Assembly (NCBI GenBank): GCA_946414075.1
Contig: CAMKNA010000010.1
Coordinates: 1 to 64,000 of the forward strand
DNA: 64,000 bases
Origin: an uncultured Fibrobacter sp.
GTDB lineage: Bacteria; Fibrobacterota; Fibrobacteria; Fibrobacterales; Fibrobacteraceae
Reading direction: 5' to 3'
Both the position numbers and the translations under genes were made by a program. Of this stretch, positions 1 through 64,000 are shown in pieces (positions within the stretch are counted from its first letter, which is position 1; each line of letters starts with the position of its first letter). Below the pieces are notes generated by a model. That model worked only from the letters and a program-made list of their open reading frames with translations. It ran no database searches and was not told where the DNA came from.

Positions 1-46
1 GATGGTACTTGGCCTCCGGGCCCGGGAGAGTAGGTCGCTGCAGGAT
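1..46 (+). rRNA. rrf: 5S ribosomal RNA, 3' end (partial)
   Basis: The first bases read GATGGTACT, then a GC-rich stem, then GGGAGAGTAGGTCGCTGCAGG. This matches the conserved 3' part of bacterial 5S rRNA (the GATGGTAC and GAGAGTAGG blocks). The 5' part lies outside the window. A strong terminator follows directly, so this is the end of an rRNA operon on the plus strand. The exact 3' end is estimated. Confidence 0.85.
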
Positions 47-50
47 TCTC

Positions 51-86
51 GCCCCCCATGAGGTAAACCTCGTGGGGGGCTTTTTG
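51..86 (+). terminator. rRNA operon terminator, copy 1
   Basis: A 13-bp stem (one G-T pair) starts with GCCCCCCATGAGG, has a TAAA loop, and is followed by TTTTTG. It is placed to end the 5S transcript. A near-identical copy lies about 130 bp downstream. Confidence 0.9.
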
Positions 87-149
87 TTATATACCGCTCG
101 CGCTGCGTCCCGGCAAGGACGCTCCGGCCAGCGCTCGCTATCGCCGCCA

Positions 150-169
150 CGACTCGTCAGTACGAGTCG
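150..169. repeat. Perfect 8-bp hairpin between the two terminators
   Basis: CGACTCGT, loop CAGT, ACGAGTCG. It lies in the GC-rich spacer between the duplicated terminators. No gene is seen in this spacer. Confidence 0.5.
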
Positions 170-181
170 CTTGCGGCTCAC

Positions 182-217
182 GCCCCCATGAGGTAAATCT
201 CGTGGGGGGCTTTTTTT
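182..217 (+). terminator. rRNA terminator, copy 2
   Basis: GCCCCCATGAGG, loop TAAA, TCTCGTGGGGGGC, then seven T. It is almost identical to the terminator at 51-86, including the T-rich TATATA tail, which suggests a local duplication. It lies just upstream of the GH57-like gene. Confidence 0.85.
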
Positions 218-232
218 ATATATTCTCATTGT

Positions 233-2089
233 ATGAAACCCGTTATTTCCTTTTTGCTTCAGCTTTCGCCCCAGACGGCCTATGGCAACTTGGAGGCTGT
301 CGCCCGCAATCTGTCGGACGGTCTTGAAATATTGCTGAACTACAGAAAGGTGAAAGGCTCCATCTTTATGGATGGCCCCACCATGGAAATGTTGAAGAAG
401 GTGGCGAAGCCCCTGTCCATGGGAAAGATCCGTGCTGGCATTGAAGAAGGTCTAGTGGAATTTCTTGGAGGTGGTTATTACGACTCCATGTTGCCGCTTT
501 TCCCGAAGGACCTGCAAATACGTCAGCTGAAGAGCCATAAGTCCAAGCTGAAATCTTTCCTGGGCGTGGAACCCCAGGGGTATTTCAATTCATCTCTTGT
601 GTGGGAAATGGGGATGATTTCGGTGTTGGAGGAAAATGCTTTTGACTATGCACTGGTGAGCGAGTCCGCAGTTCGGGAAGCCCTGGGCCGCAATGCCCCC
701 GTTTCGGGATGGTTCACCGTCGAAGATCAGGGTTCCCTGATGCGGATCATCCCTGTCTCCGACGAACTTTCCAAGGCCATCGCTGACGATGACCTGCGAT
801 GGCGGGAGATTGCGGAGTCCTATAATCGTGATGGAAAGCCTGTGGTGGCGCTCCTGGACCTGCCTCCCCAGGCCGAGGAGATTGTAGGCTTTTTTGAACG
901 CCTAGTGGACTTTGTGGAAACAAATGAAGTCCAAACCTGGCCCGTGAGCTATATCGTGAACCAGCTCCAACCGGAGGGGGCCCTGAGTTACCTAGTCTCT
1001 GCGGGGCGCAAGTTAGGGCTGCCCCTTGCCGCCAACACCTGTCGCGAGATGCTTATCCAGAGACCCGAAATCAACCTGCTTCAGAAAGACCTGCTGAACC
1101 TTTTCCATAGGGGCAGGGACAATCTGCAGGGGAAGGAATTGGAACAGTTCTACGAGACCCTTTTACCAGCCATGTCCCCGATCTTTTACAGGAACCTGCA
1201 GGATGATGAAGGCATGCGCAGCCTGAAGGTTCGGCAGTGGGGCTTCCGCTATCTGCAGAAGGCCGCCCACGATCTGGATTCCCTGATGAATTTTTCGGGC
1301 TTGCGTATCGATGTGAGTGACTTCTTGCTTCAAGGCCGCAAGCAGATTTGGGTGGAAAATCCCGATGTCTCTTGCTTGGTGGACTATAGCCGGGGTGGTG
1401 TATTGCGCCTGCTCAACTACAAAGTTTCCGGTGTGAATTACGCCAATGTGTGGCATGATGATGGCAGGCCTACGGTTTTTCTCGGAGAGTACCTGTTGCC
1501 CAATGCGGACCTGTCTGCAGAACAGATTGGAGTGATGCTTGCGGGTCGAGATAGCCTGCTGATGGAACCTTACGATTATCAGGTCAAGCGCGGAAGCCAG
1601 AGCGCCCAGATAGAGATGAGTGGGGAGCAGGGTTTCCGCATGGCCGGCGTCCAAGGTGTTTTCCATATTAAGAAGGACTTAGTCTTTGACAATGCTTCAC
1701 CGCAAATAGGGGTCTCGTACGAGGTGTCAAGCTCAACCTATGGTGAAAATCAGTGCTTCTTTGGAACCCTGCTGGAGCTGGGAATTCTGGATTCTGGCGA
1801 GGGCCCGTGTCTTGTGGCGGATGGCGAAAATGTCAAGTGGGACCGTAGGGATGCCTTCGTTTATCCTGACGCGAAGAAGTTTAAGGTTCGGGATTTTGGC
1901 CTGGGATGCGCCATTGAGCTGGAATTCGAAAAGCCGACTTCCGTGTTTATTGGCCCGATTTTCAGCGCATCCTCTGCGGCGGCTCCCCAGATGTTCCAGG
2001 GAATCCGGGTTTATCCGTTCTGGAAATCAGCGCCGGGTGTTTCTGAAAAGCTGGAATGCGGGATGACCCTGAAGCTCTCCAAGAGGTAG
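233..2089 (+). CDS. GH57-like protein (4-alpha-glucanotransferase fold) lacking catalytic residues
   Basis: The 618-aa protein aligns by eye from end to end with archaeal-type GH57 4-alpha-glucanotransferase, including its C-terminal beta-sandwich (the VEN...GG...L..K...VNY block near residues 370-400). The active site is not conserved. The N-terminal HNHQP histidines are replaced by QLSPQ. The nucleophile block GxWLTERVW reads GYFNSSLVW (residues 116-124), with Ser121 where the Glu should be. The acid/base block HDDGEKFG reads LLDLPPQAE. It is therefore probably not a glycosidase of known mechanism; a binding or regulatory role is possible. It is cytoplasmic, with no signal peptide. The next gene starts 4 bp downstream. 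Family assignment is good, function unknown. Confidence 0.7.
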   Translation: MKPVISFLLQLSPQTAYGNLEAVARNLSDGLEILLNYRKVKGSIFMDGPTMEMLKKVAKPLSMGKIRAGIEEGLVEFLGGGYYDSMLPLFPKDLQIRQLKSHKSKLKSFLGVEPQGYFNSSLVWEMGMISVLEENAFDYALVSESAVREALGRNAPVSGWFTVEDQGSLMRIIPVSDELSKAIADDDLRWREIAESYNRDGKPVVALLDLPPQAEEIVGFFERLVDFVETNEVQTWPVSYIVNQLQPEGALSYLVSAGRKLGLPLAANTCREMLIQRPEINLLQKDLLNLFHRGRDNLQGKELEQFYETLLPAMSPIFYRNLQDDEGMRSLKVRQWGFRYLQKAAHDLDSLMNFSGLRIDVSDFLLQGRKQIWVENPDVSCLVDYSRGGVLRLLNYKVSGVNYANVWHDDGRPTVFLGEYLLPNADLSAEQIGVMLAGRDSLLMEPYDYQVKRGSQSAQIEMSGEQGFRMAGVQGVFHIKKDLVFDNASPQIGVSYEVSSSTYGENQCFFGTLLELGILDSGEGPCLVADGENVKWDRRDAFVYPDAKKFKVRDFGLGCAIELEFEKPTSVFIGPIFSASSAAAPQMFQGIRVYPFWKSAPGVSEKLECGMTLKLSKR

Positions 2090-2093
2090 TTTT

Positions 2094-2783
2094 ATGAGAG
2101 CGGACCTGATAGACATCCAGATTGAAGACTACGGAAACGATGTGGAAATATCATTGTCCGGTTCCCTGGGCAAGGTACAGTTGAGCGCCGTGCGTGAAAA
2201 GCTGGAAGCGCTAATGTCTGGCCCCGGAATTTTCTTCTTCTTGAATTTGGAGCATGTCCACTTTGCGGTGGACGATTACCTGGATATGTTCTTGGATTTG
2301 TTGAACAAGACCAAGGACAGAAATTCCACAATGATCCTGATTTTCCAGAATGAAGAGCAGCAGGAGTATTTCTATAGGTACCGCAACATTTTCGAGATAC
2401 ATGAGAGTCGCGACGCCTACAAGAATTCGGGCCTTTCCAAGCAACTGAAGCAAGTGGGGGTGTACTATGGCAAAAAGACGGGGCTCCGTCTCAGCCCCAG
2501 TGTGGCCATTGCCGCAAGCATCCTAATCATGGGATGGCTTGTTACTTTGTTCTTAATTATAGCGGCTCAGGGAAAGGATATAGCCGATAAACAGTCGCAA
2601 ATCATGGTGCTCCAGAACCAGCGCGACCGTTATGTTCAGGAAATAGACAAGCTGGAGTCATCCATCGGTCCTTTGAAAAAACTGGGCGTGGTGGAAGACA
2701 CCTCCCAGCTGAATTCCTTCGGGGCAATTCGGGATTGGGTTTCCTACCTGAAGTATCTGGAGAATACCCGGCGTGAGAAATAG
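2094..2783 (+). CDS. STAS-like domain protein with one TM helix and a coiled coil
   Basis: 229 aa. Residues 1-115 have the alternating beta/alpha pattern of a STAS/anti-sigma-antagonist fold (I-x-L-x-G-x-L near residues 18-24, then an FFFLNLEH strand). A hydrophobic helix spans about residues 138-160, followed by a coiled-coil stretch to about 200. No phosphorylatable Ser in the usual DSSG context is evident. The stop codon overlaps the GTG start of the lytic transglycosylase gene by 11 bp, so the two are probably translationally coupled and may act together at the inner membrane. The family call is an inference from pattern; function is unknown. Confidence 0.55.
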   Translation: MRADLIDIQIEDYGNDVEISLSGSLGKVQLSAVREKLEALMSGPGIFFFLNLEHVHFAVDDYLDMFLDLLNKTKDRNSTMILIFQNEEQQEYFYRYRNIFEIHESRDAYKNSGLSKQLKQVGVYYGKKTGLRLSPSVAIAASILIMGWLVTLFLIIAAQGKDIADKQSQIMVLQNQRDRYVQEIDKLESSIGPLKKLGVVEDTSQLNSFGAIRDWVSYLKYLENTRREK

Positions 2784-3459
2784 TGTAGGACTTTCGGCAC
2801 CTGTGGCCGCCATCGCTTTGGGACTTGTCATCGCTGTCCTTCTGTCCTTCTTTTTTTACTGGGGCGTCCAGCGCCGTGAGCTGGAAAGCCTGTCTAGGCA
2901 GGAGATGTCCCTGAGAACAGAAATCGAGCAGCTGGATGTTATCGGGAATTGGACGCTGGAATATGTGAAGATAGAACGGGCCGTTGACTTCTTGTCCGAA
3001 AAGAAGCTCTCGGAAGATTCACGTAGGCGCTTGACAGAACAGCTATGGCAGATTTCTCATACCTATTCCATCGACGCCCTGATGATTCTTGCCGTTGTGG
3101 CTCAGGAAAGTCACGGGAATCCCAATGCTCGTGGACGGATGCAGTCGGGAGCCTTTTCGGGTGCGCTAGGCCTGATGCAGATAAAGCTTGAAACCGCCCA
3201 GAAGATGGCATGGCGATTTGGTCTCCGTGTCGATTCCGAAGAGGACTTGTTCAAGCCGGAAGTGAATGTGACGGTGGGAACGGCGTACCTGATTCGCCTT
3301 ATCGGCAAGTATGGCAACTGGAAGGAAGCCTTGGTGGCCTACAACTTGGGACACTCCGCCGTGGACCGCATGCTGGAACGCGGGCAGCCCTTGCCTATGC
3401 GATACTATGAACGGGTCATTTCCAAGTATAAGATGCTTGTAAGTCAATCATTTTTATAA
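2773..3459 (+). CDS. Membrane-anchored lytic transglycosylase (SLT domain)
   Basis: 228 aa with a GTG start. An N-terminal TM helix (about residues 10-30) anchors a periplasmic domain. The SLT/goose-lysozyme signature is clear: catalytic Glu112 in AQESHGNP, then GALGLMQI near 130-137, and the late AYNLG motif. Such enzymes cleave the MurNAc-GlcNAc bond of peptidoglycan with formation of 1,6-anhydro-MurNAc. The start overlaps the upstream STAS-like gene by 11 bp, suggesting coupled expression and possibly a regulated cell-wall-opening function. Its stop codon TAA lies in the promoter box of the next gene. Confidence 0.88.
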   Translation: MRNSVGLSAPVAAIALGLVIAVLLSFFFYWGVQRRELESLSRQEMSLRTEIEQLDVIGNWTLEYVKIERAVDFLSEKKLSEDSRRRLTEQLWQISHTYSIDALMILAVVAQESHGNPNARGRMQSGAFSGALGLMQIKLETAQKMAWRFGLRVDSEEDLFKPEVNVTVGTAYLIRLIGKYGNWKEALVAYNLGHSAVDRMLERGQPLPMRYYERVISKYKMLVSQSFL

Positions 3460-3463
3460 ATTT
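3457..3463 (+). promoter_or_regulatory. TAAATTT box, leaderless-type promoter of the TolC-like gene
   Basis: TAAATTT ends 6 nt before ATG 3470 with no Shine-Dalgarno sequence between. It overlaps the stop codon of the upstream gene. It is one of 15 such sites in the window. Confidence 0.55.
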
Positions 3464-3469
3464 AGATTG

Positions 3470-4825
3470 ATGAAGAAGTTCTTGCTCTTGACGATGTTTG
3501 CGGGGGTTGCCATGGCGGGTGAAGTCCGCTATGATTGCTTGCGTTTTGTTGAGACTGGACTTGCAAACGACCCCCAAATAGCGGAAGCCCGTTTTGGTAC
3601 CGAAGAGAAGAAAGAAAAAATCAGGAGCCTGAAGGCCGAAGCCATTTTGCCGACCCTGGATGTCTCCATGATGGTGGGCCCGGCACCCGGTCTCAAGGAA
3701 TCGGTGGATAGCTGGGGCGATACGGTGGATGTCTACGATTTTACTAAGATGGGCCCCTTCTGGGGGGTGCAGGCGCGGTTTGTGCAGCCCCTGAACCTGG
3801 GGCAATACCGCTCCGGCAGGCGTGCCCTGGAAGCGGATTTGCAGCAGAAGTCCTTTGCCATCGAAAATGGCATCTTGCGCAAAGAAGTGGAGCTGCAAAC
3901 CTACTACTACAATTACTTGCTGGCTCTCGAAATGAAACGGCTTGCGAAAGACGCCCAGGAACGGGTGGACAAGGCGTATGAGCAGATGGAAGAGGCCCTG
4001 GATGACGACGACCCGAATGTAAGCCAGATGGATTTTTTGAACCTGAAGGCGAAAATGCATACCGTAAAGGAAGGCGTGACTGAGGCGGATTTGGGTATGA
4101 AGCGAGTCCAACTGGCAATCCGGTTCTCCCTGAATCTGCAGGAAGGCGATGTCTTTGTTGCGGAAGATACGCTGCTTGTTCCGCGAAAAGAAAAACTGCC
4201 TACTCTTGAAGAGGTAAGGATGCTCACTCTGCAGGCCAATCCAGAACTGAAACAGCTTTCTGCTGGGCTCATTGCGAAAAGGACCCAAATGGATTTGGCC
4301 GAGTCTAAGCTGGCTCCGGAGTTCTTTGTCATGGGTGAATTTGAGTATGTGAAAAGCTGGGCCGGAAATCGCAGCGTGTTGCAGAAGAACGCCTTTGCCG
4401 AAGATGCGGTGAACAAGCTTTCGGGCGTTATTGGTATTGGACTTAGGTATAGGTTGAACTTCTGGAAATACTGGTCTAACTACCGCATTGCCAAGACGGA
4501 ATACCATGGCTTGAAAATGAAGGAAGTCTATGCGGCCGAAGGCCTGATGGCCAAGGCCGAAGAACAGTACTACCAGGTGGTTGCCGCTCAGGAGAAAATG
4601 GAAGCGTTGAAAGAAAGCTTGAAGGCTTCCGACGCCATCTTGAAGGGTGCCGCCATGCAGTACGATCTGGACAAGTCCAAGACGGGAGACCTGGTGTCCG
4701 CCTACACTCAGAATGTGTCCCTGCAGAAGGACTACCTGTTTGCGGTTTGCAAGTACAATGTGGAAATGGCGGAGCTCATCGCCAAGATGGGGCTTAGTTT
4801 GAAGGATTATCAGGCTAAATACTAA
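3470..4825 (+). CDS. TolC-family outer membrane channel protein
   Basis: 451 aa with a signal peptide (MKKFLLLTMFAGVAMA). The rest is mostly long amphipathic helices with the two-fold repeated layout of outer membrane efflux proteins, and an LNLGQYRSG motif typical of the beta-barrel-to-helix transition. It probably forms the outer membrane exit duct of a tripartite efflux or type I secretion pump, but no inner membrane partner is adjacent. ATG 3470 is chosen over the TTG three bases earlier because it fits the 6-nt spacing from the promoter box. The following MlaC-like gene lies 16 bp downstream and is probably co-transcribed. Confidence 0.82.
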   Translation: MKKFLLLTMFAGVAMAGEVRYDCLRFVETGLANDPQIAEARFGTEEKKEKIRSLKAEAILPTLDVSMMVGPAPGLKESVDSWGDTVDVYDFTKMGPFWGVQARFVQPLNLGQYRSGRRALEADLQQKSFAIENGILRKEVELQTYYYNYLLALEMKRLAKDAQERVDKAYEQMEEALDDDDPNVSQMDFLNLKAKMHTVKEGVTEADLGMKRVQLAIRFSLNLQEGDVFVAEDTLLVPRKEKLPTLEEVRMLTLQANPELKQLSAGLIAKRTQMDLAESKLAPEFFVMGEFEYVKSWAGNRSVLQKNAFAEDAVNKLSGVIGIGLRYRLNFWKYWSNYRIAKTEYHGLKMKEVYAAEGLMAKAEEQYYQVVAAQEKMEALKESLKASDAILKGAAMQYDLDKSKTGDLVSAYTQNVSLQKDYLFAVCKYNVEMAELIAKMGLSLKDYQAKY

Positions 4826-4841
4826 AAAGGAGCTTTTCGAA

Positions 4842-5417
4842 ATGCTTAAGAAGTTGATGATTTTGGTGGTGGGTCTTTCTCTGGTGGCCTTTGCTGCCGA
4901 CGATCCTGTGGCGGCCATCAAGAAAAAGGATGGGGAGCTGCAGGCCTTGTTGAAAAAGTCTAGTCACACCGCCAAGGAAAAGGAACGGGTCAAGGAACTC
5001 TTGAGCGAAAGTTTCGATTTCGAGATGCTTGCGAAGAAGAGCCTCTCTGCAAAGGACTGGGAAGCCCAAGATGCGGCATCCCAGGAAAAGTTCGTGACGG
5101 AATTTAAGCGCATGGTCCGCAATTCTAGCGCTAAGCGTTTGGAATTGTATCGCGCCGATTCTACGATTTACGAGCCTGCCAAGATGAAGAAGGATAGTGA
5201 AGCCCGCGTGGTTGCCCATTTGTGGAACAAGGGCAAGGAATCAGTTCTGGAATACAAGATGAGCCTGGTAGGCGGCAAGTGGATGGCTTGGGACCTGGTC
5301 ATTGACGACCTTTCTACCGCTAGGAACTACAAGGACCAGTTTTCCCAGATTTTAAAGAACAAGTCCTTTGCGGATTTGATTGATATCATCAGCAAGAAGG
5401 CCGACGAAGCGGAATAA
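4842..5417 (+). CDS. MlaC/Ttg2D-like periplasmic phospholipid-binding protein
   Basis: 191 aa with a signal peptide (about residues 1-19). The segment FDFEMLAKKSLSAKDW...QEKFVTEFKRMVRNS matches the MlaC/toluene-tolerance Ttg2 family, in which the protein ferries phospholipid across the periplasm between outer and inner membrane complexes. The GGKWMAWDLVIDDLST region near the C-terminal half is a typical family block. Length fits the family (about 190-210 aa). No mlaABDEF genes are adjacent. The TAA stop overlaps the next ATG (TAATG), indicating translational coupling. Confidence 0.8.
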   Translation: MLKKLMILVVGLSLVAFAADDPVAAIKKKDGELQALLKKSSHTAKEKERVKELLSESFDFEMLAKKSLSAKDWEAQDAASQEKFVTEFKRMVRNSSAKRLELYRADSTIYEPAKMKKDSEARVVAHLWNKGKESVLEYKMSLVGGKWMAWDLVIDDLSTARNYKDQFSQILKNKSFADLIDIISKKADEAE

Positions 5418-6250
5418 TGAGCGTTCTCAGCTTGTGCTTGATTCTTTTTCTGATTCTTGCAGCAGCTGTGTTGCTTTTTCCTGTTGTGTTCAGGGCGGAT
5501 TTCCGTTTGGACGAATCCGGTTTTGTTGCAGACCTGTCCGTGTTCAAGAAGCGGCTCTGGAATTACACGAAACATTGGAAAGATGAAGAAGATGCGGATG
5601 AGTTTGCCGCGCCTGTGAAGGAGGAACCGCAGGCTACGGAAATGACGGCTTCGAAAACAGAAGAACTGCCGGCTGTGAAGATAGAAGAGTCTCCGGTGGC
5701 AAAGGATGAAGCGAAGCCCGCGGAACCTGAACCCCAAACCCCACACTCCGAACCGGCTGCCGAACCCGAATCGGAAAGCGAACCCGAGCAGGAAGAGAAG
5801 AAGAGCCTTACGGAACGGGAGTTCTGGACGTTGGTGCTGACGCCGGATATTGACGAGCGTGGATACCGCTATGGCAAGAAAATCCTGAACCGTTTTATAA
5901 ACCTTTTCCGTGTCCGCTTCAGGGATTGCTATGTGGAAGGAATCCGCATGGACTACGAGTCCATGGGCTATGGAGCCGCCGTGAACGCCATGATGAAGGG
6001 ATACCCGTTCCTGAAGGATTGGGACTTGCGGATGGACTGGACAAGGGATCACGATTTGCAGTCGGCGGGGCATGTGGAGGCTTCTGTTAATTTGTGTCGG
6101 ACATTTTGGTTCCTGACGGTCAGTTCCGTGTACGGTGGAATTTTCGCCTTCGTGTTCTGGCGTCGTCGGGCGGCGGTTCTCAAGACGGGCGCGCTGCCGG
6201 AACTGGGCTATGTCCGTAAGAAGATTTTGAATTGGATTGTGGAGGAGTGA
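5417..6250 (+). CDS. Unrecognised membrane-anchored protein with acidic linker
   Basis: 277 aa. A hydrophobic N-terminal helix (about residues 3-25) is followed by a Glu/Pro/Lys-rich low-complexity linker (about 55-135) and a C-terminal domain of about 140 aa with a second hydrophobic stretch near 230-250. The architecture loosely resembles DUF2953-type membrane proteins, but I do not recognise it with confidence. Start overlaps the MlaC-like stop; its stop overlaps the RsuA start (TGATG), so it sits in a tightly coupled operon from 3470 to 6954. Confidence 0.6.
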   Translation: MSVLSLCLILFLILAAAVLLFPVVFRADFRLDESGFVADLSVFKKRLWNYTKHWKDEEDADEFAAPVKEEPQATEMTASKTEELPAVKIEESPVAKDEAKPAEPEPQTPHSEPAAEPESESEPEQEEKKSLTEREFWTLVLTPDIDERGYRYGKKILNRFINLFRVRFRDCYVEGIRMDYESMGYGAAVNAMMKGYPFLKDWDLRMDWTRDHDLQSAGHVEASVNLCRTFWFLTVSSVYGGIFAFVFWRRRAAVLKTGALPELGYVRKKILNWIVEE

Positions 6251-6954
6251 TGCCAGCCTTGACCGTAGAACGCCTGCTTGCATCCATTGGCTTTGGAAGC
6301 CGTAAGGAATCCCGTGCCCTGGTGCGCATGGGTATAGTGGAATTGAACGGGAATGTGGTAGAAGACCCGTTCCAAGAACTTGCAGAACGGCCTGAATATA
6401 TCACGGTGAATGGCGAAGAAGTCCCCACGGTGGAAAAGCTCTATGTGATGCTGTATAAGCCAGTAGATGTGGAGTGCAGCCACAATGCCAGGAACTATCC
6501 TTCGGTCTATAGCTTGCTGCCAGAACGCTTTACGGCCATGGGCATCCAGACGGTGGGCCGTCTCGACGCCAATTCGTCGGGACTGATTCTCCTTTCGAAT
6601 CAGGGGGATTTTATCCACCGTGTTGAAAGCCCCAAGAAGGGGTTGCTGAAAAAGTATCGCGTGACCCTGGCCCGCCCCTTTACCGAGTGTCAGAAGAGCG
6701 ATCTCCTGAAGGGTGTGATGCTGAAGGACGAACGCCGTCCGGTGGAGGCGAAGGAAATAGCGGTAGAGGATGGAACTGTGGTGATTTCTATCGGGGAAGG
6801 TCTGTACCACCAGGTGCGCCGGATGTTCGCTGCCGTCGGGAACCATGTGGAAACCCTGGAGCGGATCGCCATCGGACCGGTGCTGCTGGATAGGACTCTG
6901 GGCACCGGCGGTTGGCGGTTCCTGACCGGGGACGAAATAAAGGCCCTCTCCTGA
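6250..6954 (+). CDS. rsuA: 16S rRNA pseudouridine synthase, RsuA family
   Basis: 234 aa. An N-terminal S4-like RNA-binding domain (about residues 1-60, VERLLASIGFGSRKE) precedes the synthase domain with the catalytic Asp106 in GRLDANSSGLILL. The late block YHQVRRMFAAVGNHVETLER with IGPVLLD is the RsuA pattern, so the likely product is Psi516 of 16S rRNA; RluB/E-type specificity cannot be fully excluded. ATG 6250 is chosen because GGAGGAG lies just upstream and it overlaps the previous stop as TGATG. Confidence 0.88.
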   Translation: MPALTVERLLASIGFGSRKESRALVRMGIVELNGNVVEDPFQELAERPEYITVNGEEVPTVEKLYVMLYKPVDVECSHNARNYPSVYSLLPERFTAMGIQTVGRLDANSSGLILLSNQGDFIHRVESPKKGLLKKYRVTLARPFTECQKSDLLKGVMLKDERRPVEAKEIAVEDGTVVISIGEGLYHQVRRMFAAVGNHVETLERIAIGPVLLDRTLGTGGWRFLTGDEIKALS

Positions 6955-6970
6955 GAGAAGGCCTGTCTTT
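6939..6970. terminator. Bidirectional terminator between rsuA and the HU gene
   Basis: AGGCCCTCTC and GAGAAGGCCT pair at 9 of 10 positions around a CTGA loop that contains the rsuA stop codon. A T-rich run follows (TCTTTCATATTTT). It lies between convergent genes. Confidence 0.6.
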
Positions 6971-6988
6971 CATATTTTGTGCCGCTTG

Positions 6989-7345
6989 TTAGTTGTCGGA
7001 ACCCTGGGTGGAGTTTTCCACTGTTTCGGGGAGTTCTGCGGCCTCTCCGGCAATGGATTCCATATAGTTGATCTTGTCCTTGATATCGTTGCTGAACTTG
7101 AAGGTGGGAACCAGGCGCTCTTCGATGAGAACGGTCTCGCCGGTGCGGGGGTTGCGGGCCGGGCGAGCCTTGCGGGGTTTGCAGGCGAAGGTCCCGAAGC
7201 CACGAATCTCGATGGTGTTGCCATCGATGAGTTTTTCACCGACCAGGTCCAGGAACTGCTCCACCACGACTTTGATGTCGTTACGGGCAAGCCCTGTGGA
7301 CTTGGCAATATCAAGAATAAGAGATTGTTTTGTTACGTTAGGCAC
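6989..7345 (-). CDS. HU/IHF-family DNA-binding protein
   Basis: 118 aa with a GTG start. The HU fold is clear: an N-terminal helical part (VTKQSLILDIAKSTGL), then GNTIEIRGFGTF and the DNA-binding arm with RPARNPRTGE. The usual length is about 90 aa; here an acidic C-terminal tail of about 25 residues (Glu-rich, ending in GSDN) is added. It compacts and bends DNA. The GTG start is only 5 nt from a TATATTT box, and there is no Shine-Dalgarno site, so the mRNA is probably leaderless. Confidence 0.92.
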   Translation of the reverse strand: MPNVTKQSLILDIAKSTGLARNDIKVVVEQFLDLVGEKLIDGNTIEIRGFGTFACKPRKARPARNPRTGETVLIEERLVPTFKFSNDIKDKINYMESIAGEAAELPETVENSTQGSDN

Positions 7346-7350
7346 GACTT

Positions 7351-7357
7351 AAATATA
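7351..7357 (-). promoter_or_regulatory. TATATTT box, leaderless-type promoter of the HU gene
   Basis: Minus-strand TATATTT ends 5 nt before the GTG start (7345). No Shine-Dalgarno sequence is present. Confidence 0.6.
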
Positions 7358-7441
7358 GGATTAACAACGAATTAGCGTATAGGTCAAGCGAAAAATAAAT
7401 ATTTTTTTCGGGCTTTCATTGCGGAAAATTTGTGAATAAAT

Positions 7442-8587
7442 GTGGTAAGAATGTTGAAAGTTGTGAAAAAACCGAAAAGGGTGTCCTTTAGGCTCCGCGA
7501 TAGGGAGATTTTCCCCAATACCATACTCAGTCCTATGGATGGGGTGACGGATGCGCCTTTCCGCAGACTCTGTCGCGTGCTGTCGGGGGACCGCATGGGG
7601 CTTTTGGTGTCGGAATTCGTGCCGACGGACGGGGATGCCGTATTTCGGCTCGATGGGCACAAACAGTTGAAGTTTTTCCCAGAAGAACGCCCTTTTGGGG
7701 TCCAGATTTTCGGGCGTTTCCCCGATAAAATGGCCGAAGCGGCCCGGAAAATCGCCGTAGAGCTCCATCCGGATTTTGTAGAGGTGAATGCCGGCTGCCC
7801 CGCCCCGAAGGTGGCGGGCAAGGGAAGCGGTTCTGGCCTGCTTCGGGACCTGCCCCGCCTTCAGGAGATTCTGCACGAGGTTCGCTCTGTGCTGGACAGC
7901 TCCTGTCCGGAAATGCCCCTCACGCTAAAATGCCGAATAGGCTGGGATAGCGAAAGCATCAATGTGATGGAGACTTTGAAGATCGCCGAAGGCGAGGGCG
8001 TGGAAATGCTCACGGTCCATGGACGGACCCGACTGCAGGGCTACAATGGACTTGCGGACTGGGACTGGATCGGCAAGGTAGCGGCCGCGGCCAAGATTCC
8101 CGTTATCGGGAATGGCGACGTGAATAGCGTCGCGACCGCCCGCAGGTGCATCGACGACTATGGGGTGGCGGGCGTGTCCATTGGCCGCGGCGCTATGCAC
8201 AATCCCTGGCTTTTCGGACAGATTGCCGATGCCTGGGAAGGGTTAAAGCCTAAGGAAATGTCGGCCGCCGAAGCGCTTGATGTTTTTCCGCTTTACTACA
8301 GGTTTAAGCTGGAAGATGGCTCTACGGAGCTGGGGGCCATGGGACGGCTCAAACAGCTGGCGGCGAGACTTTGTAAAGGGTTCGTATTGGACGGCGTGGA
8401 TGATGCCGCCATGCAGGTACGGCAAGCTTTGCTCACGACCCAGACCGCCGGGGAATTCTTTGACAGGTTGCAAGAACTTCGTGAGGGCATCGCGAAGGAC
8501 CTGCGCTATGACCCGAATCGCCTAGTGAATTTGAATGGTTCCAAGGAGATGGAAGTTAAAACGGGTGACCAGTTTATTGGCCGGTAA
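7442..8587 (+). CDS. tRNA-dihydrouridine synthase (Dus family)
   Basis: 381 aa, an FMN-dependent enzyme reducing uridine to dihydrouridine in tRNA. Evidence: the SPMDGVTDAPFR N-terminal block, the catalytic Cys119 in NAGCPAPKV, KCRIGWD, TVHGRTR, and the FMN-phosphate block IGNGDV...GVSIGRGAMHNPWLF. It looks most like the DusB type. The start is uncertain: GTG 7442 is given, but ATG 7451 is possible; neither has a strong Shine-Dalgarno site. Divergent from the HU gene across a 96-bp spacer. Confidence 0.88.
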   Translation: MVRMLKVVKKPKRVSFRLRDREIFPNTILSPMDGVTDAPFRRLCRVLSGDRMGLLVSEFVPTDGDAVFRLDGHKQLKFFPEERPFGVQIFGRFPDKMAEAARKIAVELHPDFVEVNAGCPAPKVAGKGSGSGLLRDLPRLQEILHEVRSVLDSSCPEMPLTLKCRIGWDSESINVMETLKIAEGEGVEMLTVHGRTRLQGYNGLADWDWIGKVAAAAKIPVIGNGDVNSVATARRCIDDYGVAGVSIGRGAMHNPWLFGQIADAWEGLKPKEMSAAEALDVFPLYYRFKLEDGSTELGAMGRLKQLAARLCKGFVLDGVDDAAMQVRQALLTTQTAGEFFDRLQELREGIAKDLRYDPNRLVNLNGSKEMEVKTGDQFIGR

Positions 8588-8630
8588 ATTTTCACGATAA
8601 TCTTCGTATAGCTTCGTTGTCGGACTCTCG

Positions 8631-8647
8631 CTGTACGGTTTGTACAG
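8631..8647. repeat. Small hairpin in the convergent intergenic region
   Basis: CTGTAC, loop GGTTT, GTACAG. It is in the 119-bp gap between the Dus and radical SAM genes, which otherwise shows no gene. There is no T-run, so a terminator role is uncertain. Confidence 0.35.
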
Positions 8648-8706
8648 CTTCGGTCCTGTCGCCTCGCTCTACTCGATTCTCCTGAAAATTGGTTTGATGA
8701 AACAGT

Positions 8707-10212
8707 CTATCCCTTTACGGTAGGGGCCTGGCGCGCTACTGGAGCCAGCTCTCCGTGCTTGCGGAACAGGTGCTTCACTAGCGTGCCAAATCCACGGAAC
8801 ACGCGGTAGCGTTCCCGGGGGTCCTTGATGGCCATGATCCCCTGGCGGAATATGTAGCTTGGCCGCAGGTAGAACTCGCGGCGGGCCTTGTCGCAAAAAT
8901 CCACAAGTGCCTGGCTGGTGAGCTCACCGCGCTGGATGGTGGTACGGTGGAACCCGTCCTTGTCCAGCCACTGGTTGTAATCCTTTGTCTGTAATGCTCC
9001 GCTTTCCAAAGCTTCCTTGTAGGCCTCGGTGCCGGGGTACGCCATGATGGGGTAGAACTGCGCCGTGTTGGGGTTCAACTTCTTGGCGTAGTCCAGCGTC
9101 ATGCGGAGCGTTTCCGGCGTGTCGCCCGGGTTGCCCACCATGAAGCAGCCGTGCACTAGCAGGCCTGCTTTACGGGCGTTCTTCGTGAACTCGATGGCCT
9201 TGTCGGTGTTCTTCACACCCTTGTGGATGTTCTCGAGAACCACGGGGCTTGCGCTTTCGAAACCTACGCACATCTCGCGGCCGCCGGCCTTTTTCATGAG
9301 TTTGAGCAAATCGAGGGGAACATCGGCTCGGGCGTTGCAGCTCCAGGTAATCTTGAGACCGCGTTCCAGGATTAAGTTGCAGATTTCTCGGACATGCTCG
9401 TGACTTGCGGTGAAGGTATCGTCTTCGAAGAAGACTTCACCCAGGTCTTCAAAATTGTCCTTGATGTACTGCAGTTCGTCCACCACGTCCTTCGGCGTGC
9501 GACGGCGGAATTTGTGACCGTTCAGCGTCTGCGGGATTACGCAGTAGCTGCAGCGGTTCGGACACCCGCGCCCGCTCAGGATAACGATTAGCGGGTTCAG
9601 GTTGGCTCCATAGAAATACTTCTTGTAGCAGCTGTACAGGTGCTTGCGGTAAACCTTGGAGACCCACGGGAGTTCGTCGAGATTCTCGATCTTCGGGCCT
9701 TCGGGTTGGAAGTCGGTGGTGCCGTCCGCCTTGCGGAAGGCGAGCCCTGCAATTTGGCTTACGGGAACGCCGTCGCCCCGGAGGCTCCGTACCAGGTTTC
9801 TCGCCGTGTAGTCGGCTTCGCCGATAATCACGAAGTCGAGACTCGGTTCCATTTCCATGGATTCCAGCGGTTCGGCAGTGGCGTGAGTCCCCATGATGGC
9901 GACCTTCGTGCCGGGGAGCGCATCCTTGATGGCGTGCACCACCTTAAGGTCGTTCAAGATGCTCGGTGTACTCGTGCTGCAGATGACCAGTGTCGGGTCG
10001 AACTTCTTGATGCCGTCAAGCGTTCTTGGAAGATCGAGTTCCATGGCGGGGCTATCGATCAATTGAATCTCGTTCCCGTCGGCTTCAACCGTACCGGCGG
10101 CGTAACTCAAAAACATGGGCCAATAAAGCGTAGAGGACTTCGTTACACACGGGCTGCGGGATTCGCGGCTAAACATCGGGTGGAACGGCGGATTTAAAAA
10201 AGTAATGCGCAT
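8707..10212 (-). CDS. B12-binding-domain radical SAM protein
   Basis: 501 aa. An N-terminal cobalamin-binding-like Rossmann domain (about residues 1-150) is followed by a radical SAM core with CPNRCSYC (Cys217, Cys221, Cys224) binding the SAM-coordinating 4Fe-4S cluster. Later blocks (FEDDTF, VGFES, MVGNPGDT) are typical of the B12-radical SAM superfamily, whose members methylate or rearrange lipids, tetrapyrroles and natural products. The substrate cannot be read from the sequence. ATG 10212 is preferred to an upstream TTG because MRITFLNPP is the usual family N-terminus. It stands alone, convergent with the Dus gene. Confidence 0.82.
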   Translation of the reverse strand: MRITFLNPPFHPMFSRESRSPCVTKSSTLYWPMFLSYAAGTVEADGNEIQLIDSPAMELDLPRTLDGIKKFDPTLVICSTSTPSILNDLKVVHAIKDALPGTKVAIMGTHATAEPLESMEMEPSLDFVIIGEADYTARNLVRSLRGDGVPVSQIAGLAFRKADGTTDFQPEGPKIENLDELPWVSKVYRKHLYSCYKKYFYGANLNPLIVILSGRGCPNRCSYCVIPQTLNGHKFRRRTPKDVVDELQYIKDNFEDLGEVFFEDDTFTASHEHVREICNLILERGLKITWSCNARADVPLDLLKLMKKAGGREMCVGFESASPVVLENIHKGVKNTDKAIEFTKNARKAGLLVHGCFMVGNPGDTPETLRMTLDYAKKLNPNTAQFYPIMAYPGTEAYKEALESGALQTKDYNQWLDKDGFHRTTIQRGELTSQALVDFCDKARREFYLRPSYIFRQGIMAIKDPRERYRVFRGFGTLVKHLFRKHGELAPVARQAPTVKG

Positions 10213-10249
10213 GAGCCCACACAAAATACAAAATCGGCGTTGATATAGC

Positions 10250-10256
10250 TACATTT
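10250..10256 (+). promoter_or_regulatory. TACATTT box, leaderless-type promoter of the MORN-repeat gene
   Basis: TACATTT ends 7 nt before ATG 10264; no Shine-Dalgarno sequence. Confidence 0.55.
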
Positions 10257-10263
10257 CTGTTCA

Positions 10264-10863
10264 ATGAAGTCTCTTTTTTTCATCTGTTTTCTGGGGGTGC
10301 TTGGGGTAACCTTGCCGAATGCGGAGGAATTGCCCCTGGATACGGTCAAGACCCTTTATCCGGGGGGCTCCGTGGCCCGGTTCTATACCGTCCAACGGGG
10401 AACGACGGTCAAGGAAGGATGGTCCGTCTCCTACCATCCAGATGGGAAGATTGCGATTAGGGCGTTTTACCGCAACGGGCTTTTAGAGGGAACCTTTTCC
10501 AGCTTTTACGAAAACGGCAAGCCATGGCAGGAGATTGCCTATAGGGACGGAGTAGAGGACGGGGCTACAGTCAATTATCACGAGAATGGCTTAAAGAAAT
10601 CTAGGGAATACTACAAGAACGGGGTTTTAGAGGGCCTTAGTGAAGAGTGGGATGAGCGGGGTGTGCTCCGCAGGAAGATCCCATACTCCCGTGGGCAGAT
10701 ACATGGAGTGGCTCAGGTGTACGACGATTTAGGCGCATTGAAGGAAGAAATGTCCTTTGAAAGGGGGCTTCGCCATGGTAGCTATCGCCGCTACAACAAG
10801 GGAATCATGGTGATGGAAGCCGAATTTCACGCCAACCGCTGCGTAAAAAACTGCGACTTTTAG
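10264..10863 (+). CDS. Secreted MORN-repeat protein
   Basis: 199 aa with a signal peptide (about residues 1-20). At least five repeats of about 22-24 aa follow the MORN variant pattern: YHPDGKIAIRAFYRNGLLEG, YENGKPWQEIAYRDGVEDG, YHENGLKKSREYYKNGVLEG. Such repeats form an extended beta-sheet scaffold and are common in secreted proteins of Bacteroidota and Fibrobacterota. Partners are unknown. The next gene starts 80 bp downstream. Confidence 0.78.
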   Translation: MKSLFFICFLGVLGVTLPNAEELPLDTVKTLYPGGSVARFYTVQRGTTVKEGWSVSYHPDGKIAIRAFYRNGLLEGTFSSFYENGKPWQEIAYRDGVEDGATVNYHENGLKKSREYYKNGVLEGLSEEWDERGVLRRKIPYSRGQIHGVAQVYDDLGALKEEMSFERGLRHGSYRRYNKGIMVMEAEFHANRCVKNCDF

Positions 10864-10942
10864 CCTTACCGCCCTTTTTTCGATGCTCTGGATTTGGCAT
10901 ATTATGTATTATTTAATTGAAAAGGATAGGCAAGGGGTCTAT

Positions 10943-11614
10943 ATGAAAAGTTGGATTATCTGTTTTTGCATGATGTTTTTTTTCTCGGTTTCGTTGGCGG
11001 CTCCCGTCAAGGGCTCCTTTAAGGATAGTCGCGATGGCAAAACCTACAAGACCGTAAAACTTGGAAACCAGACATGGATGGCCGAGAATCTCAATTTGCA
11101 CATGGACGATTCCTGGTGTTACGAACGAAAAATTGAAAATTGCAAAAAATATGGACGGCTCTACACCTGGAAAAAGGCAGAGAAGGCCTGCCCTGCAGGC
11201 TGGCATCTTCCTTCCCGTTCAGAATGGCGTGACCTGGTGTCCTATGTTTCTGAAAACGCCAAGTCAAAGCCGGGAGTCTCCTTGAGGACAAAGGATGACT
11301 GGAAGGTCAAGAAGAAAAAGAAGAAGATCTTTGACCAGCACACTGGCGAACCTATTTATCTTGATGAATACGAAGTTATAAACGCAGGCGCAGATTCCTT
11401 TGGTTTTTCTGCGTTGCCTGCCGGATATGCTTCTAAGGGCGGAAACCGCTCGGACAAGATAAAGGAGCGGGGCCTGTTCTGGAGTTCTTCCAAGGAAAAA
11501 GGCAAAAAGAGCAAGAAGGCCTATGCCCGCATGCTGGAATTCGGCGATGAGAATTTCCACGAAAACAAGTATTCAACGGACAATGCGTTCTCTGTCCGCT
11601 GCCTAAAGGACTAG
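10943..11614 (+). CDS. Secreted FISUMP-domain protein
   Basis: 223 aa with a signal peptide (MKSWIICFCMMFFFSVSLAA). The body carries the Fibrobacter succinogenes major paralogous domain: GKTYKTVKLGNQTWMAENL, then YTWKKAEKACPAGWHLPSRSEW, and an SFGFSALPAGY...FWSSS...SVRC ending. These domains are numerous in Fibrobacter and Bacteroidota and resemble a lectin/DUF1566-type fold; ligand unknown. The start is set at ATG 10943 with AAGGGG upstream. A lysine-rich insert near residues 115-125 is unusual. This gene is a strong taxonomic marker. Confidence 0.85.
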   Translation: MKSWIICFCMMFFFSVSLAAPVKGSFKDSRDGKTYKTVKLGNQTWMAENLNLHMDDSWCYERKIENCKKYGRLYTWKKAEKACPAGWHLPSRSEWRDLVSYVSENAKSKPGVSLRTKDDWKVKKKKKKIFDQHTGEPIYLDEYEVINAGADSFGFSALPAGYASKGGNRSDKIKERGLFWSSSKEKGKKSKKAYARMLEFGDENFHENKYSTDNAFSVRCLKD

Positions 11615-11617
11615 GCC

Positions 11618-12352
11618 CTAGCTTTTCTTTGTGGGCTTGACCGCGTTCCACACCATGTACCCTATAAAAAGGGCGCCGAAGGCAAGCAAGGCAATTGCCA
11701 GTTCGGAGTTGTACTTTTCGATGATGTCCTTTTGTCCGTGGGCCAGGTAGCCTAGAACGGCAAGGACGCAGTTCCAGATGGTGGCGCCCAGGAACGTGTA
11801 CAGGGTAAAGGGCAGGAGCTTCATGTTGGAAAGCCCCGCCGGTATGGAAATCAGCTGCCGGATGACGGTAATGAGCCTTCCGACAAATGTGGATATGGCC
11901 CCGTGGTCGCGGAAGTAGTTTTCGGCCTTCTCGACTTTCTGGGTGTCTATCAGCAAGAAATGCCCCAGTCTGGAATCGGCGAATTTGTACACAATGGGGC
12001 GTCCTAGGAACTTGGCCAGGAAGTAGTTGATGAATGCTCCGATAAGGGCTCCCATGCTGGCAAATAGCACAATCAGGATAATGCTCAGGTTGGTGCCTGG
12101 TTGCAGGGCCTTGTAGGCTGCCGGTGGCACAACCAGTTCCGACGGGAAGGGAATGAAGGAGCTTTCCACGGCCATAAGAAGCGTGATGGTGCCGTAGTTC
12201 AGATTGTCGTTGTACCAGTCGATAATCTGGGTGTAGATGCCTGCCGGGGGAACGCCCTGTACGGCGGACGAATCCTGTGCGGCGACTTCAGCCCCCGGTT
12301 GGGCGAGAACAAAGGTGGCAAGCAAGAAGAGAAGAAAGACGCTTTTTTTCAC
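11618..12352 (-). CDS. DedA-family membrane protein
   Basis: 244 aa with a GTG start. Family hallmarks are ESSFIPFPSELVVPPA near residues 63-78 and FVGRLITVIRQLISIPAG near residues 156-173; about five hydrophobic segments follow. DedA (SNARE-associated) proteins act in envelope homeostasis and, in characterised cases, in flipping undecaprenyl phosphate or phospholipids. Unusual is the extra N-terminus: a hydrophobic signal-like helix and a 20-aa polar stretch before the core. The start is 3 bp after the stop of the barrel/TPR gene, so the two are co-transcribed. Confidence 0.85.
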   Translation of the reverse strand: MKKSVFLLFLLATFVLAQPGAEVAAQDSSAVQGVPPAGIYTQIIDWYNDNLNYGTITLLMAVESSFIPFPSELVVPPAAYKALQPGTNLSIILIVLFASMGALIGAFINYFLAKFLGRPIVYKFADSRLGHFLLIDTQKVEKAENYFRDHGAISTFVGRLITVIRQLISIPAGLSNMKLLPFTLYTFLGATIWNCVLAVLGYLAHGQKDIIEKYNSELAIALLAFGALFIGYMVWNAVKPTKKS

Positions 12353-12355
12353 GGC

Positions 12356-13918
12356 TTATTTCTTTTTCTTGCCCTTGGTCTTCTTGGGGGCTTTCTTGTT
12401 TTGCTTCTTGGCGGGAGCCTCTTCTGCTTCCTCGGATTCTCCGGTCTGGGCTTCGATCATGGAAGGCGCTTCGGCGTTGGCGCCTTGCAGCGCAGCCTTG
12501 GCTTCTTCCACGAACTTTCCTTCGGGGAAGCGCTTGAGGTAGATCTCGTAATCCTTTAGACGACCGCTGCCCTTGACCAGTTCGAAGATTCCTGCTTCGG
12601 CTTCGTCGCGGAAGGCGCCGTTGGGGTTGTCGTTCAGGTAGGTCAGGTAGGCCTTGAAGGTGTTCTGGGCCTGGATTTCACGGAACTTGTGGTATTCACC
12701 TAGAACCTGTAGCTTGGCTTCCACTTCAGGCCTGTGGGGAGAGTCTGGATAGTATTCCAGGTACATCGCCAGCATTTCGGGGTCGTTGCTAGCCATGACC
12801 TGTTCGAAACGGGAGTCTTCCTGACGGGTCTGGTATTCCTTCAACTGGACCTTGCCGGTATCCAGGGTGGCGTACAGCTTTTCCTTGGTGGCCAGGTCTT
12901 CGGGGTGGCAGAAGGCGAGGAAGCTTTCCAATACATCGGAGAACTGGGTCTTGGTGAAGGATTCGCTCATGTCGGGCAGGTTGCCGTCCTCGTCCAGGAA
13001 GAATCGGTAGTCACGCTCGATGGCCATGCAATCCCAGTCGGAAAGGGTGTCCTTGACTTCGCTGTTCTTGCGGAGCACATCGTCGCGGTCATGGAGCACA
13101 TACCTCATGCGGCGGTCGCGGCGGCTCTCGCGGCCGAAGTCAAGAGAGAGCTCCAGACCAACCCGTACGGGCAGCTTGTAGGAAATCTTGTCGAATTTGA
13201 TGCCGGAGTAGCCTGGGGGGAGAGCTCCGCTCTCGGAAACATCGGGAGCATTCGATGTAGCCTTGATATCCTCGAAGGGCAGGAAGTCCCTGCGGACATT
13301 TATGCCAATCTTGAAGTCGATGTCCTTGAAAATCTCGCCGACCTTGTATTCCAGGGCCCCGGAAGCAAAGGCTGTGGGGACCATGCTGGTCTTTTGGTTC
13401 GTGTTGCCCAACATCTCGTCATAGAAACTGAAGAAGAGAAAACCGTAACCACCCAAGACTCGGATGTCCAACCCTCCAATCAGGTTAAAGGAGAAGCCGC
13501 CGAGAACAGAAGGGGCGTAGGAGCGGAACGACAGGGTTTCGTCTCGACCGGCGTCGTCGCAGGTTCCTTCCGCGCCCTGGGGACCGCAGCTATTTCCCTT
13601 GAAGAAATAGGTCGGTTTTTTCGCAATTTCACCAAACTGGATAGAGTTGACTTCGGCACCCAGCCAGAAGGTGAAGGGAATGTCCGCCTTGTAGAAGGGG
13701 GTAATCAGGGGGCTCCAGAGAAAGCCCGCGTTGATGGGGAAAGTCATCAATTTCTTATCTAGAGGCTTGTCCAGCAGAAGCTCAGGATCACTGTCCTTGA
13801 ACTGCAAAAAGGCGAATTCACCTTGTACATAGAGCTGCATTCTCCAGTTGGAGCGCTCAAAGTCGGCGGCCATGGCGGCCACGGCAAAAATCAGGGAAAA
13901 AAGTAATACTTTACGCAT
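12356..13918 (-). CDS. Outer membrane barrel-like protein with C-terminal TPR-like repeats
   Basis: 520 aa with a signal peptide (about residues 1-17). Residues 20-265 alternate aromatic and polar residues as in an outer membrane beta-barrel. Residues 330-475 resemble helical TPR-type repeats, with family-like YLEYYPDSPHRPEVEAK and YLKRFPEGKFVEEAK (YbgF/outer-membrane-lipoprotein style). The last 45 aa are very Lys/Glu-rich. It may be an envelope scaffold. Transcription probably starts at its own TAAATTG box 7 nt before the ATG. Function unknown. Confidence 0.6.
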   Translation of the reverse strand: MRKVLLFSLIFAVAAMAADFERSNWRMQLYVQGEFAFLQFKDSDPELLLDKPLDKKLMTFPINAGFLWSPLITPFYKADIPFTFWLGAEVNSIQFGEIAKKPTYFFKGNSCGPQGAEGTCDDAGRDETLSFRSYAPSVLGGFSFNLIGGLDIRVLGGYGFLFFSFYDEMLGNTNQKTSMVPTAFASGALEYKVGEIFKDIDFKIGINVRRDFLPFEDIKATSNAPDVSESGALPPGYSGIKFDKISYKLPVRVGLELSLDFGRESRRDRRMRYVLHDRDDVLRKNSEVKDTLSDWDCMAIERDYRFFLDEDGNLPDMSESFTKTQFSDVLESFLAFCHPEDLATKEKLYATLDTGKVQLKEYQTRQEDSRFEQVMASNDPEMLAMYLEYYPDSPHRPEVEAKLQVLGEYHKFREIQAQNTFKAYLTYLNDNPNGAFRDEAEAGIFELVKGSGRLKDYEIYLKRFPEGKFVEEAKAALQGANAEAPSMIEAQTGESEEAEEAPAKKQNKKAPKKTKGKKKK

Positions 13919-13925
13919 CGCACCA

Positions 13926-13932
13926 CAATTTA
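13926..13932 (-). promoter_or_regulatory. TAAATTG box, leaderless-type promoter
   Basis: Minus-strand TAAATTG ends 7 nt before ATG 13918. No Shine-Dalgarno sequence. Confidence 0.5.
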
Positions 13933-14005
13933 GCTTTTTTGGGACATGGAATAATGGTGAAGGCAGGCAGTGCCTTTCTTTTAGGGGCTTTTTGACCGGG
14001 GGCTC

Positions 14006-15562
14006 CTAGAAAGAAATGAAAAATCCTACTCCGAGAACTAGAATCCCCGTCCCGATAAGCGTGAGGCCGATGATGGTCTTTTGATCCCCTTTCTCCACAA
14101 GATCCTTGTTCTCCTTTACCTTTTTTTGGTAGGATTCGCCGCCTATGGATGCGGAGTAGTTCAGTTCGTCCTTGACGTCCTTGGCGTCCTCGTAATCCAT
14201 CTGGCCGAGATAGGTGAACAGGGCACCTACGATTATGGGGGCGATAGAAACACCCATCATGGTGTGGCCTATGCGGATTTTTTTGCGGGCCTTTTCCCAT
14301 TCCTGCTGGTTCTGAATTTCGCCGAACCGAGTTTCTGGCGCCATCTCGACATTGACGGTAACATCAGATACGGGAGGAACATAGACGGCGACCAGGGAAT
14401 CCCTGAATCCGAACTTGCGGAGCTTGAACTGGACCGATCCCGGCTCTAGAATGGGGTATCGTGCGGGGGTTGTCCCGATGCGCTTGCTACGCTTGGTGAT
14501 TTTGCCCTTGCTGGGGAAGATTTCGGCTCCGGCGGGACTGGTGATAACCTTGAGTTCGGGATTGACTCGCTTGAGTTTCATGGACGACCTTACGGTATCG
14601 CCCATGACGGGGCGCATGGTGACGGAGCCTCCCCATAGGTGCTGGTCTACATTCCAGTAGGCGTAGATGGTTGTCGATGCGGTGTCCGTGACGGGAATGG
14701 TACAAGGGGAACGGCATAGGGCGTTTTCTTCGGGTCTGGAAAGGGTGGCGCCTTCGGGATCCGTTTCGATGTAAAGGTAGCCCTTTTGCTCCTTTAAGTC
14801 TGACGCATCCTTGCCCTGGGCCTCCAACAGGAAAATTTTGAGCTTGTCGTTGGAAAGGGCGTCGCTGACGGCTTTGGAACGGGAAATCTCAAGTTCACTC
14901 TTGTATATGGTGGGCAGTTCTTCTTCGTAAACCACCCGAACAAGCTGGAGCTTTAGAGAGTCTCTTTTTTGGACGGGAGATATTTTTCCGAAGTAGATGG
15001 TGGTGGCTCCCATGGAAGAGAGTTTTTCCTGTAGGCAGATGTTGTCGCTGCAATCTGGAATGTCCTTTTTCTTGAGGACATGAATTTTTTCGCCACTCTC
15101 CAGCAGGAATCTACTGGCAAGCGCGTTGATTTGTAGTACCAGGACCGAATCGGCAATTTCATCTTCAAAACTGACCAGTACCGTAGGGGCGGAAAGGGCC
15201 TGGATGTTTGTGGATTTGGTCGTATCCTCAGAAGATGCTTGCGAGGAATCTTTTGCGATGGCCGCACTGTCCGCTTCTGTTGCCGTAGAATCAACTGAGC
15301 TGGCCACGCTGTCGCGGGCCTGAAGCAGGTCTTTGCCTGAAGGATCTACGATGGACTTGAACTTGTCCTTGGCGATGCGGACCACCGTGAACTTGTTGTT
15401 GATATAGCCGCCCAGCTGTACCGTGTCATTTTCGATACCGAGAAACTGCGCCTTCTGTTTCGTGCCGGATAAAAGTTCCACGCTGACGGATGGACCTTGT
15501 GGTTCCGCGGCAAGTAGGATCTGGGCGAGCAGAAGGATTAGGGCGAAACATGTAGATTTCAT
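14006..15562 (-). CDS. PEGA-like domain protein with two C-terminal TM helices
   Basis: 518 aa with a signal peptide (about residues 1-19). A Ser/Asp/Thr-rich segment (about 80-120) precedes a domain beginning near residue 125 that resembles a periplasmic stress or signalling domain. Two PEGA-type beta-units follow (GYLYIETDPEGATLSRPEE and LKVITSPAGAEIFPSKGK, each with a later TP or P[CR] turn). Two hydrophobic helices lie near residues 430-450 and 495-515. It shares this end architecture with the next gene upstream. It is probably an inner membrane protein projecting into the periplasm; function unknown. Part of the minus-strand operon from 19780. Confidence 0.62.
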   Translation of the reverse strand: MKSTCFALILLLAQILLAAEPQGPSVSVELLSGTKQKAQFLGIENDTVQLGGYINNKFTVVRIAKDKFKSIVDPSGKDLLQARDSVASSVDSTATEADSAAIAKDSSQASSEDTTKSTNIQALSAPTVLVSFEDEIADSVLVLQINALASRFLLESGEKIHVLKKKDIPDCSDNICLQEKLSSMGATTIYFGKISPVQKRDSLKLQLVRVVYEEELPTIYKSELEISRSKAVSDALSNDKLKIFLLEAQGKDASDLKEQKGYLYIETDPEGATLSRPEENALCRSPCTIPVTDTASTTIYAYWNVDQHLWGGSVTMRPVMGDTVRSSMKLKRVNPELKVITSPAGAEIFPSKGKITKRSKRIGTTPARYPILEPGSVQFKLRKFGFRDSLVAVYVPPVSDVTVNVEMAPETRFGEIQNQQEWEKARKKIRIGHTMMGVSIAPIIVGALFTYLGQMDYEDAKDVKDELNYSASIGGESYQKKVKENKDLVEKGDQKTIIGLTLIGTGILVLGVGFFISF

Positions 15563-15569
15563 GATATAC

Positions 15570-16208
15570 CTAGAAAGATAGCAAGAGTCCGATAGAAAGG
15601 ATGATGCCGCCCGTTACAAGGGAAACGAGAGCTGTTTTTTTTGCCGTTTTGGCGTTGTCGCGATATTCTTTGAAGTCTTTCTTGTCTTGTCGATAGTGCT
15701 TCCCGGAGGTGACTAGGGTGTTTTCGATGTCTCTTTTACAGTCGTTGGCCTTGCTGATTTCGTAGGCAGAGATGCCTGCTGCGATGGCACTCACCGTCAG
15801 GGGAATCAAGGATGCTGCCATAAGGCGGTGGCCCAGCCCGCGCCTGCTCCGGTGACGGAGTTGGTCTTGCTGTTCTTCGAGGAGGGTTTCGTCAAGGGCT
15901 GGCGTGAGCGCAACAATCAAGAAAGAGGTGTCCCTTTGGGATAGGGTGACATTGATGCTGGTGTCCTTAAAATCGGGTCGGAAAAGGGTAATAAGCACTT
16001 GGTCTTTGTCCAATGGAACAGGAACAATGGCGGGAATGCTGTAGTCTGGATTTTTCGAGAAATCGGGGTGGGCTGTGCCTGTATAAAGGTCTGCTCCGGA
16101 TGGATTTGTGGATATGTGCAGGTAGTGCTCCCGGGGGGTGCTCTCGCCGGCATGTCCTAGTCCCGAAAATATAATCAGGAGAGCGGGAATGACTGTCTTG
16201 AAGGTCAT
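15570..16208 (-). CDS. Small PEGA-like membrane protein, related to the 14.0-15.6 kb gene
   Basis: 212 aa with a signal peptide, one PEGA-type unit (YLHISTNPSGADLYTG...PVP), a linker, and two C-terminal hydrophobic helices (about residues 130-150 and 188-210). It is in effect a shortened version of the neighbouring 518-aa protein, suggesting duplication. ATG 16208 overlaps the TGA of the upstream lipoprotein gene (ATGA) and has GGGAGAA upstream, so this start is preferred to the one 15 bp earlier. Function unknown. Confidence 0.62.
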   Translation of the reverse strand: MTFKTVIPALLIIFSGLGHAGESTPREHYLHISTNPSGADLYTGTAHPDFSKNPDYSIPAIVPVPLDKDQVLITLFRPDFKDTSINVTLSQRDTSFLIVALTPALDETLLEEQQDQLRHRSRRGLGHRLMAASLIPLTVSAIAAGISAYEISKANDCKRDIENTLVTSGKHYRQDKKDFKEYRDNAKTAKKTALVSLVTGGIILSIGLLLSF

Positions 16209-17623
16209 TGTTGTTTCTCCCATTGGGCAAAGGGGCCTGTAATTCGGAGGGAGTCCCTTCCTGGTTCGATTTTCCAGAACAACTCGGAATTATGATTCCT
16301 GGCGTTGTCCGGGATGGGGATCCTTATCTCGCATTCCCTGCGGCAGGGGTTTGCAAAGGATAGGATTGATGATTCGTAGGTTGCGTTGACGGTGTCGTAA
16401 TCGGCAATGACAAATATCTTTTGGGTGGGGTTGATTCCTGCCCCGTTGTCCATAAAGAGAAACTTGACACTGTCGGTGAGAGCCAGGGAAGTTTTTATCG
16501 GAGATGCCTTGGGTGGGATCTTGTCTGTAAAGACTATGCTATCGGCAAGACGTATCATGGATCGTTCGGGAACATCTATGACGATGGGGGTTGCTTCGTA
16601 GTCAGTGAGCCTTGTCTCGTTGGCGTAAATATGGAGACCGCTTTGAGGTTGGACATTGATGCCCAGGAGTTCGTCCACTTCATTGTAGCTTACGGTTTTG
16701 ATGGTGTCGCCCATGGCGTTTATGAGAACTATCTTGGTTGAAATTTTTGTGCCTGGCGTTAGGTTGCTGTAGATGGGCTTGACCTGGATGACGGAGCTTT
16801 TTCTCTCTAGAAAACGGGTGCTGAAAGAAGAGACATCTGTGGCCTGTTCCCTGAAACCGAAGTCGGTGTAGGCATGGGCCTTCACTCCCCAAAAGATTAC
16901 AAGGGATGTGTCTTTTAGGTCGAGATTGTTCTTTTTGAGCCATTGGGCTGAAATAAGGGGCCCCTTTAGGCGCATTCCGCTTTTACAGTCGTTGGATGCT
17001 AGATCGTCTAGGCTGTCTAAAAAGTCAAGCCATTTTGTTTGGCCGGAATAGGAAACATTTTCGGTTACGGCGGCGTAAACGGCGCAATAGGATTCTTCCC
17101 ATGGGTCGATTCCCGAAACATCCCAGTTGAGTTCGATGTAGTCTTCGGACAGGGGCTCGATGCCTGCATCTCGTGGAGGTGTCACCAGGGTGATGCTTAG
17201 GGGGGTTCCCACAAAAATATGGATGGTATCCCTCAAGGTGTCGCCCGTATAGTCGATGGTGCTTAAAATGCCGATGCGGTACCCGGTGGAATCAAAGTGG
17301 TGTTCGAAGGAGAATGCGTTTAGGGTTTCGCCATCCAACTCCCAGTAGTGAGAATTGTATAGGTTTATGGCGCTGTCTGCTGAAATGGCGTTGCCGTTTA
17401 GCGCATAGCTTGCAGTAAAGACGACCGTTTCACCCTGGTTGACATAGAGGGTGTCCAACTGCTCGGTGTGCTGGATAAAATGGTCTTCGTCATTCCAAGT
17501 GGAAACTAGGATTTCCTGTTGTAAAAACGAGATGTCCGTTCTGGAAATCAGGGCGTCTTCGCGGCAGCCGACGAAAAGCAGGAGAGTGCAGGCGAGAACG
17601 ATGCCGAAGAGAAGCTTACTCAT
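16205..17623 (-). CDS. Lipoprotein with PKD/Ig-like and Fn3-like domains (paralogue 3)
   Basis: 472 aa. A lipoprotein signal peptide ends in LLLFVGC (Cys20). The next 110 aa resemble a PKD-like unit (QGETVVFTASY...YWELDGE...DYTGDTLRDTIHIFV), followed by a PxxxxxxxPLS...LNWDVSGIDPW unit resembling Fn3. The same domain order and the (G)DSLRDT motif occur in the lipoprotein encoded just upstream, so they are paralogues. It overlaps that gene by 8 bp. It is probably exposed in the periplasm or at the cell surface; ligand unknown. Confidence 0.65.
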   Translation of the reverse strand: MSKLLFGIVLACTLLLFVGCREDALISRTDISFLQQEILVSTWNDEDHFIQHTEQLDTLYVNQGETVVFTASYALNGNAISADSAINLYNSHYWELDGETLNAFSFEHHFDSTGYRIGILSTIDYTGDTLRDTIHIFVGTPLSITLVTPPRDAGIEPLSEDYIELNWDVSGIDPWEESYCAVYAAVTENVSYSGQTKWLDFLDSLDDLASNDCKSGMRLKGPLISAQWLKKNNLDLKDTSLVIFWGVKAHAYTDFGFREQATDVSSFSTRFLERKSSVIQVKPIYSNLTPGTKISTKIVLINAMGDTIKTVSYNEVDELLGINVQPQSGLHIYANETRLTDYEATPIVIDVPERSMIRLADSIVFTDKIPPKASPIKTSLALTDSVKFLFMDNGAGINPTQKIFVIADYDTVNATYESSILSFANPCRRECEIRIPIPDNARNHNSELFWKIEPGRDSLRITGPFAQWEKQQ

Positions 17624-19082
17624 CGTTGCCCCCTGTACTGCTGGAAGAATTGGTGCTGGAAGAACTTGTCTCGGGCTCAGGCATTTTCAGGCTAGGCTTG
17701 ATTACATAGGTCTTGGAATTCAGGTTGCCACTATAATCATAGGCGTTGATGGTCAGTAGCTGGTGGGTCCAGCTTTTGTAGGATTTGGGAAGTGTAATGA
17801 AGACGGTGTCTGCGGTATGGTCGCTGTTGTAGACGGTGTTGCGGTAATCGAAGCCTCGCAGGTCTTGCCCGTTCCAGAAAACATCTTGACGGAGGTCTCC
17901 ACCGTGGTCTTCAAAGTAGAAGCGGAGGGTGTCCCCAAAATCTAGGGTGTCGGCATCGAACAACAGACCTTCGGGAGTGAGAATCCTGCTGGATGGGGGA
18001 ATAGTGTCCGACAGTCGTAAAGTGTCTGCAATAGCGATTTCCCTGGGGAGTACAACCACATCGACGGTATCTGGATTGAAGTCTGTGAGTTTAGGCAGAC
18101 TTGCGATAAGTTTGTACCTGCCGGGTTTTAGTGGCGAAACGACGGTTTGGTTCGAGTCCAGCCCCAATTCGCGCTCAGTAACCGGATTTGACAAGGAGTC
18201 TAGGATGTCAAGACGGATGCGTCCATTATAGCTGGAATAGTACCTGTCGTAAAGGGATTCGTTTGAGAAGCGGATGAACGCCTGGATTCCACCTTCATTC
18301 CGATTCCCTTTGGTAAAGAAAGCCCCCTGGATAAGTGAATCTGATTCCAAACCGAACTCGTTGACTGCACGAACTTCCCAGGTATAGAATTTCAAGTTTT
18401 CTAGCCGGTGGTAGGATTTGGGATTGTCCCAGTAGGTAAAGTATGGCGTCTCTATAAGGGTGTCCAGGATAGGATTGCTGGATGTGTAAAGTTCTCGATG
18501 GAGGTCGTAAGTGTAGGCAAGGCCCTTGGGTTCCCGAATTTCGAGTCTGTAATACACTTTCGAGATGGAATCCGGGTCGTAACCGTGCCAGGCGAAGGAG
18601 ATGCCCTCTTTTGGGGAAAGTCCCTGGCTTCCCACGGCGGGAATGAACCCTTGGGGTTCTATGATGGGTGGGTTCGTTACCCAGAGCTGCAGGGTGTCCC
18701 GCAGGCTGTCGCCATAGTAGTCCATCACCACGAAGCAGATTTCGTGGTAGCCCGGCTTTACTACGGGTTTGCGAAAATTCATGTCGTTGGAAAAGTCCTT
18801 GCCGTCCAGTGTCCAGTAGTATTCGCGATAGTGGGCCTGCCTGCTGGGGCTGATCTCTCCGATAAAGACGAGCGTGTCTTTGGAAGAGACGGTGTCCTCC
18901 CTGACCCGTACGGAATCGATTTCGTAGGAGGTGGCCATTTCGGCATGGATTTGGAGAACAACGGAATCTTCGTCATCGTAGAGGTACTGGTCGCTATCGG
19001 AACAGCCACATAGCGATAGGGCGATTGTCAGGACGGCAACAAGGATGAAGGGAGTGTTCTTTCCCAGAAGGCGTTTCTTCAT
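17616..19082 (-). CDS. Lipoprotein with PKD/Ig-like and Fn3-like domains (paralogue 2)
   Basis: 488 aa. The lipobox is LSLCGC (Cys27). A PKD-like unit (YREYYWTLDGKDF...DYYGDSLRDTLQLWVTNPP) is followed by an Fn3-like unit (LSPKEGISFAWHGYDPDS...FYTWEVRAVNEFGLESD) and a carboxypeptidase-regulatory-like unit (GRIRLDILDSLSNPVTE...LKPGRYKLIASL). The C-terminus is Ser/Thr-rich. Its start overlaps the upstream stop (ATGA), and it overlaps the downstream gene by 8 bp. The arrangement suggests strict co-expression of the three lipoproteins. Confidence 0.65.
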   Translation of the reverse strand: MKKRLLGKNTPFILVAVLTIALSLCGCSDSDQYLYDDEDSVVLQIHAEMATSYEIDSVRVREDTVSSKDTLVFIGEISPSRQAHYREYYWTLDGKDFSNDMNFRKPVVKPGYHEICFVVMDYYGDSLRDTLQLWVTNPPIIEPQGFIPAVGSQGLSPKEGISFAWHGYDPDSISKVYYRLEIREPKGLAYTYDLHRELYTSSNPILDTLIETPYFTYWDNPKSYHRLENLKFYTWEVRAVNEFGLESDSLIQGAFFTKGNRNEGGIQAFIRFSNESLYDRYYSSYNGRIRLDILDSLSNPVTERELGLDSNQTVVSPLKPGRYKLIASLPKLTDFNPDTVDVVVLPREIAIADTLRLSDTIPPSSRILTPEGLLFDADTLDFGDTLRFYFEDHGGDLRQDVFWNGQDLRGFDYRNTVYNSDHTADTVFITLPKSYKSWTHQLLTINAYDYSGNLNSKTYVIKPSLKMPEPETSSSSTNSSSSTGGNDE

Positions 19083-19780
19083 TTCTTTGCCTCCAGGGTA
19101 TCTATCACATAGAACTTCACCAAGGGCATGGTGTCGGTATCGCTTTCGGAATCTTTTACGATGACTCGGAAAATGTGCGCTCCTGGCTGGAGTCCCGACT
19201 GCTGGATTTTTTCCAGGGCGCCAACATGGTAGTGGGTGGAGTCCAGTTCGAGAATATAGTCCAGGGTGGCATCTTCGCTGTCATACGCTTTCCAACAAAA
19301 GGTGAAGGATGTGCGGGTGCTACCGTACAGAGTGTCGCCCTGCATAGGTGAAAAATCTTCGGTGAAAGCGGGGGGGCTGTTCACCGTAACATTGAAATCG
19401 ACGGAAACGGAGTTTCCCTCGCCGTCCTTCACCACGATTCTGTTGGGGATGGAATCCTCTTCTGCATAGGCTGGAATCCTGAAGGTTGCTCCTGTCCCTA
19501 GCAGGGAATCCCTGTACCAGGCGAAATCCAGGTCGTCTTCCAGTCCTTTGGGGTAGATTGTCGCCTTCAAGGTGGCGGAACTTTCGGGATGAATTTTCAG
19601 GCTGGCGGAATCGTTGTCCCCTTTTTGGACGGCGTATACCGTTACATGGGAGACCGTGTTCTTGGGCTCGGGCGTGTCCGGTATGTCTAGACAGGCTCCA
19701 AGCAGGAACGCGACCGCCACCACAGAAAGGAGACGGACCTGCTTGAAAACCGGGACCCTATGCCTTATGCAGAAATCCAT
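19079..19780 (-). CDS. Lipoprotein with Ig-like domains (paralogue 1)
   Basis: 233 aa, first gene of the operon. The lipoprotein signal has a long charged N-region and ends AFLLGAC (Cys30). Two beta-sandwich units follow; the second (DTLYGSTRTSFTFCWKAYDSEDATLDYILELD) matches the Fn3-like unit of the two downstream lipoproteins, while the PKD-like part is shorter. A TAGATTT box ends 7 nt before the ATG, with no Shine-Dalgarno site, so the operon mRNA is probably leaderless. It diverges from xseB across 29 bp. Confidence 0.62.
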   Translation of the reverse strand: MDFCIRHRVPVFKQVRLLSVVAVAFLLGACLDIPDTPEPKNTVSHVTVYAVQKGDNDSASLKIHPESSATLKATIYPKGLEDDLDFAWYRDSLLGTGATFRIPAYAEEDSIPNRIVVKDGEGNSVSVDFNVTVNSPPAFTEDFSPMQGDTLYGSTRTSFTFCWKAYDSEDATLDYILELDSTHYHVGALEKIQQSGLQPGAHIFRVIVKDSESDTDTMPLVKFYVIDTLEAKK

Positions 19781-19787
19781 GTCTGCT

Positions 19788-19794
19788 AAATCTA
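19788..19794 (-). promoter_or_regulatory. TAGATTT box, leaderless-type promoter of the lipoprotein operon
   Basis: Minus-strand TAGATTT ends 7 nt before ATG 19780. It lies only 2 bp from the oppositely oriented xseB box. Confidence 0.5.
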
Positions 19795-19796
19795 AC

Positions 19797-19803
19797 TATA
19801 TTC
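19797..19803 (+). promoter_or_regulatory. TATATTC box, leaderless-type promoter of xseB
   Basis: TATATTC ends 6 nt before ATG 19810; no Shine-Dalgarno sequence. It is back to back with the box of the lipoprotein operon. Confidence 0.5.
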
Positions 19804-19809
19804 GTGAAT

Positions 19810-20031
19810 ATGAGTACAGAAAATCTTGAATACAAGAACTCCATGGACCGCCTGGAAAGCATTTTGGAGCGTATCGACAACTCGGAAATGGGGATTGACG
19901 AGCTTTCGGAGCGGGTCAAGGAGGCTACGGAACTGCTGAAAAAATGCCGTCAGATACTGCTGAAGACGGAACAGGGAGTCCAGGAAGCCCTGGAAAGCCT
20001 GAACGAAGAGACACTCAAGGAACAGGGGTAG
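19810..20031 (+). CDS. xseB: Exodeoxyribonuclease VII small subunit
   Basis: 73 aa, the usual size. The helical hairpin pattern ENLEYKNSMDRLESILERID...MGIDELSERVKEATELLKKCRQ matches XseB, which binds the XseA large subunit for single-strand DNA degradation. No xseA is in the window. ATG 19810 is preferred to GTG 19804 from its distance to the promoter box. The downstream ABC ATPase gene starts 6 bp later with TTG. Confidence 0.9.
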   Translation: MSTENLEYKNSMDRLESILERIDNSEMGIDELSERVKEATELLKKCRQILLKTEQGVQEALESLNEETLKEQG

Positions 20032-20037
20032 CTCCGC

Positions 20038-20844
20038 TTGTCCGAAACAGCTGAAATACCTGCGATGGCGGTGGAAGACCTGACGGTCCGCTTTCCGCGT
20101 CGTGGTGGGGTGCTCGGTAAGGTTCAGGACTACTTTACCGCCGTAGACGGAGTGTCCTTCAGCTTGCCCCAGGGAAAGATCCTTTCCATCGTGGGGGAGT
20201 CCGGTTGCGGTAAGACCACCCTGGTAAAGTCCCTAGTAGGTCTTGTCCCTATGGACCAGGGACGGTTCAGGCTTTTTGGCGAAGGAGTCTTGAACGGGCG
20301 TCTCGGAAAATCCGGCAAGCGGGTCTCGGACCTGGTGCAGATGGTTTTCCAGGACCCTTACAGCAGCCTGAACCCAAGACAGACGGTCTCTGAGATTCTG
20401 ACAGTGCCGCTGCTTGCCCGTGGCGTAAAGCTTAATGAGGCGGAGGCACGGGCAAAGGAGCTTTTGGAGCGGGTCTCCCTACCGGTAGCTTCGCTCCAAA
20501 AGTTCCCCCACGAATTCTCGGGGGGGCAGCGGCAACGGCTCTGCATTGCACGGAGCCTGATGGTTAGGCCCAGGGTTTTGCTGTGCGACGAGGTGACCAG
20601 CGCCCTGGATGTTTCGGTACAGGCCCAGATTTTACACTTGCTCGACGACTTGCGGAACGAACTGAACCTTTCCATCGTGTTCATCAGCCACGACATGCAG
20701 GTGGTGCGGGCCCTGAGCGACCTGGTACTGGTCATGTACTTCGGGAAGGTCGTGGAACGGGGCGAATCCCGCAAGGTGTTGACCGACCCCCAGCACGAAT
20801 ATACCAAGAAGCTTCTCGCCGCCGTACCGACAATCCGTCGTTAG
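20038..20844 (+). CDS. Oligopeptide/dipeptide ABC transporter ATP-binding protein (OppF/DppF type)
   Basis: 268 aa with a TTG start. Walker A GESGCGKTT (near residues 54-62), Q-loop VFQDPYSSLNP, signature SGGQRQR and Walker B VLLCDE are all intact. The QDPYSSLNPR block and the C-terminal PQHEYTKKLLAAVP block are specific to the Opp/Dpp/Gsi group. The partner ATPase and permeases are not adjacent; a peptide-binding lipoprotein occurs at 33.6 kb. Located directly after xseB, which is an unusual partner. Confidence 0.88.
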   Translation: MSETAEIPAMAVEDLTVRFPRRGGVLGKVQDYFTAVDGVSFSLPQGKILSIVGESGCGKTTLVKSLVGLVPMDQGRFRLFGEGVLNGRLGKSGKRVSDLVQMVFQDPYSSLNPRQTVSEILTVPLLARGVKLNEAEARAKELLERVSLPVASLQKFPHEFSGGQRQRLCIARSLMVRPRVLLCDEVTSALDVSVQAQILHLLDDLRNELNLSIVFISHDMQVVRALSDLVLVMYFGKVVERGESRKVLTDPQHEYTKKLLAAVPTIRR

Positions 20845-20939
20845 AACGTCATTCTCCGAAGTAGAATCCATACTTTGTATACCGTCTCTTGTATGAAATG
20901 TATGGATCCCGTCGGGGTTTACCCCTCCAGGATGACGTT
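20845..20939. repeat. Nested inverted-repeat element (REP/MITE-like)
   Basis: Outer arms AACGTCAT (20845-20852) and ATGACGTT (20932-20939) enclose two inner hairpins: ATCCATAC/GTATGGAT (20866-20907) and GGGG-TTTA-CCCC (20914-20925). It starts right after the ABC gene stop. The layout resembles short palindromic dispersed repeats; whether it is repeated elsewhere in the genome cannot be seen here. Bases 20940-21016 hold nothing recognisable. Confidence 0.5.
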
Positions 20940-21016
20940 GGTAGGAATACCCCACACCCCACATCCCACATTTATTTCTATATTTATATCGTCAGTTCGA
21001 AATTCCATCCTGACCT

Positions 21017-21037
21017 TAGGCGGCATTTGCCGGCCTA
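21017..21037 (+). promoter_or_regulatory. Hairpin in the queF leader
   Basis: TAGG-CGGC-ATTT-GCCG-G-CCTA forms a hairpin with one bulge, 22 nt before the ATG, followed by an A-rich run and the AGGAG Shine-Dalgarno site. A preQ1 riboswitch would be expected in this position, but the known loop sequence is absent. Confidence 0.35.
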
Positions 21038-21059
21038 TAAACCAAAACTAGGAGACCAA

Positions 21060-21536
21060 ATGCGTTCAGAATCTGAACTCGAAGGCGTGACCCTGTTGGG
21101 AAATACCGCCACCAAGTACGCCACCACCTACAGTCCCGATGTATTGGAAAAGTTCCCCAACAAGCACCCGGGAAACGATTACATGGTGACTTTCAACTGC
21201 CCGGAATTCACCAGCCTGTGCCCCAAGACGGGCCAGCCCGACTTTGCGGAAATCAAGATTCATTACATTCCCGACCAGTTCCTGGTGGAATCCAAGTCCC
21301 TGAAGCTTTACCTGTTCAGTTTCCGTAACCATGGGGACTTTCACGAAGACTGCGTGAATATCATCATGAAGGACCTGGTAAAGCTTCTTGACCCGAAATA
21401 CATCGAGGTGGAAGGCCTGTTCATGCCCCGCGGAGGCATTTCCCTTTATCCCTTTGCCAACTACGGCAAGCCCGGTACCGAATTCGAAGCGCTGGCCAAG
21501 TCCCGCCTGTTTGTTGCAATCGATAGGAGAAAATAG
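21060..21536 (+). CDS. queF: NADPH-dependent 7-cyano-7-deazaguanine reductase
   Basis: 158 aa, the short unimodular QueF form. It reduces preQ0 to preQ1 in queuosine synthesis. The active-site segment [16 protein letters not shown] contains the nucleophilic Cys54 and the proton-donor Asp61; the [11 protein letters not shown] block is the family's NADPH and substrate region. ATG 21060 is set by AGGAG 7 nt upstream; the reading frame is open farther upstream but has no family sequence. The downstream transporter gene begins 2 bp after the stop. Confidence 0.95.
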
Positions 21537-21538
21537 CC

Positions 21539-22270
21539 ATGCCTTTCCAAAACGAAATCATCCTCATCGCCTCCATCTTTGTGTTCTTTGGAAGCCTGGT
21601 CGCCTTTTTCCGATTCTTCGGCAAACAGGGCGTTTTTGCCTGGACCGTCATCTGCACTATCGCGGCAAATATCGAGGTGCTCATTCTGGTCCATGCCTTC
21701 GGTCTTGATACCACCCTGGGCAATGTTCTCTTTGCATCCACCTTTCTTGCCACCGACATCATGAGCGAAATTTTCGGTAAGAAGGAGGCCAGCCGTTGCG
21801 TTAAGATAGGGATCCTAGCCAATGTCACCTTCATCTTGATTTCCCAGAGTTGGTTCCTGTATATCCCTGCCGAGGGGGACTCCATGGCAGAGCCCATCCG
21901 CACAGTGTTTGCCAATACGCCCCGGGTGATGCTGGCCAGCCTGGTGGCCTACGCCATCTGCGAGATTTACGATGTGTGGGCCTACCATTTCTGGTGGAAC
22001 TGGACCGAAAAAAAGTTCGGAAACCGAAGGGGGTTCCTGTGGGTCCGCAACAACGGTTCTACGCTGGTGAGTCAGCTTATCAATGTGGTGGCCTTCAACC
22101 TGCTGGCTTTTGCCGGCGTGTTCCCCTGGAACACCATTGGCGAAATCCTGATTTTCGGGTACGGCATCTTTATCGTCACATCCCTGATGGACACTCCCTT
22201 TGTGTACCTTGCCCGCCGCATTGCGGACAAGCATCCGGAACTGGTGAACGAGTCAGAAAAGGCTAGTTGA
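21539..22270 (+). CDS. Queuosine precursor transporter (YhhQ/VUT family)
   Basis: 243 aa with six or seven hydrophobic segments. ANIEVLILVHAFGLDTTLGNVLFASTFLATDIMSE is the family signature region, and SQLINVVAF and YGIFIVTSLMDTP are further family blocks. YhhQ imports preQ0/preQ1, and its place 2 bp after queF supports that role here: uptake plus reduction of preQ0. Its 3' end overlaps the 3' end of the convergent lipoprotein gene by 8 bp. Confidence 0.9.
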   Translation: MPFQNEIILIASIFVFFGSLVAFFRFFGKQGVFAWTVICTIAANIEVLILVHAFGLDTTLGNVLFASTFLATDIMSEIFGKKEASRCVKIGILANVTFILISQSWFLYIPAEGDSMAEPIRTVFANTPRVMLASLVAYAICEIYDVWAYHFWWNWTEKKFGNRRGFLWVRNNGSTLVSQLINVVAFNLLAFAGVFPWNTIGEILIFGYGIFIVTSLMDTPFVYLARRIADKHPELVNESEKAS

Positions 22271-23321
22271 GTTCGTTGTTGTAACCCTCGTCGCCGCGGC
22301 TTGATTTTGTGGCGATGGAGCTGACGCATTTTTCAAAGTCTTCTTGGTTATTGGCCAGGTAGGCTTTGGCGTATTCGAGAGTGTTTCCGTTACCATCGAT
22401 TTCTTTTTCCGTGTCCAGGAAATCCTTGTTTTCCGCCTTGCAGAGATCCTTCTCCATGAAGGTTCGTTCGAAGTCCAGGTTGCAGGTGGTACTGCCCGAG
22501 AATAGCAACAGCTTTACGACACGGTTCAGCCTTCCGCTTCCGTCTCTTGCAAGGGTTTCTTCGGCCTCGGTGTACTTGATGGAGAATTCCTTTCCGTCCA
22601 TCTTGAAGCCGATGGAAGTCTTGGTCTGTGATGTGGTGGAAATTTTGTATTCCCGGATAAGATCCTTTACCCTTGCCGAATCATCGACGAATGCTCCCGG
22701 GATGTAGAGTTCTACCGTTCCCTTCAGGGCTCGGAGGATGTCGGCGGTCAGTTCCGAAAGAATCAAGTTCTCGTTTTTTGATGCGTCGTATTCTTCAAAG
22801 TCGTATTCGGTCTCAAGAGTCCTTTTCCCCTTGGAAAGGGTGAGGGTCCTTACGGCGAAGGCGGCGCCCTGGGCGCAGTAGGTGACCTTGTCTTGTGGGT
22901 CGAAATCGCAGAAAATGTCTTTCCAGGTGCCGTAGACCTTGCCGGTCTCGCCACCGGTGTACATGTGCCCGTAGGTTTCCTGGTTGCCGTTGTTGTCCAG
23001 GAGGTAGAGCACCAGGGTGTCTCCACGGAATTCGTACTTGGCGGACTGTGTGGTTGTGCCTAGACTAATGGTTTTCCATGAGAAGTTGCCACTTTCAAGG
23101 ACGCACAGTTCCTTGTCGTTGGCGGTGGTCCATGTCAGGGTGTGGTTCTTCTCGTCTACTTCTAGGGTGCCAGTTTCGGAGGACTTGGTTGGTTCGTCAT
23201 TTGCACTGGAGGAACCGTCGTCACCGCAGGCGCAAAATAGAGCAGTGGTGGCGCATAGGGATACGGCAAGGAGCATATGAAGGATGTTTTTACCTTGGAA
23301 AGAGCTGGAATTGTATCGCAT
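22263..23321 (-). CDS. Lipoprotein of unknown function
   Basis: 352 aa. The lipoprotein signal ends TALFCAC (Cys32), followed by a Gly/Asp/Ser linker (GDDGSSSANDE) typical of Fibrobacter lipoproteins. The mature part is rich in predicted beta strands with charged turns; I recognise no family. Shine-Dalgarno GGAGG is present, and a TATATTG box lies about 27 nt upstream of the start. It is convergent with the transporter gene. Confidence 0.55.
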   Translation of the reverse strand: MRYNSSSFQGKNILHMLLAVSLCATTALFCACGDDGSSSANDEPTKSSETGTLEVDEKNHTLTWTTANDKELCVLESGNFSWKTISLGTTTQSAKYEFRGDTLVLYLLDNNGNQETYGHMYTGGETGKVYGTWKDIFCDFDPQDKVTYCAQGAAFAVRTLTLSKGKRTLETEYDFEEYDASKNENLILSELTADILRALKGTVELYIPGAFVDDSARVKDLIREYKISTTSQTKTSIGFKMDGKEFSIKYTEAEETLARDGSGRLNRVVKLLLFSGSTTCNLDFERTFMEKDLCKAENKDFLDTEKEIDGNGNTLEYAKAYLANNQEDFEKCVSSIATKSSRGDEGYNNELN

Positions 23322-23400
23322 GTTGCCTCCTACGGAAAGCCTTTGACAATATACAAAAGAGCGCGCAGGTTGTCTGCCGCTAGGAATGCCGATAAATCGC

Positions 23401-23407
23401 TATATTT
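23401..23407 (+). promoter_or_regulatory. TATATTT box, leaderless-type promoter of the RlmD-type gene
   Basis: TATATTT ends 5 nt before GTG 23413. It lies inside the longer reading frame that opens at ATG 23386, which argues for the internal GTG as the start. Confidence 0.5.
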
Positions 23408-23412
23408 TCCCT

Positions 23413-24624
23413 GTGGTCTGTGAACTTTCCATAGAAAAACTGGTGCAGGGGGGCGAAGGGTTTGCCCGCCTGCCGGGCGGTCGCGTGTGCTTTGTGCGGG
23501 GCGGCCTGCCTGGGGAACGCTGCCGGGTGGAGCTGACCACAGGCAAGAAGGATTTTGCGCGGGGCCGGGTGGTGGAAGTTCTGGAAAAGAGCGCCGACCG
23601 CGCGCAGCCGAAGTGCCCGCTGTACGGGAAGTGTGGCGGCTGCAGCTTACAGCATCTGGACTCTGCGAAACAGGTGACCTACCTGGAACATGTGGAGCGG
23701 GAAAACTTCAAGCGGATCGCCCACGAGGAACTGCCCGCCGAATTTATCATTCATCAGGGTGAGCCCTGGGGCTACAGGAACCGGGCCCGTGTGGTTTATT
23801 TAGGAGACCGTGATGGACATTGCCGTTTTGGTTTCCGCAAGCAGGAAAGCAACGGGGTGGTGGCTGTCGAAAGCTGCCCGGTACTCACTCCCGGCCTGAA
23901 TGACTTTTTGAAAAATGCCAAGCCTCCGGAAATTTTCAGGGGATTGAAGCATGTCCCGAGAGACTTGGAACTGAACATCTTCGACGATGGCACGGGCCGT
24001 GTGGCCTACTATTACCGCGGGATGCCTGAGGCCCGTAAGCGTGAATGCTCCGTCAGCTGCGTTAAGATAGGGGCCAAACAAATAACGAGCGGCGCATCTG
24101 TGTTTTTCCAGAGCAACCTTTCCCTGTTGCCTCGGCTGGTACAGTCCGTGCGGGAGGCGGTGGACGAGGGAATTGCCTCGGGTGCGGCCACCGATGAATG
24201 GCTGATCGACCTTTTCAGTGGGGTGGGGTTCTTTGCCGCCCTTTTGCAGGACAAGTTCAGGCGGGTTACCACGGTGGAGCGGGATTCGCTTTGCCTTGAG
24301 TACGCGAAGGTTAATTTGTCTGGAATGGGTGGCGTAGTGGAAAATGTTTCCGCGCCGGCGGAGGAATGGCTGGTAAAGAATGTGGTGGATGTCCCCGCCA
24401 CCCTGATTGTGGACCCGCCCAGGACGGGACTTCCGCCGGAAGCATTGGATGCTATCGTGAAAAGCTCGGTGAACAGGGTGATTTACGTGTCTTGCGACCC
24501 GGTGACGCTGGCCCGGGATTTTGCGAAGTTCCGGGCGGCGGGATTTGCCCTGAAGCGGGCGGAAGGCTTCGCCTTTTACCCCCAGACGCCCCATCTGGAA
24601 ATGATGTTCGTGCTGGCCCGTTAG
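23413..24624 (+). CDS. 23S rRNA (uracil-5-)-methyltransferase, RlmD/TrmA family
   Basis: 403 aa from GTG 23413. A TRAM RNA-binding domain (about residues 1-60, ELSIEKLVQGGEGFARL) leads to the 4Fe-4S cysteines (CPLYGKCGGC plus a later SCPVL), as in RumA/RlmD. The methyltransferase core has DLFSGVGFFAALL, DPPRTGL and the catalytic Cys361 in SCDPVTLARDF. It probably methylates C5 of uridine in 23S rRNA (U1939-type), though a related site cannot be excluded. GTG is preferred to ATG 23386 because the protein then begins exactly at the TRAM domain and 5 nt after a promoter box. Confidence 0.88.
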   Translation: MVCELSIEKLVQGGEGFARLPGGRVCFVRGGLPGERCRVELTTGKKDFARGRVVEVLEKSADRAQPKCPLYGKCGGCSLQHLDSAKQVTYLEHVERENFKRIAHEELPAEFIIHQGEPWGYRNRARVVYLGDRDGHCRFGFRKQESNGVVAVESCPVLTPGLNDFLKNAKPPEIFRGLKHVPRDLELNIFDDGTGRVAYYYRGMPEARKRECSVSCVKIGAKQITSGASVFFQSNLSLLPRLVQSVREAVDEGIASGAATDEWLIDLFSGVGFFAALLQDKFRRVTTVERDSLCLEYAKVNLSGMGGVVENVSAPAEEWLVKNVVDVPATLIVDPPRTGLPPEALDAIVKSSVNRVIYVSCDPVTLARDFAKFRAAGFALKRAEGFAFYPQTPHLEMMFVLAR

Positions 24625-24675
24625 GAACGGAACACCCGTATTTTGTTAAATTGTGAAGGTAAAGACGAGGTGATT

Positions 24676-25113
24676 ATGAAAAAATCATTGTTTTTGATGT
24701 TTGTAGCCTTTGGACTCTTGCTTTCGGCTTGCTCTACCGAAGAACCCTCCGTGGTCTGTGGCAGGGAATGGAACCCGGGCACCCAGGTGGTGGCCGATAC
24801 GGCTAGCGAGTTCGCTCTGAACGACCCGCTGATTGTGCAGTTCCGCTACGGCAAGAATTTCGACTTTACCAAGATGACTATCACCTTCTACGAAGGAACT
24901 CTCGCTAGCAAAGGCAAGAAGATTTGGGACCGCGATGTGGCTGTGACCGAAAAGTTGGGCGCCTATACCCTGCAGGGAAAGTCCAAGCGTGGGGGGCTCA
25001 TGACTGCCCGTGAACTGGCACACCAGAAGAATCCCGGCTCCGTGGTGGTGGAGTTCAGCACCGAGGGGCGCGTTTTGGCGGCCAAGGAACTGACCCTGAC
25101 CAAGAACAAGTAA
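24676..25113 (+). CDS. Small lipoprotein of unknown function
   Basis: 145 aa. Lipobox LLLSAC (Cys19). The mature part looks like a single beta-rich domain (DPLIVQFRYGKNFDFTKMTITFYEG...). Start ATG 24676 has GAGG upstream. It is the first of three consecutive plus-strand lipoprotein genes ending at the MetH-like gene. No family recognised. Confidence 0.55.
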   Translation: MKKSLFLMFVAFGLLLSACSTEEPSVVCGREWNPGTQVVADTASEFALNDPLIVQFRYGKNFDFTKMTITFYEGTLASKGKKIWDRDVAVTEKLGAYTLQGKSKRGGLMTARELAHQKNPGSVVVEFSTEGRVLAAKELTLTKNK

Positions 25114-25143
25114 CTTGACGAATTTTTAGAAAGATCTGTTGGA

Positions 25144-26076
25144 ATGCGCATGAGATTTTTTGTTTTTTGTGGTGCCGCCTTGGGCCTTCTGCTTTTGTCG
25201 GGCTGTAATGAGACGATGGTGACCGTTGGCTACAAGCTCCAGGCTCCTGTAGACTTGGACCTGTATGCCGAAAGCTACTTCGCCACGGTGGACATGGAAG
25301 GCATCGAGCAGATGGGGACCATCACGGCGGCCTATGCCGACCTGAACTATTCTTCCAGTGGTGACACCGTGAAGGTAAAGCGCAAGTATGTGATGGACAA
25401 GTCCCGGGGCTACCTGAAGAACTTCATGCCCTCGGAATTGGCCTTCCGAATCAAGGAAGTGGACCTTGCGGCGGTGGACCGTTCCGTAACATCCTTGGAA
25501 GGGATCGACGACGGTTACGATACGCTTTTGGCCCACATTCCCATGCCCGAACGCTGGCGCAAGCAGCTCCTGAATCCGGAATACAAGCCCCATCTGAAGC
25601 GCCTGGAAAAGCACCGCTGGGAGATGACCCACCTGCTGAAGGGCGAAGTACCCTCCAAGGGAAACATCACCAAGCTGTTGCAGGACCAGGGACGCCTGAA
25701 CTTTGCCTTGATCAAGATTGATTCCGTGGTGGTGAAGGGTTTCGAGAACCGAGACCACCGCCGCTGCCTGGATTATGTGGTCTATTTGACGGAGACCGAA
25801 AGTTTCCCCTACTACATCTGGGAGCAGCATGTGAACAGCAACATCATCCCCGAAAAGTACAAGGCCTATAACTCTGGACTCAAGGCGGAATACAATACGG
25901 CCTTCGAAGTGATGATGGAACCCGAGACGGGAATCCCCTGCCAGGAACGTGAAGTGAAGGTGGGCAAGCACACCATGGTCCACCCCATTACCAAGGACAC
26001 CGTAGTCTTTGAAAGCCACATTACCAACGAGCGCCTGTTCAACCTGAAAAGGCCCGAGGAGAGCGCCGAACAGTGA
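25144..26076 (+). CDS. Lipoprotein of unknown function
   Basis: 310 aa. Lipobox LLLLSGC (Cys21). The mature domain has regular strands and a central helical segment with many Lys/Arg/Glu residues; no family is recognised. It lies 30 bp after the previous lipoprotein gene, and its TGA overlaps the GTG start of the next one (GTGA), so those two are translationally coupled. Confidence 0.6.
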   Translation: MRMRFFVFCGAALGLLLLSGCNETMVTVGYKLQAPVDLDLYAESYFATVDMEGIEQMGTITAAYADLNYSSSGDTVKVKRKYVMDKSRGYLKNFMPSELAFRIKEVDLAAVDRSVTSLEGIDDGYDTLLAHIPMPERWRKQLLNPEYKPHLKRLEKHRWEMTHLLKGEVPSKGNITKLLQDQGRLNFALIKIDSVVVKGFENRDHRRCLDYVVYLTETESFPYYIWEQHVNSNIIPEKYKAYNSGLKAEYNTAFEVMMEPETGIPCQEREVKVGKHTMVHPITKDTVVFESHITNERLFNLKRPEESAEQ

Positions 26077-26522
26077 CTCAGTCTAGGGTAAAAAATGGGA
26101 TTTTGTTGCTTGTGGTGGGCATGCTTTCGGCATGCGCGAACCACCCTTCGCCCCAGCAGACCATGGTGGACGACCGCTACATGGTTTACGAGCAGACCTA
26201 CAAGGCCTATGCCGAAGCCGAGAAGAAATACCTGAACCTGCTCTTCAATATCGAACGGATGCCCGAAGAAGAAGAGCTGTGGATGATGAAGCGCGACCAG
26301 ATGCTGGAGCTTTTGCAGCTCCGGGACCTGATGCTCCAGGCCCGCGGGGAACTGGACGATGCCGTGCAGGACTGGGAAAAGCACCTGCAGGAGGTCCAGG
26401 CCGATGCCAAGCAGGCGCAAATGAAGCAATACAATCCGAACTTTACGGGACATGATGGACAGAGGTCGAGCCCCGGACAGTTGTTGCCTGGCGAAGTCAA
26501 GGGCAAGAACAAACGGTGGTAA
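26073..26522 (+). CDS. Small lipoprotein with long coiled-coil helix
   Basis: 149 aa with a GTG start overlapping the previous stop. Lipobox GMLSAC (Cys21). Residues 30-120 are an almost continuous charged helix (EQTYKAYAEAEKKYLNLL...REL DD), predicted coiled coil; the tail is Pro/Gly/Ser-rich. Probably a partner of the preceding lipoprotein. The MetH-like gene begins 12 bp downstream, so all four genes may share one transcript. Confidence 0.55.
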   Translation: MTQSRVKNGILLLVVGMLSACANHPSPQQTMVDDRYMVYEQTYKAYAEAEKKYLNLLFNIERMPEEEELWMMKRDQMLELLQLRDLMLQARGELDDAVQDWEKHLQEVQADAKQAQMKQYNPNFTGHDGQRSSPGQLLPGEVKGKNKRW

Positions 26523-26534
26523 AGGGGTGTCCCT

Positions 26535-28844
26535 ATGAACCTTTCCAAATCTTACCAGGACCTGATTTCTTGCTGTAACCATCAGATTATGCTTCTGGAT
26601 GGCGGCTTTGGTACGATGGTCCAGCGCATGGATTTGTCCGAAGCTGAATTTCGGGGGAGACTTTTCCCGGACCATTTCGTTGAACTGAAAGGCGATAATG
26701 AAGTGCTTTGCCTTACCGCTCCCGAGAAGGTGAAGAGTGTCCATTTGGCCTATCTGGAAGCGGGTGCAGACCTGATACGGACAAACACCTTCGGGGCCAC
26801 CAGTTTTGGCCAGGCGAAATACCGCTTGCAGCATATGGCCTACGATATCGCGAAGGCGGGGGCCCAGGTGGCTCGGAGTGCCGTTGAAGAGTACAACGAA
26901 CATCGCAAGGTATTGGGCGCGATGGTCACGCCCAAGTTTGTGGTGGGGAGCATGGGACCGACGGGTAAGGCCGACGGCAATGTTTCCTTCAACGACCTGG
27001 TGCAGGCTTATAGCGAACAGGTCCGCGGACTCCTGGATGGTGGAGCGGATGTGCTCCTGGTGGAGTCCGTTTCGGATACGCTGAACGGCAAGGCCGCCCT
27101 TTATGCCATAGGCAAGGAAAGCGAGAAACGGGGGGAACTTTACCCCATCATGGTGTCGGCCACCCTTACAGATGGGAATGCCCGCTTGCAGACGGGGCAG
27201 ACGGCCAAGGCCTTTTGGCATAGTATTTCCAGTTTCCCCATTTTTAGCTTGGGCTTCAATAGTTGTGTGCGGAATGTGAACGACGCCTTCGTGCGCATTG
27301 GCGTAATTGTTGATGGGGAAATTCCGGACGAGTCTCCGGTGAATATCGTGGGGGGCGGTGGCGGAACCACGCCCGAGACGATCCGCAGCTTTGCGCGGGT
27401 GCTTTCCCACAGGGAGCCACGCAAGGTGCCCGCCCGTGACTACGACCTGCTGTTGAGCGGGCTTGACCCTATGGAAGTGGAGCCCGGGTGCCGTTTTGTG
27501 AATATCGCCCCGCCGGGCTCAGGCGGACAGGTGATAGCCGTGAACCTGGATGGGGATCTCGAAGACCCCAAGTTCGGCATGCCCAGGCTGTTGAACGACA
27601 TGCTGAAGGACCCCGTCCTGGCGAAAAGTCCTGTCATGATAGAATCCCTCAGGTGGGATGTCCTGCTTTCGGGCATGGAATGCATACAGGGCAAGGGCAT
27701 CGTGAAGTCCATCAGTCTTAAGGAAGGGGAAGAGGTCTTCTTAACCAAGGCCGAAGAAATCCGGCGCCATGGATTTGCCGTAGTGTGCAAGGCGGAAGAT
27801 GAAAATGGCCTGGCCCTTGCCTATGGCCGTCGTGTGGAATTAGTTGAGAAAATGTATCGCCTGCTGGTGGGCAGGCTGAATTTTGCACCCGAAGATATCC
27901 TGTTCGACCCGGTGGTCGTGCCCATAGGTACGGGCAGGGACGAGCATCCTGAATCTATAAAGGCCTTCTTTGAGACCTGCCGCTATGTGAAGGACAATCT
28001 GCCCCATGCCCATGTGGTGGGAGATATATCCCTTCTGGGTTATGCCTTTAGGGAAGACCCCTTCTTGCGTGGTGCCATGCATTCCGTATTCCTGTACCAC
28101 GCGACCCATGCGGGAATGGCCTTCGGGATTGGCGACATGCAGTCGGTGCCGCCCTACGCAGATATTCCGTCGGAACTGTGCCACCTAATCGAAGACCTGC
28201 TGTTCAACCGCAGTGCCGGTGCTACGGACGCCTTGCTGGAGTACGCGGAGGCGTCCAGCAGGAACAAGGGCAGGGATGGCTCCGACGGCGGAAAAATCTT
28301 CATGCCCCGGCTGGAAAAGCGCTTTGTCGAACTGAAGGAGAAGCTGTCGGCCAAGCGGCAGTCCCTTGAATCCGGTGACAGGCCCCGGCCTCCCTTCCAG
28401 GCGAAAATCCTATTGGTGTCCATGGATTCTCTCATTCACGACATTGATAGGGACATTTTGTCTGAACTCCTGTCGTGCTATGGTATTCCCGTGGTGGATT
28501 TGGGGTGTGGTAGTTCTTGCGAAAAGATCATGGAGACCGTGCTTTTCGAGCAGCCCGACATGGTCTACCTTTCGGCTCAGTTTAGGTCGGGCCTTTCCGA
28601 AATGAGGCATGTGGTCCGGGAATTTAGGCGCCAGGAAATCGGGATTCCCCTGATGGTGGGTGGCGATGCGGTGTCCGATGCGCTTACTTCGGCCCGGATT
28701 GCCCCAGAAGCGCTTGGTCCGGTAATCTATGTTTCCGATGTGAGAAAAACGGTCAAGGTGGTGGAGGCCTATATGGACGAATCCAAGCGCCCGGCCTTCC
28801 TTGCGGCCCTGAAGGCCCACCAGGACAAGCTCCGCCCCTCTTGA
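26535..28844 (+). CDS. Degenerate MetH-like (cobalamin-dependent methionine synthase) protein
   Basis: 769 aa. Domain order copies E. coli MetH: homocysteine-methyltransferase-like barrel (about 1-295), pterin-binding-like barrel (about 305-575), a very short cap (about 580-622), and a B12-binding-like Rossmann domain (about 623-769); the activation domain is absent. Fold landmarks remain (LDGGFGTMVQ, CIQGKGIVKSISLKEG, MVGGDAVSDA). Key residues do not: the zinc ligands in VGGCCGTTP are Gly275-Gly276, the LNC cysteine is Ser243 (a Cys follows), about 35 residues around the pterin GERTN/DIN motifs are deleted, and the cobalamin motif DxHxxG reads L-I-H-D-I-D (His635 kept). It is unlikely to be a methionine synthase. 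It follows three lipoprotein genes. Confidence 0.8.
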   Translation: MNLSKSYQDLISCCNHQIMLLDGGFGTMVQRMDLSEAEFRGRLFPDHFVELKGDNEVLCLTAPEKVKSVHLAYLEAGADLIRTNTFGATSFGQAKYRLQHMAYDIAKAGAQVARSAVEEYNEHRKVLGAMVTPKFVVGSMGPTGKADGNVSFNDLVQAYSEQVRGLLDGGADVLLVESVSDTLNGKAALYAIGKESEKRGELYPIMVSATLTDGNARLQTGQTAKAFWHSISSFPIFSLGFNSCVRNVNDAFVRIGVIVDGEIPDESPVNIVGGGGGTTPETIRSFARVLSHREPRKVPARDYDLLLSGLDPMEVEPGCRFVNIAPPGSGGQVIAVNLDGDLEDPKFGMPRLLNDMLKDPVLAKSPVMIESLRWDVLLSGMECIQGKGIVKSISLKEGEEVFLTKAEEIRRHGFAVVCKAEDENGLALAYGRRVELVEKMYRLLVGRLNFAPEDILFDPVVVPIGTGRDEHPESIKAFFETCRYVKDNLPHAHVVGDISLLGYAFREDPFLRGAMHSVFLYHATHAGMAFGIGDMQSVPPYADIPSELCHLIEDLLFNRSAGATDALLEYAEASSRNKGRDGSDGGKIFMPRLEKRFVELKEKLSAKRQSLESGDRPRPPFQAKILLVSMDSLIHDIDRDILSELLSCYGIPVVDLGCGSSCEKIMETVLFEQPDMVYLSAQFRSGLSEMRHVVREFRRQEIGIPLMVGGDAVSDALTSARIAPEALGPVIYVSDVRKTVKVVEAYMDESKRPAFLAALKAHQDKLRPS

Positions 28845-28863
28845 ACTTCTGCCCGCCTTTTGC

Positions 28864-28870
28864 TAAATTT
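28864..28870 (+). promoter_or_regulatory. TAAATTT box, leaderless-type promoter of the yceD-rpmF-plsX operon
   Basis: TAAATTT ends 8 nt before the TTG start at 28879. No Shine-Dalgarno sequence. Confidence 0.6.
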
Positions 28871-28878
28871 AGCCCGCT

Positions 28879-29409
28879 TTGAAAATTGAACTTGTCAAGA
28901 CTCTCGCTGAACCCGAGGACCGCCGCACGGTCTGGTCTAGAAGCGATGCCCCCGAGCTGTTCGATGAACTGCACCTGGTGGGCGAGCTTGTGGCCGAACT
29001 GCTGGTGAGCCCCGAAGCCGGTGACCGATTCTTGCTGACTGGCAAGCTTTCTGGTACGCAGAACCTTACCTGCTCCAGGACGCTGGAACCCTTCGACCGC
29101 CCCTTCTCTACCGAGATGGTGGTGGAGGTGACCCGCTGCCAGGTGGCCGCCCAGGAGCTTGACGAGGAGGACGCCGATGTGTATGCCTACCGGATTCCCC
29201 AGAATCAGGAGTTCGTGGAGGTCTCAGAGTGCGTTCGGGAGCTTGTAATCCTGCAAGAACCGCAGGCTCCCGTGAAAAATCCCGAAGAAGATTTTATCTT
29301 TGTGTCAAACAATCAAGCCGACGAAGGTGACCCAGGTGCCGAAAGCCCCATGGACCCCCGTTGGGAAAAACTAAAAGCTCTCAAGAGCAAAATGGAAAAT
29401 AGGAGTTAA
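28879..29409 (+). CDS. yceD: YceD/DUF177 family protein
   Basis: 176 aa with a TTG start. DUF177 proteins are encoded just upstream of rpmF in most bacteria and are linked to 23S rRNA accumulation and ribosome assembly. Family pattern here: [30 protein letters not shown] and the [29 protein letters not shown] block. The C-terminal region is acidic. The rpmF start follows after 2 bp, with GGAG in the 3' end of this gene. The TTG start is set by the promoter box. Confidence 0.85.
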
Positions 29410-29411
29410 AA

Positions 29412-29600
29412 ATGGCCGTACCTAAAAGAAAGACCTCTACCGCCCGTCGTGACAAGCGCCGTACCCATTGGAAGATGGAAGCCCCGGCTATGGCTACTTG
29501 CGATCATTGCGGTTCCGTGAAGCGCCCGCACCGCGTGTGCCCGGTCTGCGGTTTCTACAATGGCGTAGAAGTTGTCGACATGAAGGGTGCCGAAGCCTAA
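29412..29600 (+). CDS. rpmF: 50S ribosomal protein L32
   Basis: 62 aa, full-length. [20 protein letters not shown] is the typical L32 N-terminus. Two CxxC pairs (CDHCG and CPVCG) form the zinc-ribbon variant. It lies between yceD and plsX as in most bacteria. Confidence 0.98.
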
Positions 29601-29633
29601 TTGTTCTAAATTAATCGGAAACGGGAGGATTCC

Positions 29634-30617
29634 ATGATTCGTGTAGCTCTGGATGCTCTGGGTGGCGATTTCGCCCCCGATGTGGTTATTGAAGGCGCCG
29701 TCAACGCGGTGAACAAGAACCCCAATGTCCATGTTGTCCTTTGCGGCCCCGAGGCCGTGGTCAAGGAGAAGCTTGCAAAGCTTGGCTATGCGGGTAATGG
29801 GATCTCTGTCGTCGATGCCCCCGATCCGGTGGCCATGGACGAACACCCCGTCCAGGTTCTCAAGAAGAAGCCCCATTCTGGCCTGGTGACCTGCGTGGCC
29901 CTCCAGAAGAAGGGCATGGTGGACGCCTCCGTGAGCGCCGGCAACTCCGGTGCCATGATGGCGAGCTGCCTTATGCTTCTGGGCAAGTCTAGCGAAAAGT
30001 TCAGCCGCCCGCCTATCGGTTGCGTGATTCCCACTGTCGACCGCCCCATCATCTTGGTGGATGCCGGTGCCAATGTGGACGAGCGCGCCTCTACCCTGGT
30101 GGACTTCGCCATCGCGGGTTCCGCCTTCGCCGAGACCTACTTCGGATACCAGAATCCGAAGGTTGGCCTGCTCAATATGGGTGAAGAGGAACACAAGGGC
30201 CCGGCCGTGCTTCAGGAAGCACACCAGCTGTTGAAGTCCGCCCCGGTGAACTTTATCGGAAACATTGAAGGCGAGACCCTTATCATGGGTGCTGCCGATG
30301 TGGTGGTGACCTCTGGCTTTACGGGCAATGTGGTGTTGAAGATGCTGGAAGGTTTCTTCGAACTGCACCAGAAGATGTTCGGTACTATCGATACCGAAGC
30401 GGGCCGCCGCTTTGCCGAAATGTGGGACTACCGCATGACCGGTGGCGCCTTGCTGCTGGGTCTGAATGGCACGGGCATCATTGCCCACGGACGCTCCGAC
30501 GCTCTCGCCATCGAGAAGGCTGTGGAAGTGGCCGCCAAGTATGCCGAGAAGGGCGTGTTCAAGAATGTGAACGAACGCCTGGCCGCCATCAAGGACGAAC
30601 CTGCCGAGACCAAGTAA
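29634..30617 (+). CDS. plsX: Phosphate acyltransferase PlsX
   Basis: 327 aa. It makes acyl-phosphate from acyl-ACP for phosphatidic acid synthesis with PlsY. Family blocks are intact: VALDALGGDFAPD at the N-terminus, SAGNSGAMMA, PTVDRPIILVDAGAN, NIEGE and TGGALLLGLNG. GGGAGG precedes the ATG. A strong terminator follows, separating it from fabD. Confidence 0.96.
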   Translation: MIRVALDALGGDFAPDVVIEGAVNAVNKNPNVHVVLCGPEAVVKEKLAKLGYAGNGISVVDAPDPVAMDEHPVQVLKKKPHSGLVTCVALQKKGMVDASVSAGNSGAMMASCLMLLGKSSEKFSRPPIGCVIPTVDRPIILVDAGANVDERASTLVDFAIAGSAFAETYFGYQNPKVGLLNMGEEEHKGPAVLQEAHQLLKSAPVNFIGNIEGETLIMGAADVVVTSGFTGNVVLKMLEGFFELHQKMFGTIDTEAGRRFAEMWDYRMTGGALLLGLNGTGIIAHGRSDALAIEKAVEVAAKYAEKGVFKNVNERLAAIKDEPAETK

Positions 30618-30653
30618 AAAATCGTTGCTAATTTGTCTGTAACAGGCTTTTAA

Positions 30654-30685
30654 GGACGGAGTTGAAAAACTCCGTTCTTTTTTTT
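30654..30685 (+). terminator. Terminator after plsX
   Basis: ACGGAGTT, loop GAAA, AACTCCGT, then TCTTTTTTTT. It separates plsX from the fabD transcription unit. The following 149 bp hold the fabD promoter region (TAAATTT at 30788) and no gene. Confidence 0.92.
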
Positions 30686-30787
30686 GTGTATTGCGCCCCG
30701 ACCTTACAAAAACATTCCAATATGCTTTTATTTGCGGGGAATTCGCGGTTTTTGCCTATTCTCCCTAGGAATGCTTCTGTTCTTTTT

Positions 30788-30794
30788 TAAATTT
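30788..30794 (+). promoter_or_regulatory. TAAATTT box, putative promoter of the fabD operon
   Basis: TAAATTT lies 40 nt before fabD ATG, leaving a normal leader with a GCGGAGG Shine-Dalgarno site. It shows the same box used in a conventional, non-leaderless arrangement. Confidence 0.45.
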
Positions 30795-30834
30795 GGGACG
30801 TAACAAGAAATCGCGGTTTCCCGCGGAGGTTGTA

Positions 30835-31755
30835 ATGTCCAAGACGATTCTGCTTTTCCCTGGTCAGGGCGCCCAGTATGTGGGCATGGGCCAGACCCTC
30901 GCATCCACTTTTGAACCGGCCAAGAAGATCATGATGCAGGCCGACGAGATTCTCGGCTTCTCGCTGTCGAAGCTCATGGCCGAAGGCCCTGAAGATGTGT
31001 TGAAAAGCACCGACAATACCCAGCCCGCCTTGTTCACCGTGTCTGCCATGGTGATGGAACTTTTGAAGTCCGAAGGCTTTGCCTTTGACTATGTGGCAGG
31101 CCATTCTCTGGGTGAATATTCTGCCATCTACGCTGCCGGCGGTTTCAGCTTTGAAGAGGGACTGCGCCTGGTGCGTACCCGCGGTGAACTTATGGCCAGC
31201 GCCGGTTCCAAGAACCCGGGCGCCATGGCCGCCATCATGGGCCAGGACGAGGCCAAGATTCTGGAACTCTGCGAAGCGGTGAAGGACGCCGGCGTGGTGG
31301 TTCCGGCCAACATCAACTGCCCGGGCCAGATTGTGGTGTCCGGCGCCGTTGCCGGTGTGAACAAGCTTGTGGAAAACTGCGGTGCCGCCGGTATCAAGGC
31401 CATTCCGCTGGCTGTTTCGGGAGCTTTCCATAGCCCGCTGATGCAGTTCGCCCAGGCTGGCCTTGCCGAAGCTATCGCAAAGACAACCTTCAAGGATGTA
31501 GAGAAGCCGGTCATAGCCAATGTGGTGGCTGAACCCGTTACCAAGGGTTCTGAGATTGCCGACCTGCTGGTGCGCCAGCTGGTAAGCCCTGTCCGTTGGA
31601 ATGACTGTATGAACAAGGCCATTTCTCTGGGCGTGACCCAGGGCGTGGAAGTGGGCTCGGGCAAGGTGCTCATGGGCCTTATGAGAAAGATTAGCCGCGA
31701 AGTGAAGGTCACTCCGGTGGAAACCATCGAAGCCTTCCAGGCATTGAAGGGGTAA
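30835..31755 (+). CDS. fabD: Malonyl-CoA:ACP transacylase
   Basis: 306 aa. Transfers malonyl from CoA to ACP. LFPGQGAQYVGMG at the N-terminus, the catalytic Ser91 in GHSLGEYSA, GAMAAIMG and SGAFHSPLM are all present. ATG 30835 is chosen for the GGAGG at 7 nt and because family similarity starts there. The fabG gene starts at the stop codon. Confidence 0.96.
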   Translation: MSKTILLFPGQGAQYVGMGQTLASTFEPAKKIMMQADEILGFSLSKLMAEGPEDVLKSTDNTQPALFTVSAMVMELLKSEGFAFDYVAGHSLGEYSAIYAAGGFSFEEGLRLVRTRGELMASAGSKNPGAMAAIMGQDEAKILELCEAVKDAGVVVPANINCPGQIVVSGAVAGVNKLVENCGAAGIKAIPLAVSGAFHSPLMQFAQAGLAEAIAKTTFKDVEKPVIANVVAEPVTKGSEIADLLVRQLVSPVRWNDCMNKAISLGVTQGVEVGSGKVLMGLMRKISREVKVTPVETIEAFQALKG

Positions 31756-31760
31756 TGAAT

Positions 31761-32501
31761 ATGGGTAAACTTACAGGTAAAAAGGCTATTGTCACTGGCG
31801 CATCCCGCGGAATCGGGCTCGCCATCGCCACCGAATTGGCCCGCGAGGGCGCCGATGTGGCCATCCTTTCCACCTCCGTCAAGGAGGATCTGGCCGCAAA
31901 GCTGAGCTCCGAACTTGGAGTCCAGGTCAAGAGCTACGCCTGCGATGTGGCGGACTCCGCTACGGTCCAGGCCGTGTTCAAGCAGATTATCGCCGACATG
32001 GGTACGGTGGACATTCTGGTGAATAACGCCGGAATTACCCGGGACGGCCTGCTGATGCGCATGAAGGACGAAGACTTTGACGCCGTCATCGCCACCAACC
32101 TGCGTTCCGTGTTCCTTTGCACCCGTGCCGTGGCCCGGACCATGATGGGCAACCGCAGCGGCCATATCGTGAATGTTTCCAGCATCAACGCCCTTAGGGG
32201 CCAGGCCGGCCAGTCCAACTATGCCGCTGCCAAGGCGGGGGTTATCGGCCTTACCCGGACCAACGCCATGGAACTGGCCGCCAGGGGCATTACGGTGAAC
32301 GCCGTGGCCCCCGGATTTATCGATACGGACATGACTGCCAAGTTGGGTGCCGAAATTCGCGAAAAATATGCATCCCAGATTCCTCTGGGCCGTCTGGGCC
32401 AGCCTGAAGATGTGGCCAAATTGGTGGCTTTTTTGGCATCGGACGGTGCCAAGTACATCACGGGCCAGATAATTGGTGTGGACGGGGGCTTGAACGCCTA
32501 G
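31761..32501 (+). CDS. fabG: 3-oxoacyl-ACP reductase FabG
   Basis: 246 aa, short-chain dehydrogenase. NADPH-binding TGASRGIG (near residues 13-20), NNAGITRD, catalytic Ser in NVSSINA, and YAAAKAG with the catalytic Tyr/Lys. Second step of the fatty acid elongation cycle. A start 6 bp earlier (ATG 31755, overlapping the fabD stop) is possible, but AAGGGG is 8 nt from ATG 31761, which is better spaced. Confidence 0.95.
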   Translation: MGKLTGKKAIVTGASRGIGLAIATELAREGADVAILSTSVKEDLAAKLSSELGVQVKSYACDVADSATVQAVFKQIIADMGTVDILVNNAGITRDGLLMRMKDEDFDAVIATNLRSVFLCTRAVARTMMGNRSGHIVNVSSINALRGQAGQSNYAAAKAGVIGLTRTNAMELAARGITVNAVAPGFIDTDMTAKLGAEIREKYASQIPLGRLGQPEDVAKLVAFLASDGAKYITGQIIGVDGGLNA

Positions 32502-32548
32502 CCATAAATTTCTAAATTTAAGCTAAACAAATCCAAATGGAGTAAACA

Positions 32549-32791
32549 ATGACACAAGAAGAAATTTTTAAGAAGATCACCGACGTTATCGTTTCCAAGC
32601 TGGAAGTGAAGGCCGAGGACGTGAAGATGGAATCCGAGTTCAGCAATGATCTCGGTGCCGACTCTCTGGACCGCGTCGAACTGGTGATGGCTCTCGAAGA
32701 CGAATTCGAAGTCGAAATCCTCGACTCCGACGCCGAGAAGTTCCAGAAGGTTGCCGATGTGGTTGCCTTCATCGAATCCAAGAAGGCTTAA
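32549..32791 (+). CDS. acpP: Acyl carrier protein
   Basis: 80 aa, acidic. The phosphopantetheine-attachment serine is Ser39 in GADSLDRVELVM. It has a GGAG site 8 nt upstream, and a TAAATTT box at 32513-32519 that may add a separate promoter. It carries growing acyl chains for the adjacent FabD and FabG. Confidence 0.97.
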   Translation: MTQEEIFKKITDVIVSKLEVKAEDVKMESEFSNDLGADSLDRVELVMALEDEFEVEILDSDAEKFQKVADVVAFIESKKA

Positions 32792-32867
32792 TCTAGGCCT
32801 GGTTCGATAAAGAAACTGGACAGGGTGGCCCGGATGAGGCTGCCCTTTTCTTTTTATAAGAGAATCT

Positions 32868-33617
32868 ATGGAAAAAACCAATCTCCTACACAAGATCCTA
32901 AAACTCTGGTTTCGCCAGAAGTCCGGTGGCGGGCTTGAGGCGAAGCTCGGGTACAGGTTCAAGGATCCGGAACTGCTGGCCCATGCGCTGGTTCACCGGT
33001 CGTTCCTGTCGGGAACGGACCTGCCCTACGAGAGCAACAACGAACGCCTGGAATTTCTGGGCGATTCCGTGCTGAACATGCTCACCACCGAGTTCCTCTA
33101 CAAGATGTATCCCGACGATCCGGAAGGGGAGCTTTCCAAGCGCAAGAGCGCCATCGTCTCGGGGCATGCCTGCGCCCAGTCTTCCAAGGAATGGAACCTG
33201 AGCGAGTTCATCAAGATGGGCAAGGCCGAAGCCAAGATGGGCGGTCGCGGCAAGGAGAGCATTTTAGCTGATGCCTACGAGGCGGTGCTTGGAGCGGTGT
33301 ACCTGGATGGCGGGCTGGAAGAGGTCCGTGCCATTCTGAACAAGTTCCATTTCCCGAGAGTCAAGGACATCATTGTGGCCGAAGACTTCGTGAACCACAA
33401 GAGCGCCCTGCTGGAATACTTGCAGGGCAAGCTCCATACGGTGCCGGAGTATGTGCTGGTAGAGGAATCCGGGCCTGAACACCAGAAGGTGTTCACCACC
33501 GAAGTCCATGTGAACGGCAAGGTCTATGGCCGGGGCCAGGGCGGCAACAAGAAGAAGGCCGAACAGGAGGCCTCCCGCGTGACCTTGGAAATGCTTTTGA
33601 AAGAGAATGAAAAATGA
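32868..33617 (+). CDS. rnc: Ribonuclease III
   Basis: 249 aa. Catalytic signature NERLEFLGDSVL (residues 58-69) and downstream DAYEAVLGAVYLD carry the metal-binding Glu/Asp residues; a dsRNA-binding domain occupies about residues 180-245 (HKSALLEYLQGK...GGNKKKAEQEAS). It processes rRNA precursors and structured RNAs. The acpP-rnc neighbourhood is common, often with fabF between, which is absent here. The stop overlaps the next ATG (ATGA). Confidence 0.96.
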   Translation: MEKTNLLHKILKLWFRQKSGGGLEAKLGYRFKDPELLAHALVHRSFLSGTDLPYESNNERLEFLGDSVLNMLTTEFLYKMYPDDPEGELSKRKSAIVSGHACAQSSKEWNLSEFIKMGKAEAKMGGRGKESILADAYEAVLGAVYLDGGLEEVRAILNKFHFPRVKDIIVAEDFVNHKSALLEYLQGKLHTVPEYVLVEESGPEHQKVFTTEVHVNGKVYGRGQGGNKKKAEQEASRVTLEMLLKENEK

Positions 33618-35419
33618 AGAATGAGAAAATAAAAATGACGATTTTGGCGATGGCCTTCTTTGCCGTCGCTTTCGCCCTTACGGCCTGTAACGAGTCCGGC
33701 GCTTCTGGCAATAAGTCGGCGAAGTCTGCCGAACTGAACTGCCCCGAGTTGCCGCAAGACCCTGAAGCCACAGGCGAGTTCGACCCCATAGCTTCCAAGG
33801 ATGCCCGCCCCTGTGGGACTATTACCCTCTGGGGTTCTTCCATGCCCAAGTCCTTCAACATGTGGGAAGACTACAACAGTTTTTCCGCCGAGCTGATGGG
33901 CATGATGTTCGAGCCTCTGGTGAGCTTGCATTCTACCGAGGACCGCGAAGTGGGCGTTCTCGCTGACAGCTGGAGCGTGTCCGAAGATGGCAAGACCTTC
34001 ACCTTCCATGTGGATCCCCGTGCCAAGTGGAGCGACGGTAGGCCTGTGACTGCCGAAGATGTGCAGTTCTACTACGATGTCATCATGGACGAGAAGAACC
34101 TGACGCCGATTTTCAAGGTGGGGCTCAGCCGCTTTGACCGCCCCGAGGTGGTGGACAGCTTGACCATCAAGATGACTGCGAAGGAATCCCACTGGGGTAA
34201 CTTCTGGGAAGCGGCGGGTATGCTGGCGTTCCCCAAGCATGCCTGGGCAGGGAAGGACTTCAACCAGATCCGCTACGAGTTCCCGGTGGTGTCCGGTCCG
34301 TATAAGATTAAGACTTTCCGCGAAGACCGCTATGTGGAATTGGCTCGCCGCGCCGACTGGTGGGGCTTCCACAAGAACTGGAACCGGGGCAAGTACAACT
34401 TCGAAAAGATTCGCTACCGCTTCATGAACGACCAGACGAAGGCCCTGGAAGCCTTCAAGAAGCAGGATATCAATGCCTACGCTATTTACACCAGCAGCAT
34501 CTGGATGAAACAGACCGATTTTGACGCAATTCAAAAGGGTTGGGCGGTCAAGCAGCGTATCTTCAACAAGGAACCCATCGGTTTCCAGGGTATGGCCATC
34601 AACTTGCGCAAGCCCCAGTTCCAGGATGTCCGCGTGCGTCGGGCTCTCAACATGCTACTGAATCGGGAGTCCATGAACGAAAAGTACATGTTTGGCCAGT
34701 ATTTCTTGCTGAACAGCTACTACCCTGACCTGTGGGAGAACAACCAGAACCCTACGGTAACCAACTACAAGTTCAGTCCGGACAGTGCCCGAGCCCTTTT
34801 TGCAGAGGCTGGCTACAAGGTGAATGCCCAGGGCGTGCTGGAAAAAGACGGTAAGCCCTTTGCTATCAACTTCATTACCAGCCAGGAAGACCTGCGCCAT
34901 CTGACGCTGTTCTTGGAAGACCTAAAGAAGGTAGGTGTGCAGGCTTCTATCGAGCAGATGAGCCAGAGTACGCTCCGCAAGCGCCTGGATGATTTGGACT
35001 TTGACCTTTACTGGGTGAACTGGGGAGCGGGCCGCCTTCGCGATCCGGAAGCCAGCTGGTCTTCGGCTACCGCTCTGCAGAAGGGCACGAATAACCTGGC
35101 CGGTGTGCAAGACAAGGTGGTGGACAGCCTGATCAACCTGCAGAAGACGGAATTCGACTTAGCGAAGCGTAACGAAATTTTGAAGGCATTGGACAACCGC
35201 CTGGCCGAAATCGTGCCCTACGTGCTGATGTGGCAATGCGACCACCATCGTATTCTCTACTGGAATCGCTATGGTACGCCCGAGAAGGTCTTGGACCGCT
35301 TTAACCGCGAAGACGCCATTCCGGTTTACTGGTGGCTGGATCCGGCAAAGTCCAAAACCCTTGATAAAGCAATGAAGGCAGGCCAAAGCCTGCCTATCCC
35401 GGAATACGATATCAAATAA
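33614..35419 (+). CDS. Peptide ABC transporter substrate-binding lipoprotein (SBP family 5)
   Basis: 601 aa. Lipobox FALTAC (Cys25). Family-5 blocks are clear: SWSVSEDGKTFTFHVDPRAKWSDGRPVTAEDVQF near residues 116-149, VRRALNMLLNRESM near 340-353, and FDLYWVNWGAG near 460. It binds oligopeptides or similar solutes for an Opp/Dpp-type importer; the Opp-type ATPase at 20 kb could be a partner but is far away. It overlaps the rnc stop (ATGA), which is an unusual operon partner. Confidence 0.9.
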   Translation: MKNEKIKMTILAMAFFAVAFALTACNESGASGNKSAKSAELNCPELPQDPEATGEFDPIASKDARPCGTITLWGSSMPKSFNMWEDYNSFSAELMGMMFEPLVSLHSTEDREVGVLADSWSVSEDGKTFTFHVDPRAKWSDGRPVTAEDVQFYYDVIMDEKNLTPIFKVGLSRFDRPEVVDSLTIKMTAKESHWGNFWEAAGMLAFPKHAWAGKDFNQIRYEFPVVSGPYKIKTFREDRYVELARRADWWGFHKNWNRGKYNFEKIRYRFMNDQTKALEAFKKQDINAYAIYTSSIWMKQTDFDAIQKGWAVKQRIFNKEPIGFQGMAINLRKPQFQDVRVRRALNMLLNRESMNEKYMFGQYFLLNSYYPDLWENNQNPTVTNYKFSPDSARALFAEAGYKVNAQGVLEKDGKPFAINFITSQEDLRHLTLFLEDLKKVGVQASIEQMSQSTLRKRLDDLDFDLYWVNWGAGRLRDPEASWSSATALQKGTNNLAGVQDKVVDSLINLQKTEFDLAKRNEILKALDNRLAEIVPYVLMWQCDHHRILYWNRYGTPEKVLDRFNREDAIPVYWWLDPAKSKTLDKAMKAGQSLPIPEYDIK

Positions 35420-35425
35420 TTTCTT

Positions 35426-36205
35426 TTAGAAGAAGAATTCGACGCCGACATAGAGGCCGGTGGCGTCTCCATCGTCCACCTTTCCGCTGCGGACAAAGAG
35501 CTTGGCAATCAAGTCTAGCTGGTTGGGAATCACGAAGTAGTCGGCGCCCAACCAGATGTTGATTTGCTTGTGGCCGTCGTCGTTGTGGCCGTATTTCTTT
35601 CCGTCTTCGCCTTCGCTTTCGCTTTCAGTCAGGCGGTATTTAATTTGCAGGCCCACGAAGGGGGTTACGCCCACATCGGGAACGGTGTAGCCAATTTCGC
35701 CACCCATATGGATGTCAAGTCCGCGTTCATAATTGTCATGCTCAAAGCCCCAGAAAATGCCGGCTTCGGTTCCGAACTTGAGTCCGGGAACTTCGTTGAC
35801 GGGCATGCTGAACTGTGCGCCAGCGTAGAGAGCAATTTCATCGCTGGTCACTTCGTCGCCACCGATAGGCAGATTGAAGTCCAGGAAAACGGTAATCATG
35901 GGAGCGATTTCGTAGCGAGCGCCCAGGGTCAAGTCACGAAGACCGTCGCCGCCATTGGGGCACCCGTCACAATCCGTTTCGGCCCAGAACTGGTAACCCC
36001 AACTTTGTAGGGAAACTTCAAGACCCTGGATTAGGCTATAACGCCCTCCAATTTTGAGACCTGCTTGAGACCAGTCGTGGTCCCAGTCATAGTAAAGTCC
36101 GCCAGCGACTGAACCCTTGCCGGCTTCCAGAACGGGGTAGTAGTCCCAGGTGGCGAATGCGGCACTTGCGGCGAGAGCCGAGACCAAAGCGATTTTCTTG
36201 AACAT
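35426..36205 (-). CDS. Outer membrane beta-barrel protein
   Basis: 259 aa with a signal peptide (about residues 1-18). The whole mature part alternates polar and hydrophobic/aromatic residues in 8-10 strands and ends with Phe-Phe-Phe, the typical C-terminal barrel signal. It looks like a transporter or anchoring barrel of the OmpA/OmpW size class, but I recognise no specific family. A leader with AAGGAG upstream and a TATATTT box (36239-36245) about 34 nt from the ATG give a conventional promoter. Ends close to the peptide-binding gene, convergent. Confidence 0.65.
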   Translation of the reverse strand: MFKKIALVSALAASAAFATWDYYPVLEAGKGSVAGGLYYDWDHDWSQAGLKIGGRYSLIQGLEVSLQSWGYQFWAETDCDGCPNGGDGLRDLTLGARYEIAPMITVFLDFNLPIGGDEVTSDEIALYAGAQFSMPVNEVPGLKFGTEAGIFWGFEHDNYERGLDIHMGGEIGYTVPDVGVTPFVGLQIKYRLTESESEGEDGKKYGHNDDGHKQINIWLGADYFVIPNQLDLIAKLFVRSGKVDDGDATGLYVGVEFFF

Positions 36206-36271
36206 GGAAAACTCCTTGAATGCGTTATTTTCGAGCGCAAATATAGAAAAAGGAGTGGCGCGGTTCTTGCG

Positions 36272-37471
36272 CTAGCCCTTGAACTTCAGGAATTTCCAGA
36301 GGTACTTGGCCGACTGCAGGGGAGTCTTCAAGAAGGCCGACTTTTTGTAGCCACTGAGAGCGAATCCTTGCAGTACGCGGTAAAGCCCGATTTGCTCTTC
36401 GCGACTGATGTTCAGCAGAAACTTGCGGAACTTGAATTCAAAATTGTGGGTGCTTCCGAACTGAAGGTAGCACTTGTTTTCGTAAGCCTTGAGGAACGCC
36501 TTGGAAAGGTTCTCGCATTCTAGGCCCTGGTGCACGGTATTGGCACAATACCGTCCGGCCCGCATGGCCGCCGCGATGCCGCCTCCGGTGAGGGGGTTCG
36601 TATGGTGTGCGGCGTCGCCCACCAGGGCAAAGCGGTCCAAGATGTAACTTTTGAGAGTGCTGGAAACGGGTACCAGCCCGCCAACGACCTTGTTCACCTT
36701 GGAGCCGGGGAACAGCTTGTCCAGCCATTCCTGGGTGGTTTCCAGGATGTTCTTCGGGTGGTTTCCGCCGAACAAGAATCCGGCACCGAAGTTGGTGACA
36801 TTGGATTTCTGCTTCGGAAAACTCCAGATGTAGCCGTCGTTGATAAAGTCGTGGCCCTGCCAGAAGGTCAGGTAGTCGGGCTTGGTCAGCAAGCCTTCCA
36901 CCTGGATATCCACTCCGGTGCAGGTCATGGTGGGCTTCTGGAGGCAGGCGAGACCCACCTGCCTGCCGATACGGGCTTCTACGCCTTCTGCCGAGATGAC
37001 CATCTTGGCCCGGACTTCGGAAACTTTTTCGTCGTTGCCGTAACCTTCTACGATACGGACGGTGCGGTAGGCCTGGGGTTCCTTTCCCATTACATCGCTG
37101 ACGGATTCGGCTCTGGCAAGGGTCACCAGTTCCACACCGTCATTTTCGGCCAGGTGGGCGAGCCAGGGGTCGAATTTTTCGCGGTTCAGCATGAGCCCCA
37201 TGCCGGGCTTTGGGACCTCGATGTTCACGCCGGCAGGGCCGTAGATGTAAATGCCGTTGATGATGGTCTCGATACAGTCCTCGTCGATGGGGCCGTAGCT
37301 TTCTAGGTCGGAGAGATTCGTGCTGGCTTCTCCACAGCGTACCGGGTAGCCAATCTTTTCACGCTTCTCCAGGAGCAATACGGAGCGCCCGAACTTTGCC
37401 AGTTCGCGAGCCGCAACGGAGCCGCCGGGGCCCGCACCAATCACAACCACATCATATTCTTCACGGAGCAT
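36272..37471 (-). CDS. Geranylgeranyl-reductase-like FAD-dependent oxidoreductase
   Basis: 399 aa. FAD-binding VVIGAGPGGSVAARELA at the N-terminus, a CGEAS motif near residue 47, and GDAAHHTNPLTGGGI near residue 290 are the pattern of geranylgeranyl reductase and related digeranylgeranylglycerophospholipid reductases. Known members saturate isoprenoid chains of quinones, chlorophyll tails or archaeal lipids. It overlaps by 11 bp the gene of a 2x4Fe-4S ferredoxin, probably its electron donor. ATG 37471 is chosen over ATG 37480 for the GGAGG at 9 nt. In this lineage the substrate is unknown; menaquinone side chains are a guess. Confidence 0.82.
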   Translation of the reverse strand: MLREEYDVVVIGAGPGGSVAARELAKFGRSVLLLEKREKIGYPVRCGEASTNLSDLESYGPIDEDCIETIINGIYIYGPAGVNIEVPKPGMGLMLNREKFDPWLAHLAENDGVELVTLARAESVSDVMGKEPQAYRTVRIVEGYGNDEKVSEVRAKMVISAEGVEARIGRQVGLACLQKPTMTCTGVDIQVEGLLTKPDYLTFWQGHDFINDGYIWSFPKQKSNVTNFGAGFLFGGNHPKNILETTQEWLDKLFPGSKVNKVVGGLVPVSSTLKSYILDRFALVGDAAHHTNPLTGGGIAAAMRAGRYCANTVHQGLECENLSKAFLKAYENKCYLQFGSTHNFEFKFRKFLLNISREEQIGLYRVLQGFALSGYKKSAFLKTPLQSAKYLWKFLKFKG

Positions 37472-37655
37472 CGGGGGCATCCTCCAGCGTTAGCGCCCCT
37501 ACGGGGCAGGCCTTGGTGCATAGTCCGCACTTGGTGCATTTTTCGTGGTTGATTTGAAGGTCCAGATTGTACATGTCCAAAGCCATGGCGGGACATGTAC
37601 CGACACAGCCTGCGCATTCCAGGCATTTCTTTCTATCGTGGACCAGCTTTTTCAT
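37461..37655 (-). CDS. 2x[4Fe-4S] ferredoxin
   Basis: 64 aa. Two CxxCxxCxxxC motifs (CLECAGCVGTC and CTKCGLCTKAC), as in clostridial-type ferredoxin. It lies immediately upstream of, and overlapping, the geranylgeranyl-reductase-like gene. TATATTT ends 6 nt before its ATG with no Shine-Dalgarno site. Confidence 0.92.
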   Translation of the reverse strand: MKKLVHDRKKCLECAGCVGTCPAMALDMYNLDLQINHEKCTKCGLCTKACPVGALTLEDAPDAP

Positions 37656-37661
37656 ATTGTG

Positions 37662-37668
37662 AAATATA
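37662..37668 (-). promoter_or_regulatory. TATATTT box, leaderless-type promoter of the ferredoxin-reductase pair
   Basis: Minus-strand TATATTT ends 6 nt before ATG 37655. Confidence 0.55.
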
Positions 37669-37686
37669 CAAAATATGGATGCGCGC

Positions 37687-39201
37687 TTACGATTCCGGTT
37701 CCGTTTCGGGAGCTTCGCTCTCTTCCTTGGCGGGTTTCAGGCTTTCGGCCTTGGCCAGCATCTTTCGCGCCTGTACCGCCAGGATGTCTCCGTCGCCTAG
37801 CTCCAAAACCTTGTTGAGCCTTGCAACGCCCTGCTCCAAATCCCAGTTCCGGTTCACTCGGATTTCACCGATATTGTAGAGGGCTCGTCGTGCCAGGGTG
37901 ACATTGGTTTCCAGGGAAAGACCCTTTTCCAGAAGAACTAGCGCAGAGTCCAGGCTGGTTTTGGACTTTGCGGTCTCTCCCCATTCCAACCATTGGGCAC
38001 TGGGAACCTCGATGAATACACTGGGACTAGTCATCAGGTCGGCGAGCTTTTTGACGGTTGGTGCGTCAATGGGGTGTTCCTGTAGCAATGCGTTCAGGGC
38101 CTGGCTCAAAATTCTTTGGGCCGCTTCGTAGTGGGCCTTGTTGGCCTCATCAAGGCCCTGGTCGATGAGGGCCCTGTTATGGGCTTTTCGTGTGGCCAAT
38201 AGGTTCGAGGTTGCGTTTTTCTTGAGTCGTTCCGCCAGGGCGTCCGCCTGGTGTTCCTGGACGGTCTTAAGCCTGCGGGGAATCTTGGATCCGGCTAATG
38301 CCCCGAGGCCAAAAGCCACCAGGCTTGCAAGCCCTACGGCTCCGAAAATGCCGCCGTTTACAACCCAGTTTACTAGCATGTCCAGGATGATGCCTGTGAT
38401 GGCTACGGCCTTTGCAATAGTGGAAACCTTGTCGTTGGAGGGCGGGAACGCTACCGCTCCAAGCATAAAGCACAGGGCGATGCTACAGCCCATGTAGCGT
38501 TCCACCGCGTAGTGGTCAAAGAAAGATGTTGCCGTAAAGGCGGAAACGAGAATCCCCCCTACAAGGGCGAGCCCTAGGGAAATTCCGACAGCAGGCAATA
38601 CGCCCCACCGGTCGGAAAGCCTGTAGTAGGCAAAGAAGAAGAATCCTGCAAAAATCAAGAAACTCAGGACCCCTGGAAATAAAATCCAGCTGGTCAACAA
38701 CCGATCGTAATCGCCGTCTTCGGGCACAAAGGCCAGACGATAGCGCAGGTGCTTGTCGGTATAGGCCTTGATCCACTTGTTCTGTTCACGAGAGAAGTCT
38801 CTTTCTTTGGGATAGTAGCCTTTTTCCTTGGTAAACTCTTCCTTGCCACCCTTGATTTCCCACCATTCGCGGAATTCCTTCTTCATCTCTTCGATGCGGT
38901 CCTCTACCACCAGGGTCCCGTTCTCTTTCAGGTAGCGGTCACGGAACTGCTCGAATTCCTCGGTTCTGGTTTTTTCGTCTGCTTTCAGGCCTACAGATTC
39001 AAACTGCTTGGCTCCTTCGGATTCCCACCATTGACCGAAAATTTTTTCGATGTTTGTTTCCCGCTGGTGTTGCTTGATTTGCGGGGCAAGGGCTGTGACG
39101 GCGTTGAATATGCCTATGACGAGCAGTAGTCCGAAAACGATATAATGGTGGACTTTGAGTCCCTTTGCAAAATCCATGAAGTCTTCTAGCAAGTCTTTCA
39201 T
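37687..39201 (-). CDS. Polytopic membrane protein with C-terminal TPR-like domain
   Basis: 504 aa. A first TM helix near residues 22-42, a charged soluble loop to about 150 with helical repeats containing paired Trp (QWWESEG, EWWEIKGG), about five further hydrophobic helices to about 310, then a helical TPR-like domain (about 330-490). The C-terminus is Glu/Pro-rich. It follows the kinase gene by 8 bp, so it may be a kinase substrate or receptor. I recognise no family. Start ATG 39201 is an estimate; an upstream alternative overlaps the kinase stop. Confidence 0.6.
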   Translation of the reverse strand: MKDLLEDFMDFAKGLKVHHYIVFGLLLVIGIFNAVTALAPQIKQHQRETNIEKIFGQWWESEGAKQFESVGLKADEKTRTEEFEQFRDRYLKENGTLVVEDRIEEMKKEFREWWEIKGGKEEFTKEKGYYPKERDFSREQNKWIKAYTDKHLRYRLAFVPEDGDYDRLLTSWILFPGVLSFLIFAGFFFFAYYRLSDRWGVLPAVGISLGLALVGGILVSAFTATSFFDHYAVERYMGCSIALCFMLGAVAFPPSNDKVSTIAKAVAITGIILDMLVNWVVNGGIFGAVGLASLVAFGLGALAGSKIPRRLKTVQEHQADALAERLKKNATSNLLATRKAHNRALIDQGLDEANKAHYEAAQRILSQALNALLQEHPIDAPTVKKLADLMTSPSVFIEVPSAQWLEWGETAKSKTSLDSALVLLEKGLSLETNVTLARRALYNIGEIRVNRNWDLEQGVARLNKVLELGDGDILAVQARKMLAKAESLKPAKEESEAPETEPES

Positions 39202-39209
39202 CTGTAAGC

Positions 39210-40307
39210 CTATCGGTTGTATTCCCTGAGCTGGTTCCACAAGAAGTCGGTATTCACGTCCCGGTAACCCAGGGCGTTGACCTTCTCCCTTAATTTATGC
39301 GCGATTTCGAAAAGGTTCGGGCAGCTTTGCATCCGCTCGAAACTGTCGAAGATGGTGAGCCTGTCAATCCATTCTGAAAGCTCGGGGAATCGGGAATCTT
39401 GGAACTTGTTTTCACGCCCGGTTTTCAGGTATTCTAGATATCGGTCCGTGATGCGGTAGCCGTCTTCGGTAAAGATGTCCATGGCTCGCGGAAACAGTTT
39501 TTCGCCAGTCAGGTATTCGTGCACGATAATGCCGAAACTGAAATAGTCTACCGACGAGGAGAGGTTCTCTCCCATAATGGCCTGTTCCGGGGCGCTGTAG
39601 CATGGCGTGAGCTGCCCGCCGTATTCATTGACGGTTTCCCGCAGTTTTGCCTGGGCGTAACCGAAATCGCAGATGAGAATCTTGTGGTTGTTCTTGTGCA
39701 AGGGGTTCTGGCACAAAAGCAGGTTCTTGGGCTTTAAATCCTTGTGGATTACCTGGTAATAGTGCAGCTGGCTGATGGTGTTGGCCAGGTATGCCACCTG
39801 GGCGATGCGGTGCAGGATTTCGTCATCGGTAAGCTTTGTCTTGAACATCTTGTCCAAGGAACACCCCTTGATGAATTCCATCTTGAGATAGGGGTGCCTA
39901 CCGGCAACGCCTCCGCCAAAACTCTGGACCACGCCCTCGATGTTGGTGGCGCGAATTAGGTTGTTAATGCGGATTTCGTCCTGGAAGGCGCTTAGGAGCA
40001 TGTTCAGGCGGTGGAGCCTGTTCTTGCCGGGGGCTGCCCAGAACTTACAGATTTTTACGACGATTTCCCTTTCGCCGAAACGGTCACTGTAACCGGGATG
40101 CTCTATCCAGAAGTTTGCACGGTATAGGTTGTTGGTGCCTTCGAGGGTGAGCGGTTCCACGAGCTCTATTTTTTCCATGGCCCCACTATGCAGAAATTCC
40201 GGATTCTGGTCGAACCACCTCTGGTATTCTTCCATGGTGTAGTGCGGACGGAGTGCCAGGTTTCTCGACACCCTGTCCAAGGTCTCTGCCAGAATGTTCC
40301 TGAGCAT
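39210..40307 (-). CDS. Ser/Thr protein kinase (Hanks type)
   Basis: 365 aa. Kinase landmarks: VVKICK with Lys85, HKDLKPKNLL with catalytic Asp190 (HKD rather than HRD), CDFGYAQ with the metal-binding Asp, and YSAPEQ (APE). The first 75 aa are a non-kinase N-terminal extension and an 11-residue glycine-loop-like start is not obvious, so ATP binding may be atypical. No TM helix. It is probably cytoplasmic and linked to the downstream membrane/TPR protein. A TACATTT box ends 5 nt before the ATG. Confidence 0.85.
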   Translation of the reverse strand: MLRNILAETLDRVSRNLALRPHYTMEEYQRWFDQNPEFLHSGAMEKIELVEPLTLEGTNNLYRANFWIEHPGYSDRFGEREIVVKICKFWAAPGKNRLHRLNMLLSAFQDEIRINNLIRATNIEGVVQSFGGGVAGRHPYLKMEFIKGCSLDKMFKTKLTDDEILHRIAQVAYLANTISQLHYYQVIHKDLKPKNLLLCQNPLHKNNHKILICDFGYAQAKLRETVNEYGGQLTPCYSAPEQAIMGENLSSSVDYFSFGIIVHEYLTGEKLFPRAMDIFTEDGYRITDRYLEYLKTGRENKFQDSRFPELSEWIDRLTIFDSFERMQSCPNLFEIAHKLREKVNALGYRDVNTDFLWNQLREYNR

Positions 40308-40312
40308 GGAAT

Positions 40313-40319
40313 AAATGTA
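40313..40319 (-). promoter_or_regulatory. TACATTT box, leaderless-type promoter of the kinase gene
   Basis: Minus-strand TACATTT ends 5 nt before ATG 40307; no Shine-Dalgarno sequence. Confidence 0.5.
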
Positions 40320-40320
40320 G

Positions 40321-41121
40321 CTATTCCATGGTCTTTTCTAAGGCCTTGGTAATCACATTGTAGGCGTCTTCCACCGTATCGCAGAAATGGAACAGCTTGA
40401 TGTCGTCCTTATCGATCATTCCCGTTTCAGCTAGGTAGTTCCAGTTGATGACCTTGTTCCAGTACTTGCTGCCGTAAATCACCACGGGCATGCGGTCACC
40501 ATATTTCTTGGTCTGGATGAGCGTGAGAATTTCGAACATCTCGTCCAGGGTACCAAACCCGCCGGGGAACACCACCAGGGCCTTGGCCATCTTCATGAAC
40601 CAGTACTTACGGATAAAGAAGTAGCGGAACTGCAGGTTCAGTTCGTCATCGATATAGGGGTTTGGGTGCTGCTCGAAGGGAAGCCTGATGTTGAGCCCGA
40701 TAGAGGATGTTCCCACATCGTTGGCACCACGGTTGCCCGCTTCCATGATGCCCGGGCCACCGCCGGTCATGATGGCGAAACCCTTGTGCTGCTTGTTGGC
40801 CCAGCGGCCCAGTTTTGCACCCAGTTCGTGGGCGGCGTCGTAGTATTCCGCTACGGACTCTAATTGTTTTAGACGGGCTACTTCCTTCTTGTTCTTGCAA
40901 CCTTTCAGACGCTTCTTGATTTCGCACATGGGCAGCGTACGGGCCGAACCGAAGAACACGATGGTGTTCTGGACGCCCTCTTGCTGGAAAATCTGGTTGG
41001 GAGCCATGAATTCGGCGATAATCCTGATGGGGCGGCCAATGTCGCTGTCGATAAAGTCCATGTTGTGGTAAATCATCTTGCCAGGGGTCGTCGAAATAGC
41101 CTTTTTATTTTTTGCAGCCAT
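40321..41121 (-). CDS. LOG-family nucleotide 5'-monophosphate nucleosidase
   Basis: 266 aa. GGGPGIMEAGNRGA near residue 120 and PGGFGTLDEMFE near residue 189 are the LOG/YgdH signatures (often misnamed lysine decarboxylase). Family members hydrolyse the N-glycosidic bond of nucleoside 5'-monophosphates or cytokinin ribotides. An insert with Lys-rich helix (KKRLKGCKNKKEVARLKQLE) precedes the core. A normal GGAG Shine-Dalgarno site is present. Stand-alone gene, next to but not overlapping the kinase. Confidence 0.85.
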   Translation of the reverse strand: MAAKNKKAISTTPGKMIYHNMDFIDSDIGRPIRIIAEFMAPNQIFQQEGVQNTIVFFGSARTLPMCEIKKRLKGCKNKKEVARLKQLESVAEYYDAAHELGAKLGRWANKQHKGFAIMTGGGPGIMEAGNRGANDVGTSSIGLNIRLPFEQHPNPYIDDELNLQFRYFFIRKYWFMKMAKALVVFPGGFGTLDEMFEILTLIQTKKYGDRMPVVIYGSKYWNKVINWNYLAETGMIDKDDIKLFHFCDTVEDAYNVITKALEKTME

Positions 41122-41222
41122 GGTAGTCTCCTTTGCTTATCTATTCCTATGACAAAATACCTTAAGAAACCCCAAAAAGCAACAAAAAAACACTTTTTTT
41201 TGCTTTCATTTGAAAAATTCGT

Positions 41223-41229
41223 TATATTT
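41223..41229 (+). promoter_or_regulatory. TATATTT box, leaderless-type promoter of the 70-aa gene
   Basis: TATATTT ends 5 nt before ATG 41235 (spacer AGGGT). Confidence 0.55.
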
Positions 41230-41234
41230 AGGGT

Positions 41235-41447
41235 ATGCTCGTAAAAATCTGGACAGACAGCTTTATCATCACCGGCGAAATCGACACCCTTCGTGACGAG
41301 CGCCTTACCGACTACATCCGCGAGAACAAGGACTTTATCGCTGTGACCCAGGTGAAGGTCAGTGATAAGAGCGAGAAGGATTTGTTCCGCACTCACTTCC
41401 TGAATGTGAGCACCCGCCACATCGAGATAATTCTCCCGGCGGAGTAG
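41235..41447 (+). CDS. Small hypothetical protein (70 aa)
   Basis: 70 aa without signal peptide or TM helix. A predicted beta-alpha-beta layout (KIWTDSFIITGEIDTL...EKDLFRTHFLNVSTRHIEIILP) suggests a compact cytoplasmic domain. No family recognised. Coding status is supported by a promoter box at the correct distance and no overlap with neighbours. Confidence 0.6.
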   Translation: MLVKIWTDSFIITGEIDTLRDERLTDYIRENKDFIAVTQVKVSDKSEKDLFRTHFLNVSTRHIEIILPAE

Positions 41448-41455
41448 TCTCGCGG

Positions 41456-44400
41456 CTAGCTTGCTGGGTTATCCAGGCGGAAAACTTCGCCCAGCTCGCT
41501 ATCGCTCAGGTCCGTAAGCCAGGTTTCCCCTGCGCTCACCGTCATTTCGGCAATCGCCTTCTTGGTTTCCAGGAGGGCGTTAATTTTTTCCTCAAAGGTC
41601 CCCTTGGTGATGAACCGGTGGACCTGAACATTCTTGGTCTGGCCGATTCGGAAGGCCCGGTCGGTGGCCTGGGCCTCGATGGCGGGGTTCCACCACAGGT
41701 CGTAATGGATGACCTGGGATGCGGCGGTGAGGTTCAGGCCTGTGCCCCCAGCCTTCAGTGAAAGGATCAGGATCTTGGATTCGGGGTCCTGCTGGAAGCT
41801 GTCCACCATCTCCTTGCGTTGGTTTTGGGTGCAGCCCCCGTGGTAGAAGTTCACGGACATTCCCAGCTCCTTTTCGATGGACTCCTGCAGCAGGAACCCC
41901 ATTTCGGCGAACTGGGTGAAAATGAGTGTCTTTTCGCCTTGCTCCTGGATGGAGGTGAGCAGGTCCAGTAGCAGCTGGAGCTTGCCGGATTCTAGGGCGG
42001 TGTTGTTGGCGGCGGAATCTGCACCCTTTAGGAAGGTGGCTGGGTGGTTGCAGATTTGCTTTAGGGCGAGAATCATCTGCAAGATGATGCCCTTCCGCTT
42101 GAACAGCCCGTGGCTATCCTTGGAAAGCTCGGCCAGCTGTTTTTCTTCTTCGAGCTCCGCCATGAACTTGTCCAGGGTGCGTTTGTACAGGGCCGCCTGG
42201 CTTCGGGTCAGTTCGGCGTATTCGTCCTGGATAATCTTGTCGGGCAGGTCGCTGATGATGGACTTGTCCGTCTTGAGCCGGCGAAGCATGAAGGGGGCGG
42301 TAATCTTCTTGAATGTTTCGGCGGCCACCTTGTCGCTGTTCTTCTGAATAGGTGTCTCGTACTTTTCCCGGAATTCCTGTGCCGAAGGGAAAAAGCCCCG
42401 GTTTGCGAAGTCCATGATGGTCCAGAATTCCATAAGGCGGTTCTCTACGGGAGTGCCGCTCATGGCAATCTTCACCGGGGCTTCCATGCTGCGTAGAAGC
42501 CTGCTCTGGTCGCTGTCCGCATTCTTGATGTTCTGGGCTTCGTCGATGACCACGGCGTGCCAGGTCATGGCCTTTAGGAACTCAAAATCCTTGCGGAAGG
42601 TGGCGTAGGTGGTGAGCAGTATGTCGGAATTGAACTTCTGCAAGTCACGGTTTCCGCCGTGGTAGGCCGTAAAGGTGAGAGTGGGGGCGAATTTGCTGAT
42701 TTCTACCTGCCAGTTGCACAGCAGGCCCGCGGGCATCACCACCAGGGCCTTGTTCTGCTGAAACTTTCCCTCTTCCTTGATTTTTAGCAGGTAGGCGATG
42801 ACTTGCAGGGTTTTTCCTAAGCCCATGTCGTCGGCCAGAATGCTCCCGAAACCGATTTCCAGGTTCTTGTACATCCAGGAGTATCCCCGCTTCTGGTAGG
42901 GGCGCAGCGTGGCGTTCAGGCCTTCGGGTAGCGGGATTTCGGTCTCGCCGCGCCAGGCGTCGATCTGGGCTTTGGTCTCCGGCGTAAGGGTGATGGGTAC
43001 GCCGTCGCATTCTCCGGTGAGTGCGGCCTGTACCAGCTTGGACTGCTCCGCTTGCGCCGTCTCTTTCGGGGCTTCCACCTGCTTCTTGATTTCTTCGATA
43101 TCCTGGGCCGAAATTTCGATGTACTCCGACTTGTATTTCAGCAGGCCGTCCGCCTTTTCAGCCAGCGCCAGGAATTCTTCCGGAGAAATGTGTTCGTCGC
43201 CCAGGGCCACCTGCCAGTCGAAATCCAGCAGGTCTTTTGCGGCAAAGGCCCCGAAGCTCACGCTCCCTTGTAGACGCATCTTGGCCTTGGGCTTGCCGAT
43301 GTGCAAAAGCTTTTCGGGAATCTCCGTACGGATGCCCATGATTTCCAGTTTCTTCAGGCTGTCTTGCAGGAACTGGAGCAGCTTGGCTCCCTGGAGAATT
43401 ACGGGAGTTTCGCCACGGGTGTCCAGGTAGGCTTCCAGCGGTTTGAAAAAATCCGCTACTCCATAGAGAATTTTCTGCAACGGCTCAAGTCTGGAATCGT
43501 TTGTCTGGAATAGGGAAGAAAGTGGTTGCCCGTCCACAAAGACTTCCAGTGACACATTGTCGCCGGATTCCCATGCCTTGAAGAGAATTTGGCTCCGCAG
43601 GTCAAAATGCCCGTAGACGGAGAACCACCGCTGGATTTTCCCGGGAATGGCATGCCCGCTCTGGCCGAGTTTTCCGGAGACTCCATCGAAAAAGAAGGAG
43701 AGCAGGTTCCCATGGTTAGACTTGATGGGGCGTTTGTAGGTTCTCGCAAAGCGGAGCAGTGCTCCTGTAAACAGGGAGAGCACATGCCTTGCAGGTTCAG
43801 AAATTTCCAGGTGCTCTTCGTCCTTGGCGGTAAAGGCGAAGGTGGCGGGAGCCTTTGTCTCCAGTTGGTCCACAAGAGCCTTTATTTCGGGGAGGAAGGT
43901 GGTGGGGACCCAGCGTATCTGGGCGGTGTCCCTTTGGACCCAGAAAATCTGCGGGTAGATGCAGCCCTTGCGTACCAGGTGGAACGCCACCTGCAGCATC
44001 AGGTGCAGGTAGCGCACCGTGTAGTGGTGCCACGAAAAGTTTCCCGGCGAAATACAGCACAGGGCCCCCATGATGCCTGCTACCGCAAGCCCCGACTGGA
44101 TAATGGTGCCGTCTTTCTCCTGCTGAAAAGTCCAGTGCCAGCCCGGTTTGTGGAACATCTTCAGGTTCTCGCCTTCCATCAGGAAGGTCTTGAAGTTGTA
44201 GGCCCTGAAATGTTCCGTGAAGGTCTTGAAGTCCTCGTAAGCATCCATGAACTTGACGCAGGATTCCATTTCGTCGGCGAAGCTTTTGCGGAAGTTTCCG
44301 GCGGGGCAGAAATCTGGAAAGTTCGGTAGCATGGATGGCAAAATATGGGAGTAGTCCTTCCAGCTCTTGAAGTCGAAATCGGGAAGCTGCGGGTGCGCCT

Positions 44401-44479
44401 CTGTCACCCGTTCGCCTGCTGCGACCAGCACCAAGGCGGATTCGGCGGGCACATCCATTTCAAGAGCTTCTTCGACCAT
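41456..44479 (-). CDS. SNF2-family ATPase/helicase
   Basis: 1007 aa. The C-terminal half is a complete SNF2 motor: ADDMGLGKT (Walker A), DEAQNIKN (motif II), SGTPVENRLMEFW (motif III), and GGTGLNLTAASQVIHYDLWWNPAIEAQATDRAFRIGQ (motifs V-VI). The N-terminal half (about 1-480) has no motif I recognise. Bacterial SNF2 proteins move on double-stranded DNA and help recycle RNA polymerase or act in DNA repair and defence. Here no methylase or nuclease is adjacent. A TATATTT box ends 8 nt before the ATG. Confidence 0.9.
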   Translation of the reverse strand: MVEEALEMDVPAESALVLVAAGERVTEAHPQLPDFDFKSWKDYSHILPSMLPNFPDFCPAGNFRKSFADEMESCVKFMDAYEDFKTFTEHFRAYNFKTFLMEGENLKMFHKPGWHWTFQQEKDGTIIQSGLAVAGIMGALCCISPGNFSWHHYTVRYLHLMLQVAFHLVRKGCIYPQIFWVQRDTAQIRWVPTTFLPEIKALVDQLETKAPATFAFTAKDEEHLEISEPARHVLSLFTGALLRFARTYKRPIKSNHGNLLSFFFDGVSGKLGQSGHAIPGKIQRWFSVYGHFDLRSQILFKAWESGDNVSLEVFVDGQPLSSLFQTNDSRLEPLQKILYGVADFFKPLEAYLDTRGETPVILQGAKLLQFLQDSLKKLEIMGIRTEIPEKLLHIGKPKAKMRLQGSVSFGAFAAKDLLDFDWQVALGDEHISPEEFLALAEKADGLLKYKSEYIEISAQDIEEIKKQVEAPKETAQAEQSKLVQAALTGECDGVPITLTPETKAQIDAWRGETEIPLPEGLNATLRPYQKRGYSWMYKNLEIGFGSILADDMGLGKTLQVIAYLLKIKEEGKFQQNKALVVMPAGLLCNWQVEISKFAPTLTFTAYHGGNRDLQKFNSDILLTTYATFRKDFEFLKAMTWHAVVIDEAQNIKNADSDQSRLLRSMEAPVKIAMSGTPVENRLMEFWTIMDFANRGFFPSAQEFREKYETPIQKNSDKVAAETFKKITAPFMLRRLKTDKSIISDLPDKIIQDEYAELTRSQAALYKRTLDKFMAELEEEKQLAELSKDSHGLFKRKGIILQMILALKQICNHPATFLKGADSAANNTALESGKLQLLLDLLTSIQEQGEKTLIFTQFAEMGFLLQESIEKELGMSVNFYHGGCTQNQRKEMVDSFQQDPESKILILSLKAGGTGLNLTAASQVIHYDLWWNPAIEAQATDRAFRIGQTKNVQVHRFITKGTFEEKINALLETKKAIAEMTVSAGETWLTDLSDSELGEVFRLDNPAS

Positions 44480-44487
44480 AGCGGGCC

Positions 44488-44494
44488 AAATATA
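44488..44494 (-). promoter_or_regulatory. TATATTT box, leaderless-type promoter of the SNF2 gene
   Basis: Minus-strand TATATTT ends 8 nt before ATG 44479; no Shine-Dalgarno sequence. Confidence 0.55.
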
Positions 44495-44535
44495 GTAAGC
44501 ACAATAATCTATCTTAGATAAGGAGAGGTTTATTT

Positions 44536-44805
44536 ATGCGAATCAAGAACGGTTTTGTGTTGCGTGAAGTCTGTGGCGAACAGGTGATTATGGGCGAGGG
44601 CATTGGGGCTCTTGATTTCGGGAAACTCTTGTGCCTGAATGAGACGGCTGCCTTTTTGTGGAATGCCGCCGTGGAACAGGGCGACTTTACCGTGGATTCC
44701 CTGACGGACAGGCTTTGCGAAGAATATGAAGTGGAACGCTCCCGTGCAGTGGCCGATGTGCAGGCCATCGTGGATAGTTGGCAAAAGGTGAAAGTGCTGG
44801 AATGA
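44536..44805 (+). CDS. PqqD-like protein
   Basis: 89 aa. The helix-turn-helix-like pattern with GALDFGKLLCLNETAAFLWNAAVEQGDFTVDSLTDRLCEEYEV is the PqqD/RRE (RiPP recognition element) fold. PqqD-type proteins present precursor peptides to modifying enzymes. No radical SAM enzyme or obvious precursor gene is adjacent; instead the gene overlaps an ABC exporter (ATGA), so it may escort a peptide to export. A strong GGAGAGG site precedes it. Confidence 0.8.
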   Translation: MRIKNGFVLREVCGEQVIMGEGIGALDFGKLLCLNETAAFLWNAAVEQGDFTVDSLTDRLCEEYEVERSRAVADVQAIVDSWQKVKVLE

Positions 44806-46463
44806 ATTATCTCTCGTGGCTATGGCAAAGTGTCCGCGGGGTACGCCTGAATGTGGCGTTCCGCGTGGCGGTAGGGACATTGCAGGTGTCCCTGGGTCTT
44901 GCCATGGTGTGGCTTAGCAAGCGGTTCATCGACGATACCATCAGAAACGGCAGTGACGATGATGTAGTCTTTATGGTGGGATTGCTGGTACTCACGGTGG
45001 TGGGCAATGTGGTGCTCCGACAGGTGTACTATTATCTCACATCGGTAGCCACCATCCGGCAGTCTAATGCACTTAGGCTTTCGATGTTCGGCCGGCTGTT
45101 CACCCGCAAGCTCTACGGCGATAAGGAACTTCTTTCGGGGGATGTGACATCCAGATTCTCCAAGGATGTGGAACTGGTCAGCGAGGTGGCCACGGCAAAG
45201 GTTCCCCAGATGATGGTGACGGCCATCCAGCTTTTGGGGGCGTTCCTGATGCTTCGTTGGTTCGACCCGAGGCTCGCCTGGGCCCTTGTAATCCTTACGC
45301 CGCTTGCCCTAGTGTTTGGGAAATTTGTCTCTTACCGTCTGCGTAAAATGACTCTAAAAATCCGCGAGGGAGAAAGCCGTATCCAGATGCATGTGCAGGA
45401 GGGCGTGGAGAATAACGCCGTTCTCCGCAGTCTGGGGAGTGCCCCCTGGGTTTCGGAACGCCTGGATTCCATGCAAGGGGAACTCCATCGCGATGTGGTG
45501 CGCCAGACCCGTTTCTCGGTGATTTCCAGGCTTGCGTTCGGTGGCGCCTTCGGGCTTGGATACCTGATGGCCTTCGTGTGGGGTGGCATTGGGCTTAGGA
45601 ACGGCACAATCACCTTCGGCATCATGACCTCTTTCTTGCAGTTGGTGGGGCAGATCCAGGGTCCCATCCTTTCGATTCTGAACAACGCGCCCCGCCTGAT
45701 TCACGCTACCGCCAGCATTGACCGTCTGCAGGAACTGCAGGGTGACGGGGGAGCTCCTTCCGCGACTCGCGCCGTTCAAGACGCTTTGCCGGCGCCGGCC
45801 GTCGGTTCTGCCCATTTTGGGGTCCGTTTGGAAAACATCCGCTTCCGCTATGCAGGTGCCGACCACGATGCCGTCCGGAATTACACCCACGACTTTAAGC
45901 CCGGGAGCAAGACAGCCATCATGGGGGAGACGGGTGTGGGTAAGACGACGCTGTTCCGCTTGATGCTTGGCCTTGTGGAACCTCAGGAAGGGCGTGCATT
46001 AGTCTATTCCGCAGGCGTTGCGGAGCAGCCTGTTTCGGCCGACACATGCGACTACTTTGTCTATGTTCCCCAGGGGAATACCTTGATGAGCGGGACAGTC
46101 CGCTACAACCTACAGCTTGCAAAGCCGGACGCTACTGACGATGAATTGCGCCGCGTACTTCAGGTGGCCTGTGCGGAATTCGTATTCGACTTACCGAACG
46201 GTTTGGATACGGAGCTGGGGGAGCGGGGAATGGGGCTTAGCGAAGGCCAGGCGCAGCGTATTGCCATCGCCCGTGGACTCCTTCGACCTGGAGGCATCCT
46301 GTTGCTGGACGAAATTAGTTCGGCGTTGGATGAACCTATGGAACGGGAACTTTTCCGGAGACTTTTCGAAGCCTATCCTACCAAGACCATGATTTTCATT
46401 ACCCACCGGGGCGTCGTTGCCGAAATGCCTGGGGTGGAAACCGAGAAAATTTTTTATAATTAG
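44802..46463 (+). CDS. ABC exporter (fused permease and ATPase)
   Basis: 553 aa. Five to six TM helices in residues 15-300, with the exporter-type intracellular coupling helix (GDVTSRFSKDVELVSE). The ATPase has Walker A GETGVGKTT, signature LSEGQAQR and Walker B GILLLDE. No peptidase C39 domain. The gene starts within the stop of the PqqD-like gene. Substrate unknown; the context suggests a peptide or peptide-derived product. The SPOR-like gene follows 4 bp downstream. Confidence 0.88.
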   Translation: MNYLSWLWQSVRGVRLNVAFRVAVGTLQVSLGLAMVWLSKRFIDDTIRNGSDDDVVFMVGLLVLTVVGNVVLRQVYYYLTSVATIRQSNALRLSMFGRLFTRKLYGDKELLSGDVTSRFSKDVELVSEVATAKVPQMMVTAIQLLGAFLMLRWFDPRLAWALVILTPLALVFGKFVSYRLRKMTLKIREGESRIQMHVQEGVENNAVLRSLGSAPWVSERLDSMQGELHRDVVRQTRFSVISRLAFGGAFGLGYLMAFVWGGIGLRNGTITFGIMTSFLQLVGQIQGPILSILNNAPRLIHATASIDRLQELQGDGGAPSATRAVQDALPAPAVGSAHFGVRLENIRFRYAGADHDAVRNYTHDFKPGSKTAIMGETGVGKTTLFRLMLGLVEPQEGRALVYSAGVAEQPVSADTCDYFVYVPQGNTLMSGTVRYNLQLAKPDATDDELRRVLQVACAEFVFDLPNGLDTELGERGMGLSEGQAQRIAIARGLLRPGGILLLDEISSALDEPMERELFRRLFEAYPTKTMIFITHRGVVAEMPGVETEKIFYN

Positions 46464-46467
46464 TGCC

Positions 46468-46881
46468 ATGAAATTGCCTATTGCCTTTATTGTCGGATTT
46501 GCCGCTGTTTTGTCTTTTGCTGGCGACCCTACGGATATGGATTCTCTTTTCCGTGGTAACGAATATTCTCCGGAACTTTCCGCTTCGCTGCGAGACACTT
46601 CCGCTTCCGCCGGCCCAGCAGTCCCTGGCAGAGCCAATGCCGATAAAAAGGAATCCAAGGATTTGTATGTCCTGCAATTTGAAGCCGTGGGCGATTTCGA
46701 TGCGGCCCAGCGTCGCCGTGCGGAACTTTCCGCCAGTACGGGCTATGCCATCCAGGTGGTGTTCGACGCCCCCTTCTACAAGCTTCGTGCCGGTGGCTGG
46801 AACAACAAGAAGGCTGCCGACGACAAGGCTCGTGAACTGTCGGCCTACAACATCAGCGCTTTCGTTGTGAAAGTGCGGTAA
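46468..46881 (+). CDS. Secreted SPOR-like domain protein
   Basis: 137 aa with a signal peptide (about residues 1-18), a Ser/Ala-rich linker, and a C-terminal domain (about 65-137) of SPOR type: YVLQFEAVGDFDAAQRRRAELSA...FDAPFYKLRAGGW...AxDKARELSAY. SPOR domains bind glycan strands lacking peptide stems at division sites. It follows the ABC exporter by 4 bp and may be co-transcribed. Confidence 0.7.
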   Translation: MKLPIAFIVGFAAVLSFAGDPTDMDSLFRGNEYSPELSASLRDTSASAGPAVPGRANADKKESKDLYVLQFEAVGDFDAAQRRRAELSASTGYAIQVVFDAPFYKLRAGGWNNKKAADDKARELSAYNISAFVVKVR

Positions 46882-46890
46882 ATGATTCGG

Positions 46891-49800
46891 TTACTCTAGC
46901 AATCCAAGCAGCTGTTTGATGTCTCGCTCGTCCATGGATGACGGGATGAACATCCTTTCTTCCGGAGATACGTAGATCATCTTCCTTTCCGAAGACGGGC
47001 GGAAACTCCTGTCCCTGAGTTCCACTGCGGGGTTCTTGAGGGAGTACAGGAACTTGCCTGTCTGGATGAACTTCTGGCTCTTGATGCCCTGCTTGATGGC
47101 GTCCATAATTTGGGGTATAAGGGCAGGGTTCGGCCAGGGTTCCTTGTGAAGTTCGAATAGACGCTGCTGCAGAAGTTCCTCGTGAATGGGGGATTCGTGG
47201 TCCACATAGAACTTGAGCTGCGTGATGATGGAAGCCGCGGAAAGTTCAGGAATTGGCCTGTCGTGGGGCGTTCCCTCGATCTTTGGATGCAATACCGTGT
47301 AGGGCATTACGCTCAAGTTTTCTGCCGAAATGGCGTCGGAACTGTCAGATTCTTCCTCGGAAGCATCCTTTGGCGGAGGTGCTACGCTCTGTTCGATAGC
47401 AATGGTGGTCACCATGTGGCTTACTTCGTCATTGTAGGCCATATACCAGAATGGGGTCCATAGGTTCAATACTTTCCAACCAATCTGGCGAAGCAGCGTG
47501 TGGCGGATGTAGATTCTATCCTCGATAGATTCCCTGAACCGTTCCGTGGTACAGTCGTCTTCTACCATGGCGAGGAAACGCTTAGAATTGTTGGCGTCCA
47601 CCACTACGGGGCCTACGGAAATGCCACCCTGGCAGAAGTAGGGCTCTACCTGGATGTTCTCGTCTTGCAGGGCTTTCAGGGCCTGGGGGTACAGTACAGA
47701 TTCCTTGGGTTTTTCGTCGCGTATTTCCAGGGGCAGGACTTTTTGCAAGTACAGGACCCATTCCCAGAAAAGATCCGGCTTCTCCTTGGGCTTCTGTGCC
47801 ATGTCGCTTTCGGAAAGGAACACTTGCAGTTCACTTTTGGCGAGTGTGGTACAAACGGAAAGCTTGGAGTTTACGGTCTTCTTTTCGGTGATGTCGTATT
47901 CGGCGCACACGAGCATTGTGTCTCGTGGGCGGTTCACGGCCCTTTCGGGAGTCTTCACATAAAAACTGATGGCAGGGTTGCTGGGCTGGAAAAATCTTGC
48001 CGCAGGGGAATCCTTGGGGGTGAGGCTGTTGATGGCCGATTCAATTTCGATACAGGTAGACTGGTGCAGCGCGATAATGCCCAGGGTGCGTCCGGGTTGC
48101 CGTTCGGCATGGTGGATTGCGGCCTTTGCAATTTCCATAACTTTGTCGGAAACGACCTTTAGGGACTGATTCTTCTGTTTTTCGCGGCTGGGTTGGGGAA
48201 GTTGCCTGATTCCGCCGCCGTAAATCTTGTAGTTGGCAAAATCAACCATGGAAGAATGGGCGTATGTGGTAGAGAACCACAGTTCCCTGGTGGGAATCCC
48301 TTGTCTAAGGCACATGGTGAGAATGGATTCCTGGAACAGTTGCGTGTGTGGAGTTTTGTCTTCCCCGAACCCGTCTAGGGGCAGGTACTCCAATAGAGGT
48401 GCCTTTGGGTCCCCGACCAATACCGTTTTTTGCGTCTTGAAGATGGCAGGCAGCGCTTCGCAGACCGTAATGCAGTCTGCGTCTAAAATAACTAGGGACT
48501 CAAATTTTTTTGACGCGGGTAGATAGAAGCTTTGCTCCAGCGGGACAAAGGCGAAAATGTCCGGATTGTCCTTGACGGCCTTGTGGACTAGCCTGAAATT
48601 TGCGTTGCAGAACTGATCCAGTTGTGATCGGTAATCTCTGGTCTTTTGGGCTCTGGCCTTAGGCAACAAGGAGAACAGCTCTGGCGATTCCTTACCGACC
48701 TTTTGGATCTGGGTGCCTGCCCAGAAGTGCGCGAAAGCTTGAGAAATGTTCTGGCTGACATTGTCAGGCTCTCTTAGGTAGTCGCAAAGTTCCTTTGCCC
48801 CGAAACTCTCGATGGACTGCAAAAGGGATGTGGTCCGGATATGGGTTTCCAGATTGCCCCAGTTGGCGTTCCACAGCTGGATTTCGTCCAGCCACTTTTC
48901 GATGCAGAGACTTTCCAGGGGAGTTTCCAGCGAAAGACCCTTCGTGATTTTGCGGGTGGATTCCTGGAGTTCCTTCACAATCTTTGCGAAATCCTTCATC
49001 TGGGGCAAAGCGTCTTTGAACAATTGCCATTGCTCTAGGATCTGAAGCAACAGGTCCAGCCGGGGATCGTTCTTGTGGGTCTCCCTAAAGTCGTAGATGT
49101 AGGTGATCTTTTTGTTCAGCTCGAACCAGTTTGAACGCTCATAGAGCCAGTCTCGGCCCAGCAGATGGTTTCCGAGAACGGAAGTGTCTTTGTAGGCGCG
49201 CTTGTTTTCTTGCAGTTCGATCAGAGTGTCTATCAGGTCCAGAAGCTGGTTGTCGGATGAGACGGACTTTGGATCTTTCAGGACTTTCAAAAGTTTCTTT
49301 TTTGAACTGCGGTAACGGTCCGAAAGGCCTTTAAGGGTTGCCTTCAGGCTTTCGGCGAATTCATCGCGGATAGAGAGGATGTTTTCGTCGACGGCGCTGT
49401 CAGTGTAGATGTCCGATGTCTGCCTGCGGTAGCGGACCCATTTGTCGCCAGCTTCGGGAAGAGCCTTCAGAGAATCCTGGTAGTCTTCCCAGCTGTTCGA
49501 ACGGAGCTCCCAATCTTCGAAAACGGGTGTGCTTCGATTGAAATTCTTGAGAATCAGGTCGATGATGTCTGAAAGACCGGAAAGGTAGATTCCGGTGGGA
49601 AAGAGTCCCGTTTTTTCGACCAGCCCAATAAGCGGTTTTAGTTCGTTTACTTTGGCTGATGCGAAAGAGAGTTCCTTGGCAATGGACTCCTGTTCTTCTA
49701 CGGTAAGACTGGGAACACGAACATCCTTAAAGGCGTTTCTCGCTTCTTTGCCCTTTCTTTCGAAGTACAGGTAAATGATTTCGTCCAGATCGGCTTTGAG

Positions 49801-51000
49801 TTCCTTGTAGTCCTTGTACGGGATGTCTGCGATTTTCTGGAATAGCACATCCGATAGTTTAATTTTGACGGCTGGGTTCTGGACGAACTCCGTCAGCAAA
49901 TCTGAAAGGGGTGCGTCGGAAGGCTGGATGTTGTTGTTCACCGCCTCGTAGTACCGCAGGAATCCGTCTCTCGATTGTTGGAGACTTGGCAGGAGAGCTT
50001 CCCTTTCTGGGCCGTCGAAGTTGCGGAACTGTGGAAATAGGCAATCCCTGAATTTTTGCGCGGTGGAAGCCCTGCGATAGACCACCAGGGTGCTCTTCTT
50101 TTCGGCGATGGAATCTGCTACCAGATTTGCCGCAGCTCTGGCCCAGTCTGTGCCAGGCAGAACTTGAATGGCGTAGGCCTTGTTGTCAGGGTCTTTGGCA
50201 TCTTCCACCACCTTTGTGGTGTGGGAATCTGTGATGTACAGGGGGTAGTGGTCCAGCGGTGAATAGATTCTATCGAAAGCTTGTCCGTCGAATTTGGAAT
50301 CCCGGGTCTGAAAACCACTGGCGGTGAACAGGGACTGGATCGTCGATGCCGCGCTGGCATTGGTCTCGTCCAGTGTCTGATCCAGGCATTTTTTTAGCCT
50401 CAGTCTGATGGAATCGAAGAAGGCTAGGCAGAGCCCGTGGCGGGTAAACTTCCAGTTCTTCTTGGCCGCCACGGCCTTTTCAAAAAGGGAAAAATACAGG
50501 AGGATGCTGAACTGCCCGTTCAGGGTGGCGTCTTCCACGCGGGGGAGCGCCATCTCGGCATTCAACCGCTCCCGCAGGACGATGTTTTCTAGCGGCGGCC
50601 TTGCAGAAAGCGATACCGTCTGGGTCTGGAGATTCACATCCAGGGGCACCAGAAGGCTTGGGGAAAGGGCGTTCCCTTCCCATTTCAAGAATCCCAGCAA
50701 CAGGTACAAGTCGGGACTTCCGAAGTCTTCCATCTTTTCCTTGAGCGCATGGAGAAGGTGCTCCTTGACTTCAAGCTTTTGTTGGGGTGAGAAGCTTTCC
50801 GACTTGGGAAGGAAGGAGTCCAGGGGCAGTGGGCCTTGGGTCTGTTTCCATTTTTCAAAGAATAGGTCGCCGGTTTCCATCATCAAGGGTGTCTGGTAAA
50901 GACCCTTGGTATTGAAATTCAAGAGTGAGTCCTTGGAATCAAAGAGAAGTGATTCCTGACGAATCTTCGATAAAATGGAGGACAAGGCTGCGTTGGACAT
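46891..51000 (-). CDS. Giant DUF4011/DUF3320-like helicase-nuclease relative with eroded motifs
   Basis: 1369 aa from ATG 51000. The arrangement resembles DUF4011 SF1 helicase-nuclease proteins of bacterial defence: an N-terminal DUF4011-like part, a helicase core (about residues 270-1090), a REase_MTES_1575-like segment (about 1110-1200) and a DUF3320-like C-terminus with PIHEELLQQRLFELHKE. Key motifs are gone. The Walker A position (about 282) reads LPGTDWARAA instead of GPPGTGKSQT. Walker B reads VILDADC rather than DEAS; LVGDPKAPL replaces GDPKQLP. The nuclease Asp seems lost (SVGPVVVD). It is long and intact, so probably a structural or regulatory protein. Alignment is by eye. Start: ATG 51015 would overlap the promoter box. 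Confidence 0.6.
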   Translation of the reverse strand: MSNAALSSILSKIRQESLLFDSKDSLLNFNTKGLYQTPLMMETGDLFFEKWKQTQGPLPLDSFLPKSESFSPQQKLEVKEHLLHALKEKMEDFGSPDLYLLLGFLKWEGNALSPSLLVPLDVNLQTQTVSLSARPPLENIVLRERLNAEMALPRVEDATLNGQFSILLYFSLFEKAVAAKKNWKFTRHGLCLAFFDSIRLRLKKCLDQTLDETNASAASTIQSLFTASGFQTRDSKFDGQAFDRIYSPLDHYPLYITDSHTTKVVEDAKDPDNKAYAIQVLPGTDWARAAANLVADSIAEKKSTLVVYRRASTAQKFRDCLFPQFRNFDGPEREALLPSLQQSRDGFLRYYEAVNNNIQPSDAPLSDLLTEFVQNPAVKIKLSDVLFQKIADIPYKDYKELKADLDEIIYLYFERKGKEARNAFKDVRVPSLTVEEQESIAKELSFASAKVNELKPLIGLVEKTGLFPTGIYLSGLSDIIDLILKNFNRSTPVFEDWELRSNSWEDYQDSLKALPEAGDKWVRYRRQTSDIYTDSAVDENILSIRDEFAESLKATLKGLSDRYRSSKKKLLKVLKDPKSVSSDNQLLDLIDTLIELQENKRAYKDTSVLGNHLLGRDWLYERSNWFELNKKITYIYDFRETHKNDPRLDLLLQILEQWQLFKDALPQMKDFAKIVKELQESTRKITKGLSLETPLESLCIEKWLDEIQLWNANWGNLETHIRTTSLLQSIESFGAKELCDYLREPDNVSQNISQAFAHFWAGTQIQKVGKESPELFSLLPKARAQKTRDYRSQLDQFCNANFRLVHKAVKDNPDIFAFVPLEQSFYLPASKKFESLVILDADCITVCEALPAIFKTQKTVLVGDPKAPLLEYLPLDGFGEDKTPHTQLFQESILTMCLRQGIPTRELWFSTTYAHSSMVDFANYKIYGGGIRQLPQPSREKQKNQSLKVVSDKVMEIAKAAIHHAERQPGRTLGIIALHQSTCIEIESAINSLTPKDSPAARFFQPSNPAISFYVKTPERAVNRPRDTMLVCAEYDITEKKTVNSKLSVCTTLAKSELQVFLSESDMAQKPKEKPDLFWEWVLYLQKVLPLEIRDEKPKESVLYPQALKALQDENIQVEPYFCQGGISVGPVVVDANNSKRFLAMVEDDCTTERFRESIEDRIYIRHTLLRQIGWKVLNLWTPFWYMAYNDEVSHMVTTIAIEQSVAPPPKDASEEESDSSDAISAENLSVMPYTVLHPKIEGTPHDRPIPELSAASIITQLKFYVDHESPIHEELLQQRLFELHKEPWPNPALIPQIMDAIKQGIKSQKFIQTGKFLYSLKNPAVELRDRSFRPSSERKMIYVSPEERMFIPSSMDERDIKQLLGLLE

Positions 51001-51005
51001 GCCTT

Positions 51006-51012
51006 GAATATA
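51006..51012 (-). promoter_or_regulatory. TATATTC box, leaderless-type promoter of the giant gene
   Basis: Minus-strand TATATTC ends 5 nt before ATG 51000. Confidence 0.45.
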
Positions 51013-51025
51013 CATTTTTTAGCGG

Positions 51026-51889
51026 CTAGATGTGCTGGCAGACCAGGTCTAGGGCTGTGTTCAGGTCGGCAGGCGCGGGGATGGCCTGCAATCTCGCCTT
51101 GCAAAGCACCCGTCCCAGGAGCTCCTGTGGGGAGACTCCTGCTTCCCGGTCTTGCCTTATGCTGTGTGCCTTTTCCCGTTTGGAAAGTTTCTTGCCGGTG
51201 GAGTCCGCGATGAGGGGGTGGTGTAGGTATAGGGGTGGATCGGTTCTGCCCATCAGCTCCATTAGGGCAATCTGTCTGGCTGTGGAGTTCCGGATGTCTT
51301 CACCTCGGATAACATGTGTTATCCCTTCTTCTATGTCGTCGGCGCAGACGGCGAACTGGTAGGTCCATTGCCCGATTCTGTCCCGGATGGGAAAGTCTCC
51401 ACATTGGAGTTTCGGGTTCTCGGCGAAGTCTCCCATACGCAAATCATGCCATTGAATTACCTTGTCTGGAATGCGGACTCGTAGGCTGTGGGGGAGACTT
51501 TCTTCGCTTGCCGCTCTTCTAAGGCATTTCCCCTGGTACACGACCTCGCCATACTCGTTCTTGGGGTTTTCGATGTCAAGTTCCTTGCGGCTGCAATAGC
51601 AGGGGTAGACCAGATTCCTTTCTTGAAAATTTTTTAGGATTTTTTCGAATCGGCTAAAGTGCTTGCTTTGGATACTTTCGCTCTGCCATGAAAAACCCAG
51701 CCACTGCAAATCTTCGAATATGGCCTTGATGTGCTCGGGTCTGGCTCTTTCCTGGTCGTGGTCCTCGATTCGGAGATGAACATCTAGGTGCCATTTTCTA
51801 GCGGCGGCCCATACATACAGGGCCGAAAGTAGGTGTCCTTCGTGTAGATAGCCCGTAGGGCTCGGTGCAAATCGAGTCTTTCCTTTCAC
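51026..51889 (-). CDS. gluQ: Glutamyl-Q tRNA(Asp) synthetase
   Basis: 287 aa with a GTG start. It is a glutamyl-tRNA synthetase catalytic core without the anticodon-binding domain, the hallmark of GluQRS/YadB, which attaches glutamate to queuosine in tRNA(Asp). Motifs: APSPTGYLHEGHL (HIGH-type), YCYCSRKEL (zinc-site cysteines), HVIRGEDI, and KKLSKREKAHS (KMSKS-type). Consistent with queF and the queuosine precursor transporter at 21-22 kb. TATATTT ends 6 nt before the GTG. Confidence 0.9.
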   Translation of the reverse strand: MKGKTRFAPSPTGYLHEGHLLSALYVWAAARKWHLDVHLRIEDHDQERARPEHIKAIFEDLQWLGFSWQSESIQSKHFSRFEKILKNFQERNLVYPCYCSRKELDIENPKNEYGEVVYQGKCLRRAASEESLPHSLRVRIPDKVIQWHDLRMGDFAENPKLQCGDFPIRDRIGQWTYQFAVCADDIEEGITHVIRGEDIRNSTARQIALMELMGRTDPPLYLHHPLIADSTGKKLSKREKAHSIRQDREAGVSPQELLGRVLCKARLQAIPAPADLNTALDLVCQHI

Positions 51890-51895
51890 GGGATA

Positions 51896-51902
51896 AAATA
51901 TA
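51896..51902 (-). promoter_or_regulatory. TATATTT box, leaderless-type promoter of gluQ
   Basis: Minus-strand TATATTT ends 6 nt before GTG 51889. Confidence 0.5.
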
Positions 51903-51953
51903 GGTATTGGGGAATACTATATTTTGCGAAACGGGGATGCAATTGGAGAGTAT

Positions 51954-52538
51954 ATGAAGTTGAGTGGATTGGTGAAGGTGTGCTTGGGACTTGTTGCGAT
52001 GGTGGCAACGGTTTCTTTTGCCGATGACATTATTGCGACGACATCCAACGGTTCTACGGTAATCTTGCATGACAACGGCCGCTGGGAGTACTACCAGAAC
52101 AATGCGAAGATTCGCGATGTGCGTCCATCGGCTATGCCCGAGGATGCCAAGTTTAATGTGTCCGTGCTCTACGAAAGCGCAGAGAAAATCAAGAAGAATG
52201 TGCGCATGGCTTTGGAAGCGGACTTTGCTACCGAAGAAGAAATCAAGGACAGCTTGCGTAAGGTGCCCAAAGGCGGCATTATCTATTTCCAGGTGCCCAC
52301 CAAGCAAATCAAGAAGGGGTTGAACCGCGAGTTTACCTATTCCGTCTACGACAAGGGCAAAAATCCCATCTTCACAAAGACCGTGGCCGAAACGGAGGCT
52401 ACGCCTAGCGAAGATGCTGGCGTTTCCAACCTGCTGGTGGTGCCGGTTTACGGACGCCCCAAGTCTAAGGTTATGAAGGCCCGTGTAGAAAACCGCGCTG
52501 CAAAGCAGACTTTGGATATAGATGTTCCCATCCAGTAA
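51954..52538 (+). CDS. Secreted protein of unknown function
   Basis: 194 aa with a signal peptide (about residues 1-22). The early part has a short DNGRWEYY motif (TSNGSTVILHDNGRWEYYQN), seen in small periplasmic proteins of Bacteroidota and Fibrobacterota. The rest is beta-rich. GGAGAG precedes ATG 51954. The DnaQ-like gene follows 27 bp later. No family recognised. Confidence 0.55.
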   Translation: MKLSGLVKVCLGLVAMVATVSFADDIIATTSNGSTVILHDNGRWEYYQNNAKIRDVRPSAMPEDAKFNVSVLYESAEKIKKNVRMALEADFATEEEIKDSLRKVPKGGIIYFQVPTKQIKKGLNREFTYSVYDKGKNPIFTKTVAETEATPSEDAGVSNLLVVPVYGRPKSKVMKARVENRAAKQTLDIDVPIQ

Positions 52539-52565
52539 GGGAATCCTGTTCGTTAAGAGCTTGCC

Positions 52566-53117
52566 GTGAAATTTGCCGTCGTGGACTTGGAAACCACCGG
52601 AGGAAAACCTGCCGATGGCCGCATTACCGAAATCGGTGTTGTCTTGATGGACGATACGCGCGTAGAAAAGACTTTCCAGGCCCTGGTGGATCCGGGAATG
52701 CCTATCCAGCCTTTTGTGCAAAGGCTTACGGGCATTACCGATGAGATGGTTCAGGGAAAGCCCCAGTTCTCAAGCATTGCCGAAGAAGTGGCCGAACTGC
52801 TGCAGGACCGGATTTTCGTGGCCCACAATGTGCAATTCGACAGTCGCTTTATAATGACGGAAATGAAGCGCAGCGCCATCAAGTACGACCCGCCCAGGCT
52901 CTGTACGGTAAAGCTTTCCAGAAAGTTTTTTCCGGGGCTTCCCAGCTACAGTTTGCACAATCTAACAGAGTCTCTCTCCTTGCCGGAGTTCAACCACCAC
53001 CGGGCGCTGGACGATGCCCTTGCCGCGGCAGAGATCCTTAAACTCGTCTACGAGAAGATAGGTCCGGATAAGCTCCAGAAAGAAGTGAAGAACCCCGCTA
53101 AGAGGACGCGGCCATAG
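52566..53117 (+). CDS. DnaQ-like 3'-5' exonuclease (DEDDh)
   Basis: 183 aa with a GTG start. The DEDDh set is complete: Asp7 and Glu9 in VVDLETTGG, Asp in HNVQFDSRF (near residue 84), and His/Asp in FNHHRALDDALA (near residue 145). It is a stand-alone proofreading-type exonuclease of the epsilon/PolC class. Length is typical of single-domain members. Confidence 0.88.
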   Translation: MKFAVVDLETTGGKPADGRITEIGVVLMDDTRVEKTFQALVDPGMPIQPFVQRLTGITDEMVQGKPQFSSIAEEVAELLQDRIFVAHNVQFDSRFIMTEMKRSAIKYDPPRLCTVKLSRKFFPGLPSYSLHNLTESLSLPEFNHHRALDDALAAAEILKLVYEKIGPDKLQKEVKNPAKRTRP

Positions 53118-53135
53118 CAAAAACAAGTTTGTGTA

Positions 53136-53167
53136 TAAAAAAGACGCCGCATAGGATGCGACGACTC
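53136..53167 (-). terminator. Terminator of the lipoprotein gene (minus strand)
   Basis: A hairpin with CGCAT-CCT-ATGCG core and extended arms (9 of 10 pairs) is followed on the minus strand by TCTTTTTT. It lies between convergent genes and may act weakly in the other direction. Confidence 0.7.
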
Positions 53168-53196
53168 TTTTAGTGAAAAGTGTATAAATTACGAGA

Positions 53197-54315
53197 CTAA
53201 CGAGCGTCGATTCCACAAGCGATGACGCTTTTCTCAGATTCGATGTTCATCGTAACTTTTTGTCCGTTAAGAGAGGAGATGTTACATTCGATGTAGGCAC
53301 CCCCGTTTTGGTCACAGGACGGAATTTCGCTTGAATTTAATGTTGCTGTTCCGCCATTATTGAATTGACAAACAAGATAGTAGACGCCATTGTAAGACCC
53401 TGTGCAATTCGGTATTTGCACAACAAGATCTTCGCCAGTGGGAATTTCAACTTTCTCGTTCATTTTCAACGCCAAGTCTGCAATGGAAGTGTCAACGACG
53501 GTGACGCGTTCGCAAGTGTAGCTTTCCGTAGTGTTGTCCTCGTTGGTTACCGAAACCACTGCCGTTACATTCTGCTTGTGCATGCTTGCCGTGGCTTCCA
53601 TCGTTCCCTTGGTTCCGGTCCCAGACGCGGTTCCATAGGTGGATTTCCAGGAGTAGCCTGTGATTTTAGAGTCGGACTTTGCTTCGACATTCCAGGTAAT
53701 GGTTTCACCGGCTTTCACGGTTTTTGCGTTTGCCTTGCAGGAGTTGATCGTAATGGGCACACCCTGAACTTGTAGGGTGTCGCACACGACATCGTTGCCA
53801 TCCACATTAAGCTTGGCGGTAGCCGTCCCGGACTTGTCGTAGCGGATGTTCACGGGACTTAGACCGTTCCCTTGCAGGGATTCTGTGTTGGCCCCTTTGA
53901 AGCTCCACTTGAAGGGGGCCCGGACTTGGTCGTAGACTTTGCCTTCAGTGACAAAAAATTCCCATGTGGCTATTTCACCCTTCTTTATCTTGGATGGATT
54001 GGGGGCACAGGTGCCGTTGACGATTTTGAGAGGCTCGGCCAAAATTTCGTTGCTTGTCTGCGTTTCGCTCTTGGGTTCTTGATTGGAACTGGAATTGGAG
54101 TCGGGGTTGGAACCGGAGGAGTTCTCGGTACTACCCGAGGAGCCCAGGTCATCTCCTTCTTGTGATGCAGAAGAAATGTCTTCCTCGCTTTCGCTGGAAA
54201 TAAATTCATCATCTTCGGCAGATGACGAAGAGTCCGACCCGCAGGCCGAAAAAGAAATTAAACACCCCAAAAAGACCCCAAAAAACCCTATTCTAAGAAA
54301 GTTTTTTTCAGTCAT
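53197..54315 (-). CDS. Lipoprotein with Ig/PKD-like repeats
   Basis: 372 aa. Lipobox SFSAC (Cys25), then a Ser/Asp/Glu/Asn-rich linker of about 65 residues typical of Fibrobacter surface lipoproteins. Two related beta-sandwich units follow (CAPNPSKIKKGEIATWEFFVTEGK... and CKANAKTVKAGETITWNVEAKSD...), each with the cysteine-PKD layout. Start ATG 54315 is taken because a TATATTC box ends 6 nt before it. Divergent from the giant cellulase gene; a role in substrate binding is a guess. Confidence 0.65.
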   Translation of the reverse strand: MTEKNFLRIGFFGVFLGCLISFSACGSDSSSSAEDDEFISSESEEDISSASQEGDDLGSSGSTENSSGSNPDSNSSSNQEPKSETQTSNEILAEPLKIVNGTCAPNPSKIKKGEIATWEFFVTEGKVYDQVRAPFKWSFKGANTESLQGNGLSPVNIRYDKSGTATAKLNVDGNDVVCDTLQVQGVPITINSCKANAKTVKAGETITWNVEAKSDSKITGYSWKSTYGTASGTGTKGTMEATASMHKQNVTAVVSVTNEDNTTESYTCERVTVVDTSIADLALKMNEKVEIPTGEDLVVQIPNCTGSYNGVYYLVCQFNNGGTATLNSSEIPSCDQNGGAYIECNISSLNGQKVTMNIESEKSVIACGIDAR

Positions 54316-54321
54316 GGGGTA

Positions 54322-54328
54322 GAATATA
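54322..54328 (-). promoter_or_regulatory. TATATTC box, leaderless-type promoter of the lipoprotein gene
   Basis: Minus-strand TATATTC ends 6 nt before ATG 54315. Confidence 0.5.
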
Positions 54329-54435
54329 GTCAAAAAAAGGTGTCATGTGTGTAATTTTTTTGCTACATTCTCCGTTCTTTGGGAAAAAGATACTATTATT
54401 GCATTGTTTGGGACTTGGGTGCTAAAGGAGCTGTT

Positions 54436-57400
54436 GTGCGATTCCTAGCTGTCTTGATCTGTGCCCTTCCTGCCGTAATTGCCGCTGTAGAGCAGGAACA
54501 ACCGACCCCCTATGACCTGATTCGTCCGGTATGGCCCTTGACTTGGGATACCGCCTCTGCTGATGTCGGTGGAACCGTAGAGAGCTTTAGCCATTTCAAG
54601 CCCAATCCGACTAAGCGTAATCCGGTTCCTCCCGTAGGGAGTGTGCCTCAGGATTTTGTCCCCAATGGTTTTGTTCCCGATACATTGAACCAGGCGTTTT
54701 TGGATGCCCGCAATTTGAAAATTGGCCGTATCCGTGTGAACCAGGCCGGTTATCTGCCCGACGACCCGGAAAAGCAGTTCTACTATATATCACCAGGAGC
54801 CTGCACCGAGCGCTTCAGTGTGGTGAATTTGGAAGGCAAGACGGTTGCTTCCGGTGGGGAGCTCCAGAATTCCGGATTTGAAACGGAATCGTCGTGGAAG
54901 ATTATTGCAGGGACCAACGCTACAACGGGCGACCAGAAACGGTACGAGGCTATGACCAATGGTCCTACGGGATTCGTCTGCACAGGTAGTCTTGCGGATA
55001 TGTCGCTACCCCAGAACGAGCGCCTTCGTATCCTTGTTGGGAAGGAATATTCATCGACATTCATTATCAGTGACAGGGTGTATTCCATGGTGCGTGATGC
55101 CACCATCAAGTTCTATGGAATCAACCGCTCCGGCAATTCGGAATCCTGGTTCCACCCGGCAAGCCACACCAAGGATGGCGGTGGAAAGTTCGTGGCCGGC
55201 GAGACCGCTGTATCTGGATTTACCTCTCAAGAAGGGGCCTTGCAGGGGGGCTGGTACGATTGTGGCGACCACCTGAAGGAATCCCAGACCCAGGCCTACG
55301 CCTTTATGGTGCTTGCGGTTATGGCGGCATCGAACCCCGATAGGGACGATGACCATTATGCCTATAATCATGCTGAGACGGTCAATACGGATGGAATCCC
55401 TGACATTTTGCGCGAAGCCAAGCATGGAGCCGATTTCTTCTTGAGGGCGTTCCGTTTTGCAGACGGCATTGTGGACAACATGGCTGTGTCCGTCGGCAAT
55501 TTTGGAGCGGACCATGGTTGGTGGGGTAGGCCGGAGAACCAGGATAACTTGCCTTCGACTCTTGCTGGTCGCGGTGGCCCCCACGAAAGGGATGTTCGCT
55601 TGGGTGAGCTGGGCGCCAATATTTCTGGTCAGATTGCGGCAGGCCTTGCCATATTGAGCAAGGACTATGCCGTCTACGACAAGGCCTTTGCCGATAGCTG
55701 CCGCATGGTGGCCGAAAAGATGTATGACTTTGCTAAGAACCTGGAGCTGAAGGTGGGTGAAGCCGCCGGTGGCGTTTCGGGGCTTGGTCCTGGAACCTAT
55801 GACGGCGGAAAGCCGTATGTCTACAACACCAAGGCGGCAGGTTGGTCTAGCCCTGCGTATAACGGAAACAACGAAGCTTTCGATGATCTGGGCATTGCGG
55901 CTGTTGCCCTGCATTATGCCACATACCCTGACTCCGGGATGAAGTATTTGGACGATGCCGTTAACGAAAAAACTTACGCCCAGGAACAGGAGGATACGCC
56001 CGGTAACTTCAAGGGTGGTTGGTTTGCCTACTCTAGAAATGGTATGCGCAAGGCGGCCAAGAATACCAGCTGGGCAAACGCCTATGTGTTCACCTTGTAC
56101 GGTTTCTACAAGATGCTTCTCAGGGATTCCGAGACGGCAAAAAAATACGGCATCAGTGAATCGGACCGTCTTTTCTATGCGGAAAATGTGGCGTTGAGCC
56201 TTTCTGAATCCTTAAGCAACCGTTCGGGAAGTGGATCAGGTTCCATCCCCATTCCCGGAAGGAGCAATCCTTTTGACATCTCCTATTCCGACATTTGGTA
56301 TAACATGCAGACGGACCAGACCTGGATTTACAACCGCTACCAGTCCGGAAACATTTTTGAAGTGTTCGCCTATGCCGATGTCACCAAAGATCTAGAAGGG
56401 GTGAAACTCCCGCAGAAGGGCGTCCAGAATTGGAATTCTGCTAAAATGAAACAGTTGGGAATCAGCCAGCTGAACTACATGCTGGGCGTAAACCCCTGGG
56501 ATGTATCCTTCTTGCTTGGTGTAGGCGATAAGAATGACGCTCACCCGCACCATCGTGCGGCAAATCCCGAAGGCAAGAATGTTCCTGGTGCCGCCTATGT
56601 CTACAATCCTCCGGTGGGAGCTCTTTTTGGTGGTGTTGCCCCCGATGCTGCAGGAGCGAATGTTTGGGAGCCGAGCAACAAGAGCTGGGAAGATTACCAC
56701 CTTTCGGAAACCTGTATTGACGCCACGGCCATGTTCTTGGCTGCAGGAGCCATTGCGGTTCGCGAAGAAGACCGGAATCGCGCTCCTTCGAAAATAGATG
56801 TGGAAATCCGTTATGTTGGTTTTGATTCCGCTATAGTGAATGTCAACCAGGATGTCCGCGGCCAGGCGATGATCTTGTACAGCGAGAATGAAAGGGGTCC
56901 GTTCTCCGAAATGATTGTGGATTCGGTTCCGGGCGTAAAGCATGTCTTCCACATGAAAGGCTTGAAAAATGGAACGACCTATTACTTTAAGGCTGTCGCT
57001 ATCAATGCCCGTAGTCAGCGTTACGCCACCCGCTGGCTGGTGGATTCCACCTATACGCCCTACCACTTTACCACTCTTGCCAGTGAACCTCCTGCGGCCG
57101 ATATCCAGAATGTGAAAGTCTGCAATATTTCTGCGGATAGCGCTGAGATTATGTGGTTCACTCCCAATGGTCAGTACGAATCCAAGATGTATTGGGATAC
57201 GGTCCTTACCACCTATGACAAGATGCACTGGAATACGGGTGACGGCAATGCCGATGTGAGTGGCATACCCACGAATTTCCATTATGTGAAAATAGGCGGG
57301 TTAAAGGAAAAGACAACCTATTATTTTGTGGTGGAGAGCAATGGTGTACGGCAGGCAGTAGACTTGAAAGGCCTGCCCCTGAGCTTTACTACGCCTGTCA

Positions 57401-60400
57401 CGCAGTACAAGTTTGAAGTTCGTGCCTACCAGTATGTATTCGGTGACATGGATTTCTTGAACCTGAACCTTTTTAACCGTGAGGACCGGGCCTTTGATAG
57501 CTTGACGCTCAGACTTTACCTGACCGCCACGGAAGCGGAGCTTGCCGAATGCGCCTTGATGATCGATAGCGATATTTGTCAGGCCTATGATGAGGCGGGC
57601 TTTAACAAGCCTTGTGAAAACGATTCCGAAATTCGCGGGCTCCTGCGCGGTTCCCAGCCGGTTAAGTTGGAAGATACCTATGACCCGGCTACCGGAAAGT
57701 ACGACTGGTATTTCCCGGCGCCTCTGGGCAGCACCACTATCAAGTCTTCTTCCCGTATGCGCATAGACCTGGGATTTTCCAAGGGTATGCATCAACCGAA
57801 CTCTACGGTTTGCGAACCTTTGCGCTCTACGCCGCAAAAGCGTTTTTCCAAGACCAGTGGAGACTGGACCTGGAGCCCCCATACTCAGGGAGCATCCGCT
57901 TCGGAACGAGTTGATTATGAAGGCATGCCTAAGCTAGATAAGGACTTTGGTGATAATGATTTGGCTCCTGTGAGTCCCTATTTGGCGGTTTATCGCAAGG
58001 ATGAGTTTGTGTGGGGCTATAGTCCTTCTTACAAGGAAATGACCACCAAGCGTGCGAATTACGAGATGACCCTTTCCTTTGATGCTCCGTTCAATGTTTC
58101 TAACGGCTCGTACATCCAGATTGATTCCACCAAGAGCACCATGTACTTGAAGGGCGTCGTCTCCATTTCAGAGGGTGGGTATGTCACGTCTATCTGGGTG
58201 AATGGTGTGGCTCTGACGAAGGAAGAACTCAAAACGGCGGCCGTTTTCAACAGCAATACGCAGCGGTACGATTTGAACATCCCGGCCAAGATGAGCATTG
58301 GTGCCAACAAGGTTGATGTTACGGTCTTTGCTGGCCCTGATCCTGAATGTGAAGAATGCCAGCAGAATGGCGGTTGCGCTTTTGTAAACCGCTCCTACTA
58401 TGTGCAGTTCAGCAAGGGCGACCGCACGGCCAGTATCCTGACACTAGTCAGGGAAGACGGAACATCTATTTCTAGCCCGGCGAAAACGGACGGTTCCTTG
58501 AAGTTCTATATCGTGGTCAAGGATAAGGATAACCGGTCCAACAAGACGATTAACGCCCTTATTCTGAATTCCAGGACGGGGGACACCTTGACGGTCAAGC
58601 TGAACCGTGTGAACGAGACGACGGGAGAATTTAAGAGCGACCTTATTACGGCTATTGCAGAAAAGGGCGTCCCGCTTCCTGGGATTCCGTTCTTTGGTGG
58701 CGACGAAGTCACTATCGTCTATATCGACCCGGATGATGATGAAGACATCAGTTCTCAGTATTTCTTTGCGGATCCCACGCACCCGGTTCCCCAGGAAGTT
58801 CTTGTGCAGGATTCCGATTGTGATGCTAGGGGCGACAAGATTGTAGCGACCTTCAGTGGGAGCTCTTTTGGCACGGATGTTACACTTGATAGCGCCTTGT
58901 TTGAATTTGATTCCACATCGACCACAAAGTCCATGTCCATAATGCTGAATCCTTCTAGTGTGACGGGAACGGATGCTGTGTTTGCTATTGCGGCAGAACA
59001 AGTTCCGCAAACGGGAGCGCTTTCCGGAACTGTTACTTTCTACATGACGGAAAACGATGTCGTAACTACAGAAAAGGCTCCTTTGAAAGATGGCATCGCT
59101 CCGATTCTCAAGGGCGTCACTATCTTGGAAAATGAAAATCACCAGTATGCCCAGGATACGCTGAAGATAATCTTCTCGGAGCCCGTGATGCTGGCGTCTT
59201 ATAACGCCTGGCCCCTGCGCGTTACCGATGGTTCCTCTGAAGTTCCGCAGACGGGAATTTCTGTCGTGAGTGCCACCACTTCGGACAATGGCCGTAGTTG
59301 GCTCTATGTCATAGAAGGGAATACGAATGGTCAGATTGTAAAGCCCGGTCAGAAGGCCGAAATCCGTTCGGACTTTGGAGTTTCCGATTTGGGAATGAAC
59401 GGCCTTAGTGATTGTGCTGGCCCTGTAACCATTACGGAATCCGTGCGGCCCGTACCGGTTACATTTGCCCGTATAAGTGATTTGCAGGGTGATGGCCAGC
59501 CCGATGAAATTTACATGGAATTTGCGTCGCTTCTGCGTCAAAAGGATATGTTGGATAGCTTTGATGTTTATTGGGGCTCTCCCGAAATATACCGTGTTTT
59601 CAAGGAACAAGGGGAGTGGGCTTTAGACACGATTCAAGGAGAGAAGACGGTAAAACCAGTTTTGTCTAAGACCGATTCTACTATGGATATAAAGCAGATT
59701 TCTTATAACGAAGTTGTCGGTCAAGACACAAACTGGTGCACCCAGACGACAATGGAAGAAGACCCGGTTACTCACGAAATGAAAGAAGTGGATGTTATCG
59801 ATCCTGTTACGGGAGATGCGGTCAAATATGTCTGTGGCTTTAGAGATAAAACGAAAAAATCCATCAAGTACGATACGCTTTGGATTTACACCATTGATAC
59901 AACTGGTTTTGACACGCTACAGAATCCCCATACGGTAATGCGAATAAAGATTCCAGAAGGGGTGTTCCTAAAGAAAACATATGGTGACAGGAACGGAAAG
60001 GGCTCCGTGATGCCCAGGAAGGGTGAAGAAGGTGGTTTCTTTGACAAGAGCTACACCTTGAACGACGATTGCCCGCCAGTTCTTACGGCGGCAAGGCTCA
60101 GCAAGAATGGTGAGATGTATGTTTTGCGTGTAGAACTTTCGGAGCCCCTTGTAGCGTCAAATAACGATAAGGCGCAATTCTTGGAGAGATCTCATGAAGG
60201 CCAAAAGAATTATTACCGTCCGGCAAAGGCAAATCTTGATTGGTATGTTGATGTAATGCTTTGGACATTCTCGTTCCGCGAGGATGACGCTGACGACAAT
60301 GTTAGGATTGGTGACTCCTTGCGCCTTCCTGTGCAACTTAATTCCATCACTATGGACAAGGCAAGTCTTTTGCCGGGCGAGGAAAGCCCTTGGGTAATCG

Positions 60401-61032
60401 TCGTCGGTGAAATAGATGATGTCAGTTTCAAGGTGAAGATGGCGAATAGTGTAAGCAGGGGCGGGATGGAAGATGACTTGTACGCTGGATTCATGCCGGA
60501 GAATAACGAGGATTTCCGCTTGAGCGTGTTGAGCGAAGGTAAGGAGACGCTTATGGCAAATGGCAAGAGGAAGTTGGAATCCTATAGCCGGATGCTTACT
60601 TACGATACGGCGGTGTATAAACATGGTGGACCCGTGTTCAACATCGATGTGGAAATGCCCCTGCTGCTCCAGAAGGATTCCTTGGACAATTTTGCATGGA
60701 AGGCTCATATTGGATTTACCATGGATATTTACACCAATATGGGAGCCCATGTAACCCAGACGGAATACGCGTTTGATCTAGAAGATATAGGTTATGACAA
60801 GCTGTCTTCCGACGGAACCATCCACCTGAAGCTAGAGTGGTTACTTCACAATGGCAATCCTGTTGCTGAAAATGAGAAGGCTATCGCTACGGGTCCTTAT
60901 ATAGCCAAGTTTGCATTCAAGTCTAAAGAAGAGGCGATTGCCCAGACCGCCAATAAGAAATACCCTGCGGGAACGCAGAAAAAGCAGAGTAAAGACAAGA
61001 AACTGACTTTGGGATACCGCCGTATCAAGTAA
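54436..61032 (+). CDS. Giant secreted multidomain GH9 cellulase
   Basis: 2198 aa with a signal peptide (about residues 1-16). An E-set/CelD-N domain (about 95-210, VNQAGYLPDDP) precedes the GH9 barrel (about 215-780), with catalytic aspartates in GGWYDCGDHLK (Asp275, Asp278), HPHHR near residue 703 and the acid Glu758 in HLSETCIDA. Two Fn3-type units follow (about 790-990), then a segment of about 200 aa resembling CBM3 (low confidence), several Ig-like units to the end, and a basic C-terminus (KKYPAGTQKKQSKDKK...YRRIK) like that of secreted Fibrobacter cellulases. The Cys276 in place of the usual Ala between the aspartates is notable. GTG 54436 has AAAGGAG 5 nt upstream; the longer frame has no signal peptide at its start. 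It probably degrades cellulose at the cell surface. Confidence 0.88.
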   Translation: MRFLAVLICALPAVIAAVEQEQPTPYDLIRPVWPLTWDTASADVGGTVESFSHFKPNPTKRNPVPPVGSVPQDFVPNGFVPDTLNQAFLDARNLKIGRIRVNQAGYLPDDPEKQFYYISPGACTERFSVVNLEGKTVASGGELQNSGFETESSWKIIAGTNATTGDQKRYEAMTNGPTGFVCTGSLADMSLPQNERLRILVGKEYSSTFIISDRVYSMVRDATIKFYGINRSGNSESWFHPASHTKDGGGKFVAGETAVSGFTSQEGALQGGWYDCGDHLKESQTQAYAFMVLAVMAASNPDRDDDHYAYNHAETVNTDGIPDILREAKHGADFFLRAFRFADGIVDNMAVSVGNFGADHGWWGRPENQDNLPSTLAGRGGPHERDVRLGELGANISGQIAAGLAILSKDYAVYDKAFADSCRMVAEKMYDFAKNLELKVGEAAGGVSGLGPGTYDGGKPYVYNTKAAGWSSPAYNGNNEAFDDLGIAAVALHYATYPDSGMKYLDDAVNEKTYAQEQEDTPGNFKGGWFAYSRNGMRKAAKNTSWANAYVFTLYGFYKMLLRDSETAKKYGISESDRLFYAENVALSLSESLSNRSGSGSGSIPIPGRSNPFDISYSDIWYNMQTDQTWIYNRYQSGNIFEVFAYADVTKDLEGVKLPQKGVQNWNSAKMKQLGISQLNYMLGVNPWDVSFLLGVGDKNDAHPHHRAANPEGKNVPGAAYVYNPPVGALFGGVAPDAAGANVWEPSNKSWEDYHLSETCIDATAMFLAAGAIAVREEDRNRAPSKIDVEIRYVGFDSAIVNVNQDVRGQAMILYSENERGPFSEMIVDSVPGVKHVFHMKGLKNGTTYYFKAVAINARSQRYATRWLVDSTYTPYHFTTLASEPPAADIQNVKVCNISADSAEIMWFTPNGQYESKMYWDTVLTTYDKMHWNTGDGNADVSGIPTNFHYVKIGGLKEKTTYYFVVESNGVRQAVDLKGLPLSFTTPVTQYKFEVRAYQYVFGDMDFLNLNLFNREDRAFDSLTLRLYLTATEAELAECALMIDSDICQAYDEAGFNKPCENDSEIRGLLRGSQPVKLEDTYDPATGKYDWYFPAPLGSTTIKSSSRMRIDLGFSKGMHQPNSTVCEPLRSTPQKRFSKTSGDWTWSPHTQGASASERVDYEGMPKLDKDFGDNDLAPVSPYLAVYRKDEFVWGYSPSYKEMTTKRANYEMTLSFDAPFNVSNGSYIQIDSTKSTMYLKGVVSISEGGYVTSIWVNGVALTKEELKTAAVFNSNTQRYDLNIPAKMSIGANKVDVTVFAGPDPECEECQQNGGCAFVNRSYYVQFSKGDRTASILTLVREDGTSISSPAKTDGSLKFYIVVKDKDNRSNKTINALILNSRTGDTLTVKLNRVNETTGEFKSDLITAIAEKGVPLPGIPFFGGDEVTIVYIDPDDDEDISSQYFFADPTHPVPQEVLVQDSDCDARGDKIVATFSGSSFGTDVTLDSALFEFDSTSTTKSMSIMLNPSSVTGTDAVFAIAAEQVPQTGALSGTVTFYMTENDVVTTEKAPLKDGIAPILKGVTILENENHQYAQDTLKIIFSEPVMLASYNAWPLRVTDGSSEVPQTGISVVSATTSDNGRSWLYVIEGNTNGQIVKPGQKAEIRSDFGVSDLGMNGLSDCAGPVTITESVRPVPVTFARISDLQGDGQPDEIYMEFASLLRQKDMLDSFDVYWGSPEIYRVFKEQGEWALDTIQGEKTVKPVLSKTDSTMDIKQISYNEVVGQDTNWCTQTTMEEDPVTHEMKEVDVIDPVTGDAVKYVCGFRDKTKKSIKYDTLWIYTIDTTGFDTLQNPHTVMRIKIPEGVFLKKTYGDRNGKGSVMPRKGEEGGFFDKSYTLNDDCPPVLTAARLSKNGEMYVLRVELSEPLVASNNDKAQFLERSHEGQKNYYRPAKANLDWYVDVMLWTFSFREDDADDNVRIGDSLRLPVQLNSITMDKASLLPGEESPWVIVVGEIDDVSFKVKMANSVSRGGMEDDLYAGFMPENNEDFRLSVLSEGKETLMANGKRKLESYSRMLTYDTAVYKHGGPVFNIDVEMPLLLQKDSLDNFAWKAHIGFTMDIYTNMGAHVTQTEYAFDLEDIGYDKLSSDGTIHLKLEWLLHNGNPVAENEKAIATGPYIAKFAFKSKEEAIAQTANKKYPAGTQKKQSKDKKLTLGYRRIK

Positions 61033-61033
61033 T

Positions 61034-61090
61034 TTGCCTTTGCCCCCAGATGTCTGGGGGCTAACGCCAACGAAGTTGGCTAGGAGGCAA
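61034..61090 (+). promoter_or_regulatory. Structured leader of the recombinase gene (three-way junction)
   Basis: Outer arms TTGCCT (61034-61039) and AGGCAA (61085-61090) enclose two hairpins: GCCCCCAG/CTGGGGGC (61042-61061) and GCCAAC-GAA-GTTGGC (61066-61080). The 3' arm overlaps the AGGAGG Shine-Dalgarno site, so folding could block translation. The first hairpin may instead end the cellulase transcript, but no T-run follows. Confidence 0.55.
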
Positions 61091-61091
61091 T

Positions 61092-61928
61092 ATGCTTTTT
61101 TACGACAAGGCTCAGGAGTATCTGGCGAAGGGTGCAGAAAACCTTGCGCCCCTTACTGTGCGGACCTACTATTGGAACTTGAAGAAAATCAAGTATTTTA
61201 GACCTGAGTTGAAATGTGATGGAGTGGATGAATCAATGATTCTCGAATTCCGCAGACACATGCAACAACAGGGGAATAAGCCAGCTACGGTAAACAAGGC
61301 CCTGTCTGTCCTTCGCATCTTTACGAACAAGATGATTTCTGACGGGCTCATATCCGGCAATCCCTTTGAAAAGGTAAAGGTGGGCCGGATTTATTCCCGC
61401 AGGGGGTTCCTGACCGTTCGGGAACTCAAGAGCCTTTACCTGAACTTTATGGACCGTAGGAGATTCCTTACCGAAACGGAACAGGACGTGATGCGGGTTT
61501 TTCTGTTTAGTTGCTTTACAGGGCTCCGATACAGTGATCTGCAGTCCCTTAACGCCAATGAGATTTTTGACTGGAAAATCCGCAAGCAGATGCACAAGAC
61601 GGGAGACCCGGTCTATGTCCCTATACCTGTGCAGGCCCGCCTGTTGTTACCGGAAAAGCTGAAAGATGGAAATGTGTTTCGGGTGGTAGAAAATTCCCAT
61701 TTTAACCGTACCTTGCGGAGTGCCGCCAAGAAGCTTGGGTACTACAAGCATATCCATTGTCATCTGGCTCGGCATACATTTGCTACCACCTGCATAACCC
61801 TAGGAATCCCTCTGCCAGCTACTAGCAAGCTTCTTGGTCACAGAAACCTGGATACGACTTTGATTTATGCGAAGTTCGTGGATACCTTCTTGGACAAGGA
61901 GATGAAGAAGTGGAACCGGCTGCACTAG
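61092..61928 (+). CDS. Tyrosine recombinase (phage-integrase family)
   Basis: 278 aa. An N-terminal SAM-like domain (about 1-95) and a catalytic domain with Arg146 (FTGLRYSDL), Lys169, His224/Arg227 (HLARHTFA), His250 (LGHRNLDTT) and Tyr259. All catalytic residues are present. Its short form resembles Bacteroidota-type integrases and site-specific invertases. No attachment-site pair or invertible repeat is apparent nearby. The gene follows the cellulase by 59 bp. Confidence 0.88.
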   Translation: MLFYDKAQEYLAKGAENLAPLTVRTYYWNLKKIKYFRPELKCDGVDESMILEFRRHMQQQGNKPATVNKALSVLRIFTNKMISDGLISGNPFEKVKVGRIYSRRGFLTVRELKSLYLNFMDRRRFLTETEQDVMRVFLFSCFTGLRYSDLQSLNANEIFDWKIRKQMHKTGDPVYVPIPVQARLLLPEKLKDGNVFRVVENSHFNRTLRSAAKKLGYYKHIHCHLARHTFATTCITLGIPLPATSKLLGHRNLDTTLIYAKFVDTFLDKEMKKWNRLH

Positions 61929-61941
61929 AATCGTAGGGCGC

Positions 61942-61978
61942 AAAAAAAGACCTCCCGCAGGGGAGGTCCTTTAATTTT
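61942..61978. terminator. Bidirectional terminator after the recombinase
   Basis: GACCTCCC, loop GCAG, GGGAGGTC, with seven A on the left side and a CTTTAATTTT run on the right. It serves the convergent recombinase and ferredoxin genes. Confidence 0.85.
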
Positions 61979-62001
61979 ATCGTTAACGAGAAAAGTTAGG
62001 T

Positions 62002-62199
62002 TTACTCGTACTTGATCACGCCGGCCGGGCAGCTGTCAGCAGCGTCCTTGATTTCACTTTCGTAAGCGGAGAAATCGACGCCTTCCTTGACCTTCATTTT
62101 TTCAGGAACTTCGAACACTGCATCGCAAGTAGCTTCGCAGGCACCGCAAGATACGCATTCGTCGCTGGATTCGTCCAGCCAAACTTTAGAAATAGCCAT
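62002..62199 (-). CDS. [4Fe-4S] ferredoxin
   Basis: 65 aa, acidic. One cluster with CVSCGACEATC and a distant CPAG cysteine, the pattern of single-cluster bacterial ferredoxins. A leader with AGAGG precedes the ATG. Divergent from argB. Confidence 0.9.
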   Translation of the reverse strand: MAISKVWLDESSDECVSCGACEATCDAVFEVPEKMKVKEGVDFSAYESEIKDAADSCPAGVIKYE

Positions 62200-62271
62200 A
62201 TTTTACCTCTTGTGTATGGTTTGTGTCTGGCCATAATATAATAAAAACATTGAATTGGCAGGCGTTTTTTC

Positions 62272-62278
62272 TAAATTT
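62272..62278 (+). promoter_or_regulatory. TAAATTT box upstream of argB
   Basis: TAAATTT about 54 nt before argB ATG, in a leader with GAGG. Candidate promoter of argB-argD. Confidence 0.4.
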
Positions 62279-62332
62279 GTGGGCGTAAATTTCAATGTCA
62301 CACGACAAAACCTTGTGAGGACATCGCAAAAG

Positions 62333-63109
62333 ATGAAAAAAGTGGTTGTGAAAATTGGTGGCAGCCTGGCGATTGATGAAGCCAAGCTCGCTGATTTTGT
62401 GTCGGCAGTCTCTAGCCTCCCCGGTAGTGGCTGTCAGGTGGCCGTGGTTCACGGCGGTGGCAAGGACATCAACGAGAATATCGCCTTGCTCAAGGAACAA
62501 CCGACATTCATCGACGGGCTCCGAGTCACGACCCCCGGCATCATGAAGATGGTCGAGATGACCCTCTCGGGCCACGTGAACAAGAAGCTCGTGCGCATGT
62601 TGCTGAACAACAACTGCAACGCCATCGGTATTTCCGGCGTAGACGGCAACCTGTTCCAGGTCGTCAAGAAGCAGGGCAAGGTGGACCTTGGCCTGGTGGG
62701 CGAAATCAAGCAGGTCAATCCGAAGATTGTCGCTGACCTGTGGGCTGCCGGTTGGACTCCGGTGGTCAGCCCGATTTCCATTGGCGATGGCATGAGCTGG
62801 AACGTGAACGCCGACACCGCTGCAAGCGAACTGGCTGTGGCACTTGAAGCCGACCAGTTTGTGCTGGTGAGCGACGTGCCGGGCGTGATGGACGAAAACA
62901 AGAATGTAATTCCCGAACTGAGCGAAGCGGACGCCGAAAAGCTGATTGAAGCTGGCGTCATCTCCGGCGGTATGATTCCCAAAGTCCGCGAGAGTTTCAA
63001 GTCGATCCGACGAGGACTCAAGAGCATCCACATCGTGGGTTGGAAGGACGCGGAACACTTTGGCAAACAAATTAATGGAGATTTAAACTATGGCACAATC
63101 TTGCGCTAA
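62333..63109 (+). CDS. argB: Acetylglutamate kinase
   Basis: 258 aa. Phosphorylates N-acetylglutamate, second step of arginine synthesis. N-terminal VVVKIGGSLAID, VVHGGGKDINE, NVNADTAASELA and LVSDVPGVMDE are family blocks; VISGGMIPKV near the end is also typical. ATG 62333 is chosen because similarity begins there. It overlaps argD by 20 bp. Confidence 0.95.
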   Translation: MKKVVVKIGGSLAIDEAKLADFVSAVSSLPGSGCQVAVVHGGGKDINENIALLKEQPTFIDGLRVTTPGIMKMVEMTLSGHVNKKLVRMLLNNNCNAIGISGVDGNLFQVVKKQGKVDLGLVGEIKQVNPKIVADLWAAGWTPVVSPISIGDGMSWNVNADTAASELAVALEADQFVLVSDVPGVMDENKNVIPELSEADAEKLIEAGVISGGMIPKVRESFKSIRRGLKSIHIVGWKDAEHFGKQINGDLNYGTILR

Positions 63110-64000
63110 CCTGCTCGAACAGGACAAACAAATTATCGCGCCGCTCTACGGCAAGGCAGACATCAACTTTGTGAAGGGCGAAGGCTCTTACCTCTACGAC
63201 GATCAGGGCAACAAGTACCTGGACTTCGTGGCCGGTATCGCCGTGAACGCGCTCGGTCACCAGAACCAGGCCATCAAGGATGCGGTGGTGGAACAGATGA
63301 ACCACTTCAACCACATCAGCAACCTTTACCCGAACTACCCGCAGATCGAACTCGGCAAGGCACTCCTTGAAATCACCAAGTTCGACAAGGCCTTTTTCTG
63401 CAACTCCGGTACCGAAGCTAACGAAGGTTGCATTAAGTTCGCACGTAAGTACTTCGACCGGAAGGGCGAAAAGAACAGGCAGAAGATTATTACCTTCGTA
63501 AACAGCTTCCACGGCCGTACCTATGCCGCCCTTTCTGCAACGGGTCAGCCGGCCATCCGCGAAGGCTTCGGCTCTATGCCGGGTGACTTTGTGCATGTGA
63601 CTTGGAATGACTGCGAAGCCCTCAAGAAGGAAGTCAACAAGGACACTTGCGCCATCATGCTGGAATCGCTGGCGGCTGAAGGTGGCGTGATGAAGCTCTC
63701 TGCCGAGATGGTCGAAACCATCAACAGCCTGCAGAAGGATTTCGGCTGTCTTGTCATCGTCGACGAAGTGCAGGCAGGCGTGGGCCGTCTCGGAACCTTC
63801 CTCGGTTTTGAAAAGTACGGCCTGAATCCGGATCTCGTTTCTCTCGCGAAGGGAATTGGTGGCGGTCTCCCGCTGGGTGCGGTTCTCCTGCGTCAGCACA
63901 TTGCTGACCAGCTCAAGGCTGGCGACCACGGTACGACTTTCGGTGGTAACCCGATTGCATGCGCCGCAGGTCTCGCTGTCGTGAAGCAGATTCCGGGACT
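63090..64000 (+). CDS. argD: Acetylornithine aminotransferase, 5' part (runs off window)
   Basis: At least 303 aa are visible. PLP-dependent fold-type I: FCNSGTEANEGCIKFARKY, SFHGRTYAALSATG, VDEVQAGVGR and the PLP lysine Lys254 in SLAKGIGGGLPLG. The ATG lies inside argB (20-bp overlap) with GGAG upstream, so argB-argD are coupled. The 3' end is outside the window. Family relatives (ornithine, succinylornithine transaminase) are similar, but the argB context supports ArgD. Confidence 0.94.
   Translation, partial: MAQSCANLLEQDKQIIAPLYGKADINFVKGEGSYLYDDQGNKYLDFVAGIAVNALGHQNQAIKDAVVEQMNHFNHISNLYPNYPQIELGKALLEITKFDKAFFCNSGTEANEGCIKFARKYFDRKGEKNRQKIITFVNSFHGRTYAALSATGQPAIREGFGSMPGDFVHVTWNDCEALKKEVNKDTCAIMLESLAAEGGVMKLSAEMVETINSLQKDFGCLVIVDEVQAGVGRLGTFLGFEKYGLNPDLVSLAKGIGGGLPLGAVLLRQHIADQLKAGDHGTTFGGNPIACAAGLAVVKQIPG

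Follow-up and report, generated by a model that had tools for sequence, protein, structure and literature searches.

The window analyzed here is a stretch of 64,000 nucleotides from the metagenome-assembled genome of a rumen Fibrobacter (G000), which comprises 2.31 Mb in 65 contigs and is 82% complete. Its forward strand carries a conserved gene block, RlmD-F9-F4-F3-(X), that starts with an RlmD-like RNA methyltransferase (23386-24624; PF05958 and TRAM). Upstream of X, in a presumed operon, are placed two genes for lipoprotein-like proteins: F4 (25144-26076; 310 amino acids, no Pfam match) and F3 (26073-26522; 149 amino acids, from the open reading frame list and synteny), which overlaps F4 and stops 12 nucleotides before X. 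The gene X (26535-28844) encodes a degenerate MetH-like protein of 769 amino acids. Its ATG is preceded, at a distance of 7 nucleotides, by a likely Shine-Dalgarno sequence, read as AAAGGGG (26521-26527), that overlaps the upstream stop codon. A gene for YceD (DUF177; 28879-29409), identified by domain match, follows 34 nucleotides after X, and then PlsX. Control by a riboswitch was rejected, since no Rfam family matched in the window and only tRNAs were found at eight related loci. On the reverse strand, an open frame of 514 amino acids (25866-27410) runs opposite F4, F3 and the beginning of X. The relatives of the window have long antisense frames at the same place too, and these are probably a by-product of codon bias.

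The assignment of X as a MetH-like protein is based on the open reading frame, Pfam, NCBIfam and alignment. Pfam matched PF02574 at residues 19-244, PF00809 at residues 349-531 and PF02310 at residues 624-714; the initial annotation had aligned the protein by eye with E. coli MetH along the homocysteine barrel, the pterin barrel and the B12 domain. The PF00809 match covers profile positions 58-241 and the first quarter of the profile is thus missing. Neither the PF02607 cap nor the PF02965 activation domain was found in the Pfam search of X, in line with the reduced cap and the absent activation domain noticed at first. The NCBIfam MetH models scored X far under their cut-offs (634 of 1497 bits and 584 of 1011), and PF01717, the MetE and core-MetE domain, has no match in X or in the window genome. 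Four parts are distinguished: a homocysteine-barrel homologue (residues 1-300, 26535-27434; PF02574 and AlphaFold2 model), a pterin-barrel homologue with the first helix deleted (residues 320-575, 27492-28259; PF00809 from profile position 58 and AlphaFold2 model), a remnant of the cap domain (residues 576-620, 28260-28394; alignment, no PF02607 match) and a B12-binding-like domain with a rewritten cobalamin motif (residues 621-769, 28395-28841; PF02310 and alignment).

The catalytic sites were compared by alignment with E. coli MetH from MG1655 (locus L034). The zinc ligand Cys247 is replaced by Ser243 in X (27261-27263), and the ligands Cys310-Cys311 are replaced by Gly275-Gly276 (27357-27362). 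Both substitutions had been read correctly in the initial annotation, as had the change of SNVSF to SLLGY and that of DxHxxG to LxHxxD. The GERTN segment of the pterin barrel (E. coli residues about 361-393) is deleted at the junction PPGSG (27510-27524), where about 32 residues are missing. The deletion was recognized earlier, with a somewhat larger size (about 35 residues) and with the DIN motif counted as lost, whereas it is altered to AVN. The other pterin motifs are changed as well: DSS to ESL, VNS to VKS, FDPN to FDPV and SNxSF to SLLGY. In the B12-type domain, DVHDIGKN became LIHDIDRD (LIHDID at residues 633-638, 28431-28448), with the histidine of DxHxxG kept and the aspartate and glycine lost, and GLSGLITPS became YLSAQFRSG (YLSAQF at residues 678-683, 28566-28583). 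The frame is uninterrupted, as first reported, and codes for the 769 residues with no stops. Judged from these residues, methyl transfer by X is very unlikely.

The fold, on the other hand, is predicted to be retained. The AlphaFold2 model of X, built with 27 related sequences, has a pLDDT of 86.8 and superposes on the N-terminal half of human MTR (4ccz) with a TMt of 0.86 and an rmsd of 2.6. This model lacks the first pterin-barrel helix. A 593-residue protein of the second degenerate group described below (clade II) was modelled with a pLDDT of 86.7 and a TMt of 0.83 to 4ccz. According to these models, the MetH double barrel still stands in both degenerate groups.

The relatives of X were surveyed in 111 genomes of the family, and all the conclusions rest on draft genomes. 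The gene is found in three states: intact, clade I and clade II. Intact X contains all the catalytic motifs and no activation domain. It has 926-933 amino acids in Fibrobacter G041, G044 and G046, where it occupies the same position behind F4-F3 as the degenerate gene, and mostly 882-953 amino acids in other genera; the protein of F. intestinalis ATCC 43854 (L147) is also intact. In most genomes with intact X, PF02965 is a separate protein of about 260-350 amino acids, and a full-length fused form is present in G002 and G104.

Clade I groups the window protein with G068 (85% identity) and with G031, G067, G085, G024, G032, G073, G065, G090 and G066 (68-73%), all degenerate and 762-790 amino acids long. 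The relatives of the window in this clade are eleven, ten of them full-length (68-85% identity) and one, G082, frameshifted. The Gly-Gly pair at the zinc site is private to the window; the sister G068 has CS and the other relatives CS or -R, so that both cysteines of the pair are kept in none of them, and all three zinc cysteines in no degenerate copy. The axial histidine (His635) is kept in 11 of the 11 clade I proteins analyzed, and the glycine three residues past it is an aspartate in the same 11. HDIDRD is invariant in the 11 proteins and YLSAQF throughout the clade, in which the B12-type domain still has His635, Ser680 and GG. Clade II comprises eight genomes, with proteins of 587-605 amino acids (G020, G027, G036, G081, G087) or 655 amino acids (G037, G061, G080). 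They are degenerate, with the same kinds of loss, and have no B12 domain at all. Orthologues with the losses of the window protein, which the initial annotation proposed to look for, are thus present in about 20 genomes. The frameshifted G082 copy (L048:7481-9971) has more ancestral motifs left, among them GIHDIGKE and the pterin segment, and is a basal form that is perhaps dying.

Every clade I genome, taken as a genome with an F4 at least 91% identical to that of the window, carries X. Many other Fibrobacter are without it, and in the 15 examined the RlmD-F9-F4-F3 block joins F10 directly, with X cleanly missing. X is consequently dispensable to the genus.

Selection was evaluated with pairwise dN/dS values (Nei-Gojobori). 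Between recent degenerate relatives, dN/dS is 0.056-0.105 at a dS of 0.14-0.37, and for X of the window and G068 it is 0.14 at a dS of 0.57. The maximum is about 0.21 for any clade I pair, G082 apart, and clade II pairs show 0.15-0.17 at a dS of 0.5-0.9. The neighbouring RlmD-like RNA methyltransferase has values mostly of 0.06-0.20 in the same genome pairs. The substitutions between the window and G068 copies are distributed as 86, 47 and 221 over codon positions 1, 2 and 3. Random substitution of the X frame produced no fewer than 6 stops at 0.3 changes per site, 13 at 0.6 and 15 at 1.2, and none is observed. The low dN/dS, the bias in codon position and the absent stops rule out a decaying pseudogene as the main reading. 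The outcome named beforehand as speaking for such decay, lack of orthologues together with dN/dS near 1, was not seen: between degenerate copies the ratio is 0.06-0.21, far from 1. The conserved non-methyltransferase role proposed in the initial annotation is therefore backed by the shared losses, the dN/dS far below 1 and the uninterrupted frames.

A set of 224 positions is identical in every intact X, canonical MetH and E. coli sequence included in the comparison. All clade I proteins retain 81 of these positions and all have lost 58; another 61 are mixed, and the remaining 24 consist mostly of gaps. The lost positions are constrained and not drifting: across four sublineages they reach an identity of 0.65, compared with 0.69 for ordinary positions, and in 11 of 11 clade I proteins 22 of them are fixed to one new residue. 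Many of the fixed residues are in the B12-type domain (DVHDIGKN to xxHDIDRD, GLSGLI to YLSAQF), whose identity is 0.70. Constraint on the lost positions is weaker in clade II (0.36, compared with 0.55), where other residues are fixed than in clade I.

The barrel faces were defined from predicted strands and author-chosen residue windows. In the homocysteine barrel, the catalytic-face loops have an identity of 0.90 in intact proteins, but of 0.50 (clade I) and 0.39 (clade II) in the degenerate ones. The corresponding values are 0.64, 0.76 and 0.65 for the opposite face and 0.62, 0.74 and 0.58 for the helices, while the overall identity is nearly equal in clade I (0.73) and in intact proteins (0.71). 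The contrast between the faces is significant in clade I (Mann-Whitney U, p 6e-8) and in clade II (p 2e-7). For the pterin barrel, only clade II reaches significance (p 2e-3; p 0.15 for clade I). In each of two intact control groups the catalytic face is, as usual, the better conserved one. The best-conserved parts of X could, however, maintain the fold rather than form an interface.

X descends from the Fibrobacter MetH of 926-933 amino acids with full motifs and a separate activation protein. In the gene tree of X, the degenerate forms of clades I and II constitute one clade (100/99.8), and a grouping of clade II with G044 is rejected (p 4e-5). The tree of four neighbouring genes, on the other hand, places clade II beside G044 and G046, apart from clade I. 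Two independent losses of catalysis, as the neighbour genes suggest, were not adopted, since the X tree unites the degenerate forms, although long branches could contribute to this union. Either X may have been exchanged between lineages after the loss of catalysis, or long branches may mislead. The pterin segment was deleted at least twice, because the 655-residue forms and G082 still have this stretch. For several pairs, the divergence of X exceeds that of its flanks (G027 and G061 share 49% identity in X and 95% in RlmD and F4), as an exchange of old alleles would also produce. In several pairs the nucleotide identity also falls sharply at both ends of X (window X; L075, L094), with flanks mostly at 75-99%. 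These sharp boundaries reflect either old alleles exchanged at this spot or the very fast evolution of X alone.

Most genomes with a degenerate X have another methionine synthase. A canonical MetH of about 1,220 amino acids that includes the activation domain, or else pieces of this gene at the ends of contigs, is found in 11 of the 12 clade I and in all 8 clade II genomes, and was not seen in the three Fibrobacter with intact X. Of the 20 degenerate-X genomes, 19 thus have canonical MetH or fragments of it. The search for MetH or MetE elsewhere in the window genome, proposed in the initial annotation, gave neither, at 82% completeness. There, the site of the clade I canonical MetH is closed, with flanking genes about 60 bases apart (G000:C11:16970-17030, L167) on a 61-kb contig, and the sister G068 has the 3' end of canonical MetH at the syntenic site. 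A rule that degenerate X always accompanies canonical MetH was accordingly discarded. The window genome has MetF and PF01053 enzymes, so that its methionine synthase is probably in the missing 18%; alternatively, the strain is a methionine auxotroph. The dS of canonical MetH is 0.27-0.42 between the clades, against 1.4-2.5 for neighbour genes, and the gene looks recently spread through rumen Fibrobacter, apparently horizontally. Canonical MetH genes were observed at different loci (L058-L074, L094).

Three features of pseudoenzymes are found in X: homology to MetH with a fold predicted to be retained, lost catalytic residues and purifying selection after that loss. The constraint has, in addition, moved off the pockets. 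The reading given somewhat better than an even chance is that of a MetH pseudoenzyme, maintained by selection, that acts without catalysis and binds by way of its outer surface. Since the B12 domain is absent from clade II, cobalamin cannot be a ligand common to both clades; homocysteine is unlikely as a shared ligand because the zinc ligands are lost in both. Both clades share the body of the double barrel with its outer surfaces, from which a binding role is inferred, with a protein as the partner more likely than a small molecule. In the proposed course of events, a native Fibrobacteraceae cobalamin-dependent MetH with a separate activation protein would have relocated to a place behind the F4-F3 lipoprotein pair of Fibrobacter, or would already have been there. 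Another methionine synthase would then have taken over the reaction, and the catalytic, pterin, zinc and cobalamin sites would have been abandoned while the folded protein was kept by purifying selection. Contact with the partner, probably a protein, would be made by the outer helices of X and by the face that points away from the former active sites, and in clade I also by the rewritten B12-type domain with the new conserved HDIDRD/YLSAQF surface. A fuller version is held more tentatively, at a little below even: MetH would have turned non-catalytic in rumen Fibrobacter in two versions, one with a rewritten B12-type domain no longer binding cobalamin (clade I) and one reduced to a bare double barrel (clade II), both with a protein-binding or regulatory role at the outer surface unrelated to methionine synthesis.

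An unlikely, though the most serious, competitor is a slowly dying relic, whose job is lost and which is expressed and folded only because misfolding is costly, on its way to clean deletion. The empty site between F3 and F10 in the 15 X-less Fibrobacter, the stepwise shortening from 930 to 770, 655 and 590 amino acids and the G082 frameshift fit this course, as does the faster divergence of X relative to its flanking genes, which counts against the pseudoenzyme reading. The relic has to be reconciled, however, with dN/dS values of 0.06-0.10 between recent relatives, similar to those of RlmD, with the presence of X in every clade I genome and with the 22 lost positions fixed for a single new residue. 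Less probable still is a sensor or carrier in which a single small-molecule site survives, either for cobalamin, bound through His635, or for a pterin or homocysteine, and whose task would be to report or store this ligand. His635, Ser680 and GG are kept in the constrained B12-like domain of clade I, but the DxHxxG glycine is aspartate in 11 of 11, GLSGLITPS is rewritten, clade II has no such domain, the zinc ligands and pterin motifs are lost in both clades and the pocket faces are the least constrained. The small-ligand or cobalamin binding that the initial annotation offered as an example is for the same reasons disfavoured as a shared role.

A prozyme-like activator or inhibitor of the canonical MetH of the same cell is considered improbable. 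There is precedent for dead paralogues that activate live ones (PMC5201418, PMC3663545), and the canonical enzyme or its fragments co-occur with degenerate X in nearly all the genomes; it arrived recently, however, is 97% identical to that of G054, which has no X, and is missing in the window assembly. A role in regulating methionine metabolism, also suggested at first, is unlikely on these grounds for the present canonical MetH. A link between X and MetE was inconsistent and was set aside, MetE being absent from clade I and present in most clade II genomes. The catalysis of a new reaction in reshaped pockets is the most improbable alternative: several of the 22 new fixed clade I residues are at former active-site positions, but no metal-ligand set is present, the constraint has left the catalytic face and clade II fixes different residues.

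Compared with known systems, X has the domain order and the predicted fold of MetH (E. coli MetH; human MTR, PDB 4ccz/9ssp), with 37-38% identity to human MTR over the aligned N-terminal half. It differs by the absence of zinc ligands, GERTN and activation domain, by the rewritten cobalamin motif and by a cap reduced to a remnant. By the tree it is the same gene as the native Fibrobacteraceae MetH (F. intestinalis ATCC 43854 L147; G041/G044/G046), in which, unlike in X, all the catalytic motifs persist and PF02965 is supplied by a second, separate protein. The MetH of Phaeobacter and Desulfovibrio is split or activation-domain-free, with active pieces and reactivation by RamA-like DUF4445 proteins (PMC5764234). 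MetH parts or reactivation are thus encoded on separate genes there as in Fibrobacteraceae, which use a standalone PF02965 protein instead; X, moreover, is inactive by sequence. The T. brucei AdoMetDC prozyme (PMC5201418) and DHS (PMC3663545) are dead paralogues that regulate enzymes. X resembles them as a catalytically dead relative kept by selection, but canonical MetH is unlikely as its live partner. The core-MetE or folate-independent methionine synthases belong to the MetE type, are active and obtain their methyl groups independently of folate (PMC7005905, PMC7857596); they are reduced methionine synthases too, whereas X is MetH-type without zinc ligands. A limited literature search found no description of a MetH pseudoenzyme.

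The genus Fibrobacter contains, side by side, the intact enzyme, its clean deletion and two selected degenerate versions. With such a series it can be tested in what way a large multi-domain enzyme turns into a pseudoenzyme, and what purpose the MetH fold serves without chemistry. For annotation, a PF02574, PF00809 or PF02310 match in Fibrobacter is no evidence of methionine synthesis.

Several observations concern the surroundings of this system. Fibrobacteraceae beyond most Fibrobacter have an activation-domain-free MetH and a standalone PF02965 protein (L050, L051, L052, L046, L147), with the two genes as close neighbours in G107 and G105; no description of a MetH split in this manner was found in the literature. 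MetE-like fragments with in-frame TAG stops (G032:C2:47345-47626, G034:C68:1426-1704, G061:C4:266208-266486) appear, from their sequences, to be remnants of the cobalamin-independent methionine synthase. Standalone PF01717 proteins of about 380-425 amino acids, possibly of the core-MetE kind, occur in G028, G058 and G108. F4-F3 was rejected as a required partner of X, since the pair is in nearly all the genomes, X being present or absent. F4 is found in 106 of the 111 family genomes and F3 comes next after it at every site examined. Without a Pfam family, this lipoprotein-like pair (25144-26522 in the window) may represent a conserved envelope function.
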